A stretch of DNA of 50,705 nt from the NCBI GenBank assembly GCA_024400665.1, contig JAKSML010000008.1:1-50705 (forward strand). The letters are read 5' to 3'. Below are positions 1-50,705 of the stretch, in pieces; position 1 is the first letter of the stretch, and each line of letters opens with the position of its first letter. The position numbers were made by a program, and so were the translations under genes. A model generated the notes under the pieces. The model saw nothing but the letters and a program-made list of their open reading frames with translations, had not been told where the DNA came from and did not search any database. The DNA is from Bacteroidales bacterium (GTDB taxonomy: Bacteria > Bacteroidota > Bacteroidia > Bacteroidales > P3).

Positions 1-395
1 TTTCTTGGCTTCGGTCTCGAAAGTAAACTTTCGGACTCTCAGCTTTCGAAATGTTACCTGCGGTGACATTTCTTGGCTTCGGTCTCGAAAGTAAACTTTC
101 GGACTCTCAGCTTTCGAAATGTTACCTGCGGTGACATTTCTTGGCTTCGGTCTCGAAAGTAAACTTTCGGACTCTCAGCTTTCGAAATGTTACCTGCGGT
201 GACATTTCTTGGCTTCGGTCTCGAAAGTAAACTTTCGGACTCTCAGCTTTCGAAATGTTACCTGCGGTGACATTTCTTGGCTTCGGTCTCGAAAGTAAAC
301 TTTCGGACTCTCAGCTTTCGAAATGTTACCTGCGGTGACATTTCTTGGCTTCGGTCTCGAAAGTAAACTTTCGGACTCTCAGCTTTCGAAATGTT
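1..395. repeat. 68-bp perfect tandem repeat array (5.8 copies)
   Basis: Units begin at 1, 69, 137, 205, 273 and 341. The first five are complete and appear identical, and the sixth stops after 55 bases at about 395. The array starts at base 1, so it probably continues to the left. Each unit holds a near-palindrome with arms CGAAAGT and ACTTTCG around AA, and a perfect TTTCGAAA palindrome about 15 bases later. There are no variable spacers, so it is not a CRISPR array. The short frames crossing it do not look like proteins. Confidence 0.97.
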
Positions 396-759
396 GCGTA
401 TCAGGTGCTGGCTTCCAGCCAGAGAGGGAGGTGGGAGCATCCTGTCCGAGGGCAAGCGTGGCCGCTTGCCCTCGGTTACTCAGGTGCTGGCCTCCAGCCA
501 AAGGCAGAGTCCGTGAGGAAGCTCGTGGACAACATACCGTAAAAGACGTCATTCGACTCATTCGACTCGTTCGACTCCTCTATCATCCTTCTAAATAACC
601 ACTCGATAGAAGTATATGTTGCAAAACATAATTATCTGTCGCGCAAGAAATCATCCATCAATTCGTGTTTATTGCAGATAATCATCATGATTTGTGATTT
701 ACCCCAGGGCTCTGACAAAAAGAGTCCCATCCACAAGCTGCCACCGTGCTTGATGGGCT
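396..759. other. Non-coding region with hairpins and short direct repeats
   Basis: I see no convincing gene here. A 20-base segment beginning TCAGGTGCTGG occurs at 401-420 and again, with one change, at 480-499. Each copy can fold on GCTGG/CCAGC. Three 9-bp units (ATTCGACTC, ATTCGACTC, GTTCGACTC) lie at 551-577. A 32-codon frame at 632-730 on the minus strand has no recognisable start signal or family. Confidence 0.6.
446..475. other. Perfect 13-bp inverted repeat, 4-nt loop
   Basis: The arm CCGAGGGCAAGCG at 446-458 is exactly complementary to 463-475, with loop TGGC. No T-run follows on either strand, so it is not a standard intrinsic terminator. It sits between two near-identical 20-base repeats with smaller hairpins and could be a mobile or structural repeat unit. 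Confidence 0.8.
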
Positions 760-790
760 AAAAAAGGCACGCCGCTTTCGCGGCGTGCCT
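760..790 (-). terminator. Rho-independent terminator of rplU-rpmA
   Basis: A perfect 10-bp GC-rich stem (766-775 pairs with 780-789, loop TTTC) is followed, reading leftward, by a run of T on the transcript strand (A-run at 760-765). It lies about 30 bases beyond the rpmA stop codon. Confidence 0.9.
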
Positions 791-820
791 CAATAAAATA
801 CTTCAAACTTTCAAAAGTCC

Positions 821-1084
821 TTATTCAGCAGTCTCAGGGATAACGGAGACATAGGAGCGGTCCTTCTGACCTCTCTTGAACTGAACGGTACCGTCAACCA
901 GTGCATAGAGAGTATGATCCTTGCCCATACCTACGTTCTGACCGGGATTGTGGACAGTGCCACGCTGACGGATGATGATGTTACCGGCGACGCAATGCTG
1001 ACCGCCGAAGATTTTAACGCCTAAACGTTTGCTTTCGGATTCACGACCGTTACTGGAACTACCGACACCTTTTTTGTGAGCCAT
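821..1084 (-). CDS. rpmA: 50S ribosomal protein L27
   Basis: This 87-aa protein is a structural component of the large ribosomal subunit that sits close to the peptidyl-transferase centre. It begins [10 protein letters not shown] and has the standard L27 core ([17 protein letters not shown], then [11 protein letters not shown]). The N-terminus matches the mature-type start, with no cleavable extension of the kind seen in Firmicutes. It lies 33 bp downstream of rplU in the widely conserved rplU-rpmA operon and shares its promoter and the terminator at 760-790. Confidence 0.98.
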
Positions 1085-1117
1085 AATATAATGTTTTTAA
1101 AAGGTTTTACACTAAGA

Positions 1118-1426
1118 TTAATTGATGCTATCGATTTTGATTTGGGTCAGATAGTCGCGATGACCGTTCATCTTCTGGAAACCCTTGCGGCGGATTTTCT
1201 TGAAGACCAACACCTTGTCGCCCTTGAGGTGGCGAATAACGGTGGCCTTAACGTTAGCACCGGCAATGTAAGGTTGACCAACCTGGATGTTGCCGTCATT
1301 GTCTTTAAGCATCACGGTGTCAAAAGAGACCTCGCTGCCCTCTTCGTTCTGAAGACGGTTGACGAAGACCTTCTGATCTTTAGCGACCTTGAATTGCTTA
1401 CCTGCGATTTCTACGATTGCGTACAT
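1118..1426 (-). CDS. rplU: 50S ribosomal protein L21
   Basis: This 102-aa protein is an rRNA-binding component of the large subunit. The start is placed at MYAIVEIAGKQF, the canonical L21 N-terminus. An in-frame upstream ATG would add 20 residues with no family support. The C-terminal part carries the conserved lysine-rich KKIRRKGFQKMNGHRDYLTQ segment. It is first in the rplU-rpmA operon, with a Bacteroidetes-type promoter about 70 bases upstream. Confidence 0.98.
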   Translation of the reverse strand: MYAIVEIAGKQFKVAKDQKVFVNRLQNEEGSEVSFDTVMLKDNDGNIQVGQPYIAGANVKATVIRHLKGDKVLVFKKIRRKGFQKMNGHRDYLTQIKIDSIN

Positions 1427-1496
1427 TTCTATTTTTTTATTTATTAAATTGATTATCTGTATTTTCGCGGAGTCTCCCCCGTTCACAAATGGAATG

Positions 1497-1528
1497 CAAA
1501 GTTACGACTTTTTTTTCATTCCACCAAA
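1497..1528 (-). promoter_or_regulatory. Promoter of rplU-rpmA
   Basis: On the minus strand the -7 box TAACTTTG (1504-1497) matches TAnnTTTG, and the -33 box TTTG (1528-1525) lies 20 bases upstream. This is the primary sigma factor consensus of Bacteroidetes. It predicts a leader of about 65-70 nt before rplU. Confidence 0.75.
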
Positions 1529-1726
1529 TATTTTCGCAAATTTCTTTCTAACTCACACATTATCAGCAAAATATTTTTCATCCCGCACCCCTGCCCTATC
1601 GCACACCCCAAACACCCTTCACCATACCGAGAAAACAGGCCTGCGCACCCGCACAAAACGCCTCCTCCGCCCTCCCACAAAAGGGAAAGGCAGAGGACAG
1701 CCGGCAATAGGAGCCGACACAGAGAG

Positions 1727-1969
1727 CTACTTCCTAATCAGCGAGATAATCCACAGCAGCAGGCAGGAGCCGATAACAGCCGTCACCAGCGTGCCGACGA
1801 ACGTGCCGCCCCAATCAATGCCTATCCAGCCGAGCACGTTGCCGCCCAGGAAGCCGCCAACCATGCCCACAAGCATATTCACCAAGAAGCCGAAGCCTGC
1901 GCCCTCCATAAGCTTGCCGGCCAGATAGCCAGCCAGAGCGCCAACAAGAATACTGACAATAAATCCCAT
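1727..1969 (-). CDS. GlsB/YeaQ/YmgE-family (transglycosylase-associated) membrane protein
   Basis: This small, very hydrophobic 80-aa protein begins MGFIVSILVGALAGYLAGKL. It has three predicted membrane helices joined by glycine-rich turns (MVGGFLGGNVLG, then WGGTFVGTLVTAVIG). That pattern is typical of the GlsB/YeaQ/YmgE family (PF04226), often linked to general stress responses but of uncertain biochemical role. The start is the ATG nearest the family N-terminus; upstream in-frame extension is arginine- and glycine-rich and not family-like. The gene stands alone on the minus strand, and I see no clear terminator. Confidence 0.85.
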   Translation of the reverse strand: MGFIVSILVGALAGYLAGKLMEGAGFGFLVNMLVGMVGGFLGGNVLGWIGIDWGGTFVGTLVTAVIGSCLLLWIISLIRK

Positions 1970-2423
1970 AATAAAAATTTTTTCTAAAACAATACCTCCA
2001 TAACGCAGAACCCGCCGCGATATTGCCCACGCCGATAAAAAAAATCGCCAAACCCCTACGCACCCATGCCGTCCCGCCCCTCCTGCCGAACCACAGCCTC
2101 GGACCGCCACCTCTCGGCAATGGGGTGCTTTCAAACCACCCCATCGAAACCCTCGGCAATGGTGAGATATCACCTCACACCGTCAAAACTCATTGAATCA
2201 AATTCACGCCCCACCTGGCGACATCACCTTCTTGGCATGTCATCAAACCATCCTTTGCCGAACAATACCGCCTCCACCCATCACACAACAAATGCAGAAG
2301 CCACGCATCCCATTTGGTCGCTTTCGAGGACTCGTATTCTCCATGTCCACCTGAAACACATCACATCGATCCATTCATTCCAAGAACCAAACATGTACCG
2401 TTTCCGGCAGGTCTTAAGCAAAG
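1970..2423. other. Intergenic region with paired short hairpins
   Basis: I see no gene in these 454 bases, which are C-rich on the plus strand. The 11-mer CTCGGCAATGG occurs at 2113-2123 and 2152-2162. Each copy runs into a hairpin: ATGGGGTG/CACCCCAT at 2120-2144, and GGTGA/TCACC at 2161-2174. They lie 250-300 bases beyond the stop of the restriction operon and could act in 3' end formation, but no T-run follows. Confidence 0.5.
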
Positions 2424-3185
2424 CTACATATTGACAGTAATGGTGCCAACCTTAGGCGAAACGATGCTAGTGTACTTAACTCCTTTAGACTCTGGAACAA
2501 TGATACCAATTTCTTTACCATTATGTTTTATCAGAATCCGAGTACCACTTTTCCCTGGGAATGCCTTAAGATTCGGGGCTGATGGAGAGAACAAACTAGG
2601 CTTTTCCAATCTATAGTATAGCTTATTAGCATCGCTATAAATATAATAGCCATCTTTCGCAGTGACAATTTTATATTTCTCATCATGAAATAAATTGCTG
2701 GATTGTTCTACATCCAGCTCAGCGCACGATTTGATACCTTTGCGCTTTACCGTCTTAGGTGGCGCGGGCACTGGTGGCACTTTACTTGCCATAACAATAT
2801 CATTATAGACAGACTCCTCAGCCTGCCTGACTCCGGTCTGAAAGAAAGGATTCACTTCGTAATATTCTCCACTTGGACGTTTGAGAGGAACAGGGTATTG
2901 GAATTTCTGATAGCCAACAATCTCTGCACGTAAATTACCCTCAGCTGTCTCTGTCACCGCACCTATTTCCGCCACACCAAAATAATGTGATTCATCCGAC
3001 AGACGATCTTTGATTTCAGGACTGCCTTTTTTCTTTGCTGCACGGTGGTACACAACTTTAGTTCCCTGAGACAGAATCTCTTTTTTATACTTCTGGAAAG
3101 TATATTCCACGCCTGCGACATCATGCCACACAGCGTTCTCACCACCCCCATTATCAGTTATAATTGCATATTTCTTATCATTCAT
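2424..3185 (-). CDS. Third gene of the McrBC-like operon; N-terminal PUA/EVE-like reader domain suspected
   Basis: This 253-aa protein overlaps the 3' end of mcrC by 4 bp (ATGA), which indicates translational coupling. Residues about 20-85 (VWHDVAGVEYTF, then GTKVVYHRA, then SHYFGVAEIG) resemble the N-terminal module of some HNH and other restriction proteins. There an aromatic-rich beta-barrel of PUA/EVE/SRA-like type is thought to bind modified DNA. A proline-rich stretch (PPVPAPP, about residue 138) links it to a C-terminal half that I do not recognise. No nuclease motif is visible. A role as a modified-base specificity subunit or accessory factor is inference from context and weak resemblance. 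Confidence 0.6.
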   Translation of the reverse strand: MNDKKYAIITDNGGGENAVWHDVAGVEYTFQKYKKEILSQGTKVVYHRAAKKKGSPEIKDRLSDESHYFGVAEIGAVTETAEGNLRAEIVGYQKFQYPVPLKRPSGEYYEVNPFFQTGVRQAEESVYNDIVMASKVPPVPAPPKTVKRKGIKSCAELDVEQSSNLFHDEKYKIVTAKDGYYIYSDANKLYYRLEKPSLFSPSAPNLKAFPGKSGTRILIKHNGKEIGIIVPESKGVKYTSIVSPKVGTITVNM

Positions 3186-4588
3186 ATATCTTTAAATATA
3201 TTGTCATATAAACCGTTAATAGCCATTTTTACCTTTTCTTGGATGGAGACCGTTGCAGAGCCTTCTTCTGCAACACCATTGCCCCAAGGTACGCCGATAA
3301 GGTACACATTACTGACACAGGATGAGACTTGTGCAAATATTCTTTGATGTATGCATTTAAATGTACTGCATGGGTATGCCAATATTGCAGTCTTTTCGTT
3401 GTCCCTCTCAAAAGATGAATAAGCGAGTACTTGATGCAGATCGCTCCTAAAAGACTCCTTTAACGCGTCAGCCTTTCCCGCCTTCAGGTTATACATGTGC
3501 ATTTTATATTTTGCATCTGCCACAATCATCTTATCCCCTTTTGTGATGATAATGTCTGGTTCTAAATACGCCAGCCCCCATTCTCTATAGGAGCCAGATA
3601 TTGCGAACCTACTATTTGAAAGCGTGCGGGCGCCTATCATTTTTGCCAATTGAGAAAACACATATTGCACATAGCACTCAAACAACCTGCTAAAGTCCAA
3701 GCTCCATGCACGATATTCACTTGTGACCGACGAGATAACTCTATTCCCTATTATTTTTAATTCCTTGATCTCTTTAGGGTCAGCCGAATGAATTTTCAAT
3801 TCTATCGGCTTTGTTATATCCCTAAAGTCTGTTTTGCGCCTCAAATCTTCAACTTTTGTTCTATAAGCTTGTTTTGATACGCGAGGCGTATCTGGCGAAC
3901 AAAGTTCATCAAGGCATATTTTGAGTACATAATTCAACTCTTGCCATTCTTGATGGTTCACTGAGAGAATATTTTTCTTATTGGGATATTTGAATGTCTC
4001 CCCTGGATCATAGCTCTTCGCCGCATACTTTGCCCATTGTGTGGATGAAGCTGGCTCATGCTCTATTCTGACTTCTGACACGAACTTCCTCCAATGGAGT
4101 CTCTGAGCCTTGATGTACTGATCCAGATACTTAGCACATTCAAAATATAACGGAGGCTTTAGGGTTGATTTGAATGGAAGAACCAACTTGTCTGAGAAAT
4201 TCACATCTATGTCGCCCTCGATCAAAGGAAGGATTTCCGATATGTCCTCATTCATGTTTCCCCTGACGATGATTGAAGCACATACTTTCCCGTTGACAGG
4301 AGAATACAAAGGCGCGCAACCCACCTTCTCTGAAGGTAGGAATATGAGTGCAGGAGTGCCATCCTCGGATAATCGAGCATCTATGGACAGAAATGCAAAA
4401 CTATGCTTGTTGTATAAGAGGAATAAAGCAAGATGTTCTTGTCCATCTCCTGCGCCACCCCAATGAACTGACAATTCATCAAGCACCACCCTTGTGGGTT
4501 TTCTCGTGCACAAGCACAAGTCTCGCGAATCCGCATCACCATGACGGACGAGTCTGCTATATCTGCCCTTTATGGGATTCTTTCTCAT
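3182..4588 (-). CDS. mcrC: McrC-like nuclease subunit of a type IV restriction system
   Basis: This 468-aa protein is the probable nuclease partner of the GTPase encoded upstream. A PD-(D/E)xK active site is visible near the C-terminus: EPDIII at 343-348 and, after a short hairpin, VADAKYK at 356-362. The catalytic residues would be D345, D358 and K360. This arrangement is typical of McrC C-terminal domains. The N-terminal about 300 residues are a divergent DUF2357/McrC-type region that would contact McrB. Its ATG overlaps the mcrB stop (TAATG), and its own stop overlaps the next gene by 4 bp, so the three genes are probably cotranslated. The gene is AT-richer than the chromosomal core, consistent with acquisition. 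Confidence 0.85.
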   Translation of the reverse strand: MRKNPIKGRYSRLVRHGDADSRDLCLCTRKPTRVVLDELSVHWGGAGDGQEHLALFLLYNKHSFAFLSIDARLSEDGTPALIFLPSEKVGCAPLYSPVNGKVCASIIVRGNMNEDISEILPLIEGDIDVNFSDKLVLPFKSTLKPPLYFECAKYLDQYIKAQRLHWRKFVSEVRIEHEPASSTQWAKYAAKSYDPGETFKYPNKKNILSVNHQEWQELNYVLKICLDELCSPDTPRVSKQAYRTKVEDLRRKTDFRDITKPIELKIHSADPKEIKELKIIGNRVISSVTSEYRAWSLDFSRLFECYVQYVFSQLAKMIGARTLSNSRFAISGSYREWGLAYLEPDIIITKGDKMIVADAKYKMHMYNLKAGKADALKESFRSDLHQVLAYSSFERDNEKTAILAYPCSTFKCIHQRIFAQVSSCVSNVYLIGVPWGNGVAEEGSATVSIQEKVKMAINGLYDNIFKDI

Positions 4589-6084
4589 TATTCATACATG
4601 AATTCTCCGGATTCGGACGTGAATAGTTGAGCAAATTCATCTTTTGCAGACAACATAAAACCTTCTGCAAAATACTCTTTCAAAAGTGGCATAAGACCAT
4701 ACATGATGGTCTCCTTTCGTTTGGATTTATCCATAAAATACGACTGACCCGGCTGTAATTTAAGCTCCTCATCTGTTGCATACTTCATAAATAAACCATC
4801 CACCTTGTCGAAAAACTCTCCATCAAAATCACCAGTTGTAAGTTTGTGAGGACGTAAAGTGACCCAAATAAAGCGACGACGCAATGCGAAATCAACCACG
4901 GCAAGACTTTTGTCTGCCGTGTTCATCGTTGCAAGTACATAGAGGTTATCCGGAAGTTTTGCACATGTAATCTTCTCTTCTCCAGATTCCTCATAAATAG
5001 TTCCTAATTCAAGTTCATGCTTACGATCTGTATTGGGCTCAAACAAGTAAAAAACAGGCCCCAGCACATTAGCTAGATTAGCACGGTTTATCTCATCAAT
5101 AATAAGCAGTACTTTTTCGTTCCCCGCCGCTTTTGCTTTATCTATTGCCTTTAAAAGTATTCCCTTTTCTCCTTTATATGCCACCTCTTTCCCATTCAAC
5201 GTAGGCCGGATACCATATACGAAATCTGAATAGGTTGTCTCTGCATGAAACTGCGTAAAAAACACATTTTCTTGCTTGAATTTCCCTGAAACTTCATTAG
5301 CAGTCCATGTTTTTCCACAGCCAGGCGCACCTTGTAAAACCACATACTTATGAGCCATAAGAACATTGTAAACTTCCTCCGGTTCAGGACATTTAACATC
5401 TTCTTTACAAGCAGATACTGATTCTCTTACTGCTTCAGAAGGCTTTTTCTTGTCAGTACCTTTCTGGTATTTTTCCCAACACCTCCACTCTGCATACTGA
5501 GCCAGCCATGCTTTAATAAGACTCCACCCACCATCTTCTGAATAGTCAACAATGAAAGCAGCAGGCAATAAACCAGGGGACTCCTTTCCGTCATCAGCAT
5601 TGTACTTTGTTGCTGTATTTATCATAACACTATCATATTCACCATTTCCCAAAAAGAGTTCTTCTTGCAATCCCGGAGTTGATGTTTCCATTTCGTCGAA
5701 ACGTAGTTTGAAGAAAAATTTCGCCTTTGACTTCCCACTCTTAGTAAGTCTCATAAAGCTTCTCCTGAATCCAGGACTTGCCGCGAGATCCCCATCCTTC
5801 CCCAGACTACCACTACCAATTCCTATGGACACAAGACAATGTGTCCCTTCATGTTCAGGAAATATTACAAATGATAGGCCATCGTACACGCCACTTGTAG
5901 GTTGATCCTCACGTATGAACCCGAACCAGAAATTCGAATCGTTATCTTTTAAATCTCTAACAGCAGTTTTAGATGTATTTCTAATGCAATCACGGAAAAC
6001 ACCATTATCCTTATCTTTAAAGCCAAAAGACCCTGCAATTTTTTCTACTTCTTCAACAAGATTCTTCGGATTATCTATTGCCAT
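4588..6084 (-). CDS. mcrB: McrB-like AAA+ GTPase of a type IV restriction system
   Basis: This 498-aa protein is the motor subunit that would recognise modified DNA and activate the McrC nuclease. The AAA+ core occupies roughly residues 235-480. It has Walker A GAPGCGKT (252-259), Walker B LLIIDEINRA (326-335), the McrB signature MNTADKS (387-393) and the arginine-rich LRRRF that follows. The N-terminal 1-200 resembles the MrcB_N/DUF3578 DNA-recognition domain (GLSFVIFPEHEGTHCLVSIGIG). GTP rather than ATP use is known for McrB and assumed here. It lies 131 bp downstream of an XRE regulator on the same strand and is coupled to mcrC. Confidence 0.88.
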   Translation of the reverse strand: MAIDNPKNLVEEVEKIAGSFGFKDKDNGVFRDCIRNTSKTAVRDLKDNDSNFWFGFIREDQPTSGVYDGLSFVIFPEHEGTHCLVSIGIGSGSLGKDGDLAASPGFRRSFMRLTKSGKSKAKFFFKLRFDEMETSTPGLQEELFLGNGEYDSVMINTATKYNADDGKESPGLLPAAFIVDYSEDGGWSLIKAWLAQYAEWRCWEKYQKGTDKKKPSEAVRESVSACKEDVKCPEPEEVYNVLMAHKYVVLQGAPGCGKTWTANEVSGKFKQENVFFTQFHAETTYSDFVYGIRPTLNGKEVAYKGEKGILLKAIDKAKAAGNEKVLLIIDEINRANLANVLGPVFYLFEPNTDRKHELELGTIYEESGEEKITCAKLPDNLYVLATMNTADKSLAVVDFALRRRFIWVTLRPHKLTTGDFDGEFFDKVDGLFMKYATDEELKLQPGQSYFMDKSKRKETIMYGLMPLLKEYFAEGFMLSAKDEFAQLFTSESGEFMYE

Positions 6085-6215
6085 TTTACATTTATTTTAA
6101 ATCATTACATTTTCTGTTATTTTTTTCACTCCAATCCCAATGGTAATCACCGCCAACGTTTTGTATGCATGACGTACTATCCACGCTCAATCATACTAAT
6201 TTTCATTATTCTGAT

Positions 6216-6506
6216 CTATTGTTCGTATTCGATTATCTTCTTTATCAGCAGGTCTATTTCGTCCTCTGCATTCTGCTCTTCTTCGGAAAACATTATCGAC
6301 TGTAGCGAGACTTTGAAATGTTCGCAGACGTCGTAAAGCTGCTTCAAGGTATATTTCTGAGAGTACTTTGTACTCTCGATATTCCCGATCTGACCTTTCG
6401 AGAGACTAAGTATGTTCCCTAATGCGGACTGCGAGACATTGTGTTCGAGTCTTATTTTTCGGACGTTTTGAATGACTCTATATTGATACTCAGTTTTCTC
6501 TATCAT
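6216..6506 (-). CDS. XRE-family helix-turn-helix regulator
   Basis: This 96-aa protein has a Cro/cI-type HTH at about residues 14-68 (KIRLEHNVSQSALGNIL, SKGQIGNIES, YTLKQLYDVCEHF) and an acidic C-terminal tail. It is encoded immediately upstream of mcrB on the same strand. A controller-protein role, delaying or limiting restriction gene expression, is plausible by analogy with C proteins. It is inferred from position only. A Bacteroidetes -7 box lies 24 bases before its ATG. Confidence 0.85.
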   Translation of the reverse strand: MIEKTEYQYRVIQNVRKIRLEHNVSQSALGNILSLSKGQIGNIESTKYSQKYTLKQLYDVCEHFKVSLQSIMFSEEEQNAEDEIDLLIKKIIEYEQ

Positions 6507-6529
6507 TTTTATGTATATATATAATTTTG

Positions 6530-6537
6530 CAAAGATA
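6530..6537 (-). promoter_or_regulatory. -7 element upstream of the XRE gene
   Basis: On the minus strand this reads TATCTTTG, a perfect TAnnTTTG, 24 bases before the start codon of the regulator. I do not see a good -33 TTTG at the expected distance, so it may be a weak or regulated promoter. Confidence 0.6.
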
Positions 6538-7098
6538 CATAGGTATTTGCCCTTATTTTGTGAGAATGTCGGAAATTAACTTTATATTTTACATACGCGA
6601 TTGTTTATCGGACTAGGGATATAACGAATTACGAAATGGAGCGAGTGGGGTGACAGGCATTGAATGTTCAACGGATTTTGAGAGGTTTAATAGCCGCAGG
6701 AGGCACAACATGGCGTGGGCCGATACGATAGGGCAAAAGCGACAATGTCAGACCCATTGCTTTTGTGGCATGGTGCGGCTATCTCACCTGTCTTAATGTA
6801 TGTCCTACAAATTCGAGAGCAGGCAGCCCCTCCTTGCTGAGCAAGCCCAGCATTGGACGGAAAAACTCATAGATGAACCATTAATCCAATATGTCAAAGT
6901 ACTCACGGCTGTTTCAAGTCCTGCCGTGCCGACTGGCCTGTATGCTGTGCCGAGCCTCCCTGTGCCGCCTTTCTGGCGCGATGCCGTCCCGCTCTGACGA
7001 GCGAAGCTGTGGCGAGCTTGGCAAATAGATGTGTGTGATGATCTGCTTTTGCAAAATGCTTTTTCGTGTAGCTGTCTCCCCTTGTCGGAAACACTTTG

Positions 7099-7129
7099 CA
7101 AAGATACGACTTTTTTAGAAAATAGCAAA
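7099..7129 (-). promoter_or_regulatory. Strong orphan promoter reading leftward
   Basis: On the minus strand a -33 TTTG (7129-7126) is separated by 19 bases from a perfect -7 TATCTTTG (7106-7099). A transcript starting near 7092 would run leftward into about 300 bases with no convincing gene. An unannotated small RNA, a decayed gene or a very divergent small protein are all possible. Confidence 0.7.
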
Positions 7130-7845
7130 ATCTTTTTCGATATATCTGCGATATTTAACGTACATTAACGCGAAAGAGCCACAATGTTAAAGAATCCTCC
7201 GCTCCGCTTTAACAATTCGCCCCATCCCGCCATCCGAGAGAAGTCCGCAAAAGCGCCCTCCGCAACCCCATTTCCCAGAAAATTGCCCCTGCGACAGCCG
7301 CCTGTTCGGTGACAGAGTGCCGCAAAGCACTGACGCCGTGCCATATACACGCAAAAAGAACCTTATGCAGAGAGTCCAACAGGGGAGCAAAATGAAAAAA
7401 TGAAAAAATGAAATGCTTTGTTTCTGTAAAACATGAATAAAATAAAACATCACTATAGTAATATAAATATATTAATACCTTATTTATAAAATATATGAAT
7501 AGATTAAAAAAAATGTAAAAAACCAATGATTTCATTTGTTCATTTGTTCATTTTGTATCTATACTACATATTATCAATATATTACGCACATTTTGCCCAT
7601 TTCATTTTCATTTCATTTTCAATCACAGCCTCACGTCGGCACCATACGAACATGGAGCTGCCACCTCCGTCGGCAGCATTTCCCCGCGAAGAGCGTCCGC
7701 CTGTGCGTAACGCAAGACCTCTCCGCCTCCCCTGCCCTCCCTGCCGCACCCTAAAGCGAGCACACGCCCCCGCCGAGGCGGCAAACAGGCCGCCACAGCA
7801 TGGCAGATTTTAACATTTCGAGCCAGGACGTCCACGACCCGTCTC

Positions 7846-7889
7846 AGCTCCGCTTTAGCTCCGCCTTAGCTCCGCTCTGACTCCGCTCT
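7846..7889. repeat. Array of four 11-bp units (AGCTCCGCTTT type)
   Basis: The units are AGCTCCGCTTT, AGCTCCGCCTT, AGCTCCGCTCT and GACTCCGCTCT, head to tail. They are the reverse complement of the unit at 26131-26174 (GCGGAGCTAAG). A GGGCGGAAAAAAGGCGGAGC segment follows that can pair back with the array. Confidence 0.85.
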
Positions 7890-8030
7890 GAGGGCGGAAA
7901 AAAGGCGGAGCATGGGCAATGCTTCCATGTAGCTGTGGCGCAGGTGCTTGCGTGCTTCGGCGAGAAAACGGCGCAGCACCTGCTTTTGCCCTCAAAATTT
8001 TAACATATCGCCAGCTTGGAGCTAGAGCCT

Positions 8031-8080
8031 AATTCTCAATTCTCAATTTTCAATTCTCAATTAAAAAACGTTCTCAATTA
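8031..8080. repeat. Heptamer array (ATTCTCA type)
   Basis: Units ATTCTCA, ATTCTCA, ATTTTCA and ATTCTCA follow one another with a 7-bp period, with a further TTCTCAATT after a short gap. The flank GAGCTAGAGCC at about 8020 resembles a degenerate GC core of the family seen elsewhere in the window. The array ends within the spacer just beyond the M23 peptidase stop codon. Confidence 0.8.
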
Positions 8081-8086
8081 AACCAA

Positions 8087-9838
8087 TCACCTCGTGAGGG
8101 TGTAGTTGACCTCTTTGTGGTTGCCACAGCTGTCGGTGAGGAAGATGATGAGGTCGAGGGCGGCGGCGTCGGAGGACACCTGCTTGAGGTCGATGCTGAG
8201 GGTGGCTGTCTTGCCGTCGAACTCTGCGAGGACCCACTGCTCGTTGATGAAGCAGCGATATTCGGCAACGCCTGAGAGGTCGTCACCCATCTTCATATTG
8301 AGCACCTTGGGAGCCTTGCCGCCCTGCTTGAAGTTGAGGGGCTTGACGTAAGGCGCGGCGGTGTCGATGGCCACGACGAAGTTGCCGAAGACACGGCTGT
8401 CGGCCTCCAGCCAGCGACCATATTTGCCCTCGATGCGGCGTTCCACCACACGGGAGGTGAGAGCCGAGAGCTTGTTGCCGCTGAGGCTGCAAAGCACCTG
8501 CTGCTCGGGCTCGTAGCCGATGAGCAGCGGCACGCGGATCTGGTAGGTGTAGTGAGGCGGATAGGGGCTGCGCCAGGGCTTGACGGTGAGGATGGGCGAG
8601 AGATAGCGGCGGTCCTTCTGGGTGCCGTGGAGGAGCTGGTCGTCGTAGTAGGCTATGTGGGCAGGCATCTCAATCTGATAATCGCCACGGCTGACGCTGA
8701 ACGGCCAGCGGACGAGGAGGCTGTCGGCCGAGAGATGGTAAGAGGGATGCTCGGGGACGACGTGCATAGGCACGAGGCGTTCGAGGTTGTTGCGGACATA
8801 TATGGCGCGGACAGACTGGTTGCCGTTATAGTCGGAGACCGCCACGGTGATGCGGTGGAGGGTGGTGTCGCTGTCGATGAAGCCGATGCTGCCATCGCCG
8901 AAGGTGCGGGCGGGGCGTATGGGGTCGCCGGGGAGGCGGCGGGTGATGATATAGCCCTGCTTAGAGGCGAGGTACTTGTCGTAGTCGAGCTGGGCATTGA
9001 TGGCGCGGGTCTCGGAGAAGGCGAGGCGTTCCAGACGATACTGGAAGAAGGGCACGCCATCGACCCAGATGTCGATACGGTCGTAGCCGTTGCGAGGCGT
9101 GGAGCCCTCGGAGCAGTCGGTGGCATAGACCGAGAGGTAGAAGCGGCCGATGACGGAGAGGGGGTTGTTGATGGTGCCGAGGGCCATGGGGTCGTCGGAG
9201 AGGTCAAGCTGGTGGTTCTCCTGGCTGCCGTTGACACGGCTGTTGCGATCGACAGGCAGCAGACGGATGCCGCGGATAGAGGGGGCGGCATGGTCCTCGA
9301 TCTTCACGCCATAGGCGAGAGGGTTGAAGACGTCGAAGGTGCGGGTGTCGCGCACCTCGTAGTGGAGATGGGGACCGCCGCTCATGCCGCTATTGCCGGC
9401 AAAGGCCACGATGTCGCCCTTGCGGACAGGCAGCACGCCCTCGGCAAGGGTGGTGTCGAAGGCGTAGGCCTCCTTCTGACGCTGGACGTTATAGACGAAG
9501 TCGCGGATGGCGCCGTTATAGCCGTCGAGGTGGAAATAGACGGTGGTGATGCCGCCGGCATGGGCAATATAGAGCATCTTGCCGCCAGAGTAGGCGGAGA
9601 CGCGCAGACGGATGACGTAGCCGTCGGCAGGGGCATAGACAGGGGTGCCGACACCGTCCTCGCCGCCGATGCGGAGGTCGATGCCGCTATGGAAATGGTT
9701 GGCTCGGATCTCGCCAAAAGTGCCCGATGGTGCGGGCATGAGACGGAGGGGGAAGTCGAGATGGGGCGTGCGTTTGGGCTGCGCCTGGATGGTCAAGGCG
9801 GCAAGGAGCAAAAGGGTAAGGAGGAGCGTTTTCTTCAT
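8087..9838 (-). CDS. Secreted M23-family metallopeptidase
   Basis: This 583-aa protein has a clear signal peptide (about 1-20, ending IQAQ). The LytM/M23 zinc fold follows: HFHSGID supplies H50 and D54, and GGPHLHYE supplies H157 and H159. The family cleaves peptidoglycan peptide bridges or acts as a non-catalytic cell-wall remodelling factor; here all ligands are present. The C-terminal about 400 residues look like beta-sandwich repeats with no name I can give. No lipobox or T9SS tail is seen, so a periplasmic location is likely. The start lies 15 bp after the recN stop, so it is probably cotranscribed with recN. Confidence 0.9.
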   Translation of the reverse strand: MKKTLLLTLLLLAALTIQAQPKRTPHLDFPLRLMPAPSGTFGEIRANHFHSGIDLRIGGEDGVGTPVYAPADGYVIRLRVSAYSGGKMLYIAHAGGITTVYFHLDGYNGAIRDFVYNVQRQKEAYAFDTTLAEGVLPVRKGDIVAFAGNSGMSGGPHLHYEVRDTRTFDVFNPLAYGVKIEDHAAPSIRGIRLLPVDRNSRVNGSQENHQLDLSDDPMALGTINNPLSVIGRFYLSVYATDCSEGSTPRNGYDRIDIWVDGVPFFQYRLERLAFSETRAINAQLDYDKYLASKQGYIITRRLPGDPIRPARTFGDGSIGFIDSDTTLHRITVAVSDYNGNQSVRAIYVRNNLERLVPMHVVPEHPSYHLSADSLLVRWPFSVSRGDYQIEMPAHIAYYDDQLLHGTQKDRRYLSPILTVKPWRSPYPPHYTYQIRVPLLIGYEPEQQVLCSLSGNKLSALTSRVVERRIEGKYGRWLEADSRVFGNFVVAIDTAAPYVKPLNFKQGGKAPKVLNMKMGDDLSGVAEYRCFINEQWVLAEFDGKTATLSIDLKQVSSDAAALDLIIFLTDSCGNHKEVNYTLTR

Positions 9839-9853
9839 CGTGATGGGGCTTTT

Positions 9854-11512
9854 TTATGACATTAATTCGCGGGCAGTTTGCAGGGCCGCGGTGGTGGGCG
9901 GATTGGAGGAGAGCATGACGGCTATCTCGTTGACACGCTCCTCGCTGTCGAGCTGACGGATGCGGGAGATGGTGCGGCTCTCTTCGAGGCCTTTGGCCAC
10001 CTTGAGATGCTGGTTGGCCTTGGCGGCAATCTGAGGAAGGTGGGAGATGGCTATGACCTGCATGTGGCTTGCCATCTGGCGCATGATGCGTCCCACAGCC
10101 ACGGAGATATCGCCCGAGACGCCGCTGTCAATCTCGTCGAAGATAATGGTGGGCAGCAGGTTGCGCTGGGTGACGACCGACTTGATGGCAAGCATGAGGC
10201 GCGAGAGTTCGCCGCCCGAGGCGACGTCGGCAATAGGACGGAGCGTGCCGCCCTGGTTGGCGTTGAAGAGGAACTGGACGCTGTCGTGGCCCATGAGGCC
10301 GAAGTTGGCGGCGGGGGCTATCTCGACGACGATGCGTGCCGAAGCCATGCCCAGCTGTGCCAGCACGGGGGCTATCTGCTGCTGCAGGAGGAGGGCTGCC
10401 TGCTGACGGCAGGCGGTGAGCTGGTCGGCGGTCTGCTGCAGCTGGCCGAAGACGTGATCGACCTGCTCCATGACCTCGCGGATGCGGTCGTCGAGGCTGT
10501 CGGCCTCCTGGAGGGCGTCGTCGAGACGCTGCTGGATAGCGAGGAGCTCGTCGATGGTGGTGACGTTGTGCTTCTTCTGAAGACGGTAAATGAGGTCGAG
10601 GCGCTCGTTGACGAAGTCCTGCCGCTCAGGCGAGAACTGGAGTTTGTCGTCGAGCGAAGCCACCTCGGAGAGGAGGTCCTGCAGCTCGATGACGGAGGAG
10701 TCGAGACGCTGGTGAAGGGTGTCGATGTCGGCATGGAAGGCGGTGACGTGGGCGAGACTGCTGCGGGCAGCGACAAGGCGCGGGATGGCGCCGTCCTCGT
10801 CATCGGCACGGCCATAGCAGAGGGCGGCGACGGTGCCGAGGGCTTCTTTGATGGTACCCGTATGTTCGAGGAGGCGTGCCTCCTCTTCCAGAGCCTCCTG
10901 CTCGTCGGACTGGAGCTTGGCGGACTGGAGCTCGTCGAAGAGGAAGCGGTTGTAGTCGTGGGTCTTGCGATTCTCGGCATCCTGAGCGGTGAGCTGTTCG
11001 AGCTGGTGCTTGAGGGCAGCATACTGGCGGTAGAGCGTCTGATAGGCGGGCAGCGGCAGCTGGTCGGCGAAGGTGTCGAGCAGCTGGGTCTGGAAGAGGC
11101 CGTCGGTGAGGGTGAGGGTCTGATACTGCGAATGGATGTCGAGGATGTGGACGCCCAGCTCCTTGAGGAACTGCACGCTGGCGGGCGAATCGTTGACGAA
11201 GGCGCGGCTCTTGGCAGAGGGGAGGATCTCGCGACGGATGATGAGGTGGTCGTCATAGTCGGCATCGTTCTCGTCAAAGAGCGGCTGGAGGCCGAGGCCT
11301 GAGATGTCGAAAGAGGCTTCGACAACGCATTTGCGCTCCTTGTCGGAGAGCACCTGCGTGTCGGCACGCTGGCCGAGGAGGAGGCCGAGGGCACCGAGAA
11401 GGATAGACTTGCCCGCGCCCGTCTCGCCAGTGATGACGGCAAAGCCGCTATCGAAGGTGATGTCGGTTTCGAGAATCAGCGCGTAGTTTTCAATATGTAG
11501 AGTCTGTAACAT
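9854..11512 (-). CDS. recN: DNA repair protein RecN
   Basis: This SMC-like ATPase of 552 aa acts in double-strand break repair by holding DNA ends. The start is set at MLQTLHIENYALI, the family N-terminus; a longer in-frame start would add 17 unconserved residues. Walker A GETGAGKS is at 29-36. The long central region is coiled-coil. The ABC signature (SGGELSRLMLAI) and Walker B (IIFDEIDSGVSG) follow near the C-terminus, then the D-loop/H-loop region (VIAISHLPQIAA). Length is normal for the family. It lies between sufS and the M23 gene. Confidence 0.96.
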   Translation of the reverse strand: MLQTLHIENYALILETDITFDSGFAVITGETGAGKSILLGALGLLLGQRADTQVLSDKERKCVVEASFDISGLGLQPLFDENDADYDDHLIIRREILPSAKSRAFVNDSPASVQFLKELGVHILDIHSQYQTLTLTDGLFQTQLLDTFADQLPLPAYQTLYRQYAALKHQLEQLTAQDAENRKTHDYNRFLFDELQSAKLQSDEQEALEEEARLLEHTGTIKEALGTVAALCYGRADDEDGAIPRLVAARSSLAHVTAFHADIDTLHQRLDSSVIELQDLLSEVASLDDKLQFSPERQDFVNERLDLIYRLQKKHNVTTIDELLAIQQRLDDALQEADSLDDRIREVMEQVDHVFGQLQQTADQLTACRQQAALLLQQQIAPVLAQLGMASARIVVEIAPAANFGLMGHDSVQFLFNANQGGTLRPIADVASGGELSRLMLAIKSVVTQRNLLPTIIFDEIDSGVSGDISVAVGRIMRQMASHMQVIAISHLPQIAAKANQHLKVAKGLEESRTISRIRQLDSEERVNEIAVMLSSNPPTTAALQTARELMS

Positions 11513-11576
11513 CCTATAAAAGTTGTTTATGTTGCAGCAGGCATGGCTGCGTTCTGTTATCAATATATATCATTCC

Positions 11577-11668
11577 GCAGGGCGGCACGGGCTATTCGAG
11601 CATGGGGGCGATGCGGAGCAGGGCGGCACGGGCTATTCGAGCATGGGGGCGATGCGGAGCAGGGCGGC
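11577..11668. repeat. 41-bp tandem duplication covering the 3' end of sufS
   Basis: The 41-bp unit starting GCAGGGCGGC occurs at 11577, 11618 and, partially, 11659. The sufS stop codon (11633-11635) lies inside the second copy. The first copy is therefore a spare version of the sufS 3' end just downstream of the stop. The period is not a multiple of three. Confidence 0.9.
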
Positions 11669-12826
11669 GACAAGAGCGTCGATATCGTCGCGAGTGGTAT
11701 AGGCGGCAAAGGAGGCGCGGACGGTGCCGGGGATGCCGTAGCGGTCCATGATGGGCTGTGTGCAGTGGTGGCCTGTGCGGACAGCTATGCCGAGCTTGTC
11801 GAGGAGGGTGCCCACATCGTAGGGATGGGAGTGTCCGACAAGGAAGGAGATGACGCCGGCCTTGTGGGGCGCGGTGCCGAAGAAGCGGATGCCCGGCACC
11901 TGCTGCAGCTGCTCAGTGGCATAGCGGAGGAGGTCGTCCTCATGGACGGAAATACTGTCGAGTCCCTGTGCCAGCATCCAGTCGATGGCGGCGCCAAGGC
12001 CGAGGACATCGCCCACGGAGGGGGTGCCTGCCTCGAAGCGGAAGGGCAGCTCGTTGTAGGTGGTGCGCTCAAAGGTGACATCCTTGATCATCTCGCCACC
12101 GCCCTGGTATGGCGGCAGCTGAGAAAGGATTTCCTCGCGGCCGTACATGACGCCGACGCCCATGGGGGCATACATCTTATGGCCCGAGAAGCAGTAGAAG
12201 TCGCAGCCAATCTGCTGCACATCTACAGCCATGTGCGCCACAGCCTGGGCGCCGTCGATGAGAATGGGGACGTTGTGACTGTGGGCTATCTCGGTGAGTT
12301 CGCGGACGGGGTTGACGGTGCCGAGGGTGTTGGAGACATGGTTGCAAGCCACAATGCGGGTGTGCTCGTTGAAGAGAGCCTTGTAGGCCTCCAGGTCGAG
12401 GACGCCCTCGTCGGAGAAAGGTATCACACGGAGGCTGGCACCGGCGAGTTCGCACGCCAGCTGCCAGGGGACGATGTCGGAGTGGTGCTCCATGCCGGAG
12501 ACGATGACCTCATCGCCAGCATGAAGGAAACGGCGTCCGAAGGAGGATGCCACGAGGTTGATGCTCTCAGTGGTGCCACGGGTGAAGACAATCTCGTTGG
12601 AACTGCGGGCATTGATGAAGCCCTGGACCTTGCGGCGCACCTCCTCGTAGCGCTCGGTAGCCTCGGCGGCGAGGTGATGGGCGCCACGGTGGATGTTGCT
12701 GTTGAGGGTGCAGTAGTATTGGCAGAGGGTGTCGATGACCTGCTGCGGCTTCTGCGTGGTGGCAGCATTGTCGAGATAGACCAGGCGGTGGTTATAGACT
12801 TGCGTATCGAGTATGGGAAATTCCAT
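11633..12826 (-). CDS. sufS: Cysteine desulfurase, SufS type
   Basis: This PLP enzyme of 397 aa converts cysteine to alanine and delivers persulfide sulfur for Fe-S cluster assembly. The PLP lysine is K217 in SGHKMYAP, the persulfide cysteine is C355 in GHHCTQP, and YLDNAATTQKP opens the fold. The RTGHHC context places it in the group II (SufS) branch. The expected sufBCD genes are not in this window. It lies 9 bp after a small membrane-protein gene. The 3' end is duplicated downstream (11577-11668). Confidence 0.95.
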   Translation of the reverse strand: MEFPILDTQVYNHRLVYLDNAATTQKPQQVIDTLCQYYCTLNSNIHRGAHHLAAEATERYEEVRRKVQGFINARSSNEIVFTRGTTESINLVASSFGRRFLHAGDEVIVSGMEHHSDIVPWQLACELAGASLRVIPFSDEGVLDLEAYKALFNEHTRIVACNHVSNTLGTVNPVRELTEIAHSHNVPILIDGAQAVAHMAVDVQQIGCDFYCFSGHKMYAPMGVGVMYGREEILSQLPPYQGGGEMIKDVTFERTTYNELPFRFEAGTPSVGDVLGLGAAIDWMLAQGLDSISVHEDDLLRYATEQLQQVPGIRFFGTAPHKAGVISFLVGHSHPYDVGTLLDKLGIAVRTGHHCTQPIMDRYGIPGTVRASFAAYTTRDDIDALVAALLRIAPMLE

Positions 12827-12835
12827 GGCAGAGTA

Positions 12836-13009
12836 TTACTGATTTTTATACATTATATACATGACGACGAGGCCCAGCGTCAGCAGGCCAAGGAAGATGA
12901 AGAAAGCCCAGCTGCAGCCCGGCTTGGGCAGCGGACGGTCTTTGCGCATGAAGGCACGGGCAAAGTCGATCTTGCGGTCAATCTCTTCTTGATGATCGTT
13001 CTCAGACAT
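12836..13009 (-). CDS. Small single-pass membrane protein
   Basis: This 57-aa protein begins MSENDHQEEIDRK. It has a charged cytosol-type N-terminal half and one hydrophobic helix near the C-terminus (SWAFFIFLGLLTLGLVVMYI). I do not recognise a family. The start chosen overlaps the DedA stop by 8 bp. A start 30 bases further upstream is also open and would overlap more. Its place between the DedA gene and sufS in a tight run suggests it is real. Confidence 0.7.
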   Translation of the reverse strand: MSENDHQEEIDRKIDFARAFMRKDRPLPKPGCSWAFFIFLGLLTLGLVVMYIMYKNQ

Positions 13010-13790
13010 TGGCTTTCTTTCTTTTCTTGATAATGGCACGGACTACGACGAAGGCGATGAAGGCGCAGAAGAGCGCAATGAGGATGATGGAGAGCTGGTG
13101 GCTGTACTTCTCAATAACCGAGGGGTCGGCAGCCTGATAGGCGAGGTAGCCGAGGAGGGCGAGGATGCAGTTCCACACAGCGGCGCCAAGGAAGGTGAAG
13201 AAGGAGAAGGCGGCGATGTTCATCTTGGAGAGGCCGGCAGGGATGGAGATGAGCTGGCGGATGACGGGGATGAGGCGGCCGATGAGGGTGGAGATATTGC
13301 CGTGGTCGTTGAAATAGGTCTCGGCACGCTGCACCTTCTCTTTAGAGAGCTGGAGGACATGTCCCAGCTTGCTGTCGGCAAAGGCATAGATGATAGGACG
13401 GCCCAGCCAGCGCGAGAGGAAGTAGTTGATGTAGGCTCCCAGCATGGCGCCGAGGGTGCCGATGAGGACGATGAGCCAGATGACCATGCCGCTCTTGGTG
13501 TCGGGGTTGCTGGCGACATAGACGGCTGGCGGTATGACCACTTCGGAGGGGAAGGGGATGAAAGAGCTTTCGAGCGTCATGAGGGCGCCGACGGCGGTGT
13601 AGTTCATGTTGGCATCATACCACGAGAGGAGGTCGGAGACCCATCCCGAAGAGGTGCTGTCGGTGCCACGGACCTGCTCGGCGATGTTGCCTTGCGGGAC
13701 GGCGACGGTCTGAGCACAGAGGCTGTGGGTGCCTGCAAGGAGGAGGCACAGGAGTGCGAGTATTAGATTCTTCTTCATATTCGATTTCAT
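13002..13790 (-). CDS. DedA/VTT-family membrane protein
   Basis: This 262-aa integral membrane protein carries the DedA hallmarks: the re-entrant-loop motif LESSFIPFPSEVVIPPA, then GRLIPVIRQLISIPAG, and a final basic tail (KKRKK). Family members are linked to lipid scrambling, undecaprenyl-phosphate recycling and envelope homeostasis; the substrate here is unknown. It is unusual in starting with what looks like a cleavable signal peptide (hydrophobic core then LCAQ) and a soluble linker before the first DedA helix. A start four codons downstream is equally possible. It lies 24 bp after the TPR gene. Confidence 0.9.
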   Translation of the reverse strand: MKSNMKKNLILALLCLLLAGTHSLCAQTVAVPQGNIAEQVRGTDSTSSGWVSDLLSWYDANMNYTAVGALMTLESSFIPFPSEVVIPPAVYVASNPDTKSGMVIWLIVLIGTLGAMLGAYINYFLSRWLGRPIIYAFADSKLGHVLQLSKEKVQRAETYFNDHGNISTLIGRLIPVIRQLISIPAGLSKMNIAAFSFFTFLGAAVWNCILALLGYLAYQAADPSVIEKYSHQLSIILIALFCAFIAFVVVRAIIKKRKKANV

Positions 13791-13814
13791 TATATATCTT
13801 ATTACATTTTTAAT

Positions 13815-15113
13815 TTACTTACCAATCTGCTCGATAGTGTTGACCAGCTCGACATCATTCTGCATCTCGGGATAGAGGGTGAGCAGCGAATGGTAGAGCG
13901 GGCCGAAGTCCTTGGCATCGTCCTGGAGGAGCGAGAAGAGGCGGTTGCGACGTCCCAACTTGAAATAGCAATAGAGCAGGCGGGAGTCGAACTCGAAACG
14001 GCTGACGGCTTCGAGGCGCGAGCTCTCCAGAAGCGAACAGGCCTCTTCGAAACGTTCGATATAGAGATAGAGGTCGGCGAGGTTGATCCAGTTCTCGTCG
14101 GAGTCGGGGTCGAGGTCGATGGCACGGCGGAAATAGCCGGCAGCCTCGTCCATACAGCCCGAGCAGGCACAGCAGCGTCCGAGCTCGTTCCAAGCCAAGG
14201 CGAAAGTGGGGTCTTCCTTGACGGAGTCGTGGAGATAGACCGAAGCTGTGGCGAAGTTGTGATTTTCGAGATAGAGATGACCGAGGCTGTAGAAGACATA
14301 GGCACGGTCGTCGGCATAATCGAGCGAGTCATGCAGTGCCTGGGCGGCACGGCCCAGGTTGCCCAGCTTGCGGTAGCACTCGGAGAGGCCGAGGTAGGCA
14401 TTGAAGAGGGTCTTGTCGATGGCCAAGGCATACTCGTAGGCGTCGGCAGCCTTCTCATAGAGCGAGAGCCAGCCATAAACGCAGCCCAGGCAGTACCAGC
14501 CGCCTTTGGAATAGGGATGCTCGGTGACATGCTGGACGAAGAAGGCTTCGGACTCCTCGTTGCGCCCCTGCTCGTCATAGGTGCAGGCAAGGTTGTAGAG
14601 AGAGCGGTCCTCCTCGGGGTTCTTCTCGATCGAGAGCTTATAATAGCGGATAGATTCTTCGATGTTGTGGATCTTGTAATACTCGTCGGCGACATTGCCG
14701 TATATCAGGTCCAGCTCGTAGCCGTCGGTGGCGGCACGGAGGTAGTAGTCGATGGCCATCTTGGGATTGTCGGTAATGCTGTAGTGCATACCGAGCGAGT
14801 AGCTGACATCGGTATTGTTGGGCTCGGCAGCCTCGATCTCTTTAAGGATTGCCAGCGACTTGTCGTATTCGCCTTGCAGACTGAGCAGATGGGAGCGGTG
14901 GAGCTTGATCTCGCTGCTGGCGGGGAAGAGGCTCTCGCCCTGACTGACCACTTGTGAGAGACCCTTAGCGTCGGCCGTGTCGAGATAGAAGTTGGCTATG
15001 ATGTCGAGCTGCTCGACATCAAAGTATCGCTCGCCTTTGATCTTCTGCGACTCGAAAGCCAGCACAAGGTCTCGCACACCGGCGCTGTAGTTATGGAAAC
15101 GGTCGTTGTTCAT
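13815..15113 (-). CDS. Tetratricopeptide-repeat protein
   Basis: This 432-aa protein is built mainly of TPR helices from about residue 70 to 380. Examples are NNTDVSYSLGMHYSITDNPKMA and DRSLYNLACTYDEQGRNEESE. There is no signal peptide or membrane helix, so it should be a cytoplasmic scaffold. It starts 2 bp after the sprA stop codon, so it is probably cotranslated with sprA. A role in assembling or regulating the secretion machinery is possible, but only position supports it. Confidence 0.88.
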   Translation of the reverse strand: MNNDRFHNYSAGVRDLVLAFESQKIKGERYFDVEQLDIIANFYLDTADAKGLSQVVSQGESLFPASSEIKLHRSHLLSLQGEYDKSLAILKEIEAAEPNNTDVSYSLGMHYSITDNPKMAIDYYLRAATDGYELDLIYGNVADEYYKIHNIEESIRYYKLSIEKNPEEDRSLYNLACTYDEQGRNEESEAFFVQHVTEHPYSKGGWYCLGCVYGWLSLYEKAADAYEYALAIDKTLFNAYLGLSECYRKLGNLGRAAQALHDSLDYADDRAYVFYSLGHLYLENHNFATASVYLHDSVKEDPTFALAWNELGRCCACSGCMDEAAGYFRRAIDLDPDSDENWINLADLYLYIERFEEACSLLESSRLEAVSRFEFDSRLLYCYFKLGRRNRLFSLLQDDAKDFGPLYHSLLTLYPEMQNDVELVNTIEQIGK

Positions 15114-15115
15114 GA

Positions 15116-18100
15116 TTAGAAGTTAAATCTGATAGTTATGCCACCCTTGGTGGTAGAGTTGGGGTAGGAGTTCATGATATAGGGGTTGTTGATGTTGGTT
15201 TGGAAGAAGGCGCGGAGGGTGAGGGTGCTGGAAAGAGCATACTCGCCCGAGAGCTCGACCATCCAGACCTCGCTGCCCGAGGAAACCTGACTGACATTCT
15301 GCTGGTTTATTTTGCGGATGTTGGTCTTGTTGTCGTTGTAGGTAAGGTTGAGCTGCAGCACGACATCGCTCTTGAGGTGCTTGATCTCGTCGCCGACCTG
15401 AATATCGAAAGCCACATCTTTGAAGCGGTAGCCGCCGCCGAAGGTGATGCCGTCGCGAGTGGTCTCGGTGAGCTGGTTGTTGGAGAAGCTCATGGCCAGG
15501 GTGCGGTTCTTCTGCATGGAGAAGTTGATTTGGACGCTGTTGGTCATGCTCACAGAGAGGCGGATGAGGGGGTTGAACTGCTCGTTGATCTGCACAGCCT
15601 CCATGCTGATGGGGGCGATGAAGTCGTTGGAGCCGTTGAGCACCGTCTCCATGCCGTAGTCGTAGCCGTCGCGGCCCGAGATGGCAGCATCGGTGTAGTA
15701 GTTGCCTATGGAGTAGGTGGAGGAGTACTTGTGCGAGATGGAGATGTTGTTAAACCACTTCTTCAGCGCCTTGATCTTGTTGAGGCCGTTGTATGATATG
15801 GACCAGTTGGGCATGGGCAATCCCAAAAAGGGAGTGAAGGCATAGTTGCCTACATCCTTGCCCATATAGGTGGCCAAGAAGCTGGTGAGGAGGACGGTCT
15901 GCTGATTGGCGCCATAGCCGAAGGGGTAGAACTCGCCGTTCATCGTGTCGCGGATGAGCTCGTCGCAGCGACTGTCGGGGTTCATCGATGCCAGACGGTT
16001 TGCCACAGTGTGGCGGTTTTTGAGGAAGTCATTGTAGAGGTCGTCGAGCGACTTGAACGAGGTAGCGAGGCTCCAGCAGGTGGTGCTGTAGGTACCCGAC
16101 ATGACGTAGGAGAGCGGCCCCTCTACTCTATCCCACTCGCTGAGATACTTGTAGTAATATTCCTCGCGGTTTTGATAGGTCTGGTTGGCCGAGAGCTCAA
16201 TCTTGAAGTCGCGTATCGGCTCGACAGAAGCCTGTAGCGAGAGCATACGGTTGAGGGTATTCTCGTGGGCACGGTTCATGAGGGTGTCGGTCGAAAGGAG
16301 GTTGTTGTCGCGCAGCCGTTCCACAAGGCCGTCGTTATAGCCCATCACGAAGGCGGGTCCGGGCATCCAGTCGCGGCGGGCATCCATGCCCAGAAGGGTC
16401 ACGGTGCCCATATAGCCGGGGAGGATAGAACCCGTAGAGTTGCTGTATTGGACGCCGAACGACTTGAGACAGGTGACGAAGCGGATGCCCCAGTTTGCCA
16501 CAGCGTGCAGCATCTCCATGGCTTCGGCACGGCGCACGGAATCGGGGTTCTTGGCGCGTGCTATAGAGTCCTGCGTGGCCTGGTCGCGTTCCTTCTTGGT
16601 CATGCGCTTCGGGTCTTTGGGTGGCTGGTTGCTGGGCAGTTTGTAGGCGTTCTTGATGAATGGGAACTTATTATAGAGCGTCTGCATCTGTCCCGTCACG
16701 GAGGCCTGCAGCTGTCCAGAGCTGTTGAGCGTGCTGCCTTGTGCAGCAAGAGCCTGCGTGGTGCCCATGTAGTTATATACGGTGCGATAGGTTATCGGCA
16801 TACGGAGGAAATCCATATAGGGCAGCTTGGTGATGGGCACATCCCATGTGAGGTTGACAGTCTGCTGGAAGTTCTGCATGGTGCCGCCATGGGCGATAGA
16901 CTTCCAGATGCTGTCGCGGCATTCGCGCGTATCGACACGGCCGACGGGCTCGTCAATGCGGGTGTTGGCCGAGGCGTTGTATTGCAGATGAATGCTGCGG
17001 GCAAAGTCCCACTGCAAGCCGTAGTCGCGCTTCCATGTGAACTGTTTGAAGTATGTAGGCTTCATGATGACCAGCGCGGTGCCCTTGTTGCGGAGCATGG
17101 TCTCTTCGTAGTCGCGGTATATCTCGGTGTTGAAGGAGAAGTTCTTGGGCTTGTAGCAGAAGTTGAAGTCCTTGATGAACTTGGCGTTCTTGCTGTTGAT
17201 GAATTTCGACTTCGACTTGGAGAAGGGCGTCACCTGACCCTGTTCCTGCGGGGTGAAGGAGTAGGTGAGGGTTCCGTGGTGCTGGTCTTTGTTATAGTAC
17301 GATATCTCGTCATCCGACGAGCGTTCACGGCTGTAAGCGTATGAGAGCGAGAGATTCTCGATGTCGTAGAAATGCTGTTTGAGGGCGTTCTTGCCCGTGC
17401 GGTCCTTGCGGACATTGGTGAGGGTGAGGTTGGTGGTGGTCTTGCGTTCCTGTGCCATGGCGCGGACACTGTCGCGCTCGGCCTGGGTCTGGTAGGTCAG
17501 CAGGTCGTCTTTGAGGCGCACGTCGGGGTCCATAGGGTTGTATTCGGGACTTCCCACCTGCTTGTTCCAATCCAGGTAGAAGGGAATGTGGATGCCCCAC
17601 TCTTCGGGGAGGAACTTTCCTAATTCGAGGTCCATGGTGGTCTGAGCCTGCAGGGTGTTGACGAGTTCGAGCGAGGTGGGTTTCTCTTCGAGGTTGCCAA
17701 AGCCTGCCGTGCGGTAGGAGCCATAGAGCGAGAGGTTGCCGAGGTCGGCAAGGTTGGAGCGTGCCAACGCTGTGGCTGCCCAGCCGCCACGGTTGTTGAA
17801 GTCGGTGAGGCGGAGCTCGTTGAGCCACACGATGCACGACTTGGGCAGCATATTGTTGCCATCGTCCATGCGTTCTTTCTTGGGGTTGCGCACACCCACC
17901 ATGATGACCTTCACCTTGCCGAGGTTGGGCGACCCAAGGACGGTGTATTTATGGCCGTCAACAAATTCGCTATAGAGGAGCTGGCTGTTGTAGGAGAGGT
18001 CGCCGCCACGGATGAGCCTGTTGCGATTGGTCTTGATATCGACCAGTTTGGTGAGATCGACCACCACGTTATTGTCCTGCGGCCAGATGACGTAGGGGTC

Positions 18101-21100
18101 GTCCTTGCCCACACCCCATTCGGTGAATTTCAACGGCACCTCATATTCATAATAATTATTGGTGTAGTCGCTGCCGAGGCGGACAAAGAGCACAAGGTCG
18201 TCATCGTCCATGTCGTCCAGCTCGGACTTTTTCTCAGCATGGACAAACATCTTCAGCTTGCCGTAGTTGCGGAGGTCGTACTGGCTGTTGCGATAGACGG
18301 CGCGGGCGTCGCCCGAGGCGAGGTCGGTAATGTCGAGCGACAGGGCCTGCTCATTGAGCAAGGTATAGGCAGAAGAGGTGCTGTACCACTGCTCTCGGTC
18401 AATCTCGGGAGGCAGCACGTATGGCACAGGATAGCGGCTGCCGTTCTCCTCGATGCTGACGGTGCTGATGCTGAAAGAGGTGTTGGCGCCGGTGCCCGTG
18501 GTGTAGTCGCCTGGCTGGAGCAACTCTTCGGTGTATTTGCGCCAGGTGGAATAGACAAGGTCGAGGGTGGCGAAACGGAGGATGATGGGCTCCTCGAAAT
18601 CGTTGAGGAACATACGCATGAAGCGTATGGACTGAAAGCCGTTGAGCTTGCCAATCTGCTGGTCGTACTCGCGGATGGGGATGCGGAACTGGTACCACTT
18701 GCACGATGTGGTGCTGCCGTCGGCCAGCAGCACATTCTCTGCCTCCTGGATATCGACGATGTGGTTCTCGCCAATCACCATCTTGGCGGGGTCTATTTCG
18801 AGCACATACTGATAGTAGTTCTCTGCCTCGCTGAGGGTGTTGTCTTTGTTGATGTCCTCCACATTCGGATAGGTGGAGGCTGCTGTGGAGTAGCCTTCTC
18901 TATTATCGGCATCGACGGCCGAGTTGCCCTCGGGGTTGTTGTAGTATTTGTAGCGGTCGTTAATCTTCACATCCTGGTCGTCGTAGTCCGAGCCGCGGTA
19001 GTAGTGGAAATCGTCGGCCGAGGGGTCTTGCAGTGCCAGCTGGTAGGCCACGGAGTTTTCGCCAAAGCGTTCGCGAATTTGGTTGATGTAGTCGCTGAAG
19101 AAGCTCTGCTCGTCGGTCATGCCGTGCGTGGAGCTGAGGCCGTCATAGCCCACATCCTGGTAGCGACGTGCCGAATCGTTGTTGTCGAAAGCGTTGACGA
19201 TGGGCTGCGTGTTCGGCACACGGCCCCAGATGGTGGTATCGACGCCCGTCACCTCGCTGCTGGTGGGGAGGCCGTTCTCGAAGCTCTTGCGACCGTCGCG
19301 GAGGATATCCTCGCTGATGTCGCCGAGGTTGATGTAGAGCTTGCCGCCCGTGTGGTTCGGATTCTCGATGAAGGGGTCCATGAGCCAGAATTCGAGGGTC
19401 TCGATATTCTGCGTCTCGAAATCGGTGTAGTCCAGTTTGCGCATGATGCCAGCCCAACGGCTGCGGGGGTCAGCCAGACGACCCTCCTCGGTGAGGCCGG
19501 CGCTGAAGGGCGAGGGCGCCACGTCATAGTTATAGGGACCGCGCTCGTCGGGATAGTAGGCCAGGTTGAGCTCGTAGATCATCGTCGGCTCGCCCTGCAC
19601 AAGGCTCTTGTTGGGGAAGACCTCGTTCTCGTAGATGCGGCGGGCGTAGGGACGAGAACGGTCCTCGTCGGTGATGTTGTCGGGACTCTGCGAGGAGTAG
19701 AACATATTATCGATACGGTACCATGCCAGCTTGGCGCGGTTGAAGCCATAGGCGAGGCCTGTGCCGGGCTGCGTCTCAGGAAACTTAGGCAGCGAGAGGC
19801 TGAAGTCCTGCGGCGTACTGGCCAGATGCCAGTAGGTGATGCCTTTCAGGTCGATGCTGCTCTCTGCGCCTTCAAAGTCGTCAACGTAGGTGACGCTGCC
19901 CTCTTTGGTGCCTGTGTAGGCAAGACCGGGGACGAACTGCGCAAACTCGGCCGAGACGCTGAGGTTGGAGGGTGCTTTCGTGTCGATGCCGGGGAGCTTG
20001 TCGATAAGCTTGGTGATGAAGGGCGCTTCGTGATGGTAGTTCAGGTCGAGGCCCCAGATGCTGTTGCTCGTCGGCTCTTCGCCGAAGTTGTTCTTCTGCG
20101 TGAGGGGCTTCTCATAGAGGTTCATGAAGGTGCCACCCACGTTGAAGTCGGGCTGTATCTCATAGTTGATATGGGTGCCGAGCATACGCTTGGTCATCAT
20201 GCTGAAGGAGTTGTTCTCGCTGCTCACGCTGATGGGCGTGCCGCTCGAAAGGAGGCTCTCGTTGATGATGCGCACCGTTCCCATGGTGTAATCGACGGTG
20301 TAATCGACATTCTCTATCAGCGGCATGCCGCCTGCCGTCACAGTGACGGAGCCCTGCGAGACGCTGTAGCCCAGCGAGATCTCGCCGCTCACGGTGCTGG
20401 AGTAGTAGCCTTCGATGTAGAACTTGTTCTTGTCGGCATACTGCTGCGCCAAGGTGCGCGTCATGGTGTAGAGCGAGTCAAAGCAGTACTCTTTGGCATA
20501 TTCGTCGTCGTTCAGTATCTCGCGCAGGTCTTTGCCGAAAGGCTCGACGTAGGGGAAGAAGATGCGGCCTGTCGAGGCCTGGATGATGCCGCCTTTGAAG
20601 GCTGCGCTGTCGAACCAGTCAAACACACCATCGGCGTAATAGTAGTTCTGCGAGGCATCCATGCGGTCGAGACCGAAGAGCTCGATGAGTGGGATGCCCT
20701 CCTTGGGGCCGTCGGTGAAATAGCCTATGCCCACACCGCCTTCGCGACTCTCATAGAGGACGTTGAGGCGGAAGTTCTCGCGGCCTATCTGCGTGCTGCG
20801 GAGGAAATAGACGTTCTTCATCATCAGCTTCCACAGCGGGCTGCGGGTGTCCGTGCCCGTTCCTTTGATGAGCTTGACGACCAAGGTGTTGGGGTCGTTC
20901 ACGCCGTCTGTGGTAAGCTCGCCGACCTGATAGACCGTCGTGTCGCCGATGACTTGATACTGATATGCCACAGCCAGAACCTGATCGGCGCTGAGGGGCT
21001 GGCTGAGGGTGATGAAGCCGAGCTGCTCGTTGAAGGTGTATTCGCTGCTGGGCAGCAGACGCGCGCTCTCGACTTTCTCATAGTCTGTGCCGCCCACGAA

Positions 21101-22246
21101 GCCGAGGCCCTGCATGTAGGAGGTGACGTTGTCGATGCTGCGGACAGCCGAGGTGTTGAGCAGCGAGAGGAGGTTGTTGCTGCTGTTGGTGGGCTTGGTG
21201 GAGATGCCGCCCGATATCAGGTTGTTGCTGGGGTTGCTCTCTCCGAGGTCGGTAAGGGCCAAGATGTTACGGTTGTTGGTCACAGCGGCGCCCACATTGG
21301 TGCGCCACACCTCCAATCGGATGATGCGTATGTTGGTGTTGGGCGTGGGCAGGGTTGCCATGGCCTTGTTGTAGTTGTCGTAGAAATACTGCGAGAGGAA
21401 GTAGTGGCGGTTCTCCTCATATTCGTCGGCGCGGATCTGGAACTCCTGCGTAGAGGCGCCGCCCTGTATCTGCATGTTCTCGGTGCTGGTCTTCTTTTCC
21501 GAGACGACGGCATCGACCGTCAGTTTGCCGAACTTCAGCTTGGTGTGGAAGCCGAAGAGCTCTTGGCTGCCATGGATGAGCGTGGTGGTGAGCGGGAAGG
21601 AGATGTCGCCGGCTTCGAAGAGCTGTAGGATGTCGTCTTCCTTGCCTTCATATTTCAGCTTGAGCTTGTTCTCAAAGTCAAAGGTGGCCATGGTGTTCCA
21701 GTTGATGTCGAAGTCGAAGAGGTCGCCAATCTTGGCGTTGAGGCTCACCTGTATGTTCTCGTCAAAGTCAAAGTTGGTGACGCTTCGCTTATTGACATCG
21801 AGGTTCTTATCGTCGCGGTAGTTGTTGACAATCTGGAAGGTAAGGTCGGCACTACCCGTGGGATTGATGCTGATGTCGGGTATGGTGAGGAGGCCGTCAA
21901 CCTTCTTGCTGATCTCGCTGAATCCGGGAATCTTGCTGAGGAGGCCGTCGTCCGAGGCGGTGTCGTTCTGCGCCGAGCGTTCGTCCCAGTACTGCTTCAT
22001 CAGCTGGGTCATCTGATAGTCCTGGTACTCCTCGAAGGTCATATACTGGCGGTCAATAACCATGTCGCCCATCTTGGTGAGCTTGATGTAGGAGCCGCTC
22101 TCGGCATCGTAGATCACCGAGTCTGTGGGCATATTAGGCGTCTGCGCCCACAGCGGCGTGGCGAAGGCCGAGAAGATGAGCAGCATCAGCCACGCTATGA
22201 GGCGCGGCCGGCGGGAAGTTCTATAGTAGTTTGTGCGTTCCATCAC
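15116..22246 (-). CDS. sprA: T9SS outer-membrane translocon SprA (Sov)
   Basis: At 2376 aa this is the normal size for SprA, the very large outer-membrane beta-barrel through which type IX secretion cargo leaves the periplasm. The signal peptide runs to about residue 35 (FATPLWAQ). Conserved family segments include VDDFEGAESSIDLKGITYW in the middle. The C-terminal quarter is rich in amphipathic strands and ends GGITIRFNF. Adjacency to ruvA recurs in Bacteroidetes. A probable client with a type A sorting tail is at 24984-25868. The other T9SS subunits (PorK-N, SprE, SprT) are not in this window. Confidence 0.96.
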   Translation of the reverse strand: MMERTNYYRTSRRPRLIAWLMLLIFSAFATPLWAQTPNMPTDSVIYDAESGSYIKLTKMGDMVIDRQYMTFEEYQDYQMTQLMKQYWDERSAQNDTASDDGLLSKIPGFSEISKKVDGLLTIPDISINPTGSADLTFQIVNNYRDDKNLDVNKRSVTNFDFDENIQVSLNAKIGDLFDFDINWNTMATFDFENKLKLKYEGKEDDILQLFEAGDISFPLTTTLIHGSQELFGFHTKLKFGKLTVDAVVSEKKTSTENMQIQGGASTQEFQIRADEYEENRHYFLSQYFYDNYNKAMATLPTPNTNIRIIRLEVWRTNVGAAVTNNRNILALTDLGESNPSNNLISGGISTKPTNSSNNLLSLLNTSAVRSIDNVTSYMQGLGFVGGTDYEKVESARLLPSSEYTFNEQLGFITLSQPLSADQVLAVAYQYQVIGDTTVYQVGELTTDGVNDPNTLVVKLIKGTGTDTRSPLWKLMMKNVYFLRSTQIGRENFRLNVLYESREGGVGIGYFTDGPKEGIPLIELFGLDRMDASQNYYYADGVFDWFDSAAFKGGIIQASTGRIFFPYVEPFGKDLREILNDDEYAKEYCFDSLYTMTRTLAQQYADKNKFYIEGYYSSTVSGEISLGYSVSQGSVTVTAGGMPLIENVDYTVDYTMGTVRIINESLLSSGTPISVSSENNSFSMMTKRMLGTHINYEIQPDFNVGGTFMNLYEKPLTQKNNFGEEPTSNSIWGLDLNYHHEAPFITKLIDKLPGIDTKAPSNLSVSAEFAQFVPGLAYTGTKEGSVTYVDDFEGAESSIDLKGITYWHLASTPQDFSLSLPKFPETQPGTGLAYGFNRAKLAWYRIDNMFYSSQSPDNITDEDRSRPYARRIYENEVFPNKSLVQGEPTMIYELNLAYYPDERGPYNYDVAPSPFSAGLTEEGRLADPRSRWAGIMRKLDYTDFETQNIETLEFWLMDPFIENPNHTGGKLYINLGDISEDILRDGRKSFENGLPTSSEVTGVDTTIWGRVPNTQPIVNAFDNNDSARRYQDVGYDGLSSTHGMTDEQSFFSDYINQIRERFGENSVAYQLALQDPSADDFHYYRGSDYDDQDVKINDRYKYYNNPEGNSAVDADNREGYSTAASTYPNVEDINKDNTLSEAENYYQYVLEIDPAKMVIGENHIVDIQEAENVLLADGSTTSCKWYQFRIPIREYDQQIGKLNGFQSIRFMRMFLNDFEEPIILRFATLDLVYSTWRKYTEELLQPGDYTTGTGANTSFSISTVSIEENGSRYPVPYVLPPEIDREQWYSTSSAYTLLNEQALSLDITDLASGDARAVYRNSQYDLRNYGKLKMFVHAEKKSELDDMDDDDLVLFVRLGSDYTNNYYEYEVPLKFTEWGVGKDDPYVIWPQDNNVVVDLTKLVDIKTNRNRLIRGGDLSYNSQLLYSEFVDGHKYTVLGSPNLGKVKVIMVGVRNPKKERMDDGNNMLPKSCIVWLNELRLTDFNNRGGWAATALARSNLADLGNLSLYGSYRTAGFGNLEEKPTSLELVNTLQAQTTMDLELGKFLPEEWGIHIPFYLDWNKQVGSPEYNPMDPDVRLKDDLLTYQTQAERDSVRAMAQERKTTTNLTLTNVRKDRTGKNALKQHFYDIENLSLSYAYSRERSSDDEISYYNKDQHHGTLTYSFTPQEQGQVTPFSKSKSKFINSKNAKFIKDFNFCYKPKNFSFNTEIYRDYEETMLRNKGTALVIMKPTYFKQFTWKRDYGLQWDFARSIHLQYNASANTRIDEPVGRVDTRECRDSIWKSIAHGGTMQNFQQTVNLTWDVPITKLPYMDFLRMPITYRTVYNYMGTTQALAAQGSTLNSSGQLQASVTGQMQTLYNKFPFIKNAYKLPSNQPPKDPKRMTKKERDQATQDSIARAKNPDSVRRAEAMEMLHAVANWGIRFVTCLKSFGVQYSNSTGSILPGYMGTVTLLGMDARRDWMPGPAFVMGYNDGLVERLRDNNLLSTDTLMNRAHENTLNRMLSLQASVEPIRDFKIELSANQTYQNREEYYYKYLSEWDRVEGPLSYVMSGTYSTTCWSLATSFKSLDDLYNDFLKNRHTVANRLASMNPDSRCDELIRDTMNGEFYPFGYGANQQTVLLTSFLATYMGKDVGNYAFTPFLGLPMPNWSISYNGLNKIKALKKWFNNISISHKYSSTYSIGNYYTDAAISGRDGYDYGMETVLNGSNDFIAPISMEAVQINEQFNPLIRLSVSMTNSVQINFSMQKNRTLAMSFSNNQLTETTRDGITFGGGYRFKDVAFDIQVGDEIKHLKSDVVLQLNLTYNDNKTNIRKINQQNVSQVSSGSEVWMVELSGEYALSSTLTLRAFFQTNINNPYIMNSYPNSTTKGGITIRFNF

Positions 22247-22254
22247 ATTTCACT

Positions 22255-22338
22255 TTAATTGAGAATTAGGGCAGAAGCCGTCATCAGTATTGTCATTTCA
22301 CAATTCACCATTCACATTTCACAATTCACCATTCACAG
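22255..22338. repeat. Heptamer array (TTCACAA type) with GC core
   Basis: Six 7-bp units of the form TTCACNN run from 22296 to 22337 (TTCACAA, TTCACCA, TTCACAT, TTCACAA, TTCACCA, TTCACAG). The GC core GGGCAGAAGCCG lies at 22269-22280. A short left arm, TTTAATTGAGAATTA, precedes the core. The element fills the ruvA-sprA gap and overlaps the last bases of ruvA. Confidence 0.8.
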
Positions 22339-22899
22339 TTTTTTCAGAGCCTCTTTGATGAGCTGTTCCACAGAGAGGGTGGCGTCGAGGGCTGCGAGGA
22401 CTTTTTCCACGGCAGGTTTCTGGAAGCCCAGCATCAGCAGGGCGCTCTGTGCCTCCTGCTTGTTCTGGCTCGCAGCCGGGGCGGCAGCCACAAGGCCTGC
22501 GCCGTCAATCTTGTCTTGCAGCTCCAGCACGATGCGCTGCGCCGTCTTGGCGCCCACGCCTTTGGCACGCTGCACCATCTTGGCATCCTTGGCCGCTATG
22601 GCGCCCTTCAGCTCCTCGACGGTGAGCGAGGAGAGCATCATGCGGGCTGTGGCGGCACCCACGCCGCTCACGCCGATGAGCAGACGGAACATTTCGCGTT
22701 CCTCCATGGTGGCAAAGCCGTAGAGCAGGTAGGCGTCTTCACGCACCACCTCGTGTACCCACAGCCGCACCTCCTGCTTGGTCTGGATGGCGCTGTAGGT
22801 GTTGAGCGTTATCTCGAGCAGATAGCCCACGCCCCCGCAATCGACCACAGCGGTGGCCGGCGTGAGCGATATGAGTTTTCCTGATATATATTCGTACAT
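22333..22899 (-). CDS. ruvA: Holliday junction branch migration protein RuvA
   Basis: This 188-aa protein is the tetrameric junction-binding subunit that loads the RuvB motor. The N-terminal OB-fold (MYEYISGKL, then VDCGGVGYLLEIT), the helix-hairpin-helix motifs (LIGVSGVGAATARMMLSS and AKGVGAKTAQRIVLEL) and the small C-terminal UBA-like domain III (ALLMLGFQ, then LIKEALKKL) are all visible. Length is normal. It lies 86 bp upstream of sprA with a heptamer array between. Confidence 0.97.
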   Translation of the reverse strand: MYEYISGKLISLTPATAVVDCGGVGYLLEITLNTYSAIQTKQEVRLWVHEVVREDAYLLYGFATMEEREMFRLLIGVSGVGAATARMMLSSLTVEELKGAIAAKDAKMVQRAKGVGAKTAQRIVLELQDKIDGAGLVAAAPAASQNKQEAQSALLMLGFQKPAVEKVLAALDATLSVEQLIKEALKKL

Positions 22900-22902
22900 T
22901 GG

Positions 22903-22990
22903 GAGATTAGAAGATTTGAAGGTTTGGTGATTTAAAGGTTGGAAGATTGGATGGCTCCCGCCCTAATTCTCAATTTTCAATTCTCAATTT
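22903..22990. repeat. Heptamer/octamer array with GC core
   Basis: The left arm has seven or so 7-8-bp units (GAAGATTT, GAAGGTTT, GGTGATTT, AAAGGTT, GGAAGATT). Then comes the core GGCTCCCGCCC at about 22955-22965, the complement of GGGCGGGAGCC. The right arm is ATTCTCA, ATTTTCA, ATTCTCA. It separates ruvA from the lipoprotein upstream and supplies the last bases of that lipoprotein gene. Confidence 0.8.
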
Positions 22991-24352
22991 AATATGATAT
23001 CGTTTCTCCAGCGTGTCGGTCTGCGGAAACTGGTATCCGATGCCTAAGGCTGGCGAGTCTTCTTTCAGGTGATAGTCGCCCTCGTAGGGGTCTTCGAAGA
23101 GCGGGTCCTCGTCCCACTCGCCACCACGTATGAGGCTGTGCCGGATGTCCAGGCTCACTGATGCCAAGGGGTCGAGGTCCACATACATCTCACCCTCGCT
23201 GTTGCTGCCGTAGATGATGCAGTCGGTCAGCACAGACTGCATGGGCCACACATAGTGCGCTCCCTCGTAGTCGCGGGTGTTGGTGACGTAGAAGCTCGGG
23301 GTCTTGCGTGCGCTGTAGCGCCAGTAGTCGGCAAAGGTGCAGCCCGCGAAATCGTAGCGTCCGCCGTACTGCTGCACGGCGGTAGCCTCGCCGCAGTTGG
23401 ACACCAAGAGGTTCCTTCCCACCACGTAGGCCGTCTGGCAGAACAAGCCCACTCTCGACTCATTGCGCACCACCGTGTTCGAGATAGAGAGCGTGGGACG
23501 CGTGTTGGCGCAGCTGTCGATGAGGATGCCAATACTGCCGTTCTCGATGACGGCGTGGTCGATATGGCTGTCCACGCTGCCCTTCATCAGCCAGATGTAG
23601 CCCCACTGCCCGGGCAGGTAGTCGTACCAGCCGTCGTGGCGCACCGAGGTGAAGAGCACGGGACGCTCCTCCGTGCCGCGCACGTCGAGCGAGCCGCTGT
23701 CATACACCCACAGCACGGCGTCGCTGTAGAAATAGAGCTCGTCGCCCTCGCGCAGACGGAGGGTCTGGCGCGAATCGACCACGGCATAGCCGAGGATGAC
23801 ATGCGGGAGGTCGTGGCGCCAGTTCTCGCAGTCGATGACGCTGTAGGGCAGGATGCCGCCCCCCGCGTCGTGGAGCGTGTCGGTAGGATGGTGATAGACG
23901 GCGTTGCGGCCATAGGCGGTGAGGGGCAGGCGGCGCTGATGGTCGCCGAGGCAGAAGAGCAGTGCGTCCTCGATGAGGAAAGGCTCCGTGGCCTCGTTGG
24001 GACGTATGTTGGCGCGGACGAAGATGAAGATGCTGTCGCCTGCGGCAATCTCGATGTTGCGGGCCACCATGCTGGTGTCGCCATCCACGTTGAGGCGGAA
24101 GCGCGAGGCGTAGCCCCCTTCGAGGGTCACGGCGTCGAAACGCACGGTCTCGCTGCCACGGTTATAGACCCGCAGCTGGCGCGTGGTGGTGCCCATCTGG
24201 GTGAAGACGGTGTCGAAGGCCATCGTGTCGGACGAGAACTGCAGCGCGGCCAGCTCTGCATCGAAGCGTTCCTCCTTCTCGCACGAGGAGAGGGAGCAGG
24301 TCAGCACCGCTGCCGACAAGAGGATTATATATATAAAATATCTTTTCATCAT
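22970..24352 (-). CDS. Lipoprotein with predicted right-handed beta-helix
   Basis: This 460-aa protein has a lipoprotein signal (lipobox LSSC at about residues 21-24), so it should be anchored in the outer or inner membrane. An N-terminal Ig-like segment (FDTVFTQMGTTTRQLRVYNRG) resembles the repeated domain of many Bacteroidetes surface proteins. The C-terminal half looks like a parallel beta-helix with short repeats (IDHAVIENGSIGILID, then ISNTVVRNESRVGLF). Such folds often bind or cleave polysaccharide, but I see no catalytic motif. Function is unknown. A second in-frame ATG immediately follows the first. Confidence 0.75.
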   Translation of the reverse strand: MMKRYFIYIILLSAAVLTCSLSSCEKEERFDAELAALQFSSDTMAFDTVFTQMGTTTRQLRVYNRGSETVRFDAVTLEGGYASRFRLNVDGDTSMVARNIEIAAGDSIFIFVRANIRPNEATEPFLIEDALLFCLGDHQRRLPLTAYGRNAVYHHPTDTLHDAGGGILPYSVIDCENWRHDLPHVILGYAVVDSRQTLRLREGDELYFYSDAVLWVYDSGSLDVRGTEERPVLFTSVRHDGWYDYLPGQWGYIWLMKGSVDSHIDHAVIENGSIGILIDSCANTRPTLSISNTVVRNESRVGLFCQTAYVVGRNLLVSNCGEATAVQQYGGRYDFAGCTFADYWRYSARKTPSFYVTNTRDYEGAHYVWPMQSVLTDCIIYGSNSEGEMYVDLDPLASVSLDIRHSLIRGGEWDEDPLFEDPYEGDYHLKEDSPALGIGYQFPQTDTLEKRYHIKLRIEN

Positions 24353-24484
24353 CTCTCATAACGCGAAAGTGGCGATATTATTTTATTATATCGCATTTTT
24401 ATTTGTTAAAGTTAGTGAATAGGGAGGCGGCGGGCGGGAGACAGCCATTTTTTAACATTTGGCTTTAACATTTGGATTTTTTTT

Positions 24485-24528
24485 GTAGCCTACCAGTAGC
24501 CTATCAGTAGCCTACCAGTAGCCTACCA
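24485..24528. repeat. Array of four 11-bp units (GTAGCCTACCA)
   Basis: The units are GTAGCCTACCA, GTAGCCTATCA, GTAGCCTACCA and GTAGCCTACCA, head to tail. They are preceded by TTAACATTTGGATTTTTTTT and followed by CTCCCTAAG. The array at 37988-38031 has the same context, with a different 11-mer. Confidence 0.9.
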
Positions 24529-24631
24529 CTCCCTAAGCAGGATTTGTTAAAAAGTGATTTTTGGGGGTGGGAATTTTTTAACATTTGGAGGGCTGAGGGG
24601 AGGAAAAAAGTTGTTTTTTTTGTGTGAAATG

Positions 24632-24661
24632 TTGCTATGTGGAAAAAAATGTGTAATTTTG
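24632..24661 (+). promoter_or_regulatory. Promoter of the T9SS cargo gene
   Basis: A -33 TTG (24632-24634) and a -7 TAATTTTG (24654-24661, matching TAnnTTTG) are 19 bases apart. Transcription would begin near 24668, giving a leader of about 315 nt before the ATG at 24984. Confidence 0.6.
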
Positions 24662-24983
24662 CAGCCGAAAACGGGCCGAGAGAGATGGCTTGTTTTTAGA
24701 AAGTGCATTTTCGCTAATTCTATTGATGTGAATCTCGACACCTCACATGATATAGTTGGAATAACGAGAAAAATGCTCTCTTGTGTGTATCGTATTGTTT
24801 TGCGATATACTTCAAGTGGAGTAGTTTCCAATCTTATCAACTATATCAGGGAGTCGAGACCCTACATCAAGATAAGCAAAGGATGAACGGCTCCACTTTC
24901 TTGTTATGGTATTTTCTGCTTGCCGAGGGCTGTGGCGGGCGAAACAAAAGGTTGCGCACGTTACGTAAATAGTGCATAGAACG

Positions 24984-25868
24984 ATGAAAAAACTACTATT
25001 GATTGCCTTATTGGCATTGACGTTTTCAGCTGGCGCCCAGGTGACTTATATCGGGGAGGTGGAAGGCGTATTGGAGTATAATCTTTATTCGACCCGGCCT
25101 GCTGATAGGTACTTGGTTTATTCCGAAGATGGTTGGGATATATACAACCCCGACCTCACGTTGTATAAGTCGTTCCATGGCCTGCCTTATTATAGCTCGG
25201 ATGACTCGGATGTGGAGTGCTATGTGAGAGGATTTTTAGGGAAACATGCCGTGAATAACGATGACAAGTATGAATTTCTTGTCCTTAAAGAAGAGAGAAC
25301 ACGTAGTGGAACCTACATTGATGGTTCTAATTTTTCGATAACGACTACTTTAACACGGCATATCTATATTTACAATGAAGATGGCGATGTACTATATACA
25401 TTCCCCGACGTATTTGTATACCAATATCATGAGGAACGGGTTGATGATATAATTGTAGATATTTATACTATTGGGCAGGATCTATGGAGCGTTGTTGTTC
25501 ATTTATTGAATGGTGAATTGAGAGTTGCTATCACCTATGAAGACTTTGATTTAGATCGCACAAAGTATACAAGGTTCTACAAGTTTAACGGCAGGCCGGA
25601 TATGGAGGATATCGTGGAGGTTCCGGAGGCCGGGGTGCGGAGTATGCCGGCATTCCCGAACCCTACGCGTGGAGAGGTGACGCTGCCTTATACGCTGCCG
25701 CAGGGCGAGCGGGCTACGATGCAGATTTTCGACATGTCGGGCAGACTGATTGAGCAGCGGCCCATCAGCGGAGAGGGCAGGATGGTGAAGGTTGATGTGT
25801 CGGCATACGAGCCTGGGGTGTATCTGTATGAGTATAAGGGGCAGACTAACCGCTTTGTGGTGCGTTGA
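24984..25868 (+). CDS. Secreted protein with type A T9SS sorting domain
   Basis: This 294-aa protein has a signal peptide (MKKLLLIALLALTFSAGAQ). It ends in a canonical type A sorting domain from about residue 220 (AFPNPTRGEVTLPY, then MQIFDMSGRLI, then YEPGVYLYEYKG, RFVVR). It should therefore cross the outer membrane through SprA and be cleaved and attached or released. The region between is acidic, beta-rich and without a family I recognise. The start is the ATG before the signal peptide rather than a GTG four codons upstream. Its body is AT-richer than its own sorting tail, which suggests a shuffled cargo domain joined to a host-type tail. Confidence 0.85.
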   Translation: MKKLLLIALLALTFSAGAQVTYIGEVEGVLEYNLYSTRPADRYLVYSEDGWDIYNPDLTLYKSFHGLPYYSSDDSDVECYVRGFLGKHAVNNDDKYEFLVLKEERTRSGTYIDGSNFSITTTLTRHIYIYNEDGDVLYTFPDVFVYQYHEERVDDIIVDIYTIGQDLWSVVVHLLNGELRVAITYEDFDLDRTKYTRFYKFNGRPDMEDIVEVPEAGVRSMPAFPNPTRGEVTLPYTLPQGERATMQIFDMSGRLIEQRPISGEGRMVKVDVSAYEPGVYLYEYKGQTNRFVVR

Positions 25869-26564
25869 GTGCGCGCTATTGAGCCGCATGGGATGGTGCG
25901 GCGGCAGGCTGGGGCCTGCCGCCGCACTGCTGTTTTTGGCGTGCCGCTGTGGCGGTTACAACAGCAGCAAATCCGATGCACAGACAGTCGCTTTTTCGGA
26001 AATGTTAATTTCTATGCCCTATTTCGGATGGAGGAATTAAGAGAAGTCCTTAATATCTGTTAACGCGGCGGAGCTCCGCCCGAGCTTTTCCGCAGCTCCG
26101 CCTCACCTCCGCCTTTTCTCTACCCTGCGAGCGGAGCTAAGGCGGAGGTAAGGCGAAGCTAAGGCGGAGCTAACTTAGCGTTTGAATGGGCGTTTTTTGG
26201 AGCTTTTTTGGAGCACGGAGTCTTTTTTGACAATTTTTTGGCAGCCTGTTTTGCAAATCTGATTTTAACAAATTTGTTAAGATAGGCTCTATAAATGCTT
26301 TCACATTGTGTCGGATTTGCATCCGACACTATTTACTGTAAGTAACCTCTAATTATTCGTTGTAATTTAATATTTTTGACAAACATGAATTACCATGAAT
26401 TAACCATAAATTAAATCATAAATTATTGTTATCAAATAAATTATTCATGAAAAAATTCGTGGATAATTTATGGAAATTCGTGCTATAGACTTATCGCCAT
26501 GAATCTTTAGAGGCTGACGTTGCCAGACACTAACGCCAAGGCTCGGCCTTCTGGCTGCCGCGGG
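25869..26564. other. Intergenic region with repeats
   Basis: I see no gene in these 696 bases. They hold an inverted 11-mer element (about 26070-26174), a TTAACA/TGTTAA hairpin at about 26264-26281, and AT-rich direct repeats at about 26383-26440 (CATGAATTA and CATAAATTA types, about 10-11 bp apart). A GAGGCTGACGTTGCC segment at about 26512 resembles the GC core of the heptamer family. Confidence 0.6.
26131..26174. repeat. Array of four 11-bp units (GCGGAGCTAAG)
   Basis: The units are GCGGAGCTAAG, GCGGAGGTAAG, GCGAAGCTAAG and GCGGAGCTAAC. The reverse-complement units AGCTCCGCCTC and ACCTCCGCCTT lie at about 26094-26115, so the locus is an inverted pair of 11-mer arms around an 18-20-base centre. 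The unit is the complement of the one at 7846-7889. Confidence 0.9.
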
Positions 26565-27902
26565 CTATCGGACGTAGAGGTCGAAGACTTCGTTGAGGCG
26601 CTGGGTGCAGACGGGGCAGAAGGGGGCATAGTCGCGCATCATGCAGTGCATGACGGGGCGATAGACGCCTTTGCTCTTGTAGCCCGCGCCTTCATAGACG
26701 CCGAGGGGGCCGTTCTCATAGCGCGGCGCCTCAGGGTCGTAGGGCGTGGGGATGGGGGTGCCTGCGGGGAGGAGGGCCTTCCACTTCTGGTCGAAGGCGA
26801 AGAGGGTGGTGATGTTGGGCTCGGTGGGTTCGAAGGTGGGGGCGTGGAGCTCGCTGTAGCTGATGTCCTCATCGACATATTCGTCGGCGAGGCCGCCGAT
26901 GGAGTGGCCCAGCTCGTGGGGGAGGACGTAGGAGGCGTATTCGGTCAAGGAGCTCATGGCGTAGAAGTTGTAGATGGCGCCGCCGCCGTAGGTGGTGCTG
27001 TTGGCCATGATGATGATGTGGTCGCAGGGGGTGAAGCCGATGACGTTGTGGAGCTTGAAGAGGTTCATGGTCATGAGGTAGCGGTCGATGCCGAAGGTGT
27101 TGTAGCTGGAGCCCACGAGGCTCTGCACTGCGATGCCTTTGCCGGGGTCGGTGATGCCGGAGTCCAAGCCCATGCGGGGGATGCCCCAGACGTTGAAGTC
27201 CTTGGCGCGGCTGCGGAAGGGCTCCTGGGCGAGCATATAGTCGCAGAAGGTGCGCATGTCGCGGCACATCTTGGCGGAGTCGGCGGGGCCGTAGCCCTCG
27301 GGGACGATGACGACGTCTATCTTCTTGTGCACGTCGCCGTTATAGAGGAGCTTGAGGGGCTCGTAATAGGGGGGCAGGTAGGAGCTGAGGAATATCTTCT
27401 CTCTTTCGGCCTGGCGCTCGACTTCGGGCTTGTAGCGATAGGTGTACTGGGTGTGGTAGCGGTGGTCCTCACCACGTTCCTCAAAGAGGATATCGACATC
27501 TTTCTTGGGCATGGGGAGGCGGACGACCTCCTGGAACTCGGCCACGCTGTCGCAGCCCGCCTCGGTGTCGCGATATTCGCGGAAGAGGGTGTTGTAGCCG
27601 CGGCTGTAGAGGTCGCGGCCGCTCCTGGCGTCACGCACCACCACACGGTAGTCGCCGTTGTCGAAGGGGTCGAGGAGCTGGGTGCGGGAGCCTGCCCAGA
27701 CATTCTTGCTGAACAGGTTTCTGGGATAGCTCTCGAAATAGCTGATTTCGATGGTGTCGTGCTGGCGGTTGCCCGTGCGGTAGTAATAGACGCAGAGGGT
27801 CTCATCGTTGAAATATTTTGAAAAACGGACCTTCTGAGCCTCGCTGCTGAGGCCTGCGAAGAGGGTCATGACGATAAAAAGTGCAAGGTATTTTCTATTC
27901 AT
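26565..27902 (-). CDS. Secreted IgA-peptidase-like M64 metallopeptidase
   Basis: This 445-aa protein has a signal peptide (about 1-23, ending SSEAQ). The start is set at MNRKYLALFIVM; the frame is open upstream for 40 more codons but these are not signal-like. An M64_N-type beta domain (about 24-165) precedes the catalytic domain. There the zinc motif HELGHSIGGLADEY lies at 329-342, with VVIVPEGYG at about 198-205 as another family hallmark. M64 enzymes include the clostridial IgA1 protease; the target here is unknown. There is no sorting tail, so periplasmic or surface location is undecided. Confidence 0.9.
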   Translation of the reverse strand: MNRKYLALFIVMTLFAGLSSEAQKVRFSKYFNDETLCVYYYRTGNRQHDTIEISYFESYPRNLFSKNVWAGSRTQLLDPFDNGDYRVVVRDARSGRDLYSRGYNTLFREYRDTEAGCDSVAEFQEVVRLPMPKKDVDILFEERGEDHRYHTQYTYRYKPEVERQAEREKIFLSSYLPPYYEPLKLLYNGDVHKKIDVVIVPEGYGPADSAKMCRDMRTFCDYMLAQEPFRSRAKDFNVWGIPRMGLDSGITDPGKGIAVQSLVGSSYNTFGIDRYLMTMNLFKLHNVIGFTPCDHIIIMANSTTYGGGAIYNFYAMSSLTEYASYVLPHELGHSIGGLADEYVDEDISYSELHAPTFEPTEPNITTLFAFDQKWKALLPAGTPIPTPYDPEAPRYENGPLGVYEGAGYKSKGVYRPVMHCMMRDYAPFCPVCTQRLNEVFDLYVR

Positions 27903-27971
27903 AATCAGCCATAACGGAGTTTTTGAGAAAATATTATTTAAAAAGTTCGTGTATATATAAAAAAATATGCG

Positions 27972-27979
27972 TACTTTTG
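27972..27979 (+). promoter_or_regulatory. -7 element upstream of the yciO-type gene
   Basis: TACTTTTG matches TAnnTTTG and lies 81 bases before the ATG at 28061. No clear -33 TTTG is visible 18-20 bases upstream. The leader would carry the inverted heptamer element at 27995-28054. Confidence 0.5.
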
Positions 27980-27994
27980 CAAAATCTGTGAGTT

Positions 27995-28054
27995 GTGTGA
28001 ACTGTGAGGCTGACGCGGTCATGGCATTGTCAGTTCACAGTTCACAGTTCACAC
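27995..28054. repeat. Inverted heptamer element in the yciO leader
   Basis: A 13-bp arm at 27995-28007 (GTGTGAACTGTGA) is the exact complement of 28042-28054, with a loop of 34 bases. The right side is a heptamer array (TTCACAG three times). The centre carries GAGGCTGACGCGG, a degenerate GC core. It would fold as a hairpin in the mRNA leader just before the start codon. Confidence 0.85.
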
Positions 28055-28060
28055 ACGAAA

Positions 28061-28681
28061 ATGATAACGAAACTCTATAACGACAATCCCAACCCGCGCG
28101 ATGTGCGCCGCGTGGCCGACATCATCCTCGACGGCGGCATCGCTGTGCTGCCCACCGACACGCTCTACGCCTTCGCGTGCAGCATGGAGCACAAACGCGC
28201 CGTGGAGACGATAGCGCAGCTCAAGGGCTTCTCGCTCAAGAAGGCCAAATACTCGATGCTCTGCAGCTCGCTCAGCATGGTGTCGGAATTTGTCCGCCCC
28301 ATGGACAAGGACACCTTCGCCCTCCTCAAGGCTTCGCTGCCCGGCCCCTACACCTTTGTGATGGATGCCAACAGCAATGTGCCCCGCAACTACCTCAACC
28401 CCAACAAGACCATCGGCGTCCGCGTGCCTGGCAACGAGATACTCCGTGCCATCGTGGAGGCTGTGGGATGCCCCCTCATCGGCACCTCCGTGCGCCGCAT
28501 CGGCGAGGAGACGGAGAGCGAATACCTCACCGACCCCGAGCTGATACACGAGGCCTACGGCAGCCGCGTGGATGTGGTGGTGGATGGCGGCATCGGCGAG
28601 GACGAGCCTTCCACCGTGGTGGATTGCGCCGGCGGCAGCCTCGAAGTAATCCGCTACGGCAAAGGAGCGATTGATTTATAG
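28061..28681 (+). CDS. Sua5/YciO/YrdC-family protein
   Basis: This 206-aa protein belongs to the fold that makes threonylcarbamoyl-AMP for the t6A modification of ANN-decoding tRNAs. Family segments include GGIAVLPTDTLYAFACS (about 25-42), a lysine-rich KGFSLKKAKYSML and GPYTFVMDA. The KLSSK-type motif and HP pattern of true TsaC/Sua5 are altered, so it fits the YciO branch, whose role is less certain. The start follows the hairpin leader; an upstream in-frame ATG would run through the repeat. Confidence 0.9.
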   Translation: MITKLYNDNPNPRDVRRVADIILDGGIAVLPTDTLYAFACSMEHKRAVETIAQLKGFSLKKAKYSMLCSSLSMVSEFVRPMDKDTFALLKASLPGPYTFVMDANSNVPRNYLNPNKTIGVRVPGNEILRAIVEAVGCPLIGTSVRRIGEETESEYLTDPELIHEAYGSRVDVVVDGGIGEDEPSTVVDCAGGSLEVIRYGKGAIDL

Positions 28682-28875
28682 TTAAGAGTTAAGAATTAAG
28701 AGTTAAGAGGGACACTCCGAAACAATGGGTCTTTCCTCTTCTTTCACAAAGACACACCATATTCATAAACTATCAACTGACGACTGAATTAAGAGTTAAG
28801 AATTAAGAGGGGCACTCCGAGACAACAGGTCTTCCCTCTTCTTCCATAAAGATACGTCATATTCACCCACTATCA
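28681..28875. repeat. Two imperfect copies of a 100-bp direct repeat
   Basis: Each copy starts with heptamers of the type GTTAAGA/ATTAAGA and continues through CACTCCGA (28713-28720 and 28813-28820), GGTCTT, CCTCTTCTT and CATATTCA to ACTATCA (ending 28775 and 28875). The spacing is exactly 100 bases, with scattered substitutions. The second copy ends inside the start codon of the next gene. Confidence 0.85.
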
Positions 28876-29378
28876 TGAAAATCACCATCACTAACGATCC
28901 TAACCGATACTCCGGCCCGCTGGGTTTTCTGGCGCAGCTCATCGTGATGACGCTCGCCGCCATCCTCGCCGCCTACATCCTCCCCGGGGTGCAGATCGAC
29001 TCCATCTCGGCAGCCATCATCACCGCCGTGGTCATCGCGCTGCTCAACACCTTCATCCGCCCCATACTCATCGTCATCACGCTGCCCTTCACAGTTCTCT
29101 CCATGGGGCTCTTCCTCGTCATCATCAACGCCCTCATCATCATGCTCGCCTCAGGACTGGTGAGCAAGTTCCACGTGAACGGCTTCGGCAGCGCCTTGCT
29201 CTTCTCCATCCTGCTCACCGCCATCAACTACCTCCTCGAAATCCCTAACCGCCTCATGCGACGCCCCAAATACCAGCTCGCCGACGAGGCTCAGCCCGAC
29301 ACCCACACCGACACCGACGAAGAGGGCTTCACCGCCTACGAAGAGGTGGAGGAGAATGAATGTTTAAATAAAGAATAA
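28875..29378 (+). CDS. Phage-holin-family (PF04020, YvlD-like) membrane protein
   Basis: This 167-aa protein has four hydrophobic segments in residues about 15-120 (QLIVMTLAAILAAYILPGV, then AIITAVVIALLNTFIRPILIVITLPF, then LFLVIINALIIMLAS). They match the small membrane family PF04020/YvlD that databases label phage holin family, though chromosomal copies are not phage lysis genes. The last about 35 residues are strongly acidic. Function unknown. The ATG sits at the end of the 100-bp repeat, so the ribosome-binding context comes from the repeat. Confidence 0.85.
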   Translation: MKITITNDPNRYSGPLGFLAQLIVMTLAAILAAYILPGVQIDSISAAIITAVVIALLNTFIRPILIVITLPFTVLSMGLFLVIINALIIMLASGLVSKFHVNGFGSALLFSILLTAINYLLEIPNRLMRRPKYQLADEAQPDTHTDTDEEGFTAYEEVEENECLNKE

Positions 29379-29460
29379 AGGAATAAAAAGTGAGGGCGGA
29401 AGCCGGCACGCGACAGCCCACTTTCTATTTTTTATTCATTAATTCATCCGTTATTTTTAA
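29364..29460. repeat. Heptamer-type element with inverted arms and GC core
   Basis: The left arm (AATAAAG/GAATAAA units, 29367-29390) and right arm (CTATTTTTTATTCATTAATTC, 29425-29445) are roughly complementary. AAAGTG and CACTTT are the innermost pair. The core GGGCGGAAGCCG is at 29394-29405. The left arm contains the last codons of the preceding gene. Confidence 0.75.
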
Positions 29461-29474
29461 ATCCCCAACATATC

Positions 29475-30344
29475 ATGCAGACTATCACAACCGTTGCTGC
29501 CCTCACCGCAGCCATCCAGCAAGCAAAACAAGACCACAAGACCATAGGCCTCGTCCCCACCATGGGCGCACTCCACGAGGGACACCTCTCCCTCATCACC
29601 AAAGCACGCGAGCAGAACGACCTCGTCGTGGTGAGCGTCTTCGTCAACCCCATCCAGTTCAACAACAAGGAGGACCTCGCCAAGTATCCCCGCACCGTCG
29701 AGGCCGACTGCGAGAAGCTCGCCGCCGCAGGCGCCGACATCGCCTTCGTGCCCTCGGTCGAGGAGATGTACCCCGAGCCCGTCGAGACCGTCTATCATTT
29801 CGGCCCCATCGAAGAGGTCATGGAAGGCCCGCGCCGTCCCGGCCACTTCTCCGGCGTCGCCGTGGTGGTGCGCCGCCTCTTCGACCTCACCCAGCCCGAC
29901 CGCGCTTATTTCGGCGAGAAGGACTTCCAGCAGATTGCCATCATCCGCAACCTCCTCGAACAGATAAAATACCCCATCGAGCTCGTCCCCTGCCCCATCG
30001 TGCGTGCCGACGACGGCCTCGCCCTCAGCAGCCGCAACATGCGCCTCAGCCCCGAAGCCCGCGCCATCGCCCCCAACATCTACGCCACCCTTGAGCAGGC
30101 CGTCGAGATGTCGGAATACGAGGATGTCGAGAGCGTCCACGACTACGTCATCTCCACCCTCGCCTCCTTCCACGAGGTGAACGGCATCAGCGAAGAGCTG
30201 AAGTTCGAGCCCGAATATTTCGAGATTGTCAACGACACCACCCTCCAGCCCATCGAGGACTGGGACGACGCAGAGGGCGTGGTGGGCTGCATCACCGTGT
30301 GGCTCAACGGCGTGCGCCTCATCGACATGGTACGCTTCCGCTAA
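29475..30344 (+). CDS. panC: Pantothenate synthetase
   Basis: This 289-aa enzyme condenses pantoate and beta-alanine using ATP in vitamin B5 and CoA synthesis. Nucleotidyl-transferase motifs are clear: PTMGALHEGHLSL near residues 28-40 (HxGH) and YFGEKDFQQ near 155, then SSRNMRLSPEAR. Length is normal. It is not next to panB or panD here. A bidirectional terminator lies just downstream. Confidence 0.97.
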   Translation: MQTITTVAALTAAIQQAKQDHKTIGLVPTMGALHEGHLSLITKAREQNDLVVVSVFVNPIQFNNKEDLAKYPRTVEADCEKLAAAGADIAFVPSVEEMYPEPVETVYHFGPIEEVMEGPRRPGHFSGVAVVVRRLFDLTQPDRAYFGEKDFQQIAIIRNLLEQIKYPIELVPCPIVRADDGLALSSRNMRLSPEARAIAPNIYATLEQAVEMSEYEDVESVHDYVISTLASFHEVNGISEELKFEPEYFEIVNDTTLQPIEDWDDAEGVVGCITVWLNGVRLIDMVRFR

Positions 30345-30379
30345 CCTCGGCAGCAGGCAGAGGCATCACATAGAGTCAT

Positions 30380-30432
30380 AAAAAAAACAAGGGGACGCGC
30401 CCTTCTCCGAGCACGTCCCCTATATCTTTTTC
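30380..30432. terminator. Bidirectional terminator between panC and aroQ
   Basis: AGGGGACG (30390-30397) pairs with CGTCCCCT (30414-30421). An A-run lies on the left (30380-30387) and TATATCTTTTT on the right, so the hairpin can end transcripts from both converging genes. Confidence 0.85.
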
Positions 30433-30461
30433 AAGGCGATGGAAGCTCACCTCCACCACAA

Positions 30462-30875
30462 CTAAAGATAGCTTTCCACGGCGAAACGGTAGCCTTCGAG
30501 CCCCATGCCGCAGATGACGCCCTTGCAGACATCGCTCAGCATCGAGTGGCGGCGATATTCCTCGCGAGCATAGATGTTGCTGATATGCACCTCCACCACG
30601 GGCGTGGTGATGCTGGCGATGGCGTCGTGGATGGCCACGCTGGTGTGGCTGTAGCCGCCGGCGTTGAGCACGATGCCGTCGTAGCCGAAGCCCACCTCGT
30701 GCAGCTTGTTGATGAGCTCGCCCTCGACGTTGCTCTGATAGTATTCAATCTCCACCTCGGGCAGCCGACGGCGCAGCTCCTGAAGGTAGTCCTCAAACGT
30801 GCGCCCCCCGTATATCTCCGGCTGCCGCACCCCCAACAGATTCAAGTTGGGACCATTTATAATCATTATTTTCAT
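30462..30875 (-). CDS. aroQ: Type II 3-dehydroquinate dehydratase
   Basis: This 137-aa enzyme catalyses step three of the shikimate pathway. Family marks are NGPNLNLLGVRQPEIYG at the N-terminus, LNAGGYSHTSVAIHDAI in the middle and VEVHISNIYAREEYR towards the end. The start is the family start at MKIMIINGPN; the frame is open for 45 codons upstream but without conservation. The -7 promoter box ends only four bases before the ATG, so the mRNA may be leaderless. Shikimate kinase and DAHP synthase are elsewhere in the window. Confidence 0.96.
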   Translation of the reverse strand: MKIMIINGPNLNLLGVRQPEIYGGRTFEDYLQELRRRLPEVEIEYYQSNVEGELINKLHEVGFGYDGIVLNAGGYSHTSVAIHDAIASITTPVVEVHISNIYAREEYRRHSMLSDVCKGVICGMGLEGYRFAVESYL

Positions 30876-30879
30876 GCTG

Positions 30880-30887
30880 CAAAGATA
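30880..30887 (-). promoter_or_regulatory. -7 element abutting the aroQ start
   Basis: On the minus strand it reads TATCTTTG followed by CAGC and then ATG. With the usual spacing of a few bases to the start site, transcription would begin at or next to the start codon. No clear -33 TTTG is visible. Confidence 0.6.
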
Positions 30888-30962
30888 CAAAAAAATTCTC
30901 ATACGGATAAAAAAAACGCTCTTTTCTGGAATTTGCGTGCCACCGCCATGCTCGAAAAATGA

Positions 30963-30994
30963 TTTGCACGACTGCGGGAAAATGTGTATCTTTG
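30963..30994 (+). promoter_or_regulatory. Promoter of the ferredoxin-aat pair
   Basis: TTTG at 30963-30966, 20 bases of spacer and TATCTTTG at 30987-30994 make a full consensus Bacteroidetes promoter. It lies 27 bases before the ferredoxin ATG and diverges from the aroQ promoter. Confidence 0.8.
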
Positions 30995-31021
30995 CAAAAC
31001 GCTGTCGCAAGCTTACACATC

Positions 31022-31240
31022 ATGAAGAATACTGCAACTCAACACCTTACTATCGACACACACCGTTGCACCGGATATTGGAAATGCGTCAAACATTGTC
31101 CCGAGCAGGTGCTCGGAAAGGTTAAGTTTCTCGGTCTCGTGAAACATGCCACCTTTGAGCATCCCGAGCGCTGCGTGCTCTGCTGCAAATGTGTGATGTC
31201 GTGCAAACACCACGCCATCACGAAAATCTCACAGTCATGA
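31022..31240 (+). CDS. Small ferredoxin-like protein with an incomplete first cluster motif
   Basis: This 72-aa protein has two ferredoxin-type cysteine motifs. The second is complete (CVLCCKCVMSC, i.e. CxxCxxCxxxC). In the first, CTGYWKCVKHCPE, the usual second cysteine is tyrosine. Cluster I would thus lack one ligand and might be a [3Fe-4S] centre, as in ferredoxins with Asp or Ala at that site. The spacer between motifs is longer than in classical clostridial ferredoxins. The start follows a full promoter; its stop overlaps the aat start (ATGA). Electron partner unknown. Confidence 0.85.
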   Translation: MKNTATQHLTIDTHRCTGYWKCVKHCPEQVLGKVKFLGLVKHATFEHPERCVLCCKCVMSCKHHAITKISQS

Positions 31241-31941
31241 TATACCGCCTCACCGACAACCCCTGGCTTTTCCCGCACCCCGCGTGGGCCGGGCCTGACG
31301 GCCTCTTAGCCGTCGGCGGCGACCTCTCCGTCGAGCGTCTTGTGACGGCCTATTCCCGCGGCATCTTCCCCTGGTATTCCGAGGGCGAGCCAATCCTGTG
31401 GTACTCGCCCGACCCGCGCATGGTGCTCAAGCTCGACGACTTCCGCTACGCCAAGAGCCTCCGCCGCGTAGTGCACTCAGGCAAGTTCGAAGTACGCATC
31501 GACACCTGCTTCGAGCAGGTCATACGCAGCTGCGCCGGCATGAGCCGCAAAGGGCAGCACGGCACATGGATCACCGAGGAGATGGTGCAAGCCTACGTGC
31601 GGCTGCATGAGCACGGCTTCGCCCATTCTTTCGAGACATTCTGCCAGGGCGAGCTCGTCGGCGGACTCTACGGCGTGAGCCTGGGGCGGTTCTTCTTCGG
31701 CGAGTCGATGTTCCACACCATGACCGACGCCTCCAAGGTGGCCTTCGTCAGACTGGTGGAATACTGCCGATACCTCGGCATCGGACTTATCGACGCGCAG
31801 CAAGAGACGCCACATCTCGCCTTGCTTGGCGCACGCACAATACCGAGAAAAGATTTCATCCAGCAGCTGCAATCCATCACGGTAGAGAACACACGCAGAA
31901 TGAATTGGGGACAACTGAACAGTGAAGTAAAAAATCTGTAA
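31237..31941 (+). CDS. aat: Leucyl/phenylalanyl-tRNA-protein transferase
   Basis: This 234-aa enzyme adds Leu or Phe from aminoacyl-tRNA to N-terminal Arg or Lys of proteins, marking them for ClpS/ClpAP in the N-degron pathway. Family motifs are all present: FPHPAWAGPDGLLAVGGDL, SRGIFPWYSEGEPILWYSPDPR, HGTWITEEM and GGLYGVSLGRFFFGESMF. The ATG overlaps the ferredoxin stop by 4 bp, so the two are translationally coupled. The coupling to a ferredoxin is unexplained. Confidence 0.97.
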   Translation: MIYRLTDNPWLFPHPAWAGPDGLLAVGGDLSVERLVTAYSRGIFPWYSEGEPILWYSPDPRMVLKLDDFRYAKSLRRVVHSGKFEVRIDTCFEQVIRSCAGMSRKGQHGTWITEEMVQAYVRLHEHGFAHSFETFCQGELVGGLYGVSLGRFFFGESMFHTMTDASKVAFVRLVEYCRYLGIGLIDAQQETPHLALLGARTIPRKDFIQQLQSITVENTRRMNWGQLNSEVKNL

Positions 31942-31944
31942 ATT

Positions 31945-32025
31945 GAGTAATGAAAATAATGAGTAATGAGTGGGCGGTAGCCGCTATTCATTACTCATTA
32001 TTCATTACTCATTATTCATTACTCA
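31945..32025. repeat. Heptamer element with long inverted arms around a GC core
   Basis: The left arm (GAGTAATG units, 31945-31969) is complementary to the right arm, which is a five-unit heptamer array (CATTACT/CATTATT, about 31988-32023). The core GGGCGGTAGCCGC lies at 31972-31984. The fold could end transcription of both aat and metK, which converge here. The array supplies the last metK codons and stop. Confidence 0.9.
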
Positions 32026-33275
32026 AAAAATGCCTTCTTAATCCTATCCACATAGTCGAGACGCTCCCAGCCGAAGAAGCCGACCTCCTTGGTCTGCTCC
32101 CTGCCCTGTGCATCGATTAGGGTGACAGGTGCCGTGTAGGGGTCGCGGCCTATGTGTCCGTAAGCCGCCGTAGGCGCGAAGATAGGGTTCTTCAGTCCGA
32201 AACGCTCGATGATGGCGTAAGGACGCATGTCGAAAATCTCGCCAATCCTCTTAGCCATCTCGCCGTCGCTCATGTCCACATGGCTGGTGCCGTAAGTGTT
32301 CACATAGAGCCCCACAGGCTCTGCCACGCCGATAGCGTAAGCCACCTGCACCAGCACCTCGTCGCAGAGCCCTGCCGCCACCATATTCTTAGCAATATGG
32401 CGCGTGGCGTAGGCTGCCGAGCGATCGACCTTCGAGGCATCCTTGCCCGAAAAAGCGCCGCCGCCGTGAGCGCCGCGGCCGCCGTAGGTATCCACGATAA
32501 TCTTGCGGCCCGTGAGACCCGTGTCCCCGTGAGGGCCGCCAATCACGAACTTGCCCGTGGGGTTCACAAAAAGCTTGTAATCCTTCTTAGCAAAAAGCGC
32601 GCGATTGCTCTCGCTCAGACGTGCCAGCACGCTGGGTATCAGCACCTCCTCCACATCCTTCTTGATGCGGGCGAGCATCCTCGCCTCCTCGTCAAACTCG
32701 TCATGCTGCGTAGAAATGACGATAGCCTCCACACGCTGCGGCCTCCCGTCGTCGCCATACTCTATTGTAATCTGACTCTTAGCGTCAGGACGCAGATACC
32801 TCATCAGCCTGCCCTCCTTGCGTATCCGTGCCAGCTCCTGCATGAAGATGTGCGCCAGCGTGATAGGCAGCGGCATCAGCTCAGGCGTCTCGTTGCAGGC
32901 ATAGCCGAACATCATGCCCTGGTCGCCAGCCCCCTGCTCCTCCAGCTCGCTGCGGCTCACCCCCTGGTTGATGTCGCTGCTCTGCTCATGAATGGTAGAA
33001 ATCACGGCACACGACTCCGACTCAAACTTATACGCCCCCTGCGTGTAGCCGATGCGCTCGATGACGCTACGCACCGTGTTCTGGATATCCACATAGCCCT
33101 TGCACGTCACCTCACCGCTCACCATCGCAAGCCCCGTCGTCACCAGCGTCTCGCACGCCACATGGCTCTCCGGGTCGCGACGCAGAAACTCGTCCAGCAG
33201 AGAATCCGAAATTTGGTCTGCTACTTTGTCAGGATGTCCTTCAGAAACGGACTCAGAAGTGAAAAAATAACTCAT
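32019..33275 (-). CDS. metK: S-adenosylmethionine synthase
   Basis: This 418-aa enzyme makes SAM from methionine and ATP. The N-terminal [17 protein letters not shown] motif, [30 protein letters not shown] and the DMRPYAII segment are all typical. Residues at the C-terminus derive from a heptamer array, which overlaps the stop codon. A leader of about 130 nt upstream holds a candidate SAM-II aptamer, so feedback control by its own product is likely. Confidence 0.97.
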
Positions 33276-33352
33276 AGTACATTTACTTTTTTGATGTTAA
33301 ACATAAAAAAGCAAAGCTGTGTAGAAACGTGATTGTTGTAGTGAAAATCATG

Positions 33353-33403
33353 TATTTAGCATTATTTTTCAGTGGTTGCAATCATTACAAATCTATCCAC
33401 TTT
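33353..33403 (-). promoter_or_regulatory. Candidate SAM-II riboswitch in the metK leader
   Basis: Read on the minus strand, the leader has P1 strands AAGTGG (33402-33397) and CCACT (33375-33371). Between them are GATTTG and the conserved TTGCA directly before the 3' P1 strand. An A-rich linker and GCTAAA (33360-33355) follow at the 3' end. This is the layout of the SAM-II (metA/SAM-alpha) aptamer, which is known in Bacteroidetes as well as Alphaproteobacteria. The pseudoknot pairing is weaker than in classical examples. The GCTAAA lies about 80 nt from the ATG, further than usual. Confidence 0.6.
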
Positions 33404-33410
33404 GCGGCTG

Positions 33411-33439
33411 CAAAGATACAACTTTTTTTTGACATACAA
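33411..33439 (-). promoter_or_regulatory. Promoter of metK
   Basis: On the minus strand TTG (33439-33437), 18 bases of spacer and TATCTTTG (33418-33411) match the Bacteroidetes consensus. The start site would be about 33405, so the candidate aptamer occupies the extreme 5' end of the transcript. Confidence 0.7.
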
Positions 33440-33447
33440 CCTTTTTC

Positions 33448-33479
33448 CAAAAAAAAGAAGGCTGCCCGCAGCTCCAGCC
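33448..33479 (-). terminator. Terminator of the WG-repeat lipoprotein gene
   Basis: GGCTG (33460-33464) and CAGCC (33475-33479) form the stem. On the transcript strand it is followed by TTCTTTTTTTT. It lies about 40 bases beyond the lipoprotein stop and just upstream of the metK promoter. Confidence 0.7.
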
Positions 33480-33519
33480 TCACCGCCAAAGCCGCCAGCA
33501 GCCCCCAATCCTCTGCCTC

Positions 33520-34617
33520 TTACTCCTCACCTAATTCGAGTGTTAAAACTTCATTAAGTGCTTCTGTTGCTTTTGCAAGCTCTTCTTTAAGTTCTTCATC
33601 GGTTATATCTTCTTCTTCCCAAGAGTATATTATATTCCCTGTTTTGTCAATATATCCCACTTTTTCTCCGATTCTAACGTATGCCAAACCTTCGAAAAAA
33701 GACTCCGCCTCATCAAATTGCGGGTTTATCACAAACTGGCCTTTTTTATCTATATATCCATATTTCCCCCGTTCTCCCCCAATTATAACCGGTGCCAAAC
33801 CTTCGAAAAAAGGCTCCGCCCAATCAAATTGCGGTTCTATCACCATCTTGCCTGTCTTGTCTATATATCCCCATCCACCTCCAATTTCAACAGCCGCCAA
33901 ACCTTCGGAAAAATCCCTTGCCTCATGATATTGCGGCCCTATTACCATCTTGCCAGTCTTGTCTATATATCCGCCTCTGCATATTCCGGACCATCCGTCA
34001 TCAATTGCAACCCGCGCCAAACCTTCGGAAAAATCACCCGCTTCATCAAATTGCGGGTTTATCACAATCTTGCCTGTCTTGTCAATATATCCCCATCTAT
34101 CTCCAAATCCAACACATGCCAAACCTTCGGAAAACCCGTACGCTACTTTATCAAATTGTGGGTTTATCACTATCTTGCCTGTTTTGTCTATATATCCAAA
34201 TTTCCCTTCAATTCTAACACGCGCTAAACCTTCAGAAAAAGCCTCCGCTTCATCAAATTGCGGCTCTATCATCATCTTGCCTGTCTTGTCAATATATCCC
34301 CATTTGCCATCAATTGCAACACATGCCAAACCTTCGGAAAATTCCCACGCCCAATCACCTTGCGACTCTATCACCATCTTGCCTGTCTTGTCGATATATC
34401 CCTCCTTGTCTCCAATCCAAACATGCGCCAAACCTTCGGAAAACAATCTCACCCCATCAAATTGCGGCTCAATCACCACTTTGCCTGTTTTATCCATATA
34501 GCCCCACATACCATCTTTCATAATAGGGAACAGACCGCATTCCTTTTGGCCATTCTGGCTGCATGACGATAATACGCCGATGATGCAAAGCATCAAAACA
34601 AACAATCTCTTCTTCAT
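33520..34617 (-). CDS. WG-repeat lipoprotein
   Basis: This 365-aa protein has a lipoprotein signal with lipobox ending in C19 (VLSSC). The start is MKKRLFVLML; the open frame continues upstream without signal-like sequence. Nine tandem repeats of about 38 residues, each around GYIDKTGK(M/I)VI and FSEGLA, fill residues about 30-340. They match the WG/KWG beta-repeat family, which probably forms a propeller-like binding surface. A glutamate-rich tail follows. Function unknown. The near-identical repeats make recombination and copy-number change likely. Confidence 0.92.
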   Translation of the reverse strand: MKKRLFVLMLCIIGVLSSCSQNGQKECGLFPIMKDGMWGYMDKTGKVVIEPQFDGVRLFSEGLAHVWIGDKEGYIDKTGKMVIESQGDWAWEFSEGLACVAIDGKWGYIDKTGKMMIEPQFDEAEAFSEGLARVRIEGKFGYIDKTGKIVINPQFDKVAYGFSEGLACVGFGDRWGYIDKTGKIVINPQFDEAGDFSEGLARVAIDDGWSGICRGGYIDKTGKMVIGPQYHEARDFSEGLAAVEIGGGWGYIDKTGKMVIEPQFDWAEPFFEGLAPVIIGGERGKYGYIDKKGQFVINPQFDEAESFFEGLAYVRIGEKVGYIDKTGNIIYSWEEEDITDEELKEELAKATEALNEVLTLELGEE

Positions 34618-34883
34618 AATATTGAAAATCTTAAAAGTCCTAAAATATCGGCAGGTTCCAAACCTCTTCGGGCTGCAGCGGTGAGCCTGCCACGCCCGCC
34701 ACGCCCCGAATTTCATTTTGCAAAAATACGCATTTCCCCCAAACCAACAACAACCCGCCATCACATTTAACACTATTTAACACCCGTCCGTCTCCCCCCC
34801 CGCCGCCAACCGCCGCAAACACAAGCCGCAACTTTTTCACCAGCCCCACACAATAAAACCGAAAAAGACACGTTACTACAGCC

Positions 34884-35930
34884 ATGAACCAGAAAAAGCC
34901 CATCCTCATCGCCGGCCCCTGCAGCGTGGAAAGCCGCGAGCAGCTCCACGACGTGGTGCGCAGCCTCGCCGCCATGCCCGAAGTCACCATGATACGCTGC
35001 GGCGTCTGGAAGCCCCGCACACGCCCCGGCGGCTTCGAAGGCCTGGGCGAGCAAGCCCTCGAATGGATGAGCCACGAACAAGCACTCCCCTTCTGCTGCG
35101 AAGTCATCCTCCCCGACCATGTCGAAGCCGCACTCCGCCACGGCATCAGCACCGTATGGATCGGCGCCCGCACCACCGCCAACCCCTTCATGGTCCAAGA
35201 GATTACCGAGGCCCTCCGTGGCACCACCGTACAGGTCCTCGTCAAAAACGCCCCCAGCCCCGACGTCAAGCTCTGGATTGGCGCCATCGAGCGCTTCCGC
35301 AAGGCAGGCATAGCCGACGTGGCAGCCGTCCACCGCGGATTCGACGTCTTCCGCAATGCCGGCTACCGCAACAACCCCATCTGGGAGATACCCATAGAGC
35401 TCCGCCGCTCCATGCCCGACATACCCATCCTCTGCGACCCCAGCCACATCGCCGGACGCCGCGAACCCCTCCTCAACCTCTCCCAGACAGCCCTCGACCT
35501 CGGCTTCGACGGCCTCATGATAGAGGTGCACCCCCAGCCCGACAACGCCCTCACCGACGCCCTACAGCAGCTCTCCCCCACGGCTTTCCGCCAGATGGTG
35601 GACCGCCTCGTGGTCCGGCAGACCGACAGCCGCATTGCCGACCAGGAACTGCGCCTGCTCCGCGAGCAGATCGACCACCTCGACAACCAGATCCTCCAGC
35701 TCCTCGCCGCACGCTTCGAGGTGGCGCAGCAGATAGCCCACATCAAAGCCCGCGAGAACCTCACCGTCTTCCAGCCCAAACGTTGGGAAGCCGTCCTAAG
35801 CCAGCGCCTCGCCGCCGCCCACGAGCTGGGCCTCAGCCCCGACTTCGTCAAGCACCTCTACGAAGCCATCCATGCCGAGAGCGTCCGCGTGCAGGAGGAA
35901 ATCACGAATATAATTGTGAATCATGAATAG
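34884..35930 (+). CDS. Bifunctional DAHP synthase / chorismate mutase
   Basis: This 348-aa protein fuses two shikimate-pathway steps. Residues about 5-250 are a KDPG-aldolase-like DAHP synthase with AGPCSVES (10-17), KPRTRPGGFEG, an NP-type active-site segment, and CDPSHIAGRRE. Residues about 258-340 are an AroQ-type chorismate mutase (LREQIDHLDNQILQLLAARFEV, then IKARE, then LYEAIHAESVRVQEE). The DAHPS-first, CM-last order is the usual Bacteroidetes arrangement and allows allosteric feedback. It stands alone on the plus strand, and the 3' end runs into a degenerate heptamer element. Confidence 0.95.
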   Translation: MNQKKPILIAGPCSVESREQLHDVVRSLAAMPEVTMIRCGVWKPRTRPGGFEGLGEQALEWMSHEQALPFCCEVILPDHVEAALRHGISTVWIGARTTANPFMVQEITEALRGTTVQVLVKNAPSPDVKLWIGAIERFRKAGIADVAAVHRGFDVFRNAGYRNNPIWEIPIELRRSMPDIPILCDPSHIAGRREPLLNLSQTALDLGFDGLMIEVHPQPDNALTDALQQLSPTAFRQMVDRLVVRQTDSRIADQELRLLREQIDHLDNQILQLLAARFEVAQQIAHIKARENLTVFQPKRWEAVLSQRLAAAHELGLSPDFVKHLYEAIHAESVRVQEEITNIIVNHE

Positions 35931-35978
35931 TGAATTGAGGCAGGAGCCGAATAGAATAGAGCATATAGAATTAAAACA
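35914..35978. repeat. Degenerate heptamer element with GC core
   Basis: GTGAATC, ATGAATA and GTGAATT units span the end of the preceding gene (about 35916-35937). The core GGCAGGAGCCG lies at about 35939-35949, and GAATAGAATAGAG follows. It is the weakest member of the family in the window. Confidence 0.6.
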
Positions 35979-35996
35979 CAATAACGTTATCAAGAT

Positions 35997-36620
35997 ATGA
36001 AAATACGCTATCTTAAACTCAAGAACTGGCTGCTTATGACTGCCATGGGTCTCTTCGGACTCACCGCCTGCCATAGTGCCAAGGATGCAGCCAAAGCCCC
36101 CGCCGCCGAGGGCCAAGAGGTCACCATCAAGGGCGGCAGCTGCGACGAAGCCGCCAAGAAGAACCCCGTGGCCGACGAAGGCAAGGTCGTCGAACGTCCC
36201 CGCCCGCGCGGCGAAGCCGCACTCATGTACGGCGTCCCCACCATGGACTACGTCCTCAAAGGCCGCGTCATCGACAAGGAAGGCAAGCCCGTGAAAGGCA
36301 TGCAGGTCATCCTCGTCAACCAGACCGTCGATATCTCGCCCGCCAACATGGATGAGGGCAACCAGTTCGTACGCGACTACATTACCAACGCCTCCGACAC
36401 CACCGATGCCGAAGGCACCTTCGAATGCCACATGAAGGATGTGCCTATCGAGACGCAGCACGTCATCGTGCGCGACATCGACGCCACCAGCAACGGCATC
36501 TACGAAGACCAGATGATGGAGGTCAACTTCACCAAAGAAGACCAGACCACCGAAGGCAGCGGCTGGTACGTGGGCACCCGCACCAAGGATGTCGATATCA
36601 CCGTCAACAAGAAACAGTGA
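35997..36620 (+). CDS. Radical-SAM-associated putative lipoprotein (TIGR04134-like)
   Basis: This 207-aa protein has a lipoprotein signal (KNWLLMTAMGLFGLTAC, acylated C25) and a second cysteine at about 49 (GGSCDE). A carboxypeptidase-regulatory-like beta-sandwich starts at about 86 (YVLKGRVIDKEGKPVKGMQVILVN). The protein and its neighbour match the Bacteroidetes pair named lipo_with_rSAM and rSAM_w_lipo, in which a lipoprotein is always encoded beside a radical SAM/SPASM enzyme. It is the likely substrate or partner, but no modification is known. A strong hairpin lies 30 bases after the stop. Confidence 0.85.
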   Translation: MKIRYLKLKNWLLMTAMGLFGLTACHSAKDAAKAPAAEGQEVTIKGGSCDEAAKKNPVADEGKVVERPRPRGEAALMYGVPTMDYVLKGRVIDKEGKPVKGMQVILVNQTVDISPANMDEGNQFVRDYITNASDTTDAEGTFECHMKDVPIETQHVIVRDIDATSNGIYEDQMMEVNFTKEDQTTEGSGWYVGTRTKDVDITVNKKQ

Positions 36621-36650
36621 ACCGCGCTACTAATTGAGAATTGAGAATGT

Positions 36651-36699
36651 TTGTTCTCTGCTGCCGAAAGTCCGCTGGTCTTTCGGCAGCAGAGAACAA
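36651..36699. other. Perfect 20-bp hairpin between the lipoprotein and radical SAM genes
   Basis: Bases 36651-36670 are exactly complementary to 36680-36699, with a 9-base loop (TCCGCTGGT). Only TTTGCC follows, so the T-run is poor. It may reduce read-through or stabilise the upstream message, so that the lipoprotein is made in excess over the enzyme. Confidence 0.9.
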
Positions 36700-36773
36700 T
36701 TTGCCGTGCCACAAGCCCTCCCAAATATCAGTAGCACTTGCTGACAACCATTATTAATAGAGAATAGCAGTCG

Positions 36774-36820
36774 CTCATTACTCATTATTCAATATTCACT
36801 ACTCATTATTCATTACTCTC
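36774..36820. repeat. Heptamer array (CATTACT/CATTATT type) upstream of the radical SAM gene
   Basis: Units CATTACT, CATTATT, CAATATT, CACTACT, CATTATT and CATTACT run with a 7-bp period and end four bases before the ATG. The array therefore forms the ribosome-binding region of the next gene. Confidence 0.85.
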
Positions 36821-36823
36821 ATC

Positions 36824-37873
36824 ATGAACCTCAAAGAAGAAATCTGGCGTCAGTACCGCCACAACCAAGCACAGCTGCACCCCTTGCGCACCCTCTTCTG
36901 GGAGTGTACGCTCCGTTGTAACATGCACTGCCGTCACTGCGGCAGCGACTGCAAAGTCAGCACCACCACTCCCGACATGCCCGCCGCCGACTTCTTCAAG
37001 GCCATCGACGACATCACCCCTCACGTCAACCCAAACGAGGTCTTCGTCATCTTCACCGGCGGCGAAGCCCTGCTGCGCCCCGACATCGAGGACTGTGGCC
37101 TCGAGCTCTACCGCCGCGGATTCCCCTGGGGCATCGTCAGCAACGGCTACCTCCTCGACCAACGGCGCCTCGACAGCCTCCTCGACAGCGGCATGCACTC
37201 CATCGCCATCAGCCTCGACGGCCTGGAGGAGGAGCACAACTGGATGCGCCAGACCCCCGACAGCTACGCCCGCGCCTCCCGCGCCATCAGCCTCCTCGCC
37301 AAAGAGGATGGCCTGCTCTGGGATGTCGTCACCTGCGTCAACCCACGCAACTACGCACAGCTCGACCAGATCAAAGAGCGACTCATAGACCTCGGCTGCC
37401 GCCGCTGGCGCCTCTTCGCCATCTTCCCCATGGGCCGCGCCGCCAAAGACCCGGAGCTGCAGCTCTCGCGCGAGCAGTTCACAGGCCTCCTCGACTTCGC
37501 TCGCCGCACCCGCGAGGAAGGGCGCATCGTCTGCAACTACGCCTGCGAGGGCTACCTCGGCCCCTACGAGCGCAAGGTGCGCGACCAGTACTACTTCTGC
37601 CGCGCCGGCATCGAGGTGGCCTCCATCCTCTGCGACGGCAGCATCTCCGGCTGCACCTCCATACGCAGCAACCTCCACCAGGGTAACATCTACCACGACA
37701 GCCTCTGGGAGGTGTGGAACAACCGCTTCCAGCCCTACCGCGACCGCTCATGGGCCCGCAAAGGGCAGTGCGCCTCCTGCAAGCAGTGGCGCTACTGCGA
37801 AGGCAACGGCCTCCACCTCTACGACGACGACCGCAACCTCCTCTCCTGCTCCCTCCGCCGCATAGCCCGCTGA
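36824..37873 (+). CDS. Radical SAM/SPASM enzyme paired with lipoprotein (TIGR04133-like)
   Basis: This 349-aa enzyme has the radical SAM cluster motif C32-x3-C36-x2-C39 (RCNMHCRHC). The GGEALLRPDI segment and a SAM-binding barrel follow to about residue 240. A C-terminal SPASM-type auxiliary Fe-S region comes next (CRAGIEVASILCDGSISGC, then CASCKQWRYCEGN, then LLSC). Such enzymes modify peptides or proteins. The partner is presumably the lipoprotein upstream. The 204-bp gap holds a 20-bp hairpin and a heptamer array. No maturation or export factor is adjacent. Confidence 0.9.
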   Translation: MNLKEEIWRQYRHNQAQLHPLRTLFWECTLRCNMHCRHCGSDCKVSTTTPDMPAADFFKAIDDITPHVNPNEVFVIFTGGEALLRPDIEDCGLELYRRGFPWGIVSNGYLLDQRRLDSLLDSGMHSIAISLDGLEEEHNWMRQTPDSYARASRAISLLAKEDGLLWDVVTCVNPRNYAQLDQIKERLIDLGCRRWRLFAIFPMGRAAKDPELQLSREQFTGLLDFARRTREEGRIVCNYACEGYLGPYERKVRDQYYFCRAGIEVASILCDGSISGCTSIRSNLHQGNIYHDSLWEVWNNRFQPYRDRSWARKGQCASCKQWRYCEGNGLHLYDDDRNLLSCSLRRIAR

Positions 37874-38201
37874 GGCGCGAACTCCGTCTCGGCAAAGAGG
37901 GGAATACGGCTATCCGTGGTGCCTCTTATCAGCATTCGTTAAGCAATTTAACGGAAGTGGGGATTCATTAACATTTAGGTTTTTTTTCAGTCCCTACCCA
38001 GACCTTACTAAGACCTTACTCACTCCCTTGGGAGTTAGGGGGCGGAAATGTTAAAATATGAGACGGGGAGGGGTGGATTTTCTCTTGGATGAGGGATTGA
38101 GGAGGGGGCGACGGCGGATTGGGGAGGGTGGAATGGGGCTTTGCGCGGGATGGTGCTGGGATGCCGTGTAGGCGCTGCTTCCGCACGCTTAGGCACGGCT
38201 A
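37874..38201. other. Convergent intergenic region with 11-mer array
   Basis: I see no gene in these 328 bases. The array at 37988-38031 is flanked by TTAACATTTAGG (about 37969) and ATGTTAAAA (about 38048), and GC-rich tracts follow to the shikimate kinase stop. CCCTTGGGAG at about 38025 could form a small hairpin. Confidence 0.6.
37988..38031. repeat. Array of four 11-bp units (AGACCTTACT type)
   Basis: The units are CAGTCCCTACC, CAGACCTTACT, AAGACCTTACT and CACTCCCTTGG. They follow TTAACATTTAGGTTTTTTTT, the same leader as the array at 24485-24528, with a different 11-mer. Confidence 0.8.
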
Positions 38202-38729
38202 TTAATCGGCTTGCGGCAAGAGTGACTTTTCGGCGAGGGCGGAGAGGATGGCGGGGATGAGTCCGGGGGCGTCGGCGGGGAAGGTGAGGCGGGCCTGGGC
38301 GTAGTATGGCTCGCGGAGGGCCATCTGCTGGCGGATGAAGGTGTCGAGTTCGTCGGGGCTCTTGCCTTTGAGGATGGGTCGGGGCTTGCGGGAGCCGAGG
38401 GCGCGGCGGATGATGAGTTCGGGCGAGGCTTTGAGGTAGATGGAGGTGCCGTGGGCGTTGATGTAGTCCATATTGTCGAAGTGGCAGGGGGTGCCGCCGC
38501 CGGTGGCGATGACGAGGTCTTTCTCGTTGGGGAGGTCGTGGAGCATCTTCTGTTCGAGTTTGCGGAAGGCTTCTTCGCCGTAGCGCTGGAAGAAGAGGGG
38601 TATGGAGGTGTGGAGCATGGACTCGAAGAACTGGTCGAGGTCGAGGCATTGGCAGCCCAGCCGCTGGGAGAGCTTGTGAGCGACGACGGTCTTGCCGCTA
38701 TACATGTAGCCTATGAGGAAGATGTTCAT
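38202..38729 (-). CDS. aroK: Shikimate kinase
   Basis: This 175-aa P-loop enzyme phosphorylates shikimate at O3. Walker A is GYMYSGKT (7-14), the shikimate-binding DLDQFFE motif follows at about 31-37, then GGGTP and the lid arginines (RKPRPIL). Length is normal. Its ATG overlaps the DUF4249 gene stop (ATGA), an odd coupling between a biosynthetic enzyme and a surface lipoprotein. The last gene of the leftward run, it faces the 11-mer array. Confidence 0.93.
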   Translation of the reverse strand: MNIFLIGYMYSGKTVVAHKLSQRLGCQCLDLDQFFESMLHTSIPLFFQRYGEEAFRKLEQKMLHDLPNEKDLVIATGGGTPCHFDNMDYINAHGTSIYLKASPELIIRRALGSRKPRPILKGKSPDELDTFIRQQMALREPYYAQARLTFPADAPGLIPAILSALAEKSLLPQAD

Positions 38730-39733
38730 CTGTGGCGTTTTTTGGGAGCCTTGCGGAGGGCTTTGTGCATGAAGCCGGTGCTGTCGGTGACGAGGGTGGC
38801 GAGGGGGAAGTCGAGGCGTGCGTTGCCGGCGAAGATGCCGAGGGCGCCCTGGACGTTGCTATAGACGGGGGCGGGCTCGGTGATGATCTGGGTGATGCTG
38901 TTGGCGGAGGAGAGGTCCTGCATGTAGCGGAGGCGGTCGGGCGAGAGGGTCTCGATGTGGAGGGTGTATTGGTGGATGAAGGTGGGGAGTTCGTTGGTGT
39001 CTTTGAGGAGGAGGACGAGGAGGGCGGTGTTATGGCGCTGGCCATCGATGGCGTCGTCGGTGACGAGCATCTGGTTGTAGATGTTGTAGCCTGTGGCGGA
39101 GGCGAAGTAGTCGCCTATGGCGTCGGTGGAGGCGGCGGCACTATTGACCATGAGTGGGTCGAGGCAGAAGAAGTAGTCGGTATAGACGGTGTCGATAGTG
39201 TCGTACTTGTCGAAGAAGGGGTGATAGACTACGCCGCTGTCGCGATGGGTGATGGAGAAGCGGTAGCTGTCCTTGTAGCCTGGGTGGTCGTCGATGGTGA
39301 AGCTGACGGCAAGGACGTTGAAGATGGTATCGACACGGAAGGTCTGGATGTCGGAGATGCGGGGTTTGAGGGGCACGCGTGTGTGTGCGGTGACGTAGTG
39401 GTCGCCGCTCTGGATGCGGACGGCGAGGCTGTCGTCTTCGTGCACGACATAGTTGAAGAAGTAGCGGCAGCGGCTGACGCTGTCGGGATAGTAGTCGCGG
39501 CCATTGACGCTGACAACGATGTCGGCCTGGGGGACGGGATGGACGTTGCCGGTGTCGAGGAAGAAGCGGCTGTAGGCGTAATAGACGAAGAGCTGCTTGT
39601 CGGCCGAGGGGACGCCGTTGAGGACAAGCTGTGACTGCGACATCTCGGGGTCGAAATCGATAACGCGCTCGCAAGAGGCGAGAGCGAGGAGCGTGAGGAG
39701 TATGAGGGAAAGTTTTTTCATCATGATATTCAT
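38726..39733 (-). CDS. DUF4249-family lipoprotein
   Basis: This protein of about 331-335 aa has a lipoprotein signal (LLTLLALASC). A beta-rich DUF4249 body starts DFDPEMSQSQLVLNGVPSADKQLFVYYAYSRFF. DUF4249 proteins are regularly encoded beside TonB-dependent receptors and are presumed surface partners, analogous in position to SusD but unrelated in fold. Three in-frame ATGs lie within 13 bases at the start. It lies 11-23 bp after the receptor stop, so the two form one unit. Ligand unknown. Confidence 0.88.
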   Translation of the reverse strand: MNIMMKKLSLILLTLLALASCERVIDFDPEMSQSQLVLNGVPSADKQLFVYYAYSRFFLDTGNVHPVPQADIVVSVNGRDYYPDSVSRCRYFFNYVVHEDDSLAVRIQSGDHYVTAHTRVPLKPRISDIQTFRVDTIFNVLAVSFTIDDHPGYKDSYRFSITHRDSGVVYHPFFDKYDTIDTVYTDYFFCLDPLMVNSAAASTDAIGDYFASATGYNIYNQMLVTDDAIDGQRHNTALLVLLLKDTNELPTFIHQYTLHIETLSPDRLRYMQDLSSANSITQIITEPAPVYSNVQGALGIFAGNARLDFPLATLVTDSTGFMHKALRKAPKKRHR

Positions 39734-39744
39734 TTTTCAAGCGG

Positions 39745-42165
39745 TTAGAAATAGAGTGTGTAGGCCACGGAGGGGAGTATGGGGAAGATGGAGAGCTGGA
39801 CGAGAGCGGAGGGGTAGCTGAGGTAGGTCTTGGAGGAGGTGGTGTAGGTGATGTAGGGGTTGGCGTGGTTATAGAGGTTATAGACGCTGAAGTTGAGGGT
39901 GCGGTGGCAGTGCTTCTTCTTGAACTGACGGTGGAAGTTGAGGCTGACGTCGGCACGGTGGTAGTTGGGCATACGGAAGTTGTTGCGTCCGCCCACATAG
40001 GCTATGGAGGAGAAGTTGCTGGTGCCGAGGTCGTAGTCGTCGGGGTTGTCGGAGGCTATGGGGTACTGTTCCATGGCGAGGGTGGCGGTGTTGCCAGTGC
40101 AGAAGACCCATGTGGCGCTGAAGTCGATATTGTCGTTGAACTTATAGGTGAGGACGATGGAGAAGTCGTGACGGCGGTCGTACTTGGCAGGGAAGGGATT
40201 CCCGCCGTTGAGGGCCTCGCCCTCGCGGTCGAAGAGGTGCATGGTGCGGCTCCAGGTGTAGGCCACCCAGCCGCTGATGCGGCCTACGGTGCGCTGTGCC
40301 AGGAACTCCACGCCATAGGTCCAGCCCTCGCCGCGGCAAATCATGTCCTCCCAGCCGAGGGTGGTGCCGAGAGCCGTCATGCCGTCGCGATATTCGATGA
40401 GGTTGTTCATGCTCTTGTAGTAGCCCTCGATGGAGAGATCGACAATCATGGGTATGGTGTAGTTGACGCCGAGGGCGTACTGGTTGGCTGTCATGGGGCT
40501 GACGCGGTCGGTGGCAGGCACCCAGAGGTCGGTGGGCATGGAGACGCTGGTGGTGGAGAGGAGGTGCATATACTGCGTCATGAAGGCGTAGCCGGCCTTG
40601 ATGGAGAGGTTCTCTCCTAAGAGCATACGCGCCGAGAGGCGGGGCTGCAGCGAGGGATAGAACGAGTTTTCGACCTTGAAGCCGCTGAAGTTGAGGCCGT
40701 AGTTGACCTTGAGGATGTCGTTGATGCTCCAGTCGTCCTCGGCAAAGGCGGCAATCTCGTGGGCGGTGACGATGTCCTCCTGAAGGAGGGTGTCCATCTG
40801 GAAGGCGCCGTTCATCTGCACCTGGTCGAAGTAATCGACACTGCCCTTGGCCATGCTGGGGCGGAACCAGTGATAAGTGTAGTAGCTGCCGAACTGGATG
40901 CTGTGGTCGGGCGTAGGAGCGTAGGTGAAGTCGAGGCGGCCTGTGAGGTCGTGGATGGAGGAGAGATATTCGCCATTCATGGTGGAGTTCTGCTGGCTGC
41001 CGTCGGCGAGGATGGCGAGCTTGTCGATGCCAGCCACCATGGTGTTGGTGTATTGGGTGTAGGAGGCAGAGAGGTTCATGAAGAGCTTGGAGCCGAGGGC
41101 GTAGTTCCAGCGGAGGCCGCCCACAAGGTTGCCCCAGTTGTTCTTGTAGTTGAGATAGACATCCTCGGAGAGGCTGCTCTCTGTGCGCACCTTGGTGTAG
41201 GCGTCGTCATCGCCCATGTAGAAGGTGGCGTAGAGGCGGCTCTTGTCGGAGAACTTATGGGTCACCTTGCCGTTGAGGTCGTAGAAGTAGTAGCCGGCGC
41301 TGAGCTTCGCCTTGCCGTCGGCATCGGCTGCCAGCCTCTTGACGAGGGGCTGGAGCAGGAAGTCGGCGTATGTGCGACGGGCAGAGACGGAGAAGGTGGT
41401 CTTCTCCTTGACGATGGGGCCTTCGAGGCTCACCTTGGCGGAGATGAAGCCGAGGGAGGCGTTGCCGTGGAGTTTCTTGTCGTTGCCGTTGTTGGTGGTG
41501 ACGTCGAGCACGCTGGAGAGGCGGCCGCCGAAATGGGCGGGGAAGCTGCCCTTGTAGAGGGTGACGTTCTTGACGGCGTCGGCGTTGAAGGCCGAGAAGA
41601 AGCCGCCGAGGTGGTTGACATTGTAGAGGGGTATGCCGTCGAGGAGGAAGAGGTTCTCGTCGGGGCCGCCGCCACGGACATACATGCCGCCCGTGCCTTC
41701 GTTGCCGGACTGCACGCCGGGCAGCAGCTGGATGGCCTTGACGATGTCGGCCTCGCCAAAGAGGACGGGGACGGCCTTGAGCTGCTCGACAGGCATCTCC
41801 AGCGCACTCATCTGCGACGACTGGTGGGAGTTGATGCCGTCGGCCGTGATGACCACCTCTTTGAGGCTGATGCTGGGCTGGAGGTCGTAGTTGCGCACCG
41901 TCTCGCGGCCTATGGAGAAGGTGTCGTAGATGGGCTCGTAGCCCACGTAGGTGATGCGCAGGACGGCATCGCTCTCCTTGAGCGTCAGGGAGTAGCGGCC
42001 GTTGACATTGGTGATGGTGCCCTTGCCGCCACGCACGTCATAGACGGTGGCGCCGATGAGGGTCTCGCCCGTGGCGGCGTCGGTGATGGTGCCGCTGACA
42101 GTGTGCTGCGCCATAGAGGCGAAGGGCAGTATTATAAGCAGGAACAGGAAGAGGTGTCGGGACAT
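39745..42165 (-). CDS. TonB-dependent receptor with carboxypeptidase-regulatory-like domain
   Basis: This 806-aa outer-membrane receptor has a signal peptide (about 1-19, ending SMAQ). A carboxypeptidase-regulatory-like domain follows (HTVSGTITDAATGETLIGATVYD, about 20-105), then the plug (about 118-225, with LFGEADIVKAIQLLPGVQ, RGGGPDENLFLLDGIPLYN and FPAHFGGRLSSVLDV). A 22-strand-type barrel ends in aromatic YTLYF. It is probably a nutrient importer with the DUF4249 lipoprotein; substrate unknown. Its 5' end overlaps folK by 34 bp, so translation of the two is linked. Confidence 0.93.
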   Translation of the reverse strand: MSRHLFLFLLIILPFASMAQHTVSGTITDAATGETLIGATVYDVRGGKGTITNVNGRYSLTLKESDAVLRITYVGYEPIYDTFSIGRETVRNYDLQPSISLKEVVITADGINSHQSSQMSALEMPVEQLKAVPVLFGEADIVKAIQLLPGVQSGNEGTGGMYVRGGGPDENLFLLDGIPLYNVNHLGGFFSAFNADAVKNVTLYKGSFPAHFGGRLSSVLDVTTNNGNDKKLHGNASLGFISAKVSLEGPIVKEKTTFSVSARRTYADFLLQPLVKRLAADADGKAKLSAGYYFYDLNGKVTHKFSDKSRLYATFYMGDDDAYTKVRTESSLSEDVYLNYKNNWGNLVGGLRWNYALGSKLFMNLSASYTQYTNTMVAGIDKLAILADGSQQNSTMNGEYLSSIHDLTGRLDFTYAPTPDHSIQFGSYYTYHWFRPSMAKGSVDYFDQVQMNGAFQMDTLLQEDIVTAHEIAAFAEDDWSINDILKVNYGLNFSGFKVENSFYPSLQPRLSARMLLGENLSIKAGYAFMTQYMHLLSTTSVSMPTDLWVPATDRVSPMTANQYALGVNYTIPMIVDLSIEGYYKSMNNLIEYRDGMTALGTTLGWEDMICRGEGWTYGVEFLAQRTVGRISGWVAYTWSRTMHLFDREGEALNGGNPFPAKYDRRHDFSIVLTYKFNDNIDFSATWVFCTGNTATLAMEQYPIASDNPDDYDLGTSNFSSIAYVGGRNNFRMPNYHRADVSLNFHRQFKKKHCHRTLNFSVYNLYNHANPYITYTTSSKTYLSYPSALVQLSIFPILPSVAYTLYF

Positions 42166-42767
42166 GTAGCCAGTAATTGAATTATTGTTTTGTTATATAC
42201 AGGGTGTATGAGATTCGGGGCAATGTCGCTGAGGGGCTGCAGCACGAAACGGCGCAGGTGCATGCGGGGGTGCGGAAGGGTCAGCTCGGGAGTGTCGAGG
42301 ATGAGGCCGTCGTAGAAGATGAGGTCGATGTCGATGGGACGGCTGCTGTAGAGGCGGGGCTGGGAGGCCGTGGGTGGCAGAGGACTGTGAGGCACGGAAG
42401 CCTCATCGGCATTAGAAAGATTTTCAGATAGAGCGATATTTAGATATTCGGATATCGGATAATCTGAAAGTCTGATAATCTGATTATCTTCATTAGATGT
42501 CGGGCGGAGGCGGCCGAGGGCTTTCTCTATGTCGAGAGCTTCGGCCAAGGCCTGCTGGGGTGAGAGAGAGGTATGAACGAGGAGTGCTTGATTGAGGAAG
42601 TTCTGGGGTCTCTCGTCAGGGGCAAAGGTGCCCCAAGGAGCAGTCTCGTAGAGATGCGAAAAAGCGGCTACAGACCCGATACGCTGCCGTATCAGGTCTG
42701 TAGCCTGTTGTATCAGTTGGAGGCGGTCGCCTTGGTTGCCGCCAATCAAAAGATAGAGGTCAGACAT
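42132..42767 (-). CDS. folK: HPPK (FolK) with an inserted repeat-derived segment
   Basis: This 211-aa protein transfers pyrophosphate to 6-hydroxymethyl-dihydropterin in folate synthesis. Family motifs are present: YLLIGGNQGDR at the N-terminus, ETAPWG, FLNQALLV, LGRLR (84-88) and RPIDIDLIFYDG (143-154), then LPHPRMHLRRFVLQPL. HPPK is usually about 155-170 aa. Here about 49 residues (91-139) separate LGRLRP from the catalytic RPIDIDL segment, where about 8 are normal. The extra DNA looks like an intergenic heptamer element. Its ATG overlaps the upstream lipoprotein stop (TAATG). Confidence 0.93.
   Translation of the reverse strand: MSDLYLLIGGNQGDRLQLIQQATDLIRQRIGSVAAFSHLYETAPWGTFAPDERPQNFLNQALLVHTSLSPQQALAEALDIEKALGRLRPTSNEDNQIIRLSDYPISEYLNIALSENLSNADEASVPHSPLPPTASQPRLYSSRPIDIDLIFYDGLILDTPELTLPHPRMHLRRFVLQPLSDIAPNLIHPVYNKTIIQLLATCPDTSSCSCL
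42351..42497. repeat. Heptamer-family element inside folK
   Basis: Short 7-8-bp units (AGATATT, GGATATC, GATAATCT, GATTATCT) fill about 42415-42490. A GGCACGGAAGCC stretch at 42391-42402 resembles the GC core of the intergenic elements. The segment is in frame and stop-free on the folK strand, and coincides with the extra residues in the protein. Confidence 0.7.
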
Positions 42768-43243
42768 TATTTCTGAGTGAAGGTAAGGTCGAAGGTGAAG
42801 GACATGTTGTGCTCTTCCATGGCCTGGGTGAGGGAGAATCGGATGGTGTTAGTCTCCTTGCTATAGGTGAAGGGGATGGAGAGCGCACGACCGCCGATTG
42901 TGGTGGAGATGGTGCCCTTTGTGTTGTCGAAGGTGTAAGTGAAATCGTAGGTGTGGGTCTTGGCGGGGTACTCTTGGAGCACGGAACCCATCATGTAAGA
43001 CACTTCGCTGTCGACAACCGTGAGGGTTCCTTTTGTGTTGTCTGTGAAAGCCAGCGTGCACTTGACAGTCATATCCATAGATACGTTCATATCGGTGGAG
43101 ATAATCTGGTTGAGGGTCTGCTGAGCCGTCCAAGTGGTGCCAGACAGTCCTTTAAACTCGGTGTTGACATCGTCATCTTTGTGGCAGGAGGCTGCCAAGA
43201 GGGCGAAGCATGCCACAAAGGTCATTAAAAGAACTTTTTTCAT
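42767..43243 (-). CDS. Hypothetical lipoprotein
   Basis: This 158-aa protein has a lipoprotein signal (MKKVLLMTFVACFALLAASC, acylated C20). An acidic linker and a beta-rich body (TWTAQQTLNQI, then GTLTVVDSEVSYMMG, then HTYDFTYTFDN) resemble small lipocalin-like Bacteroidetes lipoproteins. I cannot name a family. The start is set at MKK; the frame is open upstream through the homopolymer tract but is not signal-like. It lies upstream of folK (1-bp overlap) and 98 bp downstream of glnA. Confidence 0.8.
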   Translation of the reverse strand: MKKVLLMTFVACFALLAASCHKDDDVNTEFKGLSGTTWTAQQTLNQIISTDMNVSMDMTVKCTLAFTDNTKGTLTVVDSEVSYMMGSVLQEYPAKTHTYDFTYTFDNTKGTISTTIGGRALSIPFTYSKETNTIRFSLTQAMEEHNMSFTFDLTFTQK

Positions 43244-43253
43244 GTTGTTGATA

Positions 43254-43273
43254 TTTTTTTTTTTGGGGGGGGG
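43254..43273. repeat. Adjacent T11 and G9 homopolymer tracts
   Basis: Eleven T (43254-43264) are followed by nine G (43265-43273), starting 11 bases upstream of the lipoprotein ATG at 43243. On the transcript strand the order is C9 then A11 then the start codon. Such runs slip during replication and could alter expression. Confidence 0.85.
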
Positions 43274-43289
43274 TAATAATATGGGTAAA

Positions 43290-43324
43290 GGAATGGCGGG
43301 GGCTGCGGGGGCTCCTGCCATTCC
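43290..43324 (-). terminator. Probable terminator of glnA
   Basis: GGAATGGC (43290-43297) pairs with GCCATTCC (43317-43324), and the GC-rich interior can extend the fold. On the transcript strand TTTACCCATATTATT follows, a moderate U-rich tail. It lies 18 bases past the glnA stop. Confidence 0.6.
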
Positions 43325-43341
43325 TTGTGTGATTACACGCA

Positions 43342-44847
43342 TCAGCCGCAGTGGATGAAGGTCTCGACGAGTTCGAGAATCTTCTGCGAATCGTTGCCGA
43401 TCTCGGCGCGGAGGGTGCGGTCGTTGAAGGAGCGGAGGTCCTTGAGGATGCCGTCGATGAGAGCGGGAGCAAAGATGCCTTTCTCCTCGTAGATGGCGCG
43501 GTCGCGTTCCAGGAGGTCGGCGCTGGCGGCACAGCTGTCGGGCAGCACGTCGAGGCGGCTGAGGACATCCTCATGCTCGAAGATGTTGACGCTCACATAG
43601 CGGTCCTTGGCATACTGCACGGCGTTCTGCATCTCGAAGCCGTGACGAGCAGCCACGGTCATGCCTGCAAGGAGCAGATATACGTTGGCGCTGCCGTCGG
43701 GGGTGCGGAGCTCGATGGTCTGCTTGTAGCTGAAATCCACCTCGCTGTTCTTTTCGAGGGGGTTGCAGTGGGCCATCATGTTGCCGCTGCCCTTGGTCCA
43801 GCCGAGGGGCACGCGCACCATGGCGCTGCGGTTGCGGTCGCCCCAGCAGATGTTGGTGGGAGCCTCCTGGTGAGGCACCAGGCGGAAGTAGCTGGTGGGG
43901 TTGGTGTCGCCGAAAGCGGTGAGGGAGCCAGCCAGGTTGAGGATGCCGGCGATGGCCTTGTGAGCCACCTCGGTGAGACCATTCTCGCCAACGTACATAT
44001 TCTTGCCGTCCTTGGTGATGCGGGTGTGGATATGCATGCCGCTGCCAGCCTTGCCCACAGTAATTTTAGGAGCGAAGGTGACGGTGATGCCGTACTGATA
44101 GCCGAGTTCGCACATGATCCACTTGGCGATGACGAGCTGGTCGGCAGCATCCTCAAGGTGTGTGGGGAGGAACTCGATCTCGTTCTGCTCATACATGGTG
44201 TCGCCCACGCAGAAGTTGCCCACCTCGCTGTGGCCGTACTTGATGAGGCCGCCGGCCTCGGCGATGAGCTTCATGGCCTCGACGCGGAAAGCCTCGAACT
44301 TGCAGAAAGGAGCGGAGGCGTGGTAGCCGCGCTGGTCGGCGGGCAGATAGGTGTCCTCCTTGGGAGCGATAACGTAGTACTCCAACTCGCCCATGACCTC
44401 GAAGTCCATGCCGCCAGTGGCCTCGCGGAAGGCCTTGCCGGCCTTGGCCAGGGTGTATTCAGGAGCCATGTCGAAAGGCTCGCCGTCCTTGGTGTAGAAA
44501 TTACAGAGGATGTCGAGGGTGGGAATCTCGGCAAAGGGGTCGATGAAGGCGGTGCGGAAACGGGGGATGACATAGAGGTCGCTGCTGCCTGCCTCAAGGA
44601 AGGGGAAGAGGCTGGAGCCATCGACGCGCTCGCCAGAGGTGAGGATCTCGTCGGCGTGCTCAAGGCTGTTGATGACGAAGTTGAGGGTCTTCAGACGGCC
44701 GTCGTTAGCCATGTAGCGGAACTTGATCATCTCGATTTCGAACTCCTCGATGACCTTGAGAATATCAGCTTTGGTAAATTCGCTCATGGGTTTTTCGAGG
44801 AATTGCACCAAGCGGTTGGGATTCAGTTTGATTTCTGCCTGTTTCAT
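43342..44847 (-). CDS. glnA: Glutamine synthetase
   Basis: This 501-aa enzyme makes glutamine from glutamate, ammonia and ATP. The catalytic domain shows GSGMHIHTRI, NPTSYFRLVPHQEAPTNICWGDRNRSAMVRVPL and ELRTPDGSANVYLLLAGM. EYYVIAPKED and the EQNEIEFLPTH segment supply metal ligands. It resembles the Bacteroidetes glutamine synthetases of about 500 aa rather than the 729-aa GSIII. A -7 promoter box lies 27 bases before the ATG. It is first of the leftward run ending in aroK, although a terminator probably separates it from the rest. Confidence 0.95.
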   Translation of the reverse strand: MKQAEIKLNPNRLVQFLEKPMSEFTKADILKVIEEFEIEMIKFRYMANDGRLKTLNFVINSLEHADEILTSGERVDGSSLFPFLEAGSSDLYVIPRFRTAFIDPFAEIPTLDILCNFYTKDGEPFDMAPEYTLAKAGKAFREATGGMDFEVMGELEYYVIAPKEDTYLPADQRGYHASAPFCKFEAFRVEAMKLIAEAGGLIKYGHSEVGNFCVGDTMYEQNEIEFLPTHLEDAADQLVIAKWIMCELGYQYGITVTFAPKITVGKAGSGMHIHTRITKDGKNMYVGENGLTEVAHKAIAGILNLAGSLTAFGDTNPTSYFRLVPHQEAPTNICWGDRNRSAMVRVPLGWTKGSGNMMAHCNPLEKNSEVDFSYKQTIELRTPDGSANVYLLLAGMTVAARHGFEMQNAVQYAKDRYVSVNIFEHEDVLSRLDVLPDSCAASADLLERDRAIYEEKGIFAPALIDGILKDLRSFNDRTLRAEIGNDSQKILELVETFIHCG

Positions 44848-44873
44848 AATATATATTTTTTGATTTGGGACTG

Positions 44874-44881
44874 CAAAGATA
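44874..44881 (-). promoter_or_regulatory. -7 element upstream of glnA
   Basis: On the minus strand this reads TATCTTTG, a perfect TAnnTTTG, 27 bases before the glnA start. A convincing -33 TTTG is not seen at the usual distance, so an activator may be involved. Confidence 0.6.
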
Positions 44882-45341
44882 CAACTTTTTTTTCAATATT
44901 GCGATACTTTTTTTCGACACCGTCCCAACTGCATGATATAAAATGAATTAAATTTGTAGATTTGGTAATTTGTAGGTTTGCCTCCTAATCTTTAATCTTC
45001 CAATCTATTAATAAATCATAAACAAGGCAACGGCTCCCGCTCCAATCTACGAGCCCAAATCCCTGTTCTTGGCGCAAAAGACACCAACGGCGTGCCACCA
45101 ATAGAGACACGGCACGCCACGCCTCCACTCCTTAAACAGATGCGTCCCACCCCACCAATCAAGCGGAGCTACAGCGGAGCTTTTCCGCAGCCCCCTACGG
45201 TTCCCAAACATGTCAAAAGCAACCGCACAAAAACACCATTTTGCATACCTGTTGTTTTGCCTTCTCAGCGAGGGGACAAGAATTTTTAGAAGTGACGAAA
45301 GTCCAATGAACTTTCGATAGCGAAGCGGAGAACAAATCAAA
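44882..45341. other. Intergenic region with heptamer element and hairpins
   Basis: I see no gene. A heptamer-type element occupies about 44945-45055, with units such as ATTTGTA, GATTTGG, CTAATCT and CCAATCT. Its core GGCTCCCGC lies at about 45033. GGCGTGCC/GGCACGCC forms a hairpin at 45089-45118. Two 11-mers (AGCGGAGCTAC, AGCGGAGCTTT) lie at 45163-45184. CGAAAGT and ACTTTCG arms recur at about 45297-45317, as in the left-edge 68-bp repeat. Confidence 0.6.
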
Positions 45342-46365
45342 ACCCGTTGGCGGAATTAATCTAGAGCATATTTGATATGACCAAGGGGTTTGCCTGAGAG
45401 ATAATTGACATATTGTAATGTGGTGAAAGAAGCAATCTTACAGATAACTCTGACGAACAGCCCTGTAGGTTGCTTGGCATAGTTCCGATTCAGCATAAAC
45501 TGCCCCACAAACTGAGAGAAGTCGGTTTCGATACGCTTTCTGGCCTTTGCAAAAGGAATAAAAGTCGGTTTCCAATCCTTTTGATTCAATCTGTAAGGAA
45601 CTTCCAGACGAATGTTGGCTGATTCGAAAAGATCCAGCTGCATAGATGCGCTAATATAGCCACGATCACCGAAGATGCTACAGTCGTGATATTCATATTT
45701 GACATCCTTCAAGTAATTAATATCGTGCACGTTTGCCTTGGTGATATCAAATGAATGAATGACACCGCTGAGGCCGCACACGGCATGCAGTTTATAACCA
45801 TAGTAATACGTGTTCTGTGATGCACAGAAACCGAAGGAAGGTGCAGTCTCGTAGTCGGACTTGCCAAGCTTGCATCTTGAGGACCTGGCGATACGGCACA
45901 CCTCTATGGGCTTTGAGTCGATACAAAAGAATGACTCTCCGCCATCGATTTCGTTGGCGATGCGTTCACGGATGGCCTTACAAACCGAGATGGTCAGTTT
46001 GCGCCTTGTGTTGAACTGCCTTCTGCTTATTAGGTTAGGAATCAAATCTCTATGATGATTCAGCCAAACGAATAAACAGTTCTCGCTGTCAATACTGAGA
46101 GATTCGGCTGTTAGCGACAATGCGATAACTTCAAGATCCGAAAACTTGGGCACGACACCTCTTCTGGGCACATTTCCGAGTTCGTTGACGAAATTTTTCG
46201 AGAAACGCTTGCATATGTCAAGAATTTTTGCGTACTTTGCATAAAAGTTGTGCATATCGATAGTCTTTTGTAATAAATTGATTTTCACTACAAAATACGA
46301 AAAATTATTGACATACACAACTTTTTTTGAAAGAAATAATTAACAAATTAATTCATCCAACAGGT
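45342..46365. mobile_element. IS982-family insertion sequence
   Basis: The element is 1024 bp, a normal size for IS982. Its ends are imperfect inverted repeats: ACCCGTTGGCGGAATTAAT at the left, and the complement of the right end reads ACCTGTTGGATGAATTAAT, matching at 16 of the first 19 positions. One transposase gene reads leftward and fills it. I see no clear target duplication (CAAATCAAA versus AAAAATACT). The right end lies 15 bp before the Macro-TIR start codon. Confidence 0.85.
45356..46255 (-). CDS. IS982-family transposase
   Basis: This 299-aa protein, starting at MHNFYAKYAKIL, is a DDE transposase. Family segments are SRRQFNTRRKLT, the first-Asp region FFCIDSKPIEVCR, YYYGYKLHAVCGLSG, the GDRGYIS segment with the second Asp, and LNQKDWKPTFIPFAKARKRIETDFSQ with the final Glu. 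The frame is complete, so the element may still be active. An in-frame ATG 63 bases upstream is possible but lies in the end region. Confidence 0.9.
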   Translation of the reverse strand: MHNFYAKYAKILDICKRFSKNFVNELGNVPRRGVVPKFSDLEVIALSLTAESLSIDSENCLFVWLNHHRDLIPNLISRRQFNTRRKLTISVCKAIRERIANEIDGGESFFCIDSKPIEVCRIARSSRCKLGKSDYETAPSFGFCASQNTYYYGYKLHAVCGLSGVIHSFDITKANVHDINYLKDVKYEYHDCSIFGDRGYISASMQLDLFESANIRLEVPYRLNQKDWKPTFIPFAKARKRIETDFSQFVGQFMLNRNYAKQPTGLFVRVICKIASFTTLQYVNYLSGKPLGHIKYALD

Positions 46366-46380
46366 AAAAATACTGAAACA

Positions 46381-47469
46381 ATGGAACAACGAACATATAC
46401 ATTTAACCAATCAACCCTTACCGTAAAGTTTGGCGACATTCTGGATTCGCAGGCAGAGGTCATTGTGAGTAGCGATGACTGCTATGTGACTATGGGCGGT
46501 GGTCATGCAGGTGTTTCTGGTGCAATTTATCAAGCAGGCGGCGAAGGCATCATGAGGGATGCTCAGAAGATGGTTCCTGTGCCGTTGGGCGATGTGATAG
46601 CGACAACAGCGGGGACCTTGGTACATCAGAAATATGTGTTCCATTGCATCACAATAGACAAAAAACGCAGAATGCAGATGATGACCAGTCAGGTGACCGA
46701 GGAAGACGTGTTGAACTATCTTCTTCAGCATGCCGTTGACAAGTGTTTCCAACTGATGCAGGCGATGGAACTGACTTCCATCGCATTTCCTGCCATAGGA
46801 GCCGGTGCAGCGCGCATTCCTATTCAAAAGGTAATAGAGCAGATGTCAATCGCCATAGCTCGAAACCTTGCCAATACGAACAGGTCGTTGAATGTGGAAT
46901 TCTACCTATATGATATCTATAACATCTATTCTGAATCCGATTACATCACTCTGTTTGAGAACCTTGCAGCAAAAGCTGCTTTGGTGGAATATCAGCAAGG
47001 GCTTGCCACAACCGACAACGATATCGTGCTTCCTGTACAGAGCGGAACCCGGCTTCCCGACAGAAATAGTATGACTCATAAGGTCTTCATCAGTTACTCT
47101 CGCAAGGATCAGGACACAGCGGACTATCTTTGCAACATTCTTAAAGAGAATGGTATCGAATACTGGATTGACAAAGAGGGTATCTATAGCAGTTCCAACT
47201 ACAAAGAATTCATAGTAGATGCGATAGACGTTTCAAAGGCTGTCATCTTCATCAGTTCCGAAAATTCCAATGCCTCCTCCAATGTTATCCGAGAAATCGG
47301 TTATGCAGTCAATATGTGCAAGCCTGTCCTCCCTTTAATGCTTGATGATGCGCCATACGCCAAAAGCATCCGTTTGGACATATCAGATATTGACCAAATA
47401 GATTTCAAGAATCCCATAGAACTGAATAAGAAGTTGATAACCAGTTTAATGTATGTATTGAATAAGTAA
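46381..47469 (+). CDS. Macro domain-TIR domain fusion protein
   Basis: This 362-aa protein has an N-terminal Macro-type domain, residues about 10-195 (KFGDILDSQAEVIVSSDD, then GGGHAGVSGAIYQAGGEG, then AFPAIGAGAARIPIQ). This fold binds ADP-ribose-type ligands. The usual NAAN motif is SSDD here. The C-terminal TIR domain is at about 232-325 (HKVFISYSRKDQDTADYL, YWIDKEGIY, ASSNVIREIGYAV). E305 aligns with the NADase glutamate, although the usual Trp four residues before it is Asn. The start is the ATG just inside the gene, since the open frame upstream enters the IS end. It is 9 bp upstream of the next gene. Confidence 0.88.
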   Translation: MEQRTYTFNQSTLTVKFGDILDSQAEVIVSSDDCYVTMGGGHAGVSGAIYQAGGEGIMRDAQKMVPVPLGDVIATTAGTLVHQKYVFHCITIDKKRRMQMMTSQVTEEDVLNYLLQHAVDKCFQLMQAMELTSIAFPAIGAGAARIPIQKVIEQMSIAIARNLANTNRSLNVEFYLYDIYNIYSESDYITLFENLAAKAALVEYQQGLATTDNDIVLPVQSGTRLPDRNSMTHKVFISYSRKDQDTADYLCNILKENGIEYWIDKEGIYSSSNYKEFIVDAIDVSKAVIFISSENSNASSNVIREIGYAVNMCKPVLPLMLDDAPYAKSIRLDISDIDQIDFKNPIELNKKLITSLMYVLNK

Positions 47470-47478
47470 TTTGAAGCA

Positions 47479-50238
47479 ATGGACACGTTGTTTAATATCA
47501 TTGAACAAGCCTTACGTGCACATCTACCTTTTGTAGAAGTTGATACATCAGCTACAGATGATGACGTGTACATGGCAATCCGTCAAGTGATGCGTGACAA
47601 TCCGGACATCTTCTGGTTCTCGCATCAGTGGAGCCATTTGCAATCTGAGGCTATTGTGCGTTTTCGTTATACAATAGACAATGAGCGGAGCGAGAAGATA
47701 AGGAAACAGATTGAAGATGTTGTACAGAATGACTTTAAATTGGATTATGTACGTACACTTTCTGTATGGAAGCAGGTGATATATGTGTATAAGTGGATTG
47801 CACTCTATTGCAACTACGACATACATTCTGCACACAATCAGACAATCTTTAGCGTGTTCGTTCTTCGCCACTCAGTTTGCACAGGTATTGCCAAAGCCGC
47901 ACAATACCTGTTTGAATTATTGGGTATTGAAAGCCGTCTGGTATTTGGCAAACTAAAAAACAGCGATGAGGATAGCAGACATTGTTGGCTGATAGTTAAA
48001 ATCGAAGAAAAATGGTATCATCTTGACCCCACGTTTGCTTTGCCGGAATCAGAGCATCTGCTTCATCAATTTGGCGAGAGACCTATGCGGGGTGAAGATT
48101 TCTTGTTCTATAACTTTTTCTGTGTAGATACGGCTTCAATCAAACATTCCCGAACAATTGAGAAAGAGGACTTGTTGCCTATTTGCAATGACAAGATTGA
48201 ATATGCTGATTTGCTGAATATCAACATTACCCCATCCCGCAACGGGGAACAATCGGGTCTTGGTTGCATACTTTCCGATGTCGGGACAACAGCTGTCATA
48301 TATCTTTCGCATAACGCAAACAAACATTATCGCCATCGTTCTGTGGCTAAAGTGTTCAAGGATGATTCTGATCATGAACTTCTGCGCAAGGAATTGATTG
48401 TGATGCGGGAATGTGCTGGTCTTCATCTTCTACGTGCTACAGATGCTGACTTTGACAAGGGTATTCTGTACATGGAACAAGCTACCCCTTTGTCGGAATT
48501 ACTTGCCAGCCATTACTATAAACTGACTCTCAAACATTTCTGCAATCTATTAATCGACATTGCATCCGGATTAAAGGAATTACTTGATCATGGTATCTTA
48601 TATCGCGACATTCACCTCAACAATATCTATTTGTCGGAGGATTCGATTATGGGAAATCCGATATACAAACTCGGCGACTTCGGCAGTTGTACATCTGTAG
48701 ATAAGGCTGGTAAATCTGCTGACCTTACAGAGCGAGGCGGTGTCGGAAGCAAATGGTATATGGCCCCAGAGACATGGAATAAAGGTATATTTGATGAGCG
48801 TTCTGCGGTGTATGGGGTTGGAATGATTGCTTACTACCTGCTAAATGATTTGTATCCACCATTCTGGCAAGATTATGGAGAACAATCGCTTGATTTGCGT
48901 ATGCAATTCCACCGATTGCCTGTTCCAACCACACTATGGAAAGAAAAATGCAGACATCTACGAATGGACTTTCTATTCAAATCCATGAGAATCAACGCTG
49001 AAGGAAGATATCAGACACTAGCTGAACTGATTGATGCAATTAAAGAGTGTGCCAACTGCAATTATCCCAATCTAGTTCTCATAAATGGTACAGAATTTAA
49101 AAATGTTGCGAAGAATGCTCAAAATGAAACATTTTGCTCTACTTGTGTCGGTAATCCATCAATAATTGTTTCGAATGGAGAAATTGAAGAAACGGCTGTT
49201 GATTCAGATGTTGAGTGTTGGCTCGAAGATATGTTAAGCGATGACAATGATGATGGACAGATTGCCTATTTTGATTCTGAATCTCAGATAAACGACTTTG
49301 CAACAACATGTTGTGGTGTTGTTAGTGCGCCTTCATCATCGAATGAAAATAGTTATATCCTTGAGATTAACTCAATGATTTTTTACGGAATTTGTCCACC
49401 GCATTTTTCTATATGGCACCGTCTTTTCAGGAAACGGAATATACCTCAATTCGTCTATAGTTCCGTCTTTGCTCCCGCAGAGATTGCCCCCAAGCAACAC
49501 TTGATGGTACAAGTATATCTGCATCTTCCAGAAGAAACAGTGACGGTAAAGTCTCTTGCATCAGAGGCTGATAAAAATGCCGAACGCAAGGGGTATGAGC
49601 CGCTTGAGGTGCCACTTAAGAAAGGCGACAATGTTGAAATTGAACTAAATGTCAATGGCGATAATCTGTTATACAATTGTCGCAAGTCGGTAGTATGGCA
49701 GGGATCTTTCGTGAAACGGGCATTTGACTTTGTTGTGCCAGCGGACATAAACGTGCATGAATTGAGCAGTTCTGTCAATATTTTTGTAAATGGCGCCATT
49801 GCTGGGGAATTGTTATTCCTTACCGCTATCGCTGATTCACCACGACAATTGAACACCAATGTTTGCGCAAGACCAACAAAAAAGCTCTTCATATCCTACT
49901 CCCACAAAGATATTGTATCTGCAGAGAAGATTGCAAAAATCCACGAGGCATTGGGTATCGACGTGTTCTTTGACAAGCATCGCCTGAAAGCAGGATATAT
50001 CTATTCCGAAGAAATATCCAAGTTCATTCAAAATGCGGATACATTTGTCCTCTGCTGGTCAGAGAATGCAGCAAAAAGTGACTATGTGGAAAAGGAACGT
50101 CAGGAAGCTCTTGCTTTGGCGTATCCGCAAAGCAAGCCAAGAGATCAGGCCCGATTGAGAATTCACCCATACAACATTGAACCTCATGCCGTGCCTCCAG
50201 CTGACATGATTGAACATTATCATTTCGAAGAATTGTAA
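47479..50238 (+). CDS. Transglutaminase-like/protein kinase/TIR fusion protein
   Basis: This 919-aa protein has, in order, four regions. First, a transglutaminase-like domain (about 85-215) with a triad C134 (HSVCTG), H168 (RHCW) and D183 (HLDPTF). Second, a Hanks-type kinase (about 255-525): K291 in VAKVF, E305, the catalytic loop YRDIHLNN (D377, N382), DFG at 400-402 and MAPE at 428-431. The usual catalytic-loop Lys is His379. Third, a low-complexity acidic linker and a beta-rich domain (about 655-785). Fourth, a TIR domain (about 800-885; FISYSHKD, FFDKHRLKAG, SDYVEKE with E873 at the NADase position). No membrane segment is seen. I know no described system with this order. Confidence 0.88.
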   Translation: MDTLFNIIEQALRAHLPFVEVDTSATDDDVYMAIRQVMRDNPDIFWFSHQWSHLQSEAIVRFRYTIDNERSEKIRKQIEDVVQNDFKLDYVRTLSVWKQVIYVYKWIALYCNYDIHSAHNQTIFSVFVLRHSVCTGIAKAAQYLFELLGIESRLVFGKLKNSDEDSRHCWLIVKIEEKWYHLDPTFALPESEHLLHQFGERPMRGEDFLFYNFFCVDTASIKHSRTIEKEDLLPICNDKIEYADLLNINITPSRNGEQSGLGCILSDVGTTAVIYLSHNANKHYRHRSVAKVFKDDSDHELLRKELIVMRECAGLHLLRATDADFDKGILYMEQATPLSELLASHYYKLTLKHFCNLLIDIASGLKELLDHGILYRDIHLNNIYLSEDSIMGNPIYKLGDFGSCTSVDKAGKSADLTERGGVGSKWYMAPETWNKGIFDERSAVYGVGMIAYYLLNDLYPPFWQDYGEQSLDLRMQFHRLPVPTTLWKEKCRHLRMDFLFKSMRINAEGRYQTLAELIDAIKECANCNYPNLVLINGTEFKNVAKNAQNETFCSTCVGNPSIIVSNGEIEETAVDSDVECWLEDMLSDDNDDGQIAYFDSESQINDFATTCCGVVSAPSSSNENSYILEINSMIFYGICPPHFSIWHRLFRKRNIPQFVYSSVFAPAEIAPKQHLMVQVYLHLPEETVTVKSLASEADKNAERKGYEPLEVPLKKGDNVEIELNVNGDNLLYNCRKSVVWQGSFVKRAFDFVVPADINVHELSSSVNIFVNGAIAGELLFLTAIADSPRQLNTNVCARPTKKLFISYSHKDIVSAEKIAKIHEALGIDVFFDKHRLKAGYIYSEEISKFIQNADTFVLCWSENAAKSDYVEKERQEALALAYPQSKPRDQARLRIHPYNIEPHAVPPADMIEHYHFEEL

Positions 50239-50251
50239 AAAGATTTGCACA

Positions 50252-50545
50252 ATGGAACCAAGATACGACATATTCATAAGCTACCGACGCAAGGGCGGTT
50301 ATGAAACGGCTAAGCATTTATATGATTTATTGACAAGGGATGGATATAACGTCAGTCTTGATATTGATACGTTGCGAAGTGGTGATTTTGACGTTTCATT
50401 ATTATCAAGAGTCGAAGAATGCCAAGACTTTATATTGATTGTAGATGAACATGCTTTTGACAAATGTATCGATCCGGCTTTTGAACGAAAAAAAGATTGG
50501 CTACGTTGTGAATTGGCACATGCTTTAGTACATCAAAAAATGTAA
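50252..50545 (+). CDS. Small TIR-domain protein, frame broken near its C-terminus
   Basis: This 97-aa frame begins MEPRYDIFISYRRKGG and covers most of a TIR fold: box 1 (YDIFISY), LDIDTLRSGDF, FILIVDEHAFD and WLRCELAHAL. W83 and E87 match the WxxxE arrangement of TIR NADases. It stops right after an A6 run (HQKM, stop), while the rest of the TIR domain continues in the -1 frame to 50670. It lies 13 bp after the triple-domain gene. Confidence 0.8.
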   Translation: MEPRYDIFISYRRKGGYETAKHLYDLLTRDGYNVSLDIDTLRSGDFDVSLLSRVEECQDFILIVDEHAFDKCIDPAFERKKDWLRCELAHALVHQKM

Positions 50546-50670
50546 TTCCCATAATGCTTGCTGGAGTTTCTGGTTTTCCTGAGAATCTTCCGGAAGACAT
50601 TGAATCTGTTGTAAAGAAAAACGGTCCTCCTCACAGTATGGAATATTTTGAGGGGAGTTCTATAAATTAA
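50546..50670 (+). pseudogene. Out-of-frame continuation of the small TIR gene
   Basis: Joining the frames at the A6 run (about 50535-50540) by one extra A, or by a -1 slip, gives NVIPIMLAGVSGFPENLPED and ends MEYFEGSSIN. NVIPIML is the usual late beta-strand of bacterial TIR domains. The frame ends at 50668-50670. It is a fresh mutation, a slippage switch or a sequencing error. Confidence 0.75.
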
Positions 50671-50705
50671 AATAATGTTAATCATTTTGTTATGTCGGAA
50701 AATTT

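Follow-up and report, generated by a model that had tools for sequence, protein, structure and literature searches.

A three-gene TIR cluster in a Bacteroidales genome and its recurrent transglutaminase-like/kinase/TIR protein: a candidate NAD-based conflict island

The window analyzed here, a stretch of 50,705 nucleotides, is the entire contig C45 (G000:C45) of a 1.54-Mb Bacteroidales assembly that is 64.7% complete. Towards its end (46381-50670) lie three consecutive genes on the forward strand, separated by gaps of 9 and 13 bp. As the original prediction held, each encodes a TIR domain (Pfam TIR_2, 74.3, 57.2 and 34.2 bits for genes 1, 2 and 3 against a cut-off of 28) with a candidate catalytic glutamate (E305, E873 and E87, respectively), and one of them also carries a Macro domain; given that the Pfam matches counted for the three genes all lie above curated cut-offs, the domains named in them are not due to chance. 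The block is flanked, again as predicted, by an IS, whose transposase ORF (DDE_Tnp_1, 320 aa, 45356-46318, reverse strand; Pfam E 1.9e-21) we treat as a boundary element outside the system. An inverted repeat matching at 12 of 14 positions, near 45347 and 46360, flanks this ORF, and the edge of the element probably lies about 20 bp before gene 1; the genome has one full copy of this IS and one 132-bp piece at 84%. The proposal that the block is AT-richer than the core holds with respect to the region at 8-24 kb (GC 0.40-0.42 at 46-50 kb versus 0.53-0.64), but window 3001-7000 is about equally AT-rich (GC 0.40-0.43). An ATG at 50692 (window 50692-50705) could open a fourth gene where the contig stops at 50705. 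Elsewhere in the window, one open reading frame of 2376 aa occupies 15116-22246 on the reverse strand.

Gene 1 (46381-47469, forward strand; 362 aa) encodes a Macro-TIR protein, with the Macro domain at about aa 14-185 (extent from PDB matches; Pfam Macro 1.5e-15, above the curated cut-off) and the TIR domain at aa 233-344 (TIR_2 1.5e-20). The latter also passes the cut-off of the ThsB_TIR family (PF08937; 24.7 versus 21.2 bits), for which gene 2 scores below it (16.8 bits) and gene 3 is unlisted; TIR_2 outscores PF08937 in genes 1 and 2. In the PDB, the TIR of gene 1 gives a weak match to the TIR-APAZ protein of SPARTA (0.0034). Macro domains that act as ADP-ribosyl hydrolases carry a NAAN-type motif, which is absent from the gene 1 Macro domain and from three fused homologues. 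Because gene 1 has SSDD (aa 30-33) where the hydrolases have NAAN, with SSDD, SSDG and NSDD in the homologues (n=3), the sequence suggests that this domain would more likely bind a ligand than hydrolyze one.

Gene 2 (47479-50238, forward strand; 919 aa) combines, by Pfam matches and comparison with 13 relatives, a transglutaminase-like domain, a protein kinase domain, a region that we term domain X and a TIR domain (hereafter TG-K-X-TIR). The transglutaminase-like domain (47479-48198; Transglut_core 3.6e-10), which would be a thiol protease or a transglutaminase, aligns to PDB 9crn (E 7.7e-9), and its triad, C134, H168 and D183, is invariant in all 14 rows of an alignment of gene 2 with its relatives. 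The kinase domain (48262-49068; Pkinase 2.9e-19, PknB 2e-10) likewise has K291, E305, D377, N382 and D400 invariant in 14 of 14 rows, with the VAIK lysine, the HRD aspartate, the asparagine and the DFG aspartate all present. Its catalytic loop reads DIHxxN: the HRD histidine is replaced by tyrosine in 13 of the 14 rows, and H379 is invariant at the position where Ser/Thr kinases usually have a lysine. In the TIR domain (49876-50235; TIR_2 3e-15, with a PDB match to SARM1 at 0.04), E873 is kept in all 12 complete rows, those of two relatives (L011 and L016) ending before it. The catalytic residues are thus retained across relatives of 35-60% identity, and the intact triad and kinase motifs fit the putative protein-modification activities that had been predicted as an addition to the TIR system.

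Domain X (49447-49863), about 140 aa directly before the TIR and delineated from 13 of the 14 rows (all but L017), matches nothing in the PDB up to E 10 and has only chance-level matches in Pfam. A cyanobacterial TIR protein encoded on an Allocoleopsis plasmid (L045 5287-6819), near two caspase-family genes, shares the X-TIR part at 31%. The poorly alignable linker between the kinase and domain X contains a motif, INDFATT in gene 2 (49288-49308; hydrophobic-x-x-F-A-x-T), whose general form hydrophobic-x-x-[FY]-[ASC]-x-T occurs in 11 of the 14 linkers in 15 copies, against a mean of 0.04 in shuffled linkers, a rough control given that the pattern was drawn up after viewing the rows and that these are akin. 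A near-identical pattern is found in 10 of 13 TG-K-X-TIR proteins and none of the 202 other ORFs among 215 ORFs from 14 loci. Our guess is that the motif could be a kinase or docking site.

Gene 3 (50252-50545, forward strand; TIR_2 4e-8) encodes a short SARM1-like TIR of 97 aa that ends after the glutamate helix. The cluster had been predicted to extend to 50670, and TIR-coding letters do reach this position; however, the frame of gene 3 stops at 50545, and the remainder of the domain is read in another frame (50536-50670, forward strand) beyond a break at about 50540. Its nearest structures in the PDB are TIR-1 (E 2.8e-13) and SARM1 (about 2e-11), and E87 is aligned to the W..kE-stretch glutamate of these NADases. 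TIR NADases have their catalytic glutamate in a characteristic helix, and a glutamate is present in the expected helix of all three TIRs, that of gene 3 being the only one aligned with a good score to a proven NADase. Judged by these residues, the three TIRs probably destroy or convert NAD. A homologue of gene 3 with a likewise broken frame is found at one TG-K-X-TIR locus (L020; 64% identical), and further homologues lie farther from TG-K-X-TIR at three others (L014, 75%; L016; L021).

The relatives of gene 2 number 13 distinct loci (L011-L022 and L024; L025, L008 and L007 are the same places as L013, L016 and L017, each counted once). Twelve are from Bacteroidales, among them Lentimicrobiaceae and a member of the window's own genus (L024), and one is from an Oscillospiraceae MAG (L020), on a 10.5-kb contig for which a binning error is possible. 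TG-K-X-TIR was found in 2 of 392 other genomes of an order-level sample, 2 of 189 of a family sample and 0 of 394 of a phylum sample. A pattern scan of the GTDB genome collection, which is not exhaustive in that it missed L024, gave 13 loci, 12 of them with the whole architecture (the TIR being broken in L011 and L016); at L023, from the same scan, the transglutaminase-like domain occurs alone on a different protein. The patchy distribution, taken with the single Oscillospiraceae MAG, points to TG-K-X-TIR being a putative mobile gene. An origin from phages or plasmids was considered and set aside: matches in 11 plasmid and 5 phage records never reached 80% of the query, and scans of viral contigs gave no relative.

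Phylogenetic trees of the two halves of the protein conflict. In the TG-kinase tree the window protein groups with those of L011 and L012 (99/98), whereas the X-TIR tree rejects both this group (p-AU 0.017) and the pairing of the window with L011 (p-AU 9e-5); the groups tested were picked after seeing the identities, the window sits on a long branch of the X-TIR tree, in which the L011 and L016 rows are cut. Between the window and L011, identity is 70% in the transglutaminase-like domain, 76% in the kinase and 32% in domain X. The X-TIR half of TG-K-X-TIR proteins has, on this reading of the trees, moved between different N-terminal halves.

We used the Macro part of gene 1 (aa 1-200; tblastn, E up to 1e-3) to search the stretches around the relatives and found a match in 0 of 13; some of these stretches are short (5.2 kb for L011), and L013, with 549 bp upstream only, is not judgeable for Macro. 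Fused, full-length Macro-TIR homologues occur in two genomes of the order sample (G310, 53%; G313, 46%) and one of the family sample (G455, 39%), the remaining matches to gene 1 covering only the TIR; none of the three has a match to the transglutaminase-like domain, kinase or X in the stretches examined around it. In G310 and G313 (L033 and L034) the gene sits alone amid housekeeping-looking genes. The G313 copy has a stop between Macro and TIR, and this genome additionally has a TG-K-X-TIR gene on a separate contig. In G455, which belongs to the window's genus, Macro-TIR is part of an island (L037 6834-16215) with an MscS-like protein, a second TIR (SIR2-like by a weak PADLOC match), an nSTAND1-TPR protein and a 733-aa RCK-like protein of the same family as in the TG-K-X-TIR islands (2e-66), possibly representing a second kind of NAD island. 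Searches with Macro-TIR gave no match among viral contigs and one plasmid record, in the TIR part only.

The co-occurrence of the three genes in other genomes, proposed at the outset as the test of the system, is therefore not seen in the stretches searched (0 of 13 TG-K-X-TIR loci have a Macro match, L013 being too short upstream to judge, and none of the 3 Macro-TIR loci matches the transglutaminase-like domain, kinase or X). On these stretches we reject a conserved three-gene system: the recurrent unit is the TG-K-X-TIR protein, not the three-gene set, and the position of Macro-TIR beside it may be accidental. On balance we lean towards regarding the cluster as a version of a mobile TIR conflict island of Bacteroidales, of which TG-K-X-TIR would be the constant part and Macro-TIR and the short TIR exchangeable partners.

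The same results make it improbable that the cluster is a true three-gene, Thoeris-like operon, in which TG-K-X-TIR and the third TIR would act as sensors and makers of a nucleotide signal, and the Macro domain would read it and activate its own TIR as an NADase effector. Such an operon would agree with the common strand and the short gaps, and with the concentration here of three of the genome's four TIR_2 matches (the fourth lies on contig C31); it sits poorly with Macro-TIR genes that stand alone or in another island, with relatives whose searched stretches give no Macro match, and with the broken frame of the third TIR. The ligands of ThsA Macro domains bear on it in both directions, given that the available text of PMC11204291 reports binding of ADPR and IAD and none of 2'/3'cADPR.

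Broken TIR frames recur beyond gene 3 and its L020 homologue, in the TG-K-X-TIR proteins of L011 and L016 and the Macro-TIR of L034. The breaks in L011 (3070-3129) and L016 (12629-12700) fall on the same TIR codon and differ in kind, with a stop at one locus and a frame break at the other; the catalytic glutamate is lost from the frame in both. The frequency of such lesions would fit a costly, toxic domain, with assembly error as another possible source. They also raise the prospect, which we consider doubtful, that the cluster is a decaying remnant whose front was removed by the IS and whose third TIR is broken, leaving TG-K-X-TIR, and perhaps Macro-TIR, still active. The probable IS edge just before gene 1 is in line with this; on the other hand, neither gene 1 nor gene 2 is truncated, both retain their key residues, and the frame break of gene 3 could be an assembly error.

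The surroundings of the relatives inform the preferred reading, that of a mobile conflict island around TG-K-X-TIR. A TIR profile detects further TIR ORFs in 9 of the 13 stretches (L011, L012, L014, L016, L017, L019, L020, L021 and L024); 10 of its 12 seeds come from seven of these nine loci and hence match by construction, and Pfam agrees on a TIR in all nine, L016 and L021 being just under the cut-off. In five loci (L011, L014, L017, L019 and L020) the next downstream gene encodes a TIR, at a distance of 275 bp in L017 and at most about 35 bp in the others. RyR domains occur beside six relatives (L014, L016, L017, L019, L021 and L024), with seven domains in about 250 kb; the expectation is about 0.03, based on the 49 matches that 189 genomes of the family contain, a rough figure that takes 2.4 Mb per genome while the loci span several families. 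Six of these domains seeded their own profile; Pfam was run on those of L016, L017 and L024, and blastp links the other three. An RCK/TrkA-like family, with membrane segments as judged by eye only, recurs near L014, L016, L021 and L024; of the members scanned, that of L021 alone clears the RCK cut-off of Pfam. Other neighbors include TIR-FGE proteins (L016, L017 and L021), PrsW-like proteins (L017 by Pfam, L014 and L016 by blastp), CHAT-TPR proteins (L016 and L021), an nSTAND1 protein and a TIR protein with sub-threshold WD40-like matches (L019) and a trypsin-like protein (L024). A family of about 500-584 aa with no Pfam match, common to L016 (12881-14635) and L021 (8433-9938), adjoins TG-K-X-TIR on either side.

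The window itself has no RyR gene. The fourth TIR_2 match of the genome, on contig C31 (14,356 bases), is a gene that adjoins genes for a 740-aa RCK-like protein and a 113-aa protein with an RyR match of 1.7e-36, the group lying at a contig end (L044 8690-13964). The former matches the RCK-like protein of L021 (5e-40), and its own TrkA_N and RyR matches are below cut-off. Comparison of the ends of C31 and C45 revealed no sequence overlap.

Several results weigh against the conflict-island reading, among them the often broken TIR frames, the lack of an RyR gene in the window and NCBIfam system models that all stay below their cut-offs. In addition, the TIR profile finds no further TIR ORF in the stretches of L013, L015, L018 and L022 (4 of 13), and the four neighbors scanned at L018 are metabolic or cell-wall genes; accordingly, the partners are either dispensable or the protein has another function there. 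The least probable of the readings weighed is ordinary signaling outside defense, with TIR and X as scaffolds and the kinase and protease regulating, for example, envelope stress or ion balance, for which the L018 context and the RCK-like and PrsW neighbors would speak, and against which stand the patchy spread, the swapped halves, the conserved TIR glutamate and the TIR-rich neighborhoods.

A further clue to the conflict island lies in the RyR neighbors. The nucleotide 2'/3'cADPR is a product of some TIR domains. Among phage homologues with RyR domains, six of the eight tested bound it and one cleaves it, as given in the accessible text of PMC13232231. Taking this together with the closeness of the gene 3 TIR to TIR-1 and SARM1, we favor an NAD-based conflict island with a TIR core controlled by a protease and a kinase. 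The originally proposed NAD-based conflict system is thus sustained as a candidate by the residue expected of NADases in all three TIRs and by the neighbors of the relatives (further TIR, nSTAND1, CHAT, trypsin-like and RyR genes), which are of the kind seen in predicted bacterial conflict islands, but not as a conserved set of three genes. In such an island, the protease-like domain and the kinase might sense or relay a threat, be it a phage product or stress, and act through cleavage or phosphorylation, either of a target or of their own protein, perhaps at the threonine motif of the linker, and the X-TIR end would thereby be freed to assemble. The assembled TIRs could then consume NAD+ and release ADP-ribose-type products, with TIR proteins encoded nearby adding to the consumption. 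The product might be bound by readers of nucleotides, such as Macro in this cluster and RyR-domain proteins in the sister loci, which would tune or execute the response, and the infected cell would in the end stop growing or die.

We also raise, as a more speculative and on the whole unlikely extension, a bacterial pathway from cADPR to RyR, wherein the protease and kinase of TG-K-X-TIR would activate the TIR on the same chain to make a cADPR isomer, and the adjacent RCK-like and RyR proteins would be receptors gating ions in infected cells. If true, prokaryotes would have their own equivalent of the action of NAD-derived cADPR on ryanodine receptors. The RyR-domain gene neighborhood thus offers a bacterial setting in which to ask whether hosts, too, use RyR domains, as receptors for cADPR made by TIRs, and not just phages as countermeasures. 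In turn, TG-K-X-TIR, with a predicted kinase, a predicted NAD-acting TIR and a predicted thiol protease or transglutaminase on one chain, would allow one to ask how a bacterial TIR enzyme is switched by proteolysis and phosphorylation.

TIR conflict systems as such are already known. In the limited literature searched, we found neither the TG-K-X-TIR chain and its linker motif nor the exchange of halves nor the RyR-TIR neighborhoods of bacteria described. The comparison with defense-system profiles that the original prediction called for identified no known system: all NCBIfam matches are below their cut-offs, and the PADLOC matches, which come without a cut-off, are confined to individual TIR or kinase domains. 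The transglutaminase-like/kinase fusion, which the original prediction placed in no familiar defense operon, recurs in 13 relatives with its catalytic residues kept. Thoeris (ThsA/ThsB, including the TM-Macro version of ThsA) shares with the cluster TIRs that convert, or here would convert, NAD+ to nucleotide signals, a Macro domain as a reader (here a putative one) and the ThsB_TIR match of gene 1; it differs in that the Macro domain is here fused to a TIR and a kinase/protease fusion is added. Furthermore, the three proteins show no SIR2 or SLOG match, PF20016 (ThsA_Macro) reaches 16.2 of 25 bits, and the NCBIfam equivalog for ThcB4 of Thoeris type III scores 26.6, 23.1 and 38.2 bits versus 220. 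The kinase of gene 2 resembles MAD6 of MADS (PADLOC mad6 5.7e-28), but the match is by the kinase part of a longer protein and NF047741 reaches 35.4 of 460 bits; it also matches the PD-T4-6 kinase (6.3e-19, profile positions 20-274 of 292, by PADLOC without a cut-off), again through the kinase domain alone. The NAD hydrolases SARM1 and TIR-1 carry ARM and SAM domains. Among solved structures they are closest to the TIR of gene 3, with the glutamate aligned, whereas gene 3, at 97 aa and with its frame broken, has room only for a TIR. RyDEP of phages, an RyR-domain glycosidase or sponge for cADPR in the accessible text of PMC13232231, has a PF02026-type domain like those beside 6 of the 13 relatives and on C31; in contrast, the RyR genes found here lie in bacterial TIR islands, not in phages, and none is within the window. 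A similar composition is seen in the TIR/FGS/nSTAND1/kinase conflict systems that Aravind and colleagues have predicted (PMC8195603, PMC7159879): the available text of these papers does not contain the single TG-kinase-X-TIR chain or RyR neighbors (the string 'ryr' occurs 0 times in either main text), and the systems described there have in common with the islands discussed above TIR, S/T kinase, transglutaminase-like peptidase, trypsin, FGS and nSTAND1 domains.
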